Source of the DNA: Actinomycetes bacterium
GTDB taxonomy: Bacteria; Actinomycetota; Acidimicrobiia; Acidimicrobiales; RAAP-2
NCBI GenBank assembly: GCA_021810205.1
Contig: JAJZJC010000032.1
Coordinates: forward strand, 1-34,727
Reading direction: 5' to 3'
Length of the DNA stretch: 34,727 bases
In this document: in pieces, positions 1-34,727 of the stretch
Layout of the letters: each line of letters starts with the position of its first letter
Position numbering within the stretch: the first letter of the stretch is position 1
Program-made: the position numbers and the translations under genes
Notes under the pieces: model-generated
What the model was told of the DNA's origin: nothing
Database searches by the model: none
Seen by the model: only the letters and a program-made list of their open reading frames with translations

Positions 1-66
1 GGGGCGTCACTCCTCGACCTCGTCGCTCTCGGGGCATGGTGGGGGACCGAACGCCAGGGTATCTCG

Positions 67-108
67 GGTAGCTCTCGGGCGTCTCGCTCGCGACGCCCGA
101 GAGCTACC
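67..108. terminator. Perfect 17-bp inverted repeat, hairpin
   Basis: Arms 67-83 and 92-108 are exact reverse complements (17 bp) around an 8-nt loop, GC-rich, with no following T run. It resembles a strong bidirectional terminator for a gene lying left of the window, but the lack of a U tract leaves room for another role such as an RNA stabiliser or a protein site. The structure is read directly; the function is inferred. Confidence 0.55.
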
Positions 109-117
109 GACTGGTCT

Positions 118-138
118 CCTGGCTCCCGACGAGCCAGG
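118..138. other. Second hairpin, 8-bp stem with 5-nt loop
   Basis: CCTGGCTC (118-125) pairs exactly with GAGCCAGG (131-138) across a 5-nt loop, starting 10 bases after the larger hairpin. The two together could form a tandem terminator. The rest of 1-470 shows no convincing long gene. Confidence 0.4.
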
Positions 139-170
139 GGTGTCGGGCGCCGAAGAGCAGCGCCGTCGAT

Positions 171-278
171 GTGGGTGGGCCCAGCAAGCAGTTCCGGCGC
201 GGCGACCGCGTCAAGTTCGGCGCCGAGCTCGACCCCTTCGGGTCCGTCGTCGCACGGCACGTGATGGACCGTTCCTGA
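171..278 (+). CDS. Possible short ORF or gene remnant, 35 aa
   Basis: A GTG-started frame of 35 codons ends with TGA at 276. Its product contains a GDRVKFGAEL stretch that reads like real protein (basic, then beta-type) and could be the tail of a small domain. No ribosome site is evident, and the frame extends upstream without a stop through the second hairpin, so it may instead be the remnant of a longer gene. I do not recognise a family. The call is weak. Confidence 0.2.
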   Translation: MGGPSKQFRRGDRVKFGAELDPFGSVVARHVMDRS

Positions 279-470
279 GCGAAGTAACGAATAGCCCATC
301 GCATCCTCCGAGCCGGCACGAACTGACTTCGCCGGCTCCGGACCCGTCGCCCCACGTCGCCGCTTCCGGGTCTCACTTGCTCCACGCCGGCCGCCGCTTC
401 CACGGCCGGCCGCCGCGTCAACGACGACCGTCGTGTGAGGCGTCTACAGCAACGACGATACGATGCCGCC

Positions 471-980
471 GTGGAGCGCAAGATCGTGTCGTTCCATCGC
501 GACACGGCGGGCGACTGGGTCGCGCATCTCGAATGCGGCCATCGCCAGCACGTACGCCATCGACCGCCGTTCCAGATCCGCCCGTGGGTTCAAGACGACG
601 CGGAACGCGCGTCACGGCTCGGACTCCCGCTCGACTGCCCGCTCTGCGACCGTGGCGAGCTACCAGATGGCCTTCGGCCGCTGCGCTCGATGACGTGGGA
701 CGAGGGCACTCTCCCGGCAGCGCTCCGAAAGGAGCACCGCCTGAGCCCCTTGACGTGGGGGTCCCTCCATGTCCTCTCTGGACGTGTCCGGCTCCTGCGA
801 GGCGACGAGAAGCCGACGGCGTCGTGGGTCGAGGCAGGGGCGCGCGAAGGAATCCCGCCCGGGGCGCCGCACCGACTGGAGCCGGCGGGACCCGTCCGCC
901 TGACGCTGCAGCTCTTGGAGATCCCGGCAGCCGAGCTCCCGGGCGGGGCGACAGGGCCCACAGGAACTTGGAAAGCCTGA
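471..980 (+). CDS. DUF3565-DUF1971 fusion protein
   Basis: The product is about 169 aa in two modules. Residues 1-60 match DUF3565: a KIVSFHRD start, an ECGHRQHVRHRPP core, RPWV, and a closing CPLC pair, so Cys and His residues could hold a metal. Residues 62-165 match the DUF1971/TehB-YeaR cupin-like domain (LPDGLRPLR start, GSLHVLSGRV strand, PPGAPHRLEP). Both families usually occur as separate small proteins; DUF1971 has been linked to tellurite or nitrosative stress only by association. The start at GTG 471 is preferred because DUF3565 proteins begin with this motif; an in-frame GTG at 435 would add 12 residues. It is a single gene with no operon partner. The biochemical role is unknown. 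Confidence 0.75.
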   Translation: MERKIVSFHRDTAGDWVAHLECGHRQHVRHRPPFQIRPWVQDDAERASRLGLPLDCPLCDRGELPDGLRPLRSMTWDEGTLPAALRKEHRLSPLTWGSLHVLSGRVRLLRGDEKPTASWVEAGAREGIPPGAPHRLEPAGPVRLTLQLLEIPAAELPGGATGPTGTWKA

Positions 981-1049
981 GCACGCCCGAGCGACCGTAC
1001 GCTCGGGACATCGCGTGCCAGACCGCGCCGACGAGGTGAGCAATTGCGC

Positions 1050-1732
1050 AGTGCTCGTCTTGCGCAGTGCCCCTCGTCGTACAGCTTGGCCACCGACGCG
1101 ACGTCCTCCTTGCCCCAACGCGACCCTGCCTTGGCGTACTGGTCATGCCCCGCCGTGGTAAGTGGCCGCTCCAGCCCATGCGCGGCGAGATCGGTGACCA
1201 ACGTGGCGTCTTTCAGCCCGAGCGGCGCCGTCCAGATCGGCTCCTGATCACCGGTCAAGATGCCCTCGAAGCGGTACCCGAGCCCTGGCGCCACCATTGG
1301 GCTGAAGCGAGTTCACGGTGACCTTGGCAACCGACGCGAGGACGAGCCGCTCGTAGTGCAGGTGCTTGTGAGAGAGGCCGGGGAATAGCGGCGCCACCAT
1401 GTCCACATGCGCGGCGTCGGCACCGACCAGGTAGATGGCCTCTCCGGAGGCCGCATGCGAGGGGCTCCCGAGCCGCCTGGAAGGTTGGGGCGCACGCCTT
1501 CGTCGCCAAAGGCGACCGCCCGCACAGCGTCGTCGTTGGAGAGACTGGCGAGCACGAGCTCGGCGCCATCGAGGGCATCCGCGACCGAGCGAGCCTCCGT
1601 CGCGCCGCGCTCGACGAGGTCGGGTGCCTTGTGCGGACTTCGGTTCCAGATGGTGAGCTCGTGGCCGCACTTGATCAGTCGCCCGGCGAGCGCCTGTCCC
1701 ATCCGCCCCATTCCGAGCACGGCACGTTGCAT
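1050..1732 (-). pseudogene. Decayed 3-hydroxyisobutyrate dehydrogenase-like gene
   Basis: Three fragments of one NAD(P)-binding beta-hydroxyacid dehydrogenase/imine reductase family protein lie in order in three reading frames. The first (1732 to about 1480) carries the Rossmann start with VLGMGRMGQALA. The second (about 1450-1330) carries AIYLVGADAAHVDMVAPLFPG followed by ASVAKVTVN with the family Lys region. The third (about 1290-1050) carries RFEGILTGDQEP and GLKDATLV and ends near KLYDEGH. Compared with the usual 280-300 residues, segments are missing between the fragments, so deletions as well as frameshifts occurred. This argues for true decay rather than one sequencing error. It lies between the DUF3565 fusion and the DUF47 gene and is unlikely to make a working enzyme. 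Confidence 0.75.
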
Positions 1733-1830
1733 GTCGTTCTCGCATCCTCAGCGGCTCCGACACCCGCCCGCCGGCCGAAGCGACGACACCTGGACGCGGC
1801 TGGCAGCATCCCCAGCCCGCACTCTGAGCG

Positions 1831-2484
1831 TCAAGGTTCGGAGAGCACGGCATACCAGAGACGATCGGCCAGCGTCTCGAGCGCTTCTGCCGCCCTGGCA
1901 TAGAACCGGTACATCTCCCTTGCGGTGAAGACCGTACGGAGGTCCGCCACGGACTGCAGCGCTGCCATCGAGTCGCGGTACTCGTGCTCGACGGTGCGCA
2001 CACAGTGGGTCGCCTCCCGTGCCGCCTCGGCCGTGCCGTCCCCGCGTGAGGTGAGGCAGCGCACCCCGTCGAGCACCGAGGTCATCCCGGCGCGCAGCGC
2101 GACGGCCATGTGTGCAGCGTGACCGTCCGGCGTCCATGCCAGGACCTCGGCTTCGGCGACGATGTTCTTCACGCGGTTGACCACCCGATCACAGCGTTCC
2201 GATAGCACGAAGAGATCTTCCTGACCGATCGGCGTCGCGAGCGACGACCGAAGGGCCGCGACGAGCCGGTGACGGGCGTCGTCCGCGGCGTGCTCGAGCT
2301 CGCCCACCTCCCTCGCACGCTCGATGTCAGCGCTCGTCGACCACGACTCGAAGGCCACCAGCGCCTTCACGCTCACCTCGCCTTGCGCGACGAGCAGCCC
2401 CATCACATCGGGGCCGGATGCGAACGTCAGCCGTTCGATCCAGCCGGGCCAGCGCCACCGACCCGTCTCACCATTCCGACTCAC
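1831..2484 (-). CDS. DUF47/PhoU-like partner of PiT transporter
   Basis: The product is about 217 aa, mostly alpha-helical and without membrane segments, of the DUF47 (PhoU-related, TIGR00153-like) family. These proteins are routinely encoded beside PiT phosphate carriers and are thought to modulate them. Recognisable stretches are the N-terminal helix with ALVAFESWS, the ELEHAADDARH helix, the CDRVVNRVKNIV segment and the EHEYRDSM helix near the C terminus. The GTG start at 2484 overlaps the stop of the upstream PiT gene by 4 bases (GTGA), which suggests translational coupling and sets the start. No phosphate-regulon box was identified. Confidence 0.85.
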   Translation of the reverse strand: MSRNGETGRWRWPGWIERLTFASGPDVMGLLVAQGEVSVKALVAFESWSTSADIERAREVGELEHAADDARHRLVAALRSSLATPIGQEDLFVLSERCDRVVNRVKNIVAEAEVLAWTPDGHAAHMAVALRAGMTSVLDGVRCLTSRGDGTAEAAREATHCVRTVEHEYRDSMAALQSVADLRTVFTAREMYRFYARAAEALETLADRLWYAVLSEP

Positions 2485-3494
2485 CGGAACTCCCGCCACA
2501 GCCCGAAGAGCAGCGCGCCCACGATGCCGCAGGCCGGGAGGGTCACGAGCCAGGCCTCCACGATCCGCAGCACCTGCGAGCGCTGCAGGTGCCGCGGGCG
2601 CCGAGACAGACCGGTTCCGACCTTGGCCGACGTCACGACCGTGGAGGTGGAGAGCGGGAGTCCCTGCACCGCGGCCAAGAAGATGACGGCGGCCGCCGAC
2701 GACTGCCCGGCGAGATCGTCGACGGCTCCGGCGCGCCATAGCCGGCGTGCCACCGTCGCGACGACCTGGCGACCACCGACGACGGTGAAGACGCCGAGAA
2801 GGACAGCGCACGAGACCCGCACCGGCCAGGAGATCCCGGCACCACCCGCCTGGAGCACGCTCGCCCCCGACAACGACGCGGCGAGCACGCCCATCGCCTT
2901 TTGACCGTCGTTGGTGCCGTCGGCCACGGCGACGGCCGCGGACGCGAGCCACACCCCGCCACGCACGGGACCGGCCGCGCCGCGGCGCAAGCGCAGCGAG
3001 AGGGGACGGATCACTCGCTCGATGCCGAGCGCCGCGCCCGCGGCCAGCACCGGCGCGAGGAGGATCCCTCCGAGGACGCCGAGCACACCGACGAGATGTT
3101 CACCCTCGACCCCGCCCCACTCCACCCCGTACCAGCCGCGCGCGGCCACGCCGGCCCCGGCGAGACCCCCGACAAGCCCGACGCTCGCACTGGTGGGGAA
3201 GCCGCGCCGCACGGTCACCCACGTGAAGAGGACGGTCGACCAGCAGCCCGCCGCGAGCACCGGCGTGAGGAGACGCGGCGGCACATGCACGAGCCCCACA
3301 GTGCTACGGGCGACGACGGTGCCCGCGAGGAGACCGCCGAGGACGGTCCAGCCGAGCGACCAGGCGGCGACGGCGCGGTACGAGCGAGTCCGGCCCGAGA
3401 CGAGCGCCGCGGTCGCGTTCGGCGAGTCGCTCATCCCGAGCAGTGCGGCAAGCGCCAGGGCGCCGGCGACCGCCACACCCTCCACAGCGCTCAC
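2481..3494 (-). CDS. pit: PiT family inorganic phosphate transporter
   Basis: The product is a 337-aa integral membrane protein of the PiT/PHO-4 family, which carries metal-phosphate or phosphate with cations. Both duplicated family signatures are visible: GMSDSPNATAAL near residue 20 (a variant of GxNDxxNAxxT) and VADGTNDGQKAMGV near residue 190. About ten hydrophobic helices surround a short central loop, and a third signature-like QGLPLSTSTVV lies near residue 280. The length fits the compact bacterial form. GTG 3494 follows GGAGG by 7 bases. It is the first gene of a two-gene operon with DUF47 protein. The first signature has Ser-Asp instead of Asn-Asp, a modest departure from the consensus. 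Confidence 0.9.
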   Translation of the reverse strand: MSAVEGVAVAGALALAALLGMSDSPNATAALVSGRTRSYRAVAAWSLGWTVLGGLLAGTVVARSTVGLVHVPPRLLTPVLAAGCWSTVLFTWVTVRRGFPTSASVGLVGGLAGAGVAARGWYGVEWGGVEGEHLVGVLGVLGGILLAPVLAAGAALGIERVIRPLSLRLRRGAAGPVRGGVWLASAAVAVADGTNDGQKAMGVLAASLSGASVLQAGGAGISWPVRVSCAVLLGVFTVVGGRQVVATVARRLWRAGAVDDLAGQSSAAAVIFLAAVQGLPLSTSTVVTSAKVGTGLSRRPRHLQRSQVLRIVEAWLVTLPACGIVGALLFGLWREFR

Positions 3495-3740
3495 CGGGCA
3501 CCTCCGCTGTACGCAGGCCCGTCACCGCAGGGCAACCCGCCGTGGCCACGCGCCGCCGCATCGTGACGCTCGGGCACCGCGGCGATGGTAGATCCGCTGG
3601 GTCTCGGTGTCGACAGCCGCCACGCACGCCCTACGCGGCGCTCCCAGCGCGTCGTGGCACCAGTCGCGATCCGTCGTCGCTGGGCCCCGGGAGCCGACAG
3701 GTACGATGCGCGTCGTCCGGTTCGCTTGGAAGGGAACACC

Positions 3741-4028
3741 ATGGCAGACGACGCACTGCTCATCCGGCTCGACGCAGCACCCGCCAGCGACAGCTGGGGC
3801 TTCGTCGGTCGGGTGATGGTCGGCGACACCGAGGTGTACCGGACCCTCCGCTCGTTCCCGACGCCGAGCGACGCGCAAGCGGCCGCCCAAGAGATCCTCG
3901 CGTCGGCAATGGGCCCGCTGCTCGCAAGCGAGGAGTGGCGGACGATCCACGATGCGACGGGGCACGCGCCGCGCCGCGCCGATCTCGGGACGGGGCTGCG
4001 CACGAACCATCGACCGCCGATCGACTGA
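3741..4028 (+). CDS. Small hypothetical protein, 95 aa
   Basis: The ATG at 3741 follows an AAGGGAA ribosome site by about 7 bases, which makes this start clear over longer in-frame extensions. The protein is acidic at its start and mixed alpha/beta: a strand-like LLIRLDAA, a WGFVGRVMVGDTEVYRTLRSF stretch typical of a small beta-hairpin, then an Ala-rich helix (DAQAAAQEILASAMGPLL) and a basic tail. No signal peptide, cysteine or membrane segment is present. I do not recognise a family. A terminator-like hairpin begins 8 bases past its stop, so it is probably its own transcription unit. Confidence 0.65.
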   Translation: MADDALLIRLDAAPASDSWGFVGRVMVGDTEVYRTLRSFPTPSDAQAAAQEILASAMGPLLASEEWRTIHDATGHAPRRADLGTGLRTNHRPPID

Positions 4029-4035
4029 CGATCGC

Positions 4036-4057
4036 GGCCGGCGCGTCGGCGCCGGCC
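4036..4057 (+). terminator. Terminator-like hairpin, 9-bp stem
   Basis: GGCCGGCGC (4036-4044) and GCGCCGGCC (4049-4057) pair perfectly around the tetraloop GTCG, directly after the 95-aa gene. There is no T run, as is common for terminators in very GC-rich actinobacteria. From 4058 to 4259 I see no further gene. Confidence 0.5.
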
Positions 4058-4259
4058 AGATCCAGCACCGGCGCACGGCACACGACCGCGTCATGCCGGC
4101 AGGCCGCTTGGGGCCCGATCGCCGCGAAGGATGGTCACCTCGAGCACACCGAAGAATGCACTGCGTGAAGTCTGCGCGGCGGCGCTCGCACGCGCGCCCT
4201 TACGCTCCACTCTCGTGGGTGGATACCGGCGCATGCCTCCGCTCCGAGCCGGCGTCCGC

Positions 4260-5978
4260 ATGACGAGGTGGAGACCGCATCATCTCCTACGGTGCCAGCG
4301 TGTGCTGTGGGCAGCGATCGCCATGATCGTCGTCCTGATCGTCGCCCTGGCGAGCGGTGCCGTCCTCACGTGGTCCGCGAATCCCCCCTGGGCTGCGGCA
4401 GCGCCCGCCCTGCCGAGGCGTTCGGCACCGATCGAGGCGGCGCCGAGCGTGCACGGTCAGCCGCCCGTCACCGGCCCCCTACGGGCGCCGGGCGGCCCGT
4501 TCCTGCGTGACGCACTGGGACGGGTGGTGCTCCTTCGCGGGGTGAACGTCGTGTACAAGCGTGCGCCGTACGAGGTGTACCCCGATCCGGGAAAACCCTG
4601 GAACTTCGACGCGCACGACGCGTCCCTCATGGCACGGCTGGGCTTCGACGTCGTGCGCTTGGGCATGACCTGGAAGGGGCTCGAACCGGGGAAGGCCCCC
4701 GCGAACGATCCCGCGATCTGCAGGCGGGGTCGACCGGGCGATCCGCACCAGTACAACAGTGCAGTCCTCTACCGGTACCTCGCTCGGCTGAAGGAGACGG
4801 TCGACCTGCTCGCCCGGTTCCACATCTTCACGATCCTCGACATGCACCAAGACGTCTACAACGAGATGTTCGACGGGGAAGGCGCGCCGAACTGGGCGGT
4901 CTGCACCGACGGCTTGCCCAACGTGGACCCCCCGGGACGCTGGTCGAGCGAGTACGGGACGGCGGCCGCCGGCGCGGCGTTCCGCAACTTCTGGACCAAC
5001 GACGTGGTCGGCAACCTCCAAGGGCAGTTCGACTTCGTCTGGGGCAAGGTGGCGAGGTACTTCTCCAAGGACCCCTGGGTCATCGGCTTCGACCCGTTCA
5101 ACGAGCCGTTCTCCTCCTCGCTGGTCCGCTATGGCGGAGAGCACTTCGACGCACAGCTCCAGTGCTTCTACACCGGCAAGGCGCACACCGGGCCCCTGCT
5201 GCACGGCGCGCCGCCGATCAGGTGCCCTCGGGCAGTGCCCGAGAACGGCGTCGTCCCGAGGCTCCTCGCCAACGACCCCAACGCCCTTGTCTTCGACGAG
5301 CCGGACATCTTCGCCGACCGCGGGCTGCCGACCTTCCTCGGACCCATGCCGTTCCCGCACCTCGTCTTCAACTTCCACGTGTACTGCAGCGCGCGCAATC
5401 CGCAGACGGGAAACCCGACGGACGTCGCGGCCTGCGCCGCCCAGGAGCTCCGTGCGCTCGTGCGACGACGCCAGGACCGACGCGAGATGGCCTCTTCGTA
5501 CCAGCGCGGCGGCCCCGCATGGTTCATGAGCGAGTTCGGGGCGACCTCGGACCCCGCGCTGCTGTCGCCGTTGACCGCGATCGCCGACAGGGACTTCTTG
5601 GGGTGGACCTACTGGTCGTGGCGCTATTACGCGGACCCGACCGGCAGCGCCGCCGAGGCGCTCGTCATGGCCGATGGCAGGCTGCGCTCGACCGCGCGCG
5701 TACTGTCGCGCGTCTATCCGGAAGCGATCGCCGGCACGCCGCTGTCGATGCGCTTCGACCCGACAACCGGTGCGTTCAGCCTCGCATACCGGCCGGATCG
5801 GGCGATCGCCGCGCCGACCGTCATCCAGGTGCCCGTCCAGGTGCACTACCCCTCGGGCTACTGTGCCGCCGTGCGGGGCGGGCGCATCGTGTCACGGCGC
5901 ACAGCCCGGCTCCTCTTGGTCCGCCCGAGCTCGGCGCGCACGGTGCACGTCTCGATCCGGGCGGGGCGTTGCAGGTGA
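4260..5978 (+). CDS. Secreted GH5 endoglycoceramidase-like hydrolase
   Basis: The product is about 572 aa from ATG 4260. A basic N terminus and one hydrophobic segment (about residues 15-38) indicate a signal peptide or membrane anchor, followed by a Pro/Ala-rich spacer. A glycoside hydrolase family 5 barrel follows: LLRGVNVVYK opens it, LDMHQDVYN has D194, the acid/base Glu is E282 in DPFNEP, FNFHVYC lies near 370, and the nucleophile Glu is E425 in FMSEFGA. GWTYWSWRYY closes the barrel, and a C-terminal beta-sandwich of about 100 residues follows. This plan fits the endoglycoceramidase-like GH5 group, which cleaves glycan from glycolipids; the real substrate may be another lipid-linked or plant glycan. 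In-frame ATG 4131 and 4233 would lengthen the N terminus. Both catalytic Glu are present, so it is probably active. Confidence 0.85.
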   Translation: MTRWRPHHLLRCQRVLWAAIAMIVVLIVALASGAVLTWSANPPWAAAAPALPRRSAPIEAAPSVHGQPPVTGPLRAPGGPFLRDALGRVVLLRGVNVVYKRAPYEVYPDPGKPWNFDAHDASLMARLGFDVVRLGMTWKGLEPGKAPANDPAICRRGRPGDPHQYNSAVLYRYLARLKETVDLLARFHIFTILDMHQDVYNEMFDGEGAPNWAVCTDGLPNVDPPGRWSSEYGTAAAGAAFRNFWTNDVVGNLQGQFDFVWGKVARYFSKDPWVIGFDPFNEPFSSSLVRYGGEHFDAQLQCFYTGKAHTGPLLHGAPPIRCPRAVPENGVVPRLLANDPNALVFDEPDIFADRGLPTFLGPMPFPHLVFNFHVYCSARNPQTGNPTDVAACAAQELRALVRRRQDRREMASSYQRGGPAWFMSEFGATSDPALLSPLTAIADRDFLGWTYWSWRYYADPTGSAAEALVMADGRLRSTARVLSRVYPEAIAGTPLSMRFDPTTGAFSLAYRPDRAIAAPTVIQVPVQVHYPSGYCAAVRGGRIVSRRTARLLLVRPSSARTVHVSIRAGRCR

Positions 5979-6129
5979 CAGTCCACGAGCACGCGCCGGC
6001 GGCCGGTCGGGTCGGCCGTCAAGCGACGCGGCCCATGGCCTCCAGCCGATCGACGCGACCGGTCATCGCGACATAGCGACGTCGATGGCAAAGTGTTCTC
6101 GACGCCGAGAGATTCGGGGAGGATCGAGC

Positions 6130-7320
6130 GTGGTGGACGACGATGGCAGTGGGCGCTCGCCCCGTCCCGTCACGTGGGACCCCCTTCAGTACGGACGGTT
6201 CGCGACCGAGCGGGCGCGACCCTTCTACGACTTGGTGCGCCACGTGGACGTCCCCTGGGCGGCGTCGATCGTCGACCTCGGGTGCGGTCCGGGCACCCTC
6301 ACCGCCGACCTGGCAGCCCGTTGGCCGGCGGCTCGAGTCGTCGGAGTCGACAGCTCGGAGGCGATGCTGGCCGCGGCGCGCCAGCTCGAGGTTCCCGGAC
6401 GCCTCGAGTTCGTTCTCGGCGACCTGCGCGCCTTCGGACCCGAGGGACCGGTCGACGTGCTCGTGTCGAACGCCACCTTGCAGTGGGTCCCCGATCACCT
6501 CGGGCTCATCGCACGGCTCTCCTCGTTCCTCGCGCCAGGCGGCGTCCTCGCCTTCCAGGTGCCCGGCAACTTCACCGAGCCGAGCCACGTGCTGCTCCGC
6601 GCGCTCGCCGAGTCCGCTCGGTGGCGCGACCGCGTCGACCCGGACCTCTCGTGGCCCGCCTCGCACGACCCCGCCGACTACCTCGTCGCCCTTCGGTCAG
6701 CCGGCCTGGAGGCGCTCGCATGGGAGACCACCTATCTCCAGGTGCTCGCCGGCACGGACGCAGTCCTCGAGTGGATGAAGGGCACCGCGCTACGCCCGGT
6801 CCTCGACGCGCTCGGAGATGCGGACGCGGCCGACTTCCTCCGGGAGTACGCGGCGGTGCTCCGCGACGCCTACCCGATCAGTACAGGAACGACGCTGCTC
6901 CCCTACCGCAGGGTGTTCGCGGTGGGCCAGCGCTCCGCTGGCGGCGCACGTCGCCACGCCGTCGCCGCACTGGACCATGCCCAGCTCGCGATGCCGGTGG
7001 GTCGCGAGGACGAGTGCCGGTCGTTCTATGCAGCACTGCTCGGTCTGCGAGAAGAACCGAAACCGCCAGTCCTCGCCGCGCGTGGCGGATGCTGGTTCTC
7101 CGGCGTCGACGTGCACATCCATCTCGGAGTCGACCCGGACTTCCAACCGTCCGCGAAGGCCCACGTGGCGCTCCGGGTGGTCGGGATCGACGTGCTGGCC
7201 AGCGCGCTCTGCGCGGCGGGTCGTCCGGTGCAGTGGGACGACGAGCTGTCGCCGGTCAGGCGCCTTCACACCGAGGACCCCTTCGGCAACCGCGTCGAGC
7301 TGCTCGAACCACCGCACTGA
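6130..7320 (+). CDS. Trans-aconitate methyltransferase fused to VOC domain
   Basis: The product is about 396 aa with two modules. Residues 10-265 match trans-aconitate 2-methyltransferase (Tam): the opening TWDPLQYGRFATERARPF, the SAM site VDLGCGPGTLTADLA near residue 48, the acidic VVGVDSSE strand end, and SNATLQWV. Tam methylates spontaneously formed trans-aconitate, an aconitase inhibitor. Residues 278-396 match a glyoxalase/VOC domain: LDHAQLAMPVGRE, FYAALLGL, CWFSGVDVHIHLGV, and the terminal DPFGNRVELLEP with a likely metal Glu. Both families are usually separate proteins. GTG 6130 lies 7-8 bases after GGGAGG; an in-frame ATG at 6085 is less well supported. The VOC half has no known substrate here. 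Confidence 0.85.
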   Translation: MVDDDGSGRSPRPVTWDPLQYGRFATERARPFYDLVRHVDVPWAASIVDLGCGPGTLTADLAARWPAARVVGVDSSEAMLAAARQLEVPGRLEFVLGDLRAFGPEGPVDVLVSNATLQWVPDHLGLIARLSSFLAPGGVLAFQVPGNFTEPSHVLLRALAESARWRDRVDPDLSWPASHDPADYLVALRSAGLEALAWETTYLQVLAGTDAVLEWMKGTALRPVLDALGDADAADFLREYAAVLRDAYPISTGTTLLPYRRVFAVGQRSAGGARRHAVAALDHAQLAMPVGREDECRSFYAALLGLREEPKPPVLAARGGCWFSGVDVHIHLGVDPDFQPSAKAHVALRVVGIDVLASALCAAGRPVQWDDELSPVRRLHTEDPFGNRVELLEPPH

Positions 7321-7483
7321 ACCTCCGGATCCGTGGGCGGGAGGTCGAAGCAGCCTGGGCTGGAGGTGAAAGCTGGAGGTGAGAGAAGGAGCGAAAGGGA
7401 GCGAAAGGCGCAGTGCCTGCGTCGAGGTGCGGGAAGCGAAGCGGCCCGCTGGCGAAGAACGACAGGCACCGACATAGCCTTCG

Positions 7484-7789
7484 ATGATGATCCGCGTGCT
7501 CTACCGCTGGCGCGTCGAACCCGACCGGCGAACAGCGTTTCGTGCGTGGTGGCACGAAGGGACGCTGCGCATCCGTGCGGCTCACGACGGCGCGCTCGGA
7601 AGCGTGCTCCTCGCTCCCGAAGGTGACGACGACCATCTCGTCGCCATCGCACGTTGGCGGTCGCGCGAAGCCCTCGAGGCCTTCTGGTCCGAGCCCGCCG
7701 GTGCACCCTTCGAGGGTGCCTCCCTTGACCACCCCCAGGTCTTCGAGGAGCTCGACGACCTCACCGTGACCGGCCCATCGGACACATGA
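7484..7789 (+). CDS. ABM-like (antibiotic biosynthesis monooxygenase fold) protein
   Basis: The product is 101 aa. A strand MIRVLYRWRVEPDRRTAFRAWW is followed by a helix, GALGSVLLAPEGDDDHLVAIARWRSREALEAFW and an acidic tail. The order of strand, helix, strand, strand and helix with aromatic residues, and the W-S/R-x-EAL-E-W/F pattern, are typical of the dimeric ferredoxin-like ABM family, which includes heme-degrading and quinone-type monooxygenases as well as many proteins of unknown role. Start ATG 7484 or 7487 cannot be distinguished, and no good ribosome site is seen. It stands alone. The 163 bases before it hold only GGAGGTGA- and GAGCGAAAG-type short repeats. Confidence 0.7.
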   Translation: MMIRVLYRWRVEPDRRTAFRAWWHEGTLRIRAAHDGALGSVLLAPEGDDDHLVAIARWRSREALEAFWSEPAGAPFEGASLDHPQVFEELDDLTVTGPSDT

Positions 7790-8188
7790 CCGCACCTTTC
7801 GCGCCATGCCGCTGCAGCAGAACGGTCGCGGCACCAGCTGGGCGCGTCCCGAGAGCTTGGCGCCCGCGCGCCGCCTGACATCGCCCACCGTCCTCGGCTC
7901 TCTCCGTCAACTGCTGCCGCACGCTTGGGGCTCCTGCGCGCTCGCCTGGCCCCCCGCCCCTCCGGGCGGCTGATGCGGCAGCTGGCCGGCAGTAGGCATC
8001 TCGGCAAGGCCGCGGCAAGTACAACTCCTTCACTACATGTCATGGTGTTCACTCGAGGTAGCGTGGCGGCCACCCAGCGAGATGGCGAGCGAGATGGCGA
8101 GCGAGATGGCGAGCGAGATGGCGAGCGAGGGCCACTGCACTCACCGGCGTCATGTGCCCGTGGCGAGCAGCCCCAGGGGGTGATCGAG
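7790..8188. other. Gene-free 0.4-kb leader region of ctaA
   Basis: No convincing gene is seen. The stretch holds a 12-bp tandem repeat (8077-8128) and an open frame that runs into ctaA but, where it crosses the repeat, reads only an Asp-Gly-Glu-Arg string, so I do not take it as coding. A promoter for ctaA probably lies here, but I could not place its hexamers with confidence. Confidence 0.5.
8077..8128. repeat. 12-bp tandem repeat, four copies plus part
   Basis: The unit GCGAGATGGCGA occurs four times without a mismatch from 8077 to 8124, with four further matching bases. It lies 60 bases upstream of the likely ctaA start, where a change in copy number could alter expression. Confidence 0.85.
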
Positions 8189-9160
8189 GTGCAGCACGCC
8201 AGCGCGTCGCTCGATGCCGAGCTCTCCTTCGAGCCCTCGGCCGATCGGGCGAGGAGGCGCCGCACTGGACCCGACCGTGCCGTCGTGGTCCTGGCGATCG
8301 CCACGATGGCCGCCACCTACGCCCTCGTGGTCCTCGGCAGCACGGTGCGGGTCACCAACTCGGGGATGGGCTGCCCGAGCTGGCCCCTCTGCTACGGCCA
8401 CATCGGCCCGGTCGACCGGTTCCACGCTCTCCTCGAGCAGTCCCATCGCTACCTGGTGGCGTTGGTGACCGTCGGCACTTTCTCCACCGCCTTCCTGGCG
8501 CGCCGGTCCCAGGTTCGCCACACCGCCTTTCTCCCGGCCGCCGTAGCGGCGTCACTGGTCCTCGTCCAGGCGGCCCTCGGCGCGTTGACGGTGTTCGCCA
8601 AGAACGCGCCGTGGACGGTCGCCGTCCACCTGGTCGTCGGCCTCGTCTTCTTGGCCGCGACGGTCGTGACGGCCGTCGCGGCCATTCGTGGCCGACGCGG
8701 CTCGTGGTCCCTTGCGAACGTGGGGCGATGGGGAGCCGCGTTGCTGGTGGTCACCCTCGCGACCATCGTCGGCGGCAGCCTGGTGGTTGCGAACGCCGGC
8801 GCCGGCGCGTGCCCGTCGTGGCCGCTCTGCCCATCGTCTGCGACCGGTCTCGCCGACTGGCAACTGCTCCATCGCTCGCTCGCCGGTCTCACCGGCGTCA
8901 CGCTGGTCGCTTTCGTGTGGAGCCGATGGCGGTCGACTGCCGGTTGGCCGGCGTGGCGGGTGGCCGCCCTGGCGTCGGGTGGCACCTACGTCGCCGTCGC
9001 CGCGCTCGGTGCCGCCAGCGCGCTCACCCGTGGCGCCCCGTCGTGGGCAGACGTCCATCTCGCCATGGTGGCGCTCCTGTGGATGTTGGTCGTGGCGACG
9101 GAGACCGCGCTGGCCACCCGACGCGCGACCTCGACACCCGTCTCCGCCCTGACCGCCTGA
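8189..9160 (+). CDS. ctaA: Heme A synthase
   Basis: The product is about 323 aa with eight hydrophobic helices in two four-helix halves, the CtaA/COX15 plan that oxidises heme O to heme A for aa3-type cytochrome oxidase. Heme-binding histidines are suggested in EQSHRYLVA (helix 2), AVHLVVGL (helix 4), LLHRSLAGL and ADVHLAMV. Two Cys pairs of the actinobacterial/Bacillus class are present: GCPSWPLC in the first half and ACPSWPLC in the second, giving a repeated motif. Start GTG 8189 follows AGGGGG by 8 bases; GTG 8180 and longer frames are less likely. It fits the aa3 oxidase genes ctaG, ctaF and ctaD elsewhere in the window. Confidence 0.92.
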   Translation: MQHASASLDAELSFEPSADRARRRRTGPDRAVVVLAIATMAATYALVVLGSTVRVTNSGMGCPSWPLCYGHIGPVDRFHALLEQSHRYLVALVTVGTFSTAFLARRSQVRHTAFLPAAVAASLVLVQAALGALTVFAKNAPWTVAVHLVVGLVFLAATVVTAVAAIRGRRGSWSLANVGRWGAALLVVTLATIVGGSLVVANAGAGACPSWPLCPSSATGLADWQLLHRSLAGLTGVTLVAFVWSRWRSTAGWPAWRVAALASGGTYVAVAALGAASALTRGAPSWADVHLAMVALLWMLVVATETALATRRATSTPVSALTA

Positions 9161-9197
9161 CCGACGGCATCGGCCGAGGGCATGATCGTGCGCTGCC

Positions 9198-9246
9198 TCG
9201 AGCCCGGTGAGCGAGCCCGGTGAGCAAGCCCGGTGAGCGAGCCCAG
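9198..9246. repeat. 13-bp tandem repeat, 3.8 copies
   Basis: The unit GCGAGCCCGGTGA is repeated from 9198 to 9246 with only single-base differences, between the convergent 3' ends of ctaA and the MFS carrier. No T-tailed terminator was found there. Confidence 0.8.
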
Positions 9247-9304
9247 TCATCCCTCCCGAGTCCTCACCACCAAGGCAGCTGGACCCTATCGGTCGGCCTT
9301 GACG

Positions 9305-10774
9305 TCATCCGATCGACGAGGCGGCGGCGACCAACTCGGGCTTGACCTCCTCGGCGGCAGCCGACTCGAGCGTCTGTCCCTTGGGCTCGGGAAGGGCGAC
9401 CAAGGTGAGGCCGACGCCGACCACCGACACCGCTGCCATGATCCCCATCACCCCGCTGATCCCAACCGAGGTGAGCAGGTGGGGCACCAGCAGCGCACCC
9501 AAGAACGCCCCGGTCTTGCCGGCGGCAGCCGAGATGCCGTCGCCGGTGCCACGCACCGAGGTCGGGAACACCTCGGAGGGGTAGACGAAGGTCGTCATGT
9601 TCGGCCCGAACTCGGTGAAGAAGTAGCTGATGGCGAACAGCGGCAAGAACACTCCCACCGCCGTCGCCCCGTCGGGAAGCAGCCAGATGAGCGCGAAGGC
9701 TGCTGCCATCACCGCGAAGCCCTGCCACTGGATGCGCTTTCTTCCGATGCGGTCCATCAAGAAGACCGCCAGCCAGTAGCCGGGGAAGGCGGCGACGGCG
9801 AAGATGGCGAGCGAGATGAGCGTGTGGTCGAGCAGGGTGCCTGTGGGCTGGAGCAGCTTCAAGATGAGGGGGCTCGACACCGAGTTGCCGTAGAAGGCGA
9901 CGTCCAAGAGGAACCAGCTGCCGGCCGTGCCGATCAGGCGCAACAAGAACGGCTTGGACGTGAGCTTCGCCCGAAGACCGTTGCCGTTGCCGTTGGCGTT
10001 GCCGTTGGCGTTGGACGGACCGCTCGGGGTCGCGCCGACCATCGCTCGCCCCGCTCCGTTCGCCCGGACCGCCGGCTGCTGGCCGGTCACCCACGCGATC
10101 GTCGTCGCGGTGGCGGCCTCGTCGCCTTGGATGCTCAAGGTGTAACGAGGGGTCTCACGGATCTTGCGACGCAGGTAGATCACCGAGGCGGCCGGGATGG
10201 CGCCGAGGCCGAGCATGAGCCGCCAGGCGATGGTGTCCGGCACCCCGGCGCTGAGGAAGATCGAGGCGATCGCCGGGCCGGCCAGGAGACCGAGCCCCTG
10301 CATGGCAAACACCGACCCGACCAGCCTGCCCCGGGACTTGCGGTTCGCGTACTCCGAGGTGATCACGGCCGAAGTGGCGTAGTCGCCGCCCACCCCGTAG
10401 CCGACGATGAGGCGGAAGATGAACAGCGAGGTGAAGTTCCAGGCGAAGGCGCACAAGATGGCGCCGACGACGAGGATCGCCACCTCCACGCCGTACATGC
10501 GCTTGCGGCCCCAGCGGTCCATCAGCTTGCCGAACGTGAGCGCCCCGGCCACCGAGGCCAAGAGTGAGATCGAGTTCAACAGCGAGATCTGGTTCGTGCT
10601 CAGGTGGTAGATGGGGGTCAGAAGCACCGTGACCGTCCCGATGATGAACAGGTCGTAGGCGTCGGTGAAGAACCCCATGCCGGCGGTGAACACCGTCAGC
10701 CAGTGCTTTCGACCGATCTCCGCCTCGTCCAGCGGGCGGTACAAGGCGTTCACTGGCGCCGTCCCGTCGCTCAC
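9305..10774 (-). CDS. PHS-type MFS transporter (phosphate/organic ion symporter-like)
   Basis: The product is about 489 aa with 12 predicted membrane helices. The opening KHWLTVFTAGMGFFTDAYDLF, DRWGRKRMYGVE between helices 2 and 3, the VGYGVGGDYATSAVITSEYA signature in helix 4 and the second-half DRIGRKR are characteristic of the phosphate:H+ symporter (PHS, Pho84-like) subfamily; the true substrate could be another anion. The central loop (about residues 215-260) holds an Asn-Ala-Asn-Gly repeat encoded by hexamers. GTG 10774 follows GAGGAGAG by about 6 bases; a longer frame upstream lacks protein character. It stands alone, convergent with ctaA. Confidence 0.87.
   Translation of the reverse strand: MSDGTAPVNALYRPLDEAEIGRKHWLTVFTAGMGFFTDAYDLFIIGTVTVLLTPIYHLSTNQISLLNSISLLASVAGALTFGKLMDRWGRKRMYGVEVAILVVGAILCAFAWNFTSLFIFRLIVGYGVGGDYATSAVITSEYANRKSRGRLVGSVFAMQGLGLLAGPAIASIFLSAGVPDTIAWRLMLGLGAIPAASVIYLRRKIRETPRYTLSIQGDEAATATTIAWVTGQQPAVRANGAGRAMVGATPSGPSNANGNANGNGNGLRAKLTSKPFLLRLIGTAGSWFLLDVAFYGNSVSSPLILKLLQPTGTLLDHTLISLAIFAVAAFPGYWLAVFLMDRIGRKRIQWQGFAVMAAAFALIWLLPDGATAVGVFLPLFAISYFFTEFGPNMTTFVYPSEVFPTSVRGTGDGISAAAGKTGAFLGALLVPHLLTSVGISGVMGIMAAVSVVGVGLTLVALPEPKGQTLESAAAEEVKPELVAAASSIG
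9980..10015. repeat. Hexamer tandem repeat inside MFS gene
   Basis: Six units of GTTGCC/GTTGGC/GTTGGA encode the Asn-Ala/Asn-Gly run of the MFS central loop on the minus strand. It is an in-frame repeat that can vary in length by two residues per unit without disrupting the gene. Confidence 0.85.
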
Positions 10775-10809
10775 GGTCGCTCTCCTCTCCCCGTCGCATC
10801 GACGGGCGC

Positions 10810-11100
10810 TCACGTCATCGGCATCGACTGATCCGTGGTCAGCATGACCAGCCCGGGTTTCCCCAACACGAACTCGAGGTGTCCGACCGGGAATCTGACG
10901 ATGAACTCTTGGTGAACTGGGACCCGCTGGGGGATGGGATCTCGGCGGTCGTGCTTGCGGCGGTGCGACTGGGACGGTGCGGCCACGATGGATGCTCTGA
11001 CACGCGCCGTCGGCCCGGGACTTGGCCATATCCCGTGCCCGTCCTTGCCTGCGATCTTTCGCAGGATTTTGGCAACTGCCTCGGCGCCGAACTCGGACAT
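10810..11100 (-). CDS. Possible small ORF, 96 aa
   Basis: An ATG-started frame fills most of the 350 bases between the MFS gene and the tRNA-Glu gene. The C-terminal third (HQEFIVRFPVGHLEFVLGKP) looks like a real beta-rich protein segment, the N terminus like a short helix (EAVAKILRKIAGK), and third codon positions are GC-rich. The middle is basic and Pro-rich and looks less ordered. No clear ribosome site precedes the ATG, and I do not recognise a family. The alternative is a gene-free leader of the MFS carrier. Confidence 0.35.
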   Translation of the reverse strand: MSEFGAEAVAKILRKIAGKDGHGIWPSPGPTARVRASIVAAPSQSHRRKHDRRDPIPQRVPVHQEFIVRFPVGHLEFVLGKPGLVMLTTDQSMPMT

Positions 11101-11123
11101 GCCCGATGAACAGGCACTTTCTG

Positions 11124-11199
11124 TGGCAGCCCCAACGGGGTTCGAACCCGTGTCTCCACCTTGAGAGGGTGGTGTCCTAGGCCTCTAGACGATGGGGCC
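11124..11199 (-). tRNA. tRNA-Glu (CTC)
   Basis: A complete cloverleaf of 76 nt is readable on the minus strand. The acceptor GGCCCCA pairs with TGGGGCT (one G-T at the end). The anticodon stem CCACC/GGTGG encloses loop CTCTCAA with anticodon CTC, and the T arm is CGGGTTCGAACCCCG. The 3' CCA is encoded. Confidence 0.95.
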
Positions 11200-11232
11200 G
11201 TGTGCAGACATGCCAGCGGCGTGCCTGCGCAG

Positions 11233-11304
11233 CTCGGGGGGGAGGACTCGAACCCCCAATAACAGGGCCAGAACCTGTCGTGTTGCCGATTACACCACCC
11301 CCGA
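11233..11304 (-). tRNA. tRNA-Gln (CTG)
   Basis: A 72-nt cloverleaf is readable on the minus strand. The acceptor TCGGGGG pairs with CCCCCGA, followed by discriminator G. The anticodon stem CAGG/CCTG encloses TTCTGGC with anticodon CTG, and the T loop is TTCGAGT. Unlike the neighbouring tRNA-Glu, no CCA is encoded. Confidence 0.95.
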
Positions 11305-11360
11305 ACGGGCGAGCAGCCAGGTTACCCGACGCCACGCGCGCCCCGCACCACGGCGGCCAG

Positions 11361-11432
11361 GCCGGCTACCTCGGCCGGGCCGGCCACCTCGACCGGGCCG
11401 GCCACCTCGACCGGGCCGGCCACCTCGACCGG
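11361..11432. repeat. 18-bp tandem repeat, four copies
   Basis: The unit GCCGGCCACCTCGACCGG is present four times; the first copy has two changes. It lies between the tRNA-Gln gene and the 3' end of the YdcF-like gene, and no protein reading of it is convincing. Confidence 0.85.
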
Positions 11433-11466
11433 GTGGCGCGACGCAACGGCACGTGCGGCTCCCTGC

Positions 11467-12192
11467 TCACGACGTCGGCACCACGGTGGAGATCGCCAGC
11501 GACGCGAAGGCGTGGAGGTTGTTGAAGCCGACGATCCTGCCCACGGCGACCGCCGCCGCTGTGCTCAGGAAGTACGGCACGACCGCGGTGCCGTTGATCG
11601 GCGAGGTCTGCGTTGGCGCCGGGTGCGGCGTGAGGCCCACGTCGGTCGCGATCGCCATCGACCGGTCCTCGTGGAAGGGGTCGGTGACGATGATGACGTC
11701 GGTGTCCCCGAGCGGCTTCAGCTGGTCGGCAGCCAGCGCGAGGTTTGTCCAGCTGTCGCGCCCACCCGCCTCCAAGATGTCGGCCGGCGGCACGCCCTTG
11801 GACTCGAGGTACGTCTTGCCGGTCTGGGCCTCGGTGTACGCGTCGCCGGGCTCCTTGGAGCCGGTGCACACGATCAGGTGCGCGTAGCCCTGCTGGAAGA
11901 GGATGAGCGCCTGGTCGAGGCGGGCCTGGAGATCGGGCGAGGGCCGGCCGTTGTACTGCGCAGCGCCCATCACCACGATGGCCTGGGCGGGGACCGGGTC
12001 GTACTTTCTCGACGTGAGCCAGACCTGGACCAAGGTGACGACGTAGTAGACGACGACCGCCGCGATGAACAGCGCCAGGAGCTTCAGCGCGAACCGGAGC
12101 GGAGCGGTCAGCCAGCGAAACAGGAACAATCGTGCGGTCCCATCATCTCGGCACGGCCAGCACACACCGGCGAGCGCCTCACGTCCCCCCAC
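11467..12192 (-). CDS. YdcF/SanA-type DUF218 membrane-anchored protein
   Basis: The product is up to 241 aa. One hydrophobic helix near residues 27-52 is followed by a DUF218 domain outside the membrane: AIVVMGAAQYNGRPSPDLQARLDQAL opens it, then LIVCTGSKEP, a YLESKGVPPADILEA segment, DSWTNL, and VIIVTDPFHEDRS. This order is typical of the ElyC/SanA/YdcF family, linked in other bacteria to envelope integrity and peptidoglycan metabolism but without a settled reaction. The GTG start at 12192 overlaps the end of gltX by 14 bases; a start about 10-20 codons later is possible, as the first residues look non-conserved. It is likely cotranscribed with gltX. Confidence 0.75.
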   Translation of the reverse strand: MGGREALAGVCWPCRDDGTARLFLFRWLTAPLRFALKLLALFIAAVVVYYVVTLVQVWLTSRKYDPVPAQAIVVMGAAQYNGRPSPDLQARLDQALILFQQGYAHLIVCTGSKEPGDAYTEAQTGKTYLESKGVPPADILEAGGRDSWTNLALAADQLKPLGDTDVIIVTDPFHEDRSMAIATDVGLTPHPAPTQTSPINGTAVVPYFLSTAAAVAVGRIVGFNNLHAFASLAISTVVPTS

Positions 12193-13666
12193 CTCCAGCT
12201 CGGGCGATGGCCGCTTCGATGCGCTGGAGCACGACCGTGCGACCGAGCACCTCGAGCGACTCGAAGAGCGGGGGCCCGACGGTGCGCCCCGTCACCGCGA
12301 CCCGCACCGGCGCCTGGGCCTTGGCGAGCTTGCGGCCCGCCGCTTCCCCGACCGCCACCGTGACCTCGCGGATCGCCTCGGCTCGCCAGTCGCAGTCGCG
12401 GTACTCGTGGAGGGCTGCCCGCAGGAGCGCGACCGCGCCCTCGTCGCGCTCGATGGCCTTCTCCCACGACGCCTCGTCGATCGCAGGCTCGGCGAGGAAG
12501 ACGAAGTCGACCATGCCAGGCGCCTCGCCCAGGACGGCCACGCGTTCTTGGACGAGGGGCGCCAGCCGTTCGAAGGTCGCTGCGTCGAAGCGCTCGGGTG
12601 GCCACGGCGTCGGTGTCGCCGACTGGGGGACCCACCCCCCCGCAGCCCGCACCGCCGCCGGCTCGGTCCAGGGCCGCACCCGCTCGACGAAGGCGGCCGC
12701 GGAGAGCTCGCGGATGTACTCGCCGTTCATGTGCGCGAGCTTCTTCACGTCGAAGAAGGCGGGCGAGTGGTTCACGTCTTCGAGGGCGAACGCCGCGATC
12801 ATGGTCTCGACCGAGACCTTCTCCTCGCCGCCCGGCGGGCTCCACCCGAGCAGCGCGAGGTAGTTCCGCAGCGCTTCGGGCAGGTACCCCTGGTCGCGGT
12901 AGAGCTCGACCGCCACGGCGTCGCGGCGCTTGGAGAGCTTCTTTCGCTGCTCGTTCACCAAATTGGGCAGGTGCGCCCAGCCCGGCAGCGGCGTGCGCTG
13001 GCCCCATCCGGCCCCGCCTTCGCCCGCGGCGTCGAGCGCCCGCCAGATGAGGATGCCCTTTGGCGCGGACGGCAGCAGCTCCTCGCCGCGGATCACATGG
13101 GTGATCTGCATGTCGCGGTCGTCGACGCAGTTGGCGAGGACGAAGAGCGGCTCGCCGTTCGACCGGGCCACGACGAAGTCCTCCATCGTCTCGTGGCGGA
13201 ACGTCACGATGCCTCGCACCAGGTCCTCGACCACGGTCTCCCCCTCGTCGGGAGTCCGGAACCGAAGCGCGTTGCCAGCTCGCGCCAGGCCCCGGTCGCG
13301 GCAGTAGCCGTCGTAGCCGGGCGTCGAGCTCGACTTGGTGCGCTCGAGCACCGCGTCGCGGGTGCAGTCGCAGGCGTAGAGCTGCCCGGCGTCCCAGAGG
13401 GTGTCGAGGGCGAAGTGGTAGCGCTCCGTTCGCTCGGACTGGCGGTAGGGACCCTCGTCGGGCGTCATGCCGAGCCACTCGAGCGCCGTCACGATGCCCT
13501 GGACCCACTCCTCGCGGTTCCGCTCGGTGTCGGTGTCCTCGATGCGCAGGATGAACGCGCCGCCGTGGTGGCGGGCGAACAGCCAGTTGAACAGCGCCGT
13601 GCGACCCGTGCCGACGTGGAAGAAGCCGGTCGGCGACGGCGCGATGCGGACCCTCGGGGGCGCCAC
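12179..13666 (-). CDS. gltX: Glutamyl-tRNA synthetase
   Basis: The product is 495 aa, full length for class Ic GluRS. The HIGH-type motif is in PSPTGFFHVGTGRTAL near residue 17, IEDTDTER follows, and the KMSKS-type motif appears as KKLSKRRD near residue 255. The C-terminal part is the helical anticodon-binding region. It charges tRNA-Glu and, in bacteria lacking GlnRS, also tRNA-Gln for later amidation by GatCAB; genes for both tRNAs lie just downstream on the same strand. GTG 13666 sets the protein start at the usual VRIAPSPTG. The ferredoxin gene ends 8 bases upstream, so both may be cotranscribed. Confidence 0.95.
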   Translation of the reverse strand: MAPPRVRIAPSPTGFFHVGTGRTALFNWLFARHHGGAFILRIEDTDTERNREEWVQGIVTALEWLGMTPDEGPYRQSERTERYHFALDTLWDAGQLYACDCTRDAVLERTKSSSTPGYDGYCRDRGLARAGNALRFRTPDEGETVVEDLVRGIVTFRHETMEDFVVARSNGEPLFVLANCVDDRDMQITHVIRGEELLPSAPKGILIWRALDAAGEGGAGWGQRTPLPGWAHLPNLVNEQRKKLSKRRDAVAVELYRDQGYLPEALRNYLALLGWSPPGGEEKVSVETMIAAFALEDVNHSPAFFDVKKLAHMNGEYIRELSAAAFVERVRPWTEPAAVRAAGGWVPQSATPTPWPPERFDAATFERLAPLVQERVAVLGEAPGMVDFVFLAEPAIDEASWEKAIERDEGAVALLRAALHEYRDCDWRAEAIREVTVAVGEAAGRKLAKAQAPVRVAVTGRTVGPPLFESLEVLGRTVVLQRIEAAIARAGGGGT

Positions 13667-13674
13667 GCCTCCGC

Positions 13675-13872
13675 TCAGTCGTCCTCGACCAGCGAGATGG
13701 CGCCGGTCGGGCAGCTGGCCACCGCCTCACGCAGCTTGTCGTGCAGCTCGGCGGGTGGGTGCTCGTCGAGGACGTACAAGAAGCCGTCGTCGCGCACCTC
13801 GAACACCTCGGGCGCGATGCCCATGCACACGGCGTTCGAGGTGCACACGTCGAAATCGACTACGACCTTCAC
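13675..13872 (-). CDS. [3Fe-4S] ferredoxin
   Basis: The product is 65 aa and acidic. Three cysteines (in CTSNAVCMGIAPEVF and ASCPTGAI) fit the C-x5-C...C-P pattern of single-cluster [3Fe-4S] ferredoxins common in actinobacteria, often as redox partners of cytochrome P450s or other oxygenases. No P450 gene lies in the window; iron-sulfur enzymes that need electrons here are IspH and the radical SAM HpnH, but any link is speculative. GGGAGG lies 7 bases before GTG 13872, and GTG 13875 is an equal alternative. The gene sits 8 bases before gltX. Confidence 0.85.
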   Translation of the reverse strand: MKVVVDFDVCTSNAVCMGIAPEVFEVRDDGFLYVLDEHPPAELHDKLREAVASCPTGAISLVEDD

Positions 13873-13901
13873 CACCAGACCTCCCGTCGCGACCATCCGC
13901 C

Positions 13902-13925
13902 GGCGTGCCGGCGTGCCGGCGTGCC
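13902..13925. repeat. 8-bp tandem repeat, three copies
   Basis: The unit GGCGTGCC occurs three times between the ferredoxin start and the 3' end of the aarF-like gene. The surrounding 100 bases hold no gene. Confidence 0.7.
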
Positions 13926-13972
13926 GGCCACCCGTTTCCGCAGCATACCGGCCCCTCCGAGGACCCTCGGGC

Positions 13973-15463
13973 TCATCGAGGAACCCCCGCGACCAACGCG
14001 CTCAAGAATTCCTGGTCGGCGAGGATGGGCCGGTCCGAGAGGAAGAGCTTGCCGTAGCGCTCGAAGTACATGAACTGCTTGGCAAGCAGGAAGGCACCCC
14101 GTGTGAAGTCGGACATGAGCCCGCCTGCTTCGTCGGCGAGCCGACGCATCCTGCGGTTGGTGCGCAGGCGCAAGGCCACCGCGCGCAGTGGACGCTCGTG
14201 CGCGCGGGCGCCGCGGGCCTTGGCCGCCTGGACGAGCGGCGCCTCGAGCATCGCGGCGAGGCTGACCTCGCCGAAGGGGCGGGTGAGCGCCGGCTCGACG
14301 ATGCCGCGCAGGAAGACCGTGAGCTGCTCGTCGTCCAGGCCGAGCCCCACCTGGATCGCCTGCCCGTAGACGCGCGTGAGGTGCGCCGTGATGTCTGGCC
14401 ACGCGGACTCGTCGCCGAGGACTGCGTCGAGGAGGCGGACGACGAAGCGGTGCGTATCCTCGTCGAGCCGCCCGACGATGCCCCAGTCGATGATGCCGAG
14501 CCGACCGTCGGCGAGCAGCAGCATGTTCCCTGCGTGCAGGTCGCCGTGGAACGCACCCCAGCGCACGGTGGTGATGAAGAAGGCACGCACCACCTCTTCG
14601 ACGAGCGGGGCGGGGTCGTAGCCGAGCGTCGCCGCCTTGGCGAGGTCGTCGATCGCGACACCGTCGAGCAGCTCCATCGTGAGCACGTTCTGCCCTGACA
14701 GCGCCGGGTATGGCTCGGGCACGACGAGGCGCGTCAGGTGTGCGCCGGCGAGGAGCTGTCGGAAGTGGGAGAGCGCCCGAGCCTCGTTGCGTAGGTCGAG
14801 CTCCTCGCGCAGCTGCTGGTCCAAGCCGTCGAGCAGCTGGAGGACAGACCCCGCGATCTGCTCGCCGGTCTCCTTGGCCACGACCTCGGCGAGCGGCACC
14901 ATGAGCCGCAGGTCCGCCGCGACGGCGAGCTCGATGCCTGGACGCAGCACCTTGACGGCGACCACACGCCCGTCGTGGAGGACACCTCGGTAGACGACCG
15001 CGATCGACGCACGACCGATCGGGCGCGCGTCGAGCTCTGCGAAGGCCTCCTCGACGCCCATACCGAGGTCTGCCTCGATGCAGGCGCGCACGACGTCGAA
15101 GTCGACGGGCGGACCGGTGTCCAGACAGGCGCGGAACTCCTCGGCCACTTCCTCACCGAAGAGGCCGGGCGAGGAAGCCACGAGCTGGCCGAATTTCATG
15201 AAGGTCCCGCCCAGGTCCTCGCACATGAGCCGGAGGGCGTGTGCTGCCACGCTGGCAGGCAGGAGACCCCCGCCTCGGCGCAGGTGCAGCGCCTGGCGTG
15301 CGGCGAGCGGCCCGAGGCGTCGCGCCGTGGTCGTCGCGATCTGGGTACCGCGTTCGCTGAGTTGGCGGCGCGTCGGGGAGGGCAGCACGCGCCGGTGCAC
15401 CCTCGGCGCGAAGAGGCCGGCGGCCGGCGCCCCGGGCGCGCGCTCATGCGGCATCACGTCCAC
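13973..15463 (-). CDS. AarF/UbiB/ABC1 kinase-like protein
   Basis: The product is 496 aa. The family-specific KxGQ motif is present as KFGQLVASSPG near residue 90, then the Ala-rich loop with VVYRGVLHDGRVVAVKVLRPG, the EELDLRNEA segment, and the catalytic FHGDLHAGNMLLL followed by IIDWGIVG. These proteins are atypical kinases or ATPases, best known for supporting quinone biosynthesis (UbiB) and lipid handling at membranes. The C-terminal 150 residues are helical. No membrane segment is clear. GTG 15463 lies 16 bases after the ctaG stop, so it is likely cotranscribed with ctaG; ATG 15454 is an alternative start. Confidence 0.88.
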   Translation of the reverse strand: MDVMPHERAPGAPAAGLFAPRVHRRVLPSPTRRQLSERGTQIATTTARRLGPLAARQALHLRRGGGLLPASVAAHALRLMCEDLGGTFMKFGQLVASSPGLFGEEVAEEFRACLDTGPPVDFDVVRACIEADLGMGVEEAFAELDARPIGRASIAVVYRGVLHDGRVVAVKVLRPGIELAVAADLRLMVPLAEVVAKETGEQIAGSVLQLLDGLDQQLREELDLRNEARALSHFRQLLAGAHLTRLVVPEPYPALSGQNVLTMELLDGVAIDDLAKAATLGYDPAPLVEEVVRAFFITTVRWGAFHGDLHAGNMLLLADGRLGIIDWGIVGRLDEDTHRFVVRLLDAVLGDESAWPDITAHLTRVYGQAIQVGLGLDDEQLTVFLRGIVEPALTRPFGEVSLAAMLEAPLVQAAKARGARAHERPLRAVALRLRTNRRMRRLADEAGGLMSDFTRGAFLLAKQFMYFERYGKLFLSDRPILADQEFLSALVAGVPR

Positions 15464-15478
15464 GGCGGCGACACCCGG

Positions 15479-16474
15479 TCAGCCGCTGCCGAGCGGATCG
15501 GCCTGCTCGGCATGGGGGTGTCGGTCACGCCGCGCCGCGTGGGTCCCGAGGGCGAACCCCGCTGTCGGTTGTCCGCGGGGCGGCGGGGGAGGGAAGTAGG
15601 CCTCGAGCTGGCGGTCGAAGGACCTCGCCCGTCGCTCCTCCCGACGCAACCATGCGACGATGATCGGGACGATCGCGGCCGTCATCAAGACGTCGCCGCC
15701 CACCCACATGATCACCCCGCCGAGATGCAGGTCCATCACGAGCGAGGGCCCCCACGTGCGGTGCTCGGCGGCGAAGGCAGGGAAGATCTCGTGGGTCTCG
15801 GAGTCCAAGGTGAGGCCCACGAAGGTGTCGACGGGGACCGCCAGGAACACCATCACCCCTCGCATCGCCGGCTGCACGCGGTAGCGGTTCGGGTCCACCC
15901 CGAAGAGCTGCCGGAAGAAGAGGAAGCCGACGACCACGAAGCAGAGGTGCTCGAACTGGTCGACCGCCCCCGAACGGATGGCGTCGTTGAAGAAGACGGT
16001 CAAGTGCGTGAGCGGGACCAGCACGGCGTAGAGGACGAACGCCGTGACCGGGTGGCCCACGATGCGCGCCGGACGGGAGCGCAGGACGGCGCCGAGCCGA
16101 CGATGGGTCCTTGCGCTCGTGGCACGCCAGCAGAGCGCGACCGGCGACGAGGCAGCGAACATCGCCGCGGCCACCATGATGAGCAACAGGTGCTGGACCA
16201 TGTGGACCCAGAACAGCGTCCGATCGTATGCGCCGAGGAAGCTGCAGATGGCGACGAAGGTGACCAGCGTCCCCCCGAGATAGGAGACGGTACGCCGCAG
16301 GGGCCACGGGTGCGCCGGGTGCAGGCGGTTCTGGCGCCGGACAGCCAGCAGGTACACGGCGAGCGCGACTGCCAGCACGACGATCGGCACCGGGTTCAGA
16401 TAGGTGCGCAAGAAGTTGCGTCCGGCGAGCGCCGGCAGCGTGGCGAGCAATGAGGCAGCGAACGGCATGGTCAT
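15479..16474 (-). CDS. ctaG: CtaG-type cytochrome c oxidase assembly protein
   Basis: The product is 331 aa with about seven membrane helices, matching the caa3-type CtaG family (PF09678), distinct from the Cox11-type CtaG. Typical motifs are the FWVHMVQHLLLIMVAA helix with two histidines, LTHLTVFFNDA, VDQFEHLCFVVVGFLFF, and a late DLHLGGVIMWVGGD helix. Conserved His suggest metal handling, in keeping with a role in copper delivery to the oxidase. The C-terminal tail is Pro- and His-rich. ATG 16474 or 16468 starts it. It fits functionally with ctaA and ctaF/ctaD in the window. Confidence 0.88.
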   Translation of the reverse strand: MTMPFAASLLATLPALAGRNFLRTYLNPVPIVVLAVALAVYLLAVRRQNRLHPAHPWPLRRTVSYLGGTLVTFVAICSFLGAYDRTLFWVHMVQHLLLIMVAAAMFAASSPVALCWRATSARTHRRLGAVLRSRPARIVGHPVTAFVLYAVLVPLTHLTVFFNDAIRSGAVDQFEHLCFVVVGFLFFRQLFGVDPNRYRVQPAMRGVMVFLAVPVDTFVGLTLDSETHEIFPAFAAEHRTWGPSLVMDLHLGGVIMWVGGDVLMTAAIVPIIVAWLRREERRARSFDRQLEAYFPPPPPRGQPTAGFALGTHAARRDRHPHAEQADPLGSG

Positions 16475-16665
16475 CGGTGTGGTCCCGCCGGGACGCGATC
16501 AGCTCGCGCGGTGGGCGACACGAGCCTATGACGTCGCAGCGGTGCTCGGGTTCCAAGTCGGCGTCTTCGAGTCGCACTGGTGCCCGTCGAGGCACGGCGG
16601 CGTAGCGGGGGCCGTGGTCGTCCGCGCCGAGGTGGCCCCCAACCGCGACGTCTCCCTTCCGTCGA

Positions 16666-17274
16666 TCAGTGCAACGGACGAAGTCGCCAGGACGCGTCGC
16701 CCGCGGCGCCGCTCGAAGCGTCGGTGGACGCTCGCTCCTCTTCGTGGGCGTCGGCTCCGTGGACGTCGGCACCTGCGACCACGTCCGTTTCCACCGTGCA
16801 TGCCAGCTGGGTGAGGAACGAACGGACCGTGGACTCGGCGACGCGGTGCAAGAAGGCCTGGTCGAGCAGCTGCCCGGCCCGCTCGAAGGGTGGGCGGTAG
16901 GCAGCGGTCAGCACGACGCGGCAACGTTCGGGGCCGAGCGGCACCACCTCGAGGTTCCCGTCGAGCACGGGGAAGAGATGAGGCCGCCGCGCGTCCTCCC
17001 ATCGCAGCGGTACGAGGGTGGAGCCACCGCTGCCGCTCGACCGGCCGATGCGCACGCGTACGTCGCGCGCGATCCAGTCACCAAATGATGCGGGCCCGAT
17101 CCGCATGAGCTGAGTCTCGGTGTCGTCACCCGCGGCACTGGCGAGATTGCCGAGCCACCAGTCACCCCCTGCGATACGCGCGCTCACGGGGTCCGCGGCG
17201 CAGTCGACGTCGACGAAGTCCTGGAGGAACACGGCCGGGCTCGGCTGGTTCATATCTGATGGAGCCGTCGCCAT
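16666..17274 (-). CDS. SRPBCC-like hypothetical protein
   Basis: The product is about 202 aa. The pattern VFLQDFVDVDCA at the start, a run of beta strands (VRVRIGR, TLVPLRWED, HLFPVLDGNLEVVPLGPERCRVVLTAAYRPPF) and the long C-terminal helix LDQAFLHRVAESTVRSFLTQLA fit the SRPBCC (START/polyketide cyclase) fold that binds hydrophobic ligands. The last 40 residues are Ala/Asp-rich and disordered. ATG 17274 is chosen among GTG 17298, ATG 17274 and ATG 17253; none has a strong ribosome site. It lies 119 bases past pntB on the same strand and could be read through from it. The ligand is unknown. Confidence 0.6.
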   Translation of the reverse strand: MATAPSDMNQPSPAVFLQDFVDVDCAADPVSARIAGGDWWLGNLASAAGDDTETQLMRIGPASFGDWIARDVRVRIGRSSGSGGSTLVPLRWEDARRPHLFPVLDGNLEVVPLGPERCRVVLTAAYRPPFERAGQLLDQAFLHRVAESTVRSFLTQLACTVETDVVAGADVHGADAHEEERASTDASSGAAGDASWRLRPLH

Positions 17275-17393
17275 GTGGTCAACGCTAAAGGCCGCCACCC
17301 CGAACCGACAGTGCCGAACGTCCCAGCGTCAGCCGAGCCGAATGTCACGATGAGAGACGTCCGTCCCGAATACCGGGCATCCCGCGCGGCGGG

Positions 17394-18824
17394 TCAGACC
17401 GACGCGACCGCCGCGACCAGCTTCTGGAGGGTGTCCTTGGCGTCGCCGAACAACAGCACGGTCTTGTCGTCGAAGAGCAGCGCGTTGTCGATGCCAGCGA
17501 ACCCGGGGCGCATCGAGCGCTTCAAGAAGACGATGTGCTGGGACTGGTCCGCATGGATGATCGGCATGCCGTAGATGGGGCTCCCCGGCGTGTCGATGGC
17601 CGCGGGGTTCACCGTGTCGTTCGCCCCGACGACGAGGGCCACGTCCGCGGTGGGCATCTCGGGGTTGGCCTCGTCCATCTCTTTCAGCTCGTCGTAGGGC
17701 ACGTTCGCCTCGGCGAGGAGCACGTTCATATGGCCCGGCATGCGTCCGGCGACCGGATGGATGGCGTAGAAGACGTCGACGCCGCGAGTGCTGAGCGAGT
17801 CGGCAAGCTCCTTGACGACGTGCTGAGCCTGGGCCACGGCGAGGCCATAGCCGGGAACGATCACGACCTTTCGCGCGTACGCGAGCAGCACGGCGACGTC
17901 GTCGGGGGTGGAGCTCTTCACCGCCTTCCCGTCGAGCCCCTCCGCCGTCCCCGTCGCGGTCACGACCGCGCCGAAAGCGCTGAAGAGGATGTTGGGCAGC
18001 GAGCGACCCATCGCCTTGCTCATGAGGCGGGTGAGCAGCATGCCGGACGCACCGACGAGCGTGCCCGCGACGATGAGGAGGTTGTTGCCGAGGGTGAAGC
18101 CCGACGCCGCGACCGCGAGCCCGGTGAACGAGTTCAACAACGAGATGAGCACGGGCACGTCGGCGCCACCGATCGGAAGGACGAAGATGACCCCGAGGAC
18201 GAGCGACAGCCCGAGCACCCCCAAGACGTAGGCGGTGTCGCCGGTGACGACGGCGAGGAGCAGGAGGGCCAGGATGCCCGCGCCCACCACCGCATTGATG
18301 GGCTGTTGGCCCGGGTAGACGATCGGGCGCGTCGCCATGAGCTCCTGGAGCTTGGCGAACGCGATGGCACTGCCGGCGAACGACACGCAGCCGATCAGCA
18401 CGCCGATCACCGCTTCGACCACGACGTACGTCGCCGGGCTCACCCCGGTCGTGTGGATGTGGAGCAGCTCGCCGATGGAGACGAGCGCTGCCGCGCCACC
18501 CCCGACGCCGTTGAACACGGCGACCATCTGGGGCATCGCGGTCATCTTCACGAGCCGCGCCGCCGGGATGGCCACGAGGGTGCCGAGGGCCATCGCCCCG
18601 AGCGCGAGGCCGAGGTTCCGCGCCGAGTGGTCGACCTCGGTGGCCGAGAAGGTGATCGCGATGGCGAGGAGCGCCGCCACGGCTCCCGCGATGTTGCCGC
18701 GTCGAGCATGACGCGGTGAGCTGAGGCCTTTGAGGGCCACGACGAAGCCGATGATCGCGAGGAGGTAGACGCCCGACCGCCACGTCGACAGGGGCATCGA
18801 GAGAGCGAGGGCCATCGGGTTCAC
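17394..18824 (-). CDS. pntB: NAD(P) transhydrogenase subunit beta
   Basis: The product is 476 aa. About nine membrane helices (residues 18-265) form most of the proton channel, and the C-terminal domain III (about residues 300-476) binds NADP(H). Domain III signatures are VVIVPGYGLAVAQAQHVV, the IHPVAGRMPGHMNVLLAEA loop, ALVVGANDTVNPAA and VLLFGDAKDTL. With PntA1 and PntA2 it makes NADPH from NADH at the expense of the proton gradient. GTG 18824 overlaps the pntA2 stop by 4 bases (GTGA). The NADPH could feed reductive steps such as squalene formation by HpnE, but adjacency alone does not show this. Confidence 0.95.
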   Translation of the reverse strand: MNPMALALSMPLSTWRSGVYLLAIIGFVVALKGLSSPRHARRGNIAGAVAALLAIAITFSATEVDHSARNLGLALGAMALGTLVAIPAARLVKMTAMPQMVAVFNGVGGGAAALVSIGELLHIHTTGVSPATYVVVEAVIGVLIGCVSFAGSAIAFAKLQELMATRPIVYPGQQPINAVVGAGILALLLLAVVTGDTAYVLGVLGLSLVLGVIFVLPIGGADVPVLISLLNSFTGLAVAASGFTLGNNLLIVAGTLVGASGMLLTRLMSKAMGRSLPNILFSAFGAVVTATGTAEGLDGKAVKSSTPDDVAVLLAYARKVVIVPGYGLAVAQAQHVVKELADSLSTRGVDVFYAIHPVAGRMPGHMNVLLAEANVPYDELKEMDEANPEMPTADVALVVGANDTVNPAAIDTPGSPIYGMPIIHADQSQHIVFLKRSMRPGFAGIDNALLFDDKTVLLFGDAKDTLQKLVAAVASV

Positions 18825-19243
18825 ATCCCCGCCGGTTTCTCGACGGGGACAGCGCCGTCGGATCGCGCGGCGTCGGATCGCGCGGCGTCGGATCGCGCGG
18901 CACCCGTCGCCGGCGCCACGGCCCCGTGCCCGCCACCACCTTGGAGCGGTGCCGAGCGCTGGTCCGGCTTGGCACGGAACATCTGGAGCATGCGATCGGT
19001 GACGACGAATCCGCCGACGACGTTCAACGTGGCGAGGAAGACCGCGATGAACCCGAGGACGAGCTGTGCCGTGCCGTTCGCCTCTCCCATGATGACCAGC
19101 GCGCCGACGAGCACGATGCCGTGGATGGCGTTGGAGCCCGACATGAGCGGCGTGTGCAGGATGCTCGGAACCTTGGAGATCACCTCGAAGCCCACGAACG
19201 CCGCGAGCACGAAGATGGTGAGGTACCAGACGATCCCCGTCAT
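18821..19243 (-). CDS. pntA2: NAD(P) transhydrogenase subunit alpha part 2
   Basis: The product is 140 aa. Three hydrophobic helices with the typical EVISKVPSILHTPLMSGSNAIHG segment form the alpha-part-2 membrane piece of split (three-gene) transhydrogenases, and the VVGGFVVTDRML end of the core is conserved. A Gly/Ala/Ser/Asp-rich tail of about 45 residues follows, containing three copies of AARSD encoded by a 15-bp DNA repeat; this tail is unusual for the family, which normally ends near residue 100. ATG 19243 overlaps the pntA1 stop by 4 bases (ATGA). Confidence 0.93.
   Translation of the reverse strand: MTGIVWYLTIFVLAAFVGFEVISKVPSILHTPLMSGSNAIHGIVLVGALVIMGEANGTAQLVLGFIAVFLATLNVVGGFVVTDRMLQMFRAKPDQRSAPLQGGGGHGAVAPATGAARSDAARSDAARSDGAVPVEKPAGM
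18856..18900. repeat. 15-bp perfect tandem repeat in pntA2 tail
   Basis: The unit CGTCGGATCGCGCGG occurs three times exactly and is in frame with pntA2, so copy changes add or remove five residues. Confidence 0.9.
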
Positions 19244-20370
19244 GTCGCGCCTCGGAGAAGCTCGGCCGTCGGTGCGTGCACGGGCTCGCCGTCGCGCAGC
19301 ACGCAGGTGCCCTTCACGATCTCGTCGTCCCAGTCGGGAGCGAAGGTGCCCTCTGCGCCCATGAGGCCGAGCAGGTTGGCGACGTTTCGCGCGTAAAGGG
19401 CGCTCGCGTGCGTAGGCATTCCCGACGGCGGGTTCGCCATGCCGACGACGGTGGTGCCCGAGACGACCACGTCACGGCCGGCTTCGGTGCACTCGCAGTT
19501 GCCTCCCGAATCTGCCGCCATGTCGACCACCACGGCGCCCGGCGCCATCGCCTCGACCATCGCGCGGGTCACCAGGACCGGCGCGCGGCGCCCTGGCACT
19601 GCCGCGGTCGTGATGACTGCGTCGGCCCTGGCGACCTCGTCGGCCAGCGCGCGCTGCTGCTGGGCGAGCTCTTCGGCACTGAGCTCGCGGGCGTAGCCGC
19701 CGGCGCCCTCGGCGCTGACGCCGAGATCGACGAAACTCGCCCCGAGGCTCTCCGCCTCCTCCTTGGCCGCGGCTCGCACGTCGTACGCCCGCACCACCGC
19801 GCCGAGGCGCCGGGAGGTGGCGATCGCCTGGAGGCCTGCCACGCCAGCGCCCATCACGAGCACCTTGGCCGGCGGCACGGTCCCGGCCGCGGTCATGAGC
19901 ATGGGAAAGAAACGGCCGATGCGCGTCGCCGCGGTGAGGGCGGCCCGATAGCCCGACACCGTCGCCTGCGAGGAGAGCGCGTCCATCGACTGTGCCCTGC
20001 TGATCCTCGGGAGCAGGTCGAAGCTGAAGGCGCTGCAACGCTTCTTCGCCAGCACCCGCAACGCGGCGAGCGAGGCGGGGGGCTGCAAGAAGCTGAGGAC
20101 CACTGCGCCGTCAGGCAGGCGCTGCGCCTCCTCGGCCGACGGCGCCTGCACCCGCACGACGACCCCAGCGCCCGCCACGCACGCCTCGACGTCCGGCGCG
20201 ATCTCGGCACCGGCGTCGGCATAGTCGGCGTCCGTGAACGCGGCCTCGGTGCCGGCGCCCGATTGGACGACGAGCTGCCACCCCGCGGCCGCGAGGCGTT
20301 TCGCGACCTCGGGCACCACTGCGACCCGTCGCTCCCCCGCGGCGGATTCCCCTGCCACCGCCAGTTTCAC
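19240..20370 (-). CDS. pntA1: NAD(P) transhydrogenase subunit alpha part 1
   Basis: The product is 376 aa, the soluble NAD(H)-binding domain I, related to alanine dehydrogenase. Signatures are ESAAGERRVAVVPE near the start, ISRAQSMDALSSQATVSGYRA, the Rossmann VLVMGAGVAGLQAIATSRRLGA with YDVR closing the strand, the long AEELAQQQRAL loop, ITTAAVPGRRAPVLVT and VVDMAADSGGNCE. No key residue seems lost. GTG 20370 starts the protein at the normal MKLAV. Gene order pntA1-pntA2-pntB with 4-base overlaps makes one operon; the HTH gene lies 111 bases upstream on the same strand. Confidence 0.95.
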   Translation of the reverse strand: MKLAVAGESAAGERRVAVVPEVAKRLAAAGWQLVVQSGAGTEAAFTDADYADAGAEIAPDVEACVAGAGVVVRVQAPSAEEAQRLPDGAVVLSFLQPPASLAALRVLAKKRCSAFSFDLLPRISRAQSMDALSSQATVSGYRAALTAATRIGRFFPMLMTAAGTVPPAKVLVMGAGVAGLQAIATSRRLGAVVRAYDVRAAAKEEAESLGASFVDLGVSAEGAGGYARELSAEELAQQQRALADEVARADAVITTAAVPGRRAPVLVTRAMVEAMAPGAVVVDMAADSGGNCECTEAGRDVVVSGTTVVGMANPPSGMPTHASALYARNVANLLGLMGAEGTFAPDWDDEIVKGTCVLRDGEPVHAPTAELLRGAT

Positions 20371-20481
20371 GAGTGAGTTCTTAGCAGCTGGTCACGCTCG
20401 CCCGAAGTGTCCTTGGTCCCAACGGCGCAACGGCGTGCGTGCGCAGCCGCAACCCTGCGTCGTCCCCCTGGCTCGCTGCGG

Positions 20482-21009
20482 CTACTCGGCCGGGCGGCGA
20501 AGGAGGTTGGAGACCCGTTGGTGGGTGACGCCGAAGAGCTTCGCGATCGCCGGGATGCTCACCCCTTCACGACGCAGGCTGTCGACGAGCTCCTTTCGCA
20601 GCGTGCCGCTCGCCGTCGCCAAGCACGCGAGCATCCGGCTCACGATCTGCATGGTGCCCGGCGAGCTCTCTTCGGAGAGGATCTCGCGCCATGGTCGCCC
20701 CTCGACGCGCTGACGGCGAAGGTCCACCAGCCGCTCCTCGAGCGCCTGGTGGTCCTTCGCGAGCTGCTCGAGCGCGGCCCCCAGGGCGTCGAGAGCCTCG
20801 AGGGTGGCGTCGTGCGCGGCCACCTCTTCGGCTCCTGTCGGCTCCTGCGACGAGCCGCTCACTGTGTCGCGACCCTCGTACGCCCCGCCGGCGTAGTTGC
20901 GACGGTGCCGGCTGATACTGCCCGTGCCACCATTGTGCGCGCCAGCATCGTGCTCTTCCTCGTGGCTGGCGGAGTACCGCCGCTCGGTGTCGATGAGGTG
21001 TTGCGACAT
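20482..21009 (-). CDS. HTH DNA-binding protein upstream of pnt operon
   Basis: The product is about 175 aa. The N-terminal 60 residues are polar, His/Asp/Gly-rich and probably disordered. A helical, coiled-coil-like stretch follows (LEALDALGAALEQLAKDHQALEE), then VDLRRQRVEGRPWREIL, and the last 40 residues hold a helix-turn-helix (REGVSIPAIAKLFGVTHQRVSNLLRR), of the type seen in small actinobacterial proteins with resolvase-like HTH ends. GGGAGG lies 11 bases before ATG 21009, which favours this start over longer in-frame ones through repeat DNA. It is divergent from hpnC and upstream of pntA1, so it could regulate either; there is no direct evidence. Confidence 0.75.
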   Translation of the reverse strand: MSQHLIDTERRYSASHEEEHDAGAHNGGTGSISRHRRNYAGGAYEGRDTVSGSSQEPTGAEEVAAHDATLEALDALGAALEQLAKDHQALEERLVDLRRQRVEGRPWREILSEESSPGTMQIVSRMLACLATASGTLRKELVDSLRREGVSIPAIAKLFGVTHQRVSNLLRRPAE

Positions 21010-21111
21010 GGTCGTCTGCCTCCCACTTCGTCCATCGTTGGGGTGGGTACCCGCGGCCAGTCCCTCTCCGTGATGGTCCATACCCGTCACACCCCCGATG
21101 GAAACCGCGAG

Positions 21112-21147
21112 TGCAGGGGTGCCTGCAGGGGTGCCTGCAGGGGTGCC
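21112..21147. repeat. 12-bp perfect tandem repeat, three copies
   Basis: TGCAGGGGTGCC is repeated three times exactly, about 100 bases upstream of the HTH gene start. Confidence 0.9.
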
Positions 21148-21196
21148 ATTTGTCGCCCGAGCGACTTGCCCGAGCGACGAAGTCCCAGGTGGAGCC

Positions 21197-21243
21197 TGAT
21201 CGGCGCGCCGCATCCGATCGGCGCGCCGCGTCCGATCGGCGCG
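21197..21243. repeat. 18-bp tandem repeat, about 2.6 copies
   Basis: The unit CGATCGGCGCGCCGCGTC occurs twice nearly complete and once in part, with one to two changes. It includes GGCGCGCC palindromes. Confidence 0.8.
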
Positions 21244-21303
21244 GGCTCCCTGCCCCTCGCGAGCACGCTGGTCCTGCCAGTGGCCATTGTGCAAAAAGCG
21301 CCC

Positions 21304-21443
21304 CATACGATCGTTTGTTTCATAGCGCTCGAACGCCGTGAGACATCGGCCCCCAAGAGGCCGGGGGACGCGCGAGGACCAGGCGGCACCCGCACCGCGC
21401 TACGGCGGCGGCGCCCACATACGAGCCCACATACGAGCGTTTG
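21304..21443. promoter_or_regulatory. CATACGA box cluster, candidate operator
   Basis: CATACGATCGTTTG (21304-21317) and CATACGAGCGTTTG (21430-21443) differ at one of 14 positions, and CATACGAGCC lies at 21418-21427; the last two are part of a 12-bp duplication CCCACATACGAG. The first box contains the palindrome ACGATCGT. Being AT-richer than the surroundings and between divergent operons, they could bind a regulator such as the adjacent HTH protein. This is inference only. Confidence 0.35.
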
Positions 21444-21583
21444 ATAGGTACGGCAGCTCGCCGCACGGGCCGTAAGCTGGCATTATCGTGCTCGTGCGTC
21501 AGGTCCCGGCCACTGCTTCCGATAGCGCACTCCGTCGCCGATCCGAGCCGCGCCCCGAGGAGCAATCGGTAGCGATCTCCACC

Positions 21584-22519
21584 ATGTCGTCGACTGCGCG
21601 CAATGGACCGTCGACACAAAACGCCAGAATCTTCGACCCTGATGCGTTGTATTCACAGGCATCTCGCGAGAACTTTCCGGTGGCGTCGCGTCTGCTTCCT
21701 GCCGGCGTGCGCGCGCATCTCATGGCCATCTACGGCTTCGCCCGGTTGACCGACGACATCGGCGACGAGCTCGCAGGGGACCGGCTCGGGGCGCTGAACT
21801 GGCTGGCAGAGGAGCTCGAGCGAGCGCCCTCGGGGGGCGCCACCCACCCGGTGCTGCGCAGGGTCGGCGAGACCATCGCTGCGCGTCACCTCTCGCTCCA
21901 GCTGTTCCGCGACCTGATCGAAGCCAACCGCATGGACCAGATGGTGCGCCGCTACGAGACCTTCGGCGATCTCGTCGAGTACTGCCGACTGTCCGCGAAC
22001 CCCGTCGGCCGCCTCGTCCTCGAGGTGCTGGACCATTCGACCGACGCGCGCAACGCATGGTCCGATGACGTCTGCACCGGCCTCCAGGTCGTCGAGCACC
22101 TCCAGGACGTCGCCGAGGACCTCGCCCAGGATCGCGTCTACCTGCCCCTCGCCGACCTGCGTGGCGAGGGCACCGACCTCGAAGCGCTGCACGCCTCTTC
22201 CGCCGGCCCTGCGCTCCGGCGGGTCGTCGCGCTCGAGGCCGCCCGGGCGCGCCAGCTGCTCTTCTCCGGCGTCCCGCTGGCCGCCAGCCTCCCTTGGCGC
22301 CCGCGTGTCGCCATCGCCGCCTTCGCGGCGGGCGGCATGGCGGCGCTCGACGCCATCGAGCGTGCCCACTACGACGTGCTCGCCGTCCGCTGCCGTCCAC
22401 GCCCGGGCCGTCTCGCCGCTCGGCTCGCCCTCGTGCTCCTCGCCGGGGCGGGTTCGGCGCCCGAGCGCACGAGCAGCCCCGATGCGCCCGCAGCGAGCGG
22501 GCAAGAGACTCCGTCATGA
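21584..22519 (+). CDS. hpnC: Squalene/presqualene-type synthase HpnC
   Basis: The product is about 311 aa from ATG 21584. It is a trans-isoprenyl diphosphate synthase of the squalene/phytoene synthase family. The first Asp-rich motif is DDIGDE at residues 57-62, the second is LQDVAED around D175-D179, followed by DRVYLPLADL. In the three-enzyme HpnCDE route, HpnC turns presqualene diphosphate into hydroxysqualene. The second motif reads EHLQD where many relatives have NHLQD. The first 20 residues are non-conserved; GTG 21488 would extend them. It is the first gene of the hopanoid operon, and its stop overlaps the hpnD start by 4 bases. Confidence 0.9.
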   Translation: MSSTARNGPSTQNARIFDPDALYSQASRENFPVASRLLPAGVRAHLMAIYGFARLTDDIGDELAGDRLGALNWLAEELERAPSGGATHPVLRRVGETIAARHLSLQLFRDLIEANRMDQMVRRYETFGDLVEYCRLSANPVGRLVLEVLDHSTDARNAWSDDVCTGLQVVEHLQDVAEDLAQDRVYLPLADLRGEGTDLEALHASSAGPALRRVVALEAARARQLLFSGVPLAASLPWRPRVAIAAFAAGGMAALDAIERAHYDVLAVRCRPRPGRLAARLALVLLAGAGSAPERTSSPDAPAASGQETPS

Positions 22520-23379
22520 CGGTGGACCTGGCGCTCCAGCGCGCCTACGAGGAGTGCGAGGCGATCACGCGGCGGGAAGCGAAGAACTTCGCCTACGGCA
22601 TCCGCCTCCTGCACCCCCCCGAGCGGCGGGCACTGTCAGCGGTCTACGCGCTGGCACGGCGCATCGACGACATCGGCGACGGCGACGAGCCCGCGCAGCG
22701 CAAGGTGGAGGGGCTGGCCGCGGTCCGAAAGGGCCTCGGCACGCTCGGCGAGCCCACCGACGACCCCGTCTTTCGGGCAGTCGGGGACGTGGCAGCGCGC
22801 TACGACCTTCCCATCGACGCCTTCACCGACCTCGTGGACGGGTGCGAGATGGACGTCGCCGGGACCTCGTACCAGACGATCGACGACCTCGTCGTCTACT
22901 GCCGGCGCGTGGCAGGCTCGATCGGCAGGCTCTCGCTTGCCATCTTCGGCGCAGCCGGCGAGCCCGGGGCGCCCGGCATCGCCGACGACCTCGGTGTCGC
23001 GCTGCAGCTCACCAACATCTTGCGTGATGTGCGTGAGGATGCCGGACGTGGGCGCATCTACCTGCCCGCCGACGACGCGGCCGCTTGCGAGTGCCCCGCG
23101 GATCTCTCCGACGACGCGGGCCTGACCCGCCTGGTCGCCTTCGAGTGCCGCCGGGCCCAGGAGTGGTTCGACCAAGGCTTCCGGCTCCTCCCGATGCTCG
23201 ACCGGCGGAGCCGGGCCTGCGTCGGCGCGATGGCGGGCATCTACCACCGCCTGCTCCGTCGCATCTCCTTGGACCCCGGGGCGGTGCTGCGCGGCCGCGT
23301 GTCGCTGCCCGCGTCCGAAAAGCTGTGGATCGCAGCACGCTGCCTGTCCGGCGGCCGTGGCAGCGCGGGGGCGGCATGA
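22516..23379 (+). CDS. hpnD: Presqualene diphosphate synthase HpnD
   Basis: The product is 287 aa. It joins two farnesyl diphosphates into presqualene diphosphate. Signatures are REAKNFAYGIRLLHPPERRALSAVYALARRIDDIGD with the first Asp motif at 51-55, GCEMDVAGTSYQTIDDLVVYCRRVAGSIG, and LTNILRDVREDAGRGRIYLP with D171-D175. These match the HpnD group better than HpnC, including the YCRRVAGSIG helix. ATG 22516 is inside the hpnC stop (ATGA overlap) and defines the start. The length is normal and all motifs are intact. Confidence 0.93.
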   Translation: MTVDLALQRAYEECEAITRREAKNFAYGIRLLHPPERRALSAVYALARRIDDIGDGDEPAQRKVEGLAAVRKGLGTLGEPTDDPVFRAVGDVAARYDLPIDAFTDLVDGCEMDVAGTSYQTIDDLVVYCRRVAGSIGRLSLAIFGAAGEPGAPGIADDLGVALQLTNILRDVREDAGRGRIYLPADDAAACECPADLSDDAGLTRLVAFECRRAQEWFDQGFRLLPMLDRRSRACVGAMAGIYHRLLRRISLDPGAVLRGRVSLPASEKLWIAARCLSGGRGSAGAA

Positions 23380-24773
23380 CCCGCGCGCCCGGCGCCGGTG
23401 GCCGCATGGTCGTCGTCGGCGGTGGTCTCGCCGGCATCACCGCCGCGCTGGAGGCGGCCTCGCTCGGCGCCGAGGTCGTGCTCGTCGAACGGCGCGCCCG
23501 CCTCGGCGGGCTCACGTGGTCCTTCGAGCGCAACGGACGCACCTTCGACAACGGCCAGCACGTCTTCATGCGCTGCTGCCATGCATACCGCGCCTTTCTC
23601 CGCCGGATCGGCGCGGCGGACCAGGTGCACCTCCAATCACGCCTCGACGTCCCCGTGCTCGCGCCCGGTGGCCGCCAGGCGCACATCTCACGCAGCACCG
23701 CGCCCCTGCCCTCGCCTCTCCACCTGGCAGGGTCGCTTCTCTCCTACAGCCATCTCGGCGTGAAGGACCGCCTGCGTGCGGGACAGGTGGTCGCCGCGCT
23801 CAGGCGGCTGCGGCTGGACGACCCGTCGCTCGACGCCGAGTCCTTCGGCAGCTTCCTCGCCCGCCATGGCCAGTCGGCCGCGGCGCTGGAGCGCCTCTGG
23901 GACCTCGTCATCCTGCCGACGGTGAACGTCGGCGCCGCGGAGGCCTCGCTCGCCCTCGCCGCCAAGGTCTTGCGCACCGGCCTGCTCGATCAGGCCGACG
24001 GCGGCGACCTCGGATGGTCGCTCGTGCCCCTGGGAGTGCTCCACGGTGAGAACGGTCGCCGAGCGCTCGAGCGCGCCGGGGTCGAGGTGCTGTGCTCGAC
24101 CGCCGTCGACGCCATCGCGGCCGGCGCCCGCGGAGCGGGCGGGCACGGGGCCGACGCCAGCCCAGTGACGGTCACGGCAGGGAGCCGCCGGCTGCGGGCA
24201 GACGCCGTGGTGGTGGCAGTCGCCCACGACGCGGCGCGCGCGCTCCTGCCCGCTGACGCCATCGGAGACCTCTCGGGCCTCGGGCGCTCCCCGATCGTGA
24301 ACGTCCACCTCGTCTTGGACCGCAAGGTCACCGATCTACCCTTCGCGGCCGCCGTCGGCTCCCCCGTCCAGTTCGTCTTCGACCGGACGGACTCCTCGGG
24401 CACCGAGGCGGGTACGCAGTGCCTCGTGGTGTCGCTGTCCGCGGCGACAGGCGAGATCGGCGCTCGCCCCGAGACGCTGGTCACGCGGTACTTCGAGGCG
24501 CTCGGCACGCTCTTCCCCGCTGCACGCCGGGCCTCGCTCGTCGACGCCGTGGTGACTCGAGAGCACGCGGCCACGTTCCGCGGCGTGCCCGGCACTGCGG
24601 CGCTGCGCCTGGGACCGTCGACCGCCTGCCACGGCGTCTACGTGGCGGGCGCATGGTGTGCCACCGGGTGGCCCGCCACCATGGAGGGCGCGGTCCGCGC
24701 TGGCAACGCAGCGGCCGCCGCGGCCATCACCGGGTGCCGCATCGAGCGTCCGCTCGAGGAGGTACCCGCGTGA
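23376..24773 (+). CDS. hpnE: Hydroxysqualene dehydroxylase HpnE
   Basis: The product is 465 aa, a flavin amine oxidase/phytoene desaturase relative that reduces hydroxysqualene to squalene. The FAD-binding GxGxxG appears as VVVGGGLAGITAALEAASLGAEVVLVERR near residue 12, followed by RLGGLTWSFERNG and DNGQHVFMRCCHAY, a stretch typical of HpnE. The C-terminal FAD motif is GVYVAGAWCATGWPATMEGAVRAGNAAA. The linker around residue 250 is Gly/Ala-rich. ATG 23376 overlaps the hpnD stop by 4 bases; an upstream in-frame region is the hpnD gene in another frame. Confidence 0.93.
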   Translation: MTRAPGAGGRMVVVGGGLAGITAALEAASLGAEVVLVERRARLGGLTWSFERNGRTFDNGQHVFMRCCHAYRAFLRRIGAADQVHLQSRLDVPVLAPGGRQAHISRSTAPLPSPLHLAGSLLSYSHLGVKDRLRAGQVVAALRRLRLDDPSLDAESFGSFLARHGQSAAALERLWDLVILPTVNVGAAEASLALAAKVLRTGLLDQADGGDLGWSLVPLGVLHGENGRRALERAGVEVLCSTAVDAIAAGARGAGGHGADASPVTVTAGSRRLRADAVVVAVAHDAARALLPADAIGDLSGLGRSPIVNVHLVLDRKVTDLPFAAAVGSPVQFVFDRTDSSGTEAGTQCLVVSLSAATGEIGARPETLVTRYFEALGTLFPAARRASLVDAVVTREHAATFRGVPGTAALRLGPSTACHGVYVAGAWCATGWPATMEGAVRAGNAAAAAAITGCRIERPLEEVPA

Positions 24774-25756
24774 TCGACCCCGCCGTCCCGGTTCCAACGA
24801 CCCTGGCGCGAGCTTCCGTGGCGATCGGCCCGAGCCTGGACGCCGCTGTCGACCGCCTCGACCCCTCGCTGCATGAGCCCGTGCGCCACCACCTCGCGGG
24901 CGGAGGCAAGCACGTGCGCGCCGGCCTCGTGCTCCTGGGCGCCCGGGCCGTCGACGGACGAGAGGAGGACGCGTACTGCGGCGCCGTGGCCATCGAGCTC
25001 GTCCACAACTACTCCTTGCTGCACGACGACATCATCGACGGCGACCGCGAGCGGCGGCACCGCCCGACGGTGTGGGTCCGCTACGGCGAGGGCGTGGCGA
25101 TCGTGTGCGGCGATGCCCTCGCAGCGCTGGCGATGCAGGTGCTCTTCGACGACCCGTCTCCCACCCGCATCCGCGCTGGCGCGCTGCTCGCCGACGCCAA
25201 CCAGGCCATGATCGCCGGCCAGTCAGCGGACATGGCGTTCGAGCACCGCCCGCGCGTCACCGTCGACGAGTGCCTGGCGATGGAGCGCTCCAAGACGGGC
25301 GCGCTGCTCGGTGCGGCGGCCGCAATCGGCGCCATCCTCGGGGGCGGGGACGACGGGACCGTGAACGCGCTCGGCGCGTACGGCGAGCACCTCGGCATCG
25401 CGTTCCAGGCGATCGACGACGTGCTCGGGATCTGGGGAGACCCGAACGTCACCGGCAAGCCGGTCGGCGCGGATCTCCTCGCGCGAAAAAAGACGCTGCC
25501 CGTCGCGGTCGCGATGGCCTCGGACGACGGCACGGCCGCCGAGCTCGAGGAGATCCTGTCGCGCGAGCTCGGTACGGACGACGTCGCGCGGGCGAGCCGC
25601 CTCATCGAGGCGAGCGGCGCCCGCGAGGCGGTCGCCGGGATCGCCGACGACCACTTGAAGCAGGCGCTCGGCGCGCTCGAGCGGGCCGCGCTCGACGACG
25701 CAGCGAAGGAGGAGCTCGTGTCGGTCGCCTACTACGTGACGGCGAGGGACAAGTGA
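24770..25756 (+). CDS. Polyprenyl diphosphate synthase (FPP/GGPP-type)
   Basis: The product is 328 aa, an all-trans isoprenyl diphosphate synthase. GGGKHVRAGLVLL is region 1, the first Asp motif is DDIID in HNYSLLHDDIIDGDRERRHRPT, and the second is AFQAIDDVLGIWGDPNVTGKPVGADL, ending in RKKTLPV. A Tyr five residues before the first motif, as in short-chain enzymes, suggests a C15-C20 product; farnesyl diphosphate for HpnD would make sense, geranylgeranyl diphosphate is possible. GTG 24770 follows GAGGAGG by 7 bases and overlaps the hpnE stop by 4 bases. Its counterpart lies in the same place in Streptomyces hopanoid clusters. Confidence 0.92.
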   Translation: MIDPAVPVPTTLARASVAIGPSLDAAVDRLDPSLHEPVRHHLAGGGKHVRAGLVLLGARAVDGREEDAYCGAVAIELVHNYSLLHDDIIDGDRERRHRPTVWVRYGEGVAIVCGDALAALAMQVLFDDPSPTRIRAGALLADANQAMIAGQSADMAFEHRPRVTVDECLAMERSKTGALLGAAAAIGAILGGGDDGTVNALGAYGEHLGIAFQAIDDVLGIWGDPNVTGKPVGADLLARKKTLPVAVAMASDDGTAAELEEILSRELGTDDVARASRLIEASGAREAVAGIADDHLKQALGALERAALDDAAKEELVSVAYYVTARDK

Positions 25757-27738
25757 TGACCGCCATCGACGAAACCCACGATGCCGTGCCCGGTGCGCTG
25801 GTAGCGCCGGGTGGGCCCGGCGGGCTGGCAGCGCCGGGCACCGCGAGCCCGCCGGAAGACACCGTCGCGGAGGCAGCCCAGACGTTGAAGAAGGCGGCGG
25901 AGGCGTTGCGCGCGCTGCAGGATCCTGCGGGCTTTTGGAAGGGCGAGCTCGAGACCAACGTCACGATGGATGCCGAGGACCTCCTGCTGCGCCAGTTCCT
26001 CGGGATCCGGACCGACGCGCAGACCCGATCGAGCGCCAAGTGGATCCGTGCGAACCAGCGTGAGGACGGCACGTGGGCAAACTTCTACGGCGGCCCCGGT
26101 GACCTGTCGACGACGATCGAGGCGTACGTGGCCTTGAAGCTCGCAGGCGACTCCCCCGACGACGACCACATGCGTCGGGCCCTCGCCTTCGTGCGCAACG
26201 AGGGCGGCCTCGAGCGCGCCCGCGTGTTCACCAAGATGTGGATGGCGCTCTTCGGCAAGTGGTCGTGGGACGAGCTGCCGGTGCTCCCACCCGAGCTCGT
26301 CTTCCTCCCACCACGGGTGCCGCTCAACATCTACGACTTCGGATGCTGGGCGCGCCAGACCGTCGTCGCGTTGACGGTGGTCAGCGCGTACCGCCCCTGC
26401 AAGGACCTCGGCGTGGACATCGAGGAGCTGCGTACCGGACACCCCGGCCCCCCGCGGCATCCCTGGTGGAGCGTGACGGGTGCGCTCGAGCGAGCGGACC
26501 TCCTTGCGCGCCGCTACGGGCGACGCCCGTGGCGGCTCGTGCGCGAGGCGGCCCTGCGGGAGGCCGAGCGCTGGATCATCGAACGCCAGGAGGCCGACGG
26601 CGGATGGGGGGGTATCCAACCGCCATGGGTGTACTCGCTGATGGCGCTGCACCTGCGCGGCTATGCACTGACGCATCCGGTCATGCAGGCAGGAATTGCC
26701 GGCCTCGAAGGCTTCACCATCGAAGACGACAAGGGCCGGCGTCTCGAGGCGTGCCAGTCACCGGTCTGGGACACCGCCCTCGCGATCGTGGGACTGAGCG
26801 ACGCGGGTGTCGACCGTGACGATCCAGCGCTGCGACGTGCCGCACGCTGGCTCATCACACAAGAGGTCACCGTCGACGGTGACTGGCGGGTGCGGCGTCC
26901 GAGCCTGGCACCCGGCGGCTGGGCGTTCGAATTCTGGAACGACCACTACCCCGACGTCGACGACACGGCGGAGGTCGTCCTCTCCCTCCTTCGCACCAAC
27001 GAGGACGACGGTGGCGCCGTCGAGCGCGCGGTCGACTGGGTGCTCGGCATGCAGTGCAGCGACGGAGGGTGGGCGGCCTTCGACGTCGACAACACCCGCA
27101 CCCTCTGCCGCAAGTTGCCTTTCTTCGACTTCGGCGAGCTCATCGACCCGCCCAGCGCCGACGTCACTGCGCACGTCGTCGAGATGCTCGGGGTCCTGCG
27201 CCGCCGTCGTGCGCGCTGCGAGGACCGGTTCGCCACGGCCATGGACCGCGGCGTTGCCTGGCTGCTCCGCGCGCAGGAGCGCGACGGCTCGTGGTTCGGC
27301 CGCTGGGGCGCGAACTACATCTACGGGACCGGAGCGGTGGTGCCCGCGCTCGTCGAGGCCGGCGTTCCCGCCTCGCACCCCTCGATCCGTCGAGCGGTCG
27401 CCTGGCTCGAGACGCACCAGGGTGACGACGGGGGCTGGGGTGAGGACCTCCGCTCCTACGACGACCCGTCGTGGGCCGGACGGGGCACCTCGACGGCCTC
27501 GCAGACGGCGTGGGCGCTCCTCGCGCTGCTCGCGGCAGACGAAGGCGACGGCGAGGCGGCACGGCGTGGCGTCGAGTTCCTGTCACGCACGCAGCTGCCG
27601 AACGGCACGTGGGACGAGCCCGAATTCACCGGGACGGGGTTTCCGGGCGCCTTCTACATCAACTACCACCTCTACCGGCTCGTGTTCCCCGTCGCCGCGC
27701 TGGGCCGCTTCGTAGACAGGGATGGCGCACATGGGTGA
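25756..27738 (+). CDS. shc: Squalene-hopene cyclase
   Basis: The product is 660 aa and cyclises squalene to hopene/hopanol at the membrane. The catalytic DxDD is DVDD at residues 400-403, in YPDVDDTAEVVLSLL. Several QW repeats are visible: QEDGTWANFYGGPGDLS, QEADGGWGGIQPP, CSDGGWAAFD, QERDGSWFGRWG, QGDDGGWGEDL and QLPNGTWDEPEF; the C-terminal GFPGAFYINYHLYR is also typical. The N-terminal 30 residues are Gly/Pro/Ala-rich and non-conserved. ATG 25756 shares one base with the preceding stop (TGATG). The length is close to the family norm and nothing looks missing. Confidence 0.97.
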   Translation: MTAIDETHDAVPGALVAPGGPGGLAAPGTASPPEDTVAEAAQTLKKAAEALRALQDPAGFWKGELETNVTMDAEDLLLRQFLGIRTDAQTRSSAKWIRANQREDGTWANFYGGPGDLSTTIEAYVALKLAGDSPDDDHMRRALAFVRNEGGLERARVFTKMWMALFGKWSWDELPVLPPELVFLPPRVPLNIYDFGCWARQTVVALTVVSAYRPCKDLGVDIEELRTGHPGPPRHPWWSVTGALERADLLARRYGRRPWRLVREAALREAERWIIERQEADGGWGGIQPPWVYSLMALHLRGYALTHPVMQAGIAGLEGFTIEDDKGRRLEACQSPVWDTALAIVGLSDAGVDRDDPALRRAARWLITQEVTVDGDWRVRRPSLAPGGWAFEFWNDHYPDVDDTAEVVLSLLRTNEDDGGAVERAVDWVLGMQCSDGGWAAFDVDNTRTLCRKLPFFDFGELIDPPSADVTAHVVEMLGVLRRRRARCEDRFATAMDRGVAWLLRAQERDGSWFGRWGANYIYGTGAVVPALVEAGVPASHPSIRRAVAWLETHQGDDGGWGEDLRSYDDPSWAGRGTSTASQTAWALLALLAADEGDGEAARRGVEFLSRTQLPNGTWDEPEFTGTGFPGAFYINYHLYRLVFPVAALGRFVDRDGAHG

Positions 27739-29221
27739 CATGATCCTCCTCGCACCGACAGGGGTAGAAGCCAACGTCATGGGCGCTGACGTCCTCGTGA
27801 CCGGCTCCGACGCCAGCAGCGTCGCGGGCGCGGGCGCGCACCTCGCCGCGGGGCAGGGGCAGACCGTGCCTGTGGCCCTCGCAGGCACCGCTGAGCGACT
27901 GTCCGCGGAGCTCCAGCCGGGCCAGCTCGTCGTCGCGAGCGAGCTGTGGACGCTCGACGAAGGTGGCGGCGTCGTCGTGCGCCGCAGGCTCGAGTGCGCC
28001 GAGCTCGTGGCGAGCGAGCTGCGCCACGAGGGCCACGACGTCGTCGTGGGGCCTGTGCTCACTGCAGGCGTCGACGACGACAGGGGTCCGCTCGTCGCGA
28101 GCGGCGCGCTGGTGCTCGACCACGATTCGGCCTGGGCCGCGGCGCTCGTCGACGACGACCGGCCGCTTGCCGTCGTCCGCGCGGTCGAGGACCGCATGGG
28201 CCCCGGCGCGATGGCGGCAGCGGACACCCGGTACGCGGCACTGGCGCTCGACAGGGTCCGCATCCCGCTCGAGCGCTGGGCACGGGCATGTCGCGCCCGG
28301 CGGGTGCTCATGGCCGCACCCCGCTCGTTCTGCGCCGGCGTCGAACGCGCGATAGAGATCGTCGAGCGCGCATTGGCCCGCTACGGCGCCCCGGTCTATG
28401 TACGGCGCCAGATCGTGCACAACGTGCACGTCGTCCGTCGTCTGGCCGGCATGGGGGCCGTGTTCGTCGAAGAGCTCGACGAGGTCCCCGACGGCGCGAC
28501 CGTGGTGCTCGCCGCCCACGGCGTCGCGCCAGCCGTGCGCGACGAGGCCGCGCGACGCCACGGGTTCACGGTGATCGACGCCACCTGTCCGCTCGTTGCC
28601 AAGGTGCACCACGAAGCACGGCGCTACGCCGCCAAGGGCTACCAGCTCGTCCTCGTGGGCCACGGCGACCACGAGGAGGTCGTGGGCACCGTCGGGGAAG
28701 CTCCCGAGCGCACCTCTCTCGTGCAGTCCCCGGCCGACGTGCAGGCGCTCTCGCTGCGCGACGACGCCCGGGTCGCCTACCTGACCCAGACCACGCTCGC
28801 GACCGACGAGACGGCGGAAGTGATCGATGCCCTTCGGGCACGCTTCCCCGATATCGTGGGTCCCAGCGCCGACGACATCTGCTACGCGACGCAGAACCGC
28901 CAGGAGGCTGTGCGTGAGATCGCGCACGACTGCGACCTCTTGCTCGTCGTCGGCTCACAGAACTCGTCGAACACCGCCCGGCTCGTGGAGGTGGCCCGGC
29001 GAGAAGGTTGCAAGGCAGAGCTGGTGGAGGACGCCAGCCAGCTCCGCCTCGCGTGGCTCGAGGGTGCAGGCACCATCGGGCTCACTGCAGGCGCGTCCGC
29101 CCCCGAGTCTCTCGTGACCGAAGTGGTCCAGGCACTCTCCAGCCTGGGTCCCATCGAGATCGACGAACGCAGGACCACCCAAGAAACCGTCCGATTCTCT
29201 CTTCCACTGCAGGTGCGCTGA
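27722..29221 (+). CDS. ispH: HpnG-like phosphorylase module fused to IspH
   Basis: The product is 499 aa. Residues about 195-499 are a complete 4-hydroxy-3-methylbut-2-enyl diphosphate reductase. The three [4Fe-4S] cysteines are C204 (PRSFCAGVERA), C289 (DATCPLVAKVH) and C387 (DDICYATQNRQEA); HNVHVV, AAHGV, GHGDHEEVVGTVGE, TQTTLATDET, GSQNSSNT and TAGASAPES are also kept. It makes IPP and DMAPP, the last MEP step. Residues 1-190 resemble HpnG, the nucleoside-phosphorylase-like protein that removes adenine from adenosylhopane: VALAGTAERLSAELQPGQLVVASELW, then GALVLDHDSAWAAAL and PLAVVRAVEDR. The usual DMES reads DHDS, so activity of this half is uncertain. ATG 27722 overlaps shc by 17 bases; ATG 27731 or 27740 are alternatives. 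Confidence 0.88.
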   Translation: MAHMGDMILLAPTGVEANVMGADVLVTGSDASSVAGAGAHLAAGQGQTVPVALAGTAERLSAELQPGQLVVASELWTLDEGGGVVVRRRLECAELVASELRHEGHDVVVGPVLTAGVDDDRGPLVASGALVLDHDSAWAAALVDDDRPLAVVRAVEDRMGPGAMAAADTRYAALALDRVRIPLERWARACRARRVLMAAPRSFCAGVERAIEIVERALARYGAPVYVRRQIVHNVHVVRRLAGMGAVFVEELDEVPDGATVVLAAHGVAPAVRDEAARRHGFTVIDATCPLVAKVHHEARRYAAKGYQLVLVGHGDHEEVVGTVGEAPERTSLVQSPADVQALSLRDDARVAYLTQTTLATDETAEVIDALRARFPDIVGPSADDICYATQNRQEAVREIAHDCDLLLVVGSQNSSNTARLVEVARREGCKAELVEDASQLRLAWLEGAGTIGLTAGASAPESLVTEVVQALSSLGPIEIDERRTTQETVRFSLPLQVR

Positions 29222-30225
29222 TGCCAATTCCCTTGAAGCAGAACGCCAGGATCGGAGCCCATCTCCTCAAGCAGCGCCTGAAGGGGCGCAAGTACTACCC
29301 CTTCATCGTGGAGATCGAGCCCCTGTTCGCGTGCAACCTCTCCTGTCCCGGCTGCGGCAAGATCCAGCATCCCACTGACATCCTGCGCAAGCGACTCTCG
29401 GTCGAAGACGTCGTGCACGCCGTCGAGGAGAGTGACGCGCCCATGGTGTCGATCGCCGGCGGCGAGCCGCTGCTGCACCCCGACATCGCCCGGATGGTGG
29501 AAGAGCTCGTCAAGCGCAAGGTGTACGTCTACCTCTGCACCAATGCCGTGCTGCTCCAGCGGCGGATGGACAAGTTCACCCCGAACCACTTCTTCTCCTT
29601 CGTGGTCCACATGGACGGCCTGCGCGAGCGCCACGATGCGGCGGTCGACCGCGAGGGCGTCTTCGACAAGGCCGTCGATGCGATCAAGGAGGCGAAGCGC
29701 CGCGGCTTCCGTGTGACGACGAACTCCACGTTCTTCAACACCGACTCGCCGAAGACGGTGCGTGACCTCCTCGACTTCTTGAACGACGACCTCGAGGTCG
29801 ACGCGATGATGATCTCCCCGGCCTACGCGTACGAGAAGGCTCCCGACCAAGAGCACTTCCTCGGCGTCGAGCAGACCCGCAAGCTGTTCCGCGAGGCCTT
29901 CGCGGGAAAGCGCAAGAAGTGGCGCCTGAACCACTCACCGCTCTTCCTCGACTTCTTGGAGGGCAAGAGGGACTTCGACTGCACCGCCTGGGGAATCCCG
30001 AGCTACTCGGTCCTCGGCTGGCAGCGGCCGTGCTACCTCATGTCGGATGGCTACGTCTCGAGCTACAAGGAGCTCGTCGAGACGACCGACTGGTCGAAGT
30101 ACGGAAGAGGCAAGGACCCGCGTTGCGCCAACTGCATGGCGCACTGCGGCTACGAGCCCTCCGCGGTCATCGCGTCGATGGGATCGCTACGCGAGTCGTT
30201 GCGTGCTCTGGTGAGCACGCACTGA
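29221..30225 (+). CDS. hpnH: Adenosyl-hopene transferase HpnH (radical SAM)
   Basis: The product is 334 aa. The radical SAM cluster cysteines C38, C42 and C45 (CNLSCPGC) follow FIVEIEPLFA. The SAM-binding IAGGEPLLHPDI, the HMDGLRERHDAAV and NSTFFNTDSP segments, and a C-terminal Cys cluster (CYLMSDGYVSSYKELV, then CANCMAHCGYEPSAV) are typical of HpnH, which adds a 5'-deoxyadenosyl group to hopene (diploptene) to make adenosylhopane. ATG 29221 shares one base with the ispH stop (TGATG). It is the first extended-side-chain gene; the later steps need a phosphorylase, which may be the module in the previous gene. Confidence 0.95.
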   Translation: MPIPLKQNARIGAHLLKQRLKGRKYYPFIVEIEPLFACNLSCPGCGKIQHPTDILRKRLSVEDVVHAVEESDAPMVSIAGGEPLLHPDIARMVEELVKRKVYVYLCTNAVLLQRRMDKFTPNHFFSFVVHMDGLRERHDAAVDREGVFDKAVDAIKEAKRRGFRVTTNSTFFNTDSPKTVRDLLDFLNDDLEVDAMMISPAYAYEKAPDQEHFLGVEQTRKLFREAFAGKRKKWRLNHSPLFLDFLEGKRDFDCTAWGIPSYSVLGWQRPCYLMSDGYVSSYKELVETTDWSKYGRGKDPRCANCMAHCGYEPSAVIASMGSLRESLRALVSTH

Positions 30226-30230
30226 GCCGC

Positions 30231-32108
30231 GTGACGACGCTTCGCGACACGCTGTCGATCTCCGACGACGGCGTCGATGGCCTGTACGACAGCGCGCGCA
30301 CTGCCGGCGCCGGCAACGGCGGCGAAGCCGAGCCCGGGATCCCGCCGACCACGTCGCTGCTCGAGCGGTTGAGCCCCGCCGCGCTCCGGGCGATGGACTC
30401 GGCGGCGCTCGAGCACCTCGCCGCGGACATCCGCCGGTTCCTCGTCTCGTCGGTCGCGGCGTCGGGCGGCCACCTCGGCTCCAATCTCGGCGCGGTGGAG
30501 CTCTCCCTCTCGCTGCACCGCGTGTTCGACTCGCCCGCGGATCCGATCGTCTGGGACACCGGCCACCAGGCCTACGTGCACAAGGTGATCACGGGCAGAG
30601 CGGCAGCGTTCGCCACCCTGCGCCGGGCCGGCGGGCTCTCTGGCTACCCGAACCGTGCCGAGTCGGTGCACGACCTTGTCGAGAACAGCCACGCCTCTAC
30701 CGCGCTCTCCTACGCCGACGGCCTCGCGCGCGCTCGGGACCTGCGCGGTGAGACCCATCACGTGGTGGCGGTCATCGGCGACGGTGCGCTCACCGGCGGG
30801 CTCGCCTACGAAGCGTTGAACAACATCGGCACCACCGGTCGGCGTGTGGTCGTCGTGCTGAACGACAATGGCCGCTCCTACGCCCCCACGGTCTCCCGGC
30901 TCACGACCGCCGACGCGGTGGCGAGGGGCGACGCGGGTGACGCTGCGCAGGCACCGGCTGCGTTCTTCGGGTCCCTCGGCCTCGCGTACCTCGGACCGGT
31001 CGACGGGCACGACGTAGAAGCCCTCGATACCGCGCTCGCCGAGGCGGCGAAGTGTCCTGGCCCCGTCGTGGTCCACGTGCACACGGTGAAGGGCCGCGGC
31101 TACGCGCCCGCCGAGCTCGACGGCGAGAAGTGCCTCCACGACGTCTCCCCCTTCGACCCCGAGACCGGGCGCCCACGGGTCGACAAGCGGCGTGTCCCGA
31201 GCTACACCGAGGCGTTCGGGAGCGCGCTGCTCCGCGAGGCCGCAGCTCGGCCCGACGTCGTCGCTGTCACCGCCGCGATGACCGGTCCGACCGGCCTCCT
31301 GCCCTTCGCCGAGCGCTTCGCCGATCGGCTGGTGGACGTGGGCATCGCCGAGCAGCACGCGGTCACCGTCGCCGCGGGCATGGCGATGGGCGGGCTGCGC
31401 CCCGTGGTCGCGATCTACTCCACCTTCTTGAACCGTGCGTGGGACCAGCTCGTCCACGACGTCGGTCTCCACCGGCTTCCCGTCGTGTTCTGCATCGACC
31501 GCGCAGGGATCACCGGTGACGACGGCCCGAGCCACCACGGCACCCTCGACCTGGCCCTCTTGACCAAGGTGCCGGGCATGACCGTGCTCGTGCCGTCTTC
31601 GTACGAGGAGGTCGCCGTCATGCTCCACGACGCCCTCGAGGTCACCGGCGGTCCCGTGGCGATCCGCTGGCCGAAGACCCCGGCACGCCACTGCCCCACG
31701 ACCGGCCACGGGCTGGCAGCGCGCCGGATCGTCGCCGGCGACGGCTCCCTCTGCCTGCTCGGCGTCGGCAAGCTCGTCGAGACCTGCGAGCAGGCCGCGA
31801 CGATCCTCGCCGAGCGCGGCATCGAGTCGACCGTCTGGGACGTCCGAGTGGCAAGCCCGCTCGACCCCGCCATGCTGGCAGATGCCGGCGCCCACCGCGC
31901 GGTGCTCACTGCCGAAGACGGGGTCGCGGCAGGCGGCGTGGGTGCGATGGTACGAGCGGCGCTCGGCCCACGAGCAGCGGTCGAGACCTGCGGCCTTCCG
32001 CTCGCGTATCTGCGACACGGCAAGCCCGACGAGATCCTCGCGTCCCTCGGCCTCGATGCGCCCGGGATCGTCCGGACTGCAGCCAGCCTTCTCGTCACGT
32101 CCCGCTAA
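30231..32108 (+). CDS. dxs: 1-deoxy-D-xylulose-5-phosphate synthase
   Basis: The product is about 625 aa, normal for Dxs, which condenses pyruvate and glyceraldehyde 3-phosphate with thiamine diphosphate to start the MEP pathway. Signatures are SGGHLGSNLGAVELSLSLH, DTGHQAYVHK, the ThDP site GDGALTGGLAYEALNN (D184) with LNDN, GPVDGHD, then VDVGIAEQHAVTVAAGMAM and DRAGITGDDGPSHHGTLDLALL. GTG 30231 lies 6 bases past the hpnH stop; the reading frame before it is not conserved. The first 40 residues are variable. It closes the operon; a 15-bp repeat starts 8 bases after the stop. Placing dxs here would match precursor supply to hopanoid demand. Confidence 0.95.
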   Translation: MTTLRDTLSISDDGVDGLYDSARTAGAGNGGEAEPGIPPTTSLLERLSPAALRAMDSAALEHLAADIRRFLVSSVAASGGHLGSNLGAVELSLSLHRVFDSPADPIVWDTGHQAYVHKVITGRAAAFATLRRAGGLSGYPNRAESVHDLVENSHASTALSYADGLARARDLRGETHHVVAVIGDGALTGGLAYEALNNIGTTGRRVVVVLNDNGRSYAPTVSRLTTADAVARGDAGDAAQAPAAFFGSLGLAYLGPVDGHDVEALDTALAEAAKCPGPVVVHVHTVKGRGYAPAELDGEKCLHDVSPFDPETGRPRVDKRRVPSYTEAFGSALLREAAARPDVVAVTAAMTGPTGLLPFAERFADRLVDVGIAEQHAVTVAAGMAMGGLRPVVAIYSTFLNRAWDQLVHDVGLHRLPVVFCIDRAGITGDDGPSHHGTLDLALLTKVPGMTVLVPSSYEEVAVMLHDALEVTGGPVAIRWPKTPARHCPTTGHGLAARRIVAGDGSLCLLGVGKLVETCEQAATILAERGIESTVWDVRVASPLDPAMLADAGAHRAVLTAEDGVAAGGVGAMVRAALGPRAAVETCGLPLAYLRHGKPDEILASLGLDAPGIVRTAASLLVTSR

Positions 32109-32115
32109 CCCCATC

Positions 32116-32160
32116 GCATCACCCCCGGCGGCATCACCCCCGATCGCATCACCCCCGGCG
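32116..32160. repeat. 15-bp tandem repeat, three copies
   Basis: GCATCACCCCCGGCG, GCATCACCCCCGATC and GCATCACCCCCGGCG lie in a row between the convergent dxs and MFS genes; the MFS stop codon falls within the third copy, so the repeat can alter the end of that protein. Confidence 0.85.
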
Positions 32161-33408
32161 GCACAGCCGGGAGGACCCCAGCGTGCTCTGCGGCCCTGGC
32201 GATTCGCCGGTGCTGCGAGCGACCGGTCCCGGCGCCCGGTGATCGAGGCGCACCCGGTCGGTTACCCACAAGGCCATGGCGAGGGCGCCGAAGCCCGCGC
32301 CCAGCACGCACACCGCGTCCCAGCCTCCCGCCGCCAGTGCGGCGCCGGCGGTCACCGAGCCCGCGGCGCCACCCACGAAGTAGGTGGTCATGTACGCGCT
32401 GTTCATGCGGCTGCGTGCCTCCGGCAGGTGCGAGTAGATCACCGCCTGGTTGGTGATGTGCATCCCCTGGGAGCCGATGTCGAGGAGCACGATCCCCGCC
32501 AAGAGGAACCCGAGCGACGTCTTGCCTGCAGCCAGCAGGCCGAACGCTCCGGTCGTGACCAGTGCGGCCACGACGGTCGACAGGCCGGTGCGTGTGGTGT
32601 CGGCGAACCTGCCGGCCACGTTCGCCGCCATCATGCCGCCCACGCCTGCCAGCCCGAAAAGGCCGATCACCAGGTTCGAGTAGCGGTACGGCGGCCCCGA
32701 GAGCAAGAAGGCGAGTGACGTCCACAGCACGCTGAAGGCCGCGAAGGTGGCGGCTCCGTACCAGGCGCGACGCCGCAGCACCGGTTCATCGACGAACAGG
32801 CGAAGCGTGGTCGTCACCAGCCGGCCGTAGGGAACGTGGGGGCGGGGACGTTCGGCAGGGAGCGCTCGGTGAAGGACGACGGCGAACACGGCCATGAGCG
32901 CGGCGGACAGCCAGTAGATCGCACGCCAGCCGGCGGCCTGGGTGACGATGCCCGAGACCGTCCGGGCGAGGAGGATGCCCACCAACAGGCCGGTCATCAT
33001 GCGCGCCACCACCCGCCCTCGGCGCTCGGGTGTCGCAAGGTCCGCGGCGAAAGGGATCATGATCTGCCCCGCCACCGACGCGACGCCCGTGGCGACCGCC
33101 GCCACCTCGAAGAGCCACAGGAATGGGGACGCGGCGCACCACACGAGGGTGACGACTGCGACGAGAAAGATGCCGACGACCAAGGTGCGCCGAGGATGGA
33201 CGTCACCGAGCGGGACCACGAAGAGCAGGGCTGCCGCGTAGCCCACCTGGGTCGCCGTCACGACGATGCTGGTGGCGGTCGTCCCCGCGTGGAAGCTGGC
33301 GGCGATCTGGTGGAGAAGCGGCTGGGCGTAGTAGAGGTTCGCGACGATCGCCCCCGTCGCCACGGCCATGAGCGCGACGAGCCGGCCGGAGAGGGGGCGA
33401 GTGCTCAC
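32149..33408 (-). CDS. MFS transporter of the NLYYAQPLL type
   Basis: The product is 419 aa with 12 membrane helices. The opening GAIVANLYYAQPLLHQIAASF, the VPLGDVHPRRTLVVGI loop between helices 2 and 3 and MIPFAADLATPERRGRVVARMMTGLLVGIL in helix 4/5 are the marks of a common MFS group (YgaY/NepI-like), members of which export small molecules or drugs. The substrate is not known. The second half has DIGSQGMHITNQAVIYSHLPEARSRMNSAYM. The C-terminal tail is hydrophilic and runs into a DNA repeat. It starts at GTG 33408. Nothing shows a link to hopanoids, but its position beside the operon is noted. Confidence 0.87.
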   Translation of the reverse strand: MSTRPLSGRLVALMAVATGAIVANLYYAQPLLHQIAASFHAGTTATSIVVTATQVGYAAALLFVVPLGDVHPRRTLVVGIFLVAVVTLVWCAASPFLWLFEVAAVATGVASVAGQIMIPFAADLATPERRGRVVARMMTGLLVGILLARTVSGIVTQAAGWRAIYWLSAALMAVFAVVLHRALPAERPRPHVPYGRLVTTTLRLFVDEPVLRRRAWYGAATFAAFSVLWTSLAFLLSGPPYRYSNLVIGLFGLAGVGGMMAANVAGRFADTTRTGLSTVVAALVTTGAFGLLAAGKTSLGFLLAGIVLLDIGSQGMHITNQAVIYSHLPEARSRMNSAYMTTYFVGGAAGSVTAGAALAAGGWDAVCVLGAGFGALAMALWVTDRVRLDHRAPGPVARSTGESPGPQSTLGSSRLCRRG

Positions 33409-33506
33409 GACATGTGGTCAACGCCTACCAGGACTCGCGCATTCCTGACCCGTCGCACCCCGCGGATCATCGCGCGGCGGTCGCCTGGACGCAGCGGCGA
33501 AGCGAC

Positions 33507-33944
33507 TCAGTGATGCCCGCCGCGCCGGCTCTCGGCGGTGACCCCGACGAGAGCGAGCAGGATCAAGGAGCCGCCGATCAGGGCCAGCCACACCCCGAAG
33601 ACCAGTGCGAGCAGCAGGGTGAACGCTCCCATCCCGAGAGTGAACGGCCAGATGCTCGAGCCGGGGAAGGTGGCGACGACGCCCGCACCTTCCTCCATGG
33701 TGGCGTCGTTGCGATCCTCGGGACGTGTGCCCACGACGCGGTCGGTCTTGCCGATGAAGAAGTACTTGTGGCCCCGGAACCGACGGTGCCAGAAGTAGTA
33801 GTAGGTCCCGGGAAGGAAGCCCAGCGTGCACGTGCCGAAGAGCATCATCGTGCCGGCGTCTTCGTAGCTCAAGAACCAGTAGATCAGGCAGATGCAGCCG
33901 AAGACGATGCCGACGCCGATGAGGAAGGCGGACTCGATCTTCAC
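33507..33944 (-). CDS. ctaF: Cytochrome c oxidase subunit 4 (actinobacterial type)
   Basis: The product is 145 aa. It opens with [22 protein letters not shown], followed by a second helix [25 protein letters not shown] and two C-terminal helices, with a loop containing [28 protein letters not shown]. This arrangement is the actinobacterial subunit IV of aa3-type oxidase (TIGR/PF12270 type). GTG 33944 overlaps the ctaD stop by 4 bases (GTGA), so both are coupled. The end is Gly/His-rich. It acts as a structural subunit of the respiratory complex, with no catalytic residues of its own. Confidence 0.92.
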
Positions 33945-34727
33945 GGTGCCGTCACCTCCGAGGTCCCGCTCGCCGCGCTGCCGTTGCCGAACCTGGGCGG
34001 CCCCGAGCCGTTGCCCCCACCCGGACCGTGCCCGTTGCCGGAGGGACCGTCCCCATGCCGGATGACCGGCGCGTCCGGGTGGTTGTAGTCCCACGTCGGC
34101 CGCTCGGAGCGGATCGTGGGCAGATGCGTGTAGTTGTGATGGGGTGGCGGCGACGTCGTGAACCACTCGAGGGTGTGGCCATCCCACGGGTTGTCACCTG
34201 CGGGCACCGGATATCGCCAGGCGACCCACACGTTCACGAGGAGGACGAGGAACGAGACGCCGATCATGAAGGCGCCGATGGTCGACGCGATGTTCCACGA
34301 CTGCCAGCCGAGGTTGCTCGGGTAGCTCGCGACCCGCCGTGGCATGCCCATGAGGCCCAGGACGTACTGGGGCATATAGGTGAGCCAGAAGCCCACGAAG
34401 AGCAGCACGAAGTGCAGCACACCCAGGCGGTCGTTCAACATCCGGCCGAACATCTTCGGGTACCAGTAGTAGAAGCCGGCGAACCCTGCGAACACCGCGG
34501 TCCCGAAGAGCACCTGATGGAAGTGCGCGACGACGAAATACGTTGTGTGCACGAAGAAGTCGATCGGTGGAGAGGCGAGCATGACGCCGGTGACGCCGCC
34601 CATGAGGAAGGCGAAGAGGAACCCGATCGCGAACAGCATGGGTGCCTTGTAGACGAGCTGCCCGCGCCACATCGTGCCGATCCAGTTGAAGAACTTGATC
34701 CCGGTGGGGACGGCGATGAGGAGGCTC
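33941..34727 (-). CDS. ctaD: Cytochrome c oxidase subunit 1, 5'-truncated by window
   Basis: The 3' 261 codons are present; the start lies beyond the right edge. [16 protein letters not shown], then [38 protein letters not shown] contains the heme a3 and heme a histidine pair (H in VAHFH) of the terminal oxidase; CuB ligands lie outside the window. FHQ replaces the more common [23 protein letters not shown] and [15 protein letters not shown] follow, then an unusual Gly/Asn/Pro-rich tail of about 40 residues before the stop. It is the catalytic subunit that reduces oxygen to water. The GTGA overlap with ctaF indicates an operon. Confidence 0.95.

Follow-up and report, generated by a model that had tools for sequence, protein, structure and literature searches.

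Fusions of IspH with other domains were surveyed by Rao et al. (2015), who listed a 'UDP/PNP phosphorylase'-IspH ('UDP-IspH') fusion in Frankia strains QA3, EUN1f and EAN1pec (PMC4746011). In that paper the rare IspH fusions were called possibly random and the word hopanoid does not appear; IspH-RPS1 fusion proteins were reported to be active (PMC4746011). The role of HpnG (TIGR03468) as a standalone phosphorylase of the hopanoid pathway is described in PMC12583986.

The window, by which we mean the whole stretch of 34,727 nucleotides that was analysed, carries a gene in which an HpnG-like domain runs into IspH. The best explanation overall, and in our judgement a probable one, is that this is the fused second IspH of a hopanoid operon, whose HpnG half has decayed in this genus.

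The fused gene, its operon and its spread

Profile searches identified shc, hpnC, hpnD, hpnE and hpnH around the fused gene, which bears out the original prediction of a hopanoid operon with hpnH as the next gene. The features are as follows.

21488..22519, + strand: hpnC (frame; the real start is possibly internal), TIGR03464 286.7 bits, above cut-off
22294..23379, + strand: hpnD (frame; domain begins near residue 92), TIGR03465 279.0 bits, cut-off 278.6
23085..24773, + strand: hpnE (frame; domain begins near residue 108), TIGR03467 373.8 bits, above cut-off
24419..25756, + strand: polyprenyl diphosphate synthase (frame; domain begins near residue 127), by profile search
25753..27738, + strand: shc, squalene-hopene cyclase, TIGR01507 734 bits
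27722..29221, + strand: fused hpnG-ispH gene, 499 aa, one frame, fusion conserved in relatives
27722..28300, + strand: HpnG-like phosphorylase domain with an eroded active site, residues 1-193 (TIGR03468 E 8.8e-4; hhalign E 8.5e-33; motif table; dN/dS)
28118..28129, + strand: residues 133-136, D-H-D-S, aligned with D-M-E-S/T of intact relatives (motif alignment)
28301..29218, + strand: IspH domain, residues 194-499 (PF02401; structural match to E. coli IspH, TM-score 0.95 by target length)
28331..28333, + strand: Cys204 codon of the IspH part, invariant in 45/45
28586..28588, + strand: Cys289 codon of the IspH part, invariant in 45/45
28880..28882, + strand: Cys387 codon of the IspH part, invariant in 45/45
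29221..30225, + strand: hpnH, adenosyl-hopene transferase, TIGR03470 515.9 bits
29919..32108, + strand: dxs (frame; domain begins near residue 146), TIGR00204 571 bits

Family loci spanning the region have the order hpnC-hpnD-hpnE-prenyl synthase-shc-fusion-hpnH, and one locus (L034) holds the same hopanoid genes in a different order. The arrangement shc-hpnG-hpnH with a separate hpnG is found in Streptomyces (L234, L235) and in two genomes of the taxonomic order to which the window belongs (L171, L172). The idea of a cargo-holding scaffold found no sign in a profile search of the operon frames, among which the prenyl synthase frame alone touched one encapsulin cargo model, below its cut-off. 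A plasmid search gave no match.

The predicted single frame, with an HpnG-like region and a full IspH and no stop between them, was confirmed: it is open from the ATG at 27722 to the TGA at 29219-29221 and encodes 499 aa, with a mass of ~53 kDa as estimated from the residue number rather than computed. Candidate start codons lie at 27722, 27731 and 27740, the stop TGA of shc lies at 27736-27738, and the hpnH ATG at 29221 overlaps the stop of the fused gene. The boundary has no linker, the HpnG part covering residues ~1-193 and the IspH part 194-499, and RNA folding gave no signal at the junction (z −1.31). In this GC-rich DNA the stop-free frames near these genes reach 981 codons, of which hundreds are due to chance; the open frame by itself therefore proves little.

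The linkerless fusion, with both domains, is present in 32 of 172 family genomes (a 33rd copy is cut by a contig end), in 8 of 395 genomes of the class and in 4 of 296 of the phylum, the window's own genome being included in each count. It was also found in Frankia (Frankia tisae, L232) and Pseudonocardia. Forty-five fused proteins from different genomes, in which both parts were seen in one frame, form the set used below. Since the same linkerless fusion recurs in family, class, phylum, Frankia and Pseudonocardia, an assembly slip is rejected, and with the frame shared by 45 proteins no indel or stop separates two genes here. The scan of genome contigs was dominated by ordinary IspH, and among its 80 loci only L033 and L034 match across the N-domain. 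Four IspH genes of the phylum whose match reaches the N-domain (G108, G161, G350, G368) were read and are not fusions; they have long upstream open frames but no HpnG domain.

Identity of the two halves

PF02401 matches residues 195-472 with E 8e-94, and TIGR00216 gives 316 bits against a cut-off of 187.85, which places the C-terminal half within the IspH profile. All 11 IspH residues checked are invariant in 45/45 fused proteins. They include the three cysteines at 204, 289 and 387, exactly where predicted, which we take to be the cluster ligands, and His, Glu, Thr, Ser and Asn residues, presumably of the active site. The AlphaFold model of this part matches E. coli IspH (TM-score 0.95 by target length). 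The IspH half is complete and should be active.

The N-terminal half is harder to recognize. Against TIGR03468 it scores 18.9 bits (E 8.8e-4), far under the curated cut-off of 187.1; a Pfam search of this part gave no match, querying PDB with the single protein yielded no useful hit (best E 0.72), and the genus N-domains combined into one profile reached only E 0.013. AlphaFold modelled the domain poorly (residues 1-67 and 114-176 have pLDDT < 50), and the structure search with that model returned a good match for the IspH part only. The relatives supply the missing evidence. The entire fusion protein can be aligned in one frame to 19 relatives at 52-75% identity, and in hhalign the profile of nine genus N-domains matched, across 184 columns, that of 11 relatives whose motifs are canonical (99.9%, E 8.5e-33). 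The profile of these 11 in turn matches solved MTA/SAH nucleosidases (e.g. PDB 3bl6) with E 2.7e-13, so that phosphorylase similarity does extend to residues 1-190. The HpnG-like identity proposed originally is thus weak in the window domain alone, and the homology, as judged by sequence comparison, is secure via the relatives.

In the tree the fused N-domains group on one side with Streptomyces hpnG at a support of 94/87, short of the 95 mark. This grouping, the hhalign match and the same operon place between shc and hpnH indicate that the fused N-domain shares descent with the standalone HpnG of Streptomyces hopanoid operons. The Streptomyces-type HpnG of hopanoid clusters also falls under the TIGR03468 cut-off (66-77 bits and 72-79 bits), which means that the cut-off misses this HpnG branch. 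As an HpnG counter across the phylum TIGR03468 was rejected, because it matches MTAN/PNP proteins at large (179/296; 12/14 control genomes).

Active-site loss and the possible role of the N-domain

The catalytic roles of the acidic residues of the N-domain are assumed here by carrying them over from MTA/SAH nucleosidase. The conserved HpnG active site is lost in the genus of the window and in its sister genus. The Glu of the D-M-E-S/T site is present in 0/12 of these proteins and in 33/33 other fused proteins, which read D-M-E-S/T (31/33) or D-T-E-S (2/33) where the window protein has D-H-D-S; all three acidic residues occur together in 0/12 against 32/33. The window protein itself retains two of the three (Glu16 and Asp157) and has Asp in place of Glu at position 135. 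Since this replacement is mild and the other two stay, a weak activity of its N-domain is possible.

Within the genus, the HpnG half changes faster than the IspH half, as shown by pair counts. The ratio of N-part to IspH-part dN/dS is 2.0-10.3 in six genus pairs, all with Fisher p<0.01, and 0.5-3.1 in nine pairs from elsewhere in the family, none with p<0.05 (L263-L264: 3.1, p 0.10). The pairs were hand-picked and share species, and the N-part value is raised in 8/8 genus pairs but also in ~4/12 others, including the canonical-motif pairs L023-L025 (~3.1), L021-L025 (~2.2) and L020-L021 (~1.8), given without Fisher test. Nevertheless, some constraint still acts on the domain, because 48 of its positions are invariant in the genus (11 rows).

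In the best explanation the gene makes a single polypeptide, a second IspH of the hopanoid operon that bears an N-terminal HpnG-type domain. It would have arisen, to judge from trees, alignment and the order of the genes, when an hpnG that stood alone between shc and hpnH was joined to an ispH without a linker. In most relatives the product is probably bifunctional, combining IPP/DMAPP synthesis with adenine removal from adenosylhopane, because their HpnG half retains the catalytic residues. In the window protein, with its active site lost and its faster change relative to the IspH half, the N-part is most likely non-catalytic, its frame being kept because IspH lies downstream. Adenine might then be removed by an unlinked MTAN/HpnG-like protein, or adenosylhopane might itself be the end product; both are speculative. 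The former (contig C130; L137:1135-1794) occurs in 13/13 genus genomes and in G019 and G060, and the 20 other fused family genomes gave no match better than 1.8e-11. Twelve of the genomes with a match had gone into the search profile, but a single-protein query returned the same 15. The protein also occurs in nine of 35 family genomes without a detected fusion. Eight of these nine lack HpnH, so the candidate substitute is not hopanoid-specific and a clean replacement of the fused HpnG is weakened. All its occurrences may trace to one or two events.

It is doubtful, though conceivable, that the N-domain has instead turned into a module with a regulatory or structural role for IspH, for instance through feedback binding of adenosylhopane or adenine or by bringing IspH close to HpnH or Shc. 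The frame is intact in 11/11 whole genus copies, and the genus-specific conserved stretches include the junction helix (R185, W186, R188, A189, C190, R191), as such a module would predict. The junction Trp, however, is also conserved in family fusions with canonical motifs and need not be new, and the dN/dS of one trio, close to 0.9, points to decay more than to new function. An HpnG half that still acts on adenosylhopane through shifted active-site residues is unlikely. Glu16 and Asp157, the conserved core of the domain in the genus and the canonical residues of the relatives would fit it, but all three acidic positions vary within the genus, the N-part dN/dS is raised, and in-frame six-residue repeats replace the loop after G-P-V in two species. 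The bifunctionality originally proposed is accordingly unsupported for the window protein. Still less expected is a pseudo-phosphorylase on a hopanoid-dedicated IspH that would sense adenosylhopane or adenine, or tether IspH to HpnH, adenine removal having moved to the unlinked enzyme; if true, it would be a fusion with one half turned from catalyst to regulator. That the frame is due to chance or an assembly error, with hpnG and ispH translated apart, is very improbable despite the long chance frames of GC-rich DNA, as 45 proteins from different genomes have both domains in the same frame, a Shine-Dalgarno sequence of at least 4 bases with a possible internal start occurs at 0/46 junctions, and 24/46 junctions have no start codon at all.

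Comparison with known systems

The loci form a graded series, from an HpnG on its own through a fusion that keeps the canonical residues and one whose HpnG is eroded to an IspH alone at the same place, and this series offers natural test cases for the purpose of the joining. Genome-based hpnG counts may miss the fusion or overcall its activity. Its recurrence in Actinomycetota hopanoid operons, beyond Frankia, where alone the 2015 survey saw it, suggests that isoprenoid supply is truly linked to the building of the hopanoid side chain.

Among MTA/SAH nucleosidases (e.g. PDB 3bl6), the sequence family and motifs are those of the canonical fused relatives, whereas the substrate is another and the M-E motif is missing from the window domain. 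IspH-RPS1 (NF000907) is also an IspH fusion, but its partner, ribosomal protein S1, is unrelated to HpnG. Standalone HpnG has a homologous domain in the same operon place before hpnH, while the window domain is fused to IspH, has lost the catalytic motif in its genus and lies far under the cut-off. Like the Frankia fusion of Rao et al. (2015), the window protein joins a domain of the phosphorylase family to IspH in a single chain; the Frankia tisae fusion is probably of that kind. The arrangement, which the original prediction would call new unless already catalogued, is partly catalogued for three Frankia strains (PMC4746011), although it is there neither named HpnG nor tied to hopanoids. There the fusion concerned one genus; here its HpnG identity, its hopanoid operon, its wider occurrence and its probable decay in one genus are added.

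The fused gene and its distribution

The frame of interest lies in an operon with the order hpnC, hpnD, hpnE, prenyl diphosphate synthase, shc, fusion, hpnH and dxs. The features of the window discussed here are the following.

27722-29221, forward strand: fused gene, HpnG-like domain (about residues 1-193) and IspH (residues 194-499)
24419-25756: prenyl synthase frame, scoring 348 bits against NF041169 (family 2 encapsulin cargo polyprenyl transferase), under the cut-off of 450
4131-5978: protein of glycoside hydrolase family 5, carrying PF18564, the GH5 C-terminal domain

The original prediction of an HpnG-IspH fusion is borne out, as the gene is a single stop-free frame of 499 residues and a fusion covering both domains was found in 32 of the 172 family genomes, with a 33rd interrupted by a contig end. 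The IspH half is matched by PF02401 (residues 195-472, E 8e-94) and TIGR00216 (316 bits), and all 11 IspH residues checked are invariant in 45/45 fused proteins. AlphaFold models this half confidently, with E. coli IspH as a structural match (TM-score 0.95 normalised by target length, ~50% identity), while the N-terminal part is poorly modelled. A second IspH (262.8 bits) is present on contig C12 of the source genome, an assembly of 3.0 Mb and 72% completeness.

The junction is linkerless, the last HpnG helix (..ERWARACRAR) leading directly into the IspH start (RVLMAAPRSFCAG). Examination of 13 codons at the IspH motif revealed no Shine-Dalgarno stretch of at least four bases at possible internal starts in any of 46 fused genes, and no start codon whatever in 24 of them. 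The gene overlaps shc by 17 bases, if the first ATG is used, and hpnH by one base; these overlaps suggest that a small change could have joined two genes.

Within the genus, the fusion is whole in 11 of 13 genomes, interrupted by a contig end in G010 and was not found in G011. At least 8 of 395 genomes of the class carry it among the best matches listed, a count that takes in G576, added after reading its frame, and 4 of 296 genomes drawn from the phylum carry it at E ≤ 1e-100; the source genome is included in the family, class and phylum counts. Four more IspH genes of the phylum, with matches reaching into the N-terminal domain, proved not to be fusions. Among 11 hand-picked genomes it was observed in three, namely L034, which was chosen because the fusion was already known there, Frankia tisae and Pseudonocardia sulfidoxydans. 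The Pseudonocardia gene is flanked by shc and hpnH; that of Frankia is flanked by shc, with no hpnH in the ~490 bases covered beyond it.

In the IspH tree, the IspH halves of the fusions group together (87/90), but the group also takes in four unfused IspHs; the fusion may therefore have had a single origin followed by losses, or more than one origin. One of the four (G469, contig C15; L170 8751-9665) lies between shc and hpnH without an HpnG domain; an MTAN/HpnG-like protein (MTAN, MTA/SAH nucleosidase) is encoded elsewhere in that genome. The other three (L036, L203 and L206, from Actinokineospora and two other actinobacterial genomes) have neither shc nor hpnH in the DNA examined around them.

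Identity of the N-terminal half

The direct match of the fused protein to the HpnG model TIGR03468 is weak (residues 52-160, E 8.8e-4, 18.9 bits versus a curated cut-off of 187.1). Using hhalign, a profile of nine N-domains of the genus was aligned over 184 columns (99.9%, E 8.5e-33) with a profile of 11 relatives (nine fused, two standalone) in which the canonical motifs are kept. Against solved structures, the canonical profile found MTA/SAH nucleosidases at E 2.7e-13, while the genus profile alone reached just 0.013.

A tree of 69 rows placed the fused domains and the standalone HpnG of Streptomyces-type genomes on one side with a support of 94/87, slightly under the usual mark. Opposite these are the standalone HpnG of family f60, Acidithiobacillus and Methylomirabilota, together with two MTA/SAH nucleosidases and the C130 protein, an unlinked MTAN/HpnG-like protein of the source genome; the placement of a long nucleosidase row (L141) on the fused side is unsure. 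A separate hpnG within shc-hpnG-hpnH occurs in Streptomyces (L234, L235), Actinacidiphila (L236), genomes of family f64 grouping with Streptomyces L235, and two genomes of the window's order (L171, L172), the last two without ispH there. Streptomyces-type HpnG from hopanoid clusters scores ~66-79 bits with TIGR03468, far under the cut-off, and genome annotation may therefore miss that branch.

State of the HpnG half and a possible stand-in

Three acidic positions were compared by alignment: window Glu16, residue 135 and Asp157, which we take to correspond to Glu12, Glu174 and Asp197 of E. coli MTAN. Of the 33 fused proteins from beyond the genus and sister genus (G019), 32 keep all three, the sole exception (L019) missing the first, and the motif is D-M-E-S/T in 31 and D-T-E-S in two. 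Among the 12 genus and sister-genus proteins, none has the middle Glu, four keep Asp157 and six keep Glu16, so that no protein retains all three; the window protein carries Glu16, Asp135 and Asp157. Members of the family usually have S-x-P-R-F/Y-V in the loop following G-P-V; here this loop is replaced, and in L011 (G008) and L012 (G009) the N-domain loop is filled by in-frame six-residue repeats (VFSADP, VGPVVS).

For dN/dS, pairs were picked by hand and share species, hence are non-independent. Six genus pairs gave 0.34-0.95 for the N-terminal part versus 0.07-0.19 for IspH (Fisher p 0.009 to 4e-6), and two more gave 0.40 versus 0.18 and 0.32 versus 0.19. Nine canonical family pairs gave 0.07-0.36 versus 0.09-0.32 (ratios 0.5-3.1, no p < 0.05). 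Three further canonical pairs are also raised (L023-L025, 0.47 versus 0.15; L021-L025, 0.41 versus 0.18; L020-L021, 0.34 versus 0.18), which slightly lowers the certainty of decay. Moreover, 48 N-domain positions are still invariant across the genus, and thus the domain is no free-running relic. Taken together, the fusion is real, conserved and of a partly known kind, and we consider it reasonably probable that in the window's genus its HpnG half is losing, or has already given up, its catalytic role. The proposed bifunctional protein therefore fits the relatives better than the window protein.

The C130 protein (L137:1135-1794) has 220 residues, the D-M-E-T and S-D motifs and a TIGR03468 score of 70.9 bits; several neighbouring frames at its locus (also L228) are conserved across the genus. 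It was found in all 13 genus genomes, G019 and G060 by a single-protein search (E 6e-19 or better), and a search with its profile recovered the same set (E ≤ 2e-36), while the 20 other fused family genomes gave no profile match better than 1.8e-11. Proteins of this type also occur in 9 of 35 family genomes without a detected fusion, eight of the nine lacking HpnH at E ≤ 1e-40, and G627, a genome outside the family that keeps the canonical motifs, has a 36% relative. In G023, one of those without a detected fusion, HpnH lies at a contig edge, so that a fusion may have been interrupted there. This occurrence in non-fusion, mostly HpnH-less genomes and G627 favours a general purine-cleaving enzyme as the more likely role, the C130 protein being no more than a candidate for the HpnG step.

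Comparison with known fusions

The available text of PMC12583986 gives the role of HpnG as removal of adenine from the HpnH product and terms it a putative phosphorylase. In the accessible text of the open-access literature, including PMC10663253, PMC5462960, PMC13001223, PMC12583986, PMC4447401 and PMC4058466, with subscription journals mostly outside this scope, we found no paper tying the fusion to HpnG. A fusion of this kind appears in Rao et al. 2015 (PMC4746011), in whose searched text the word hopanoid does not occur: Frankia QA3, EUN1f and EAN1pec are given there as having IspH fused to a "UDP/PNP phosphorylase". It is listed among fusions observed in one species or several of its strains; such rare hybrids, according to the same text, are possibly random, yet both partners handle phosphorus.
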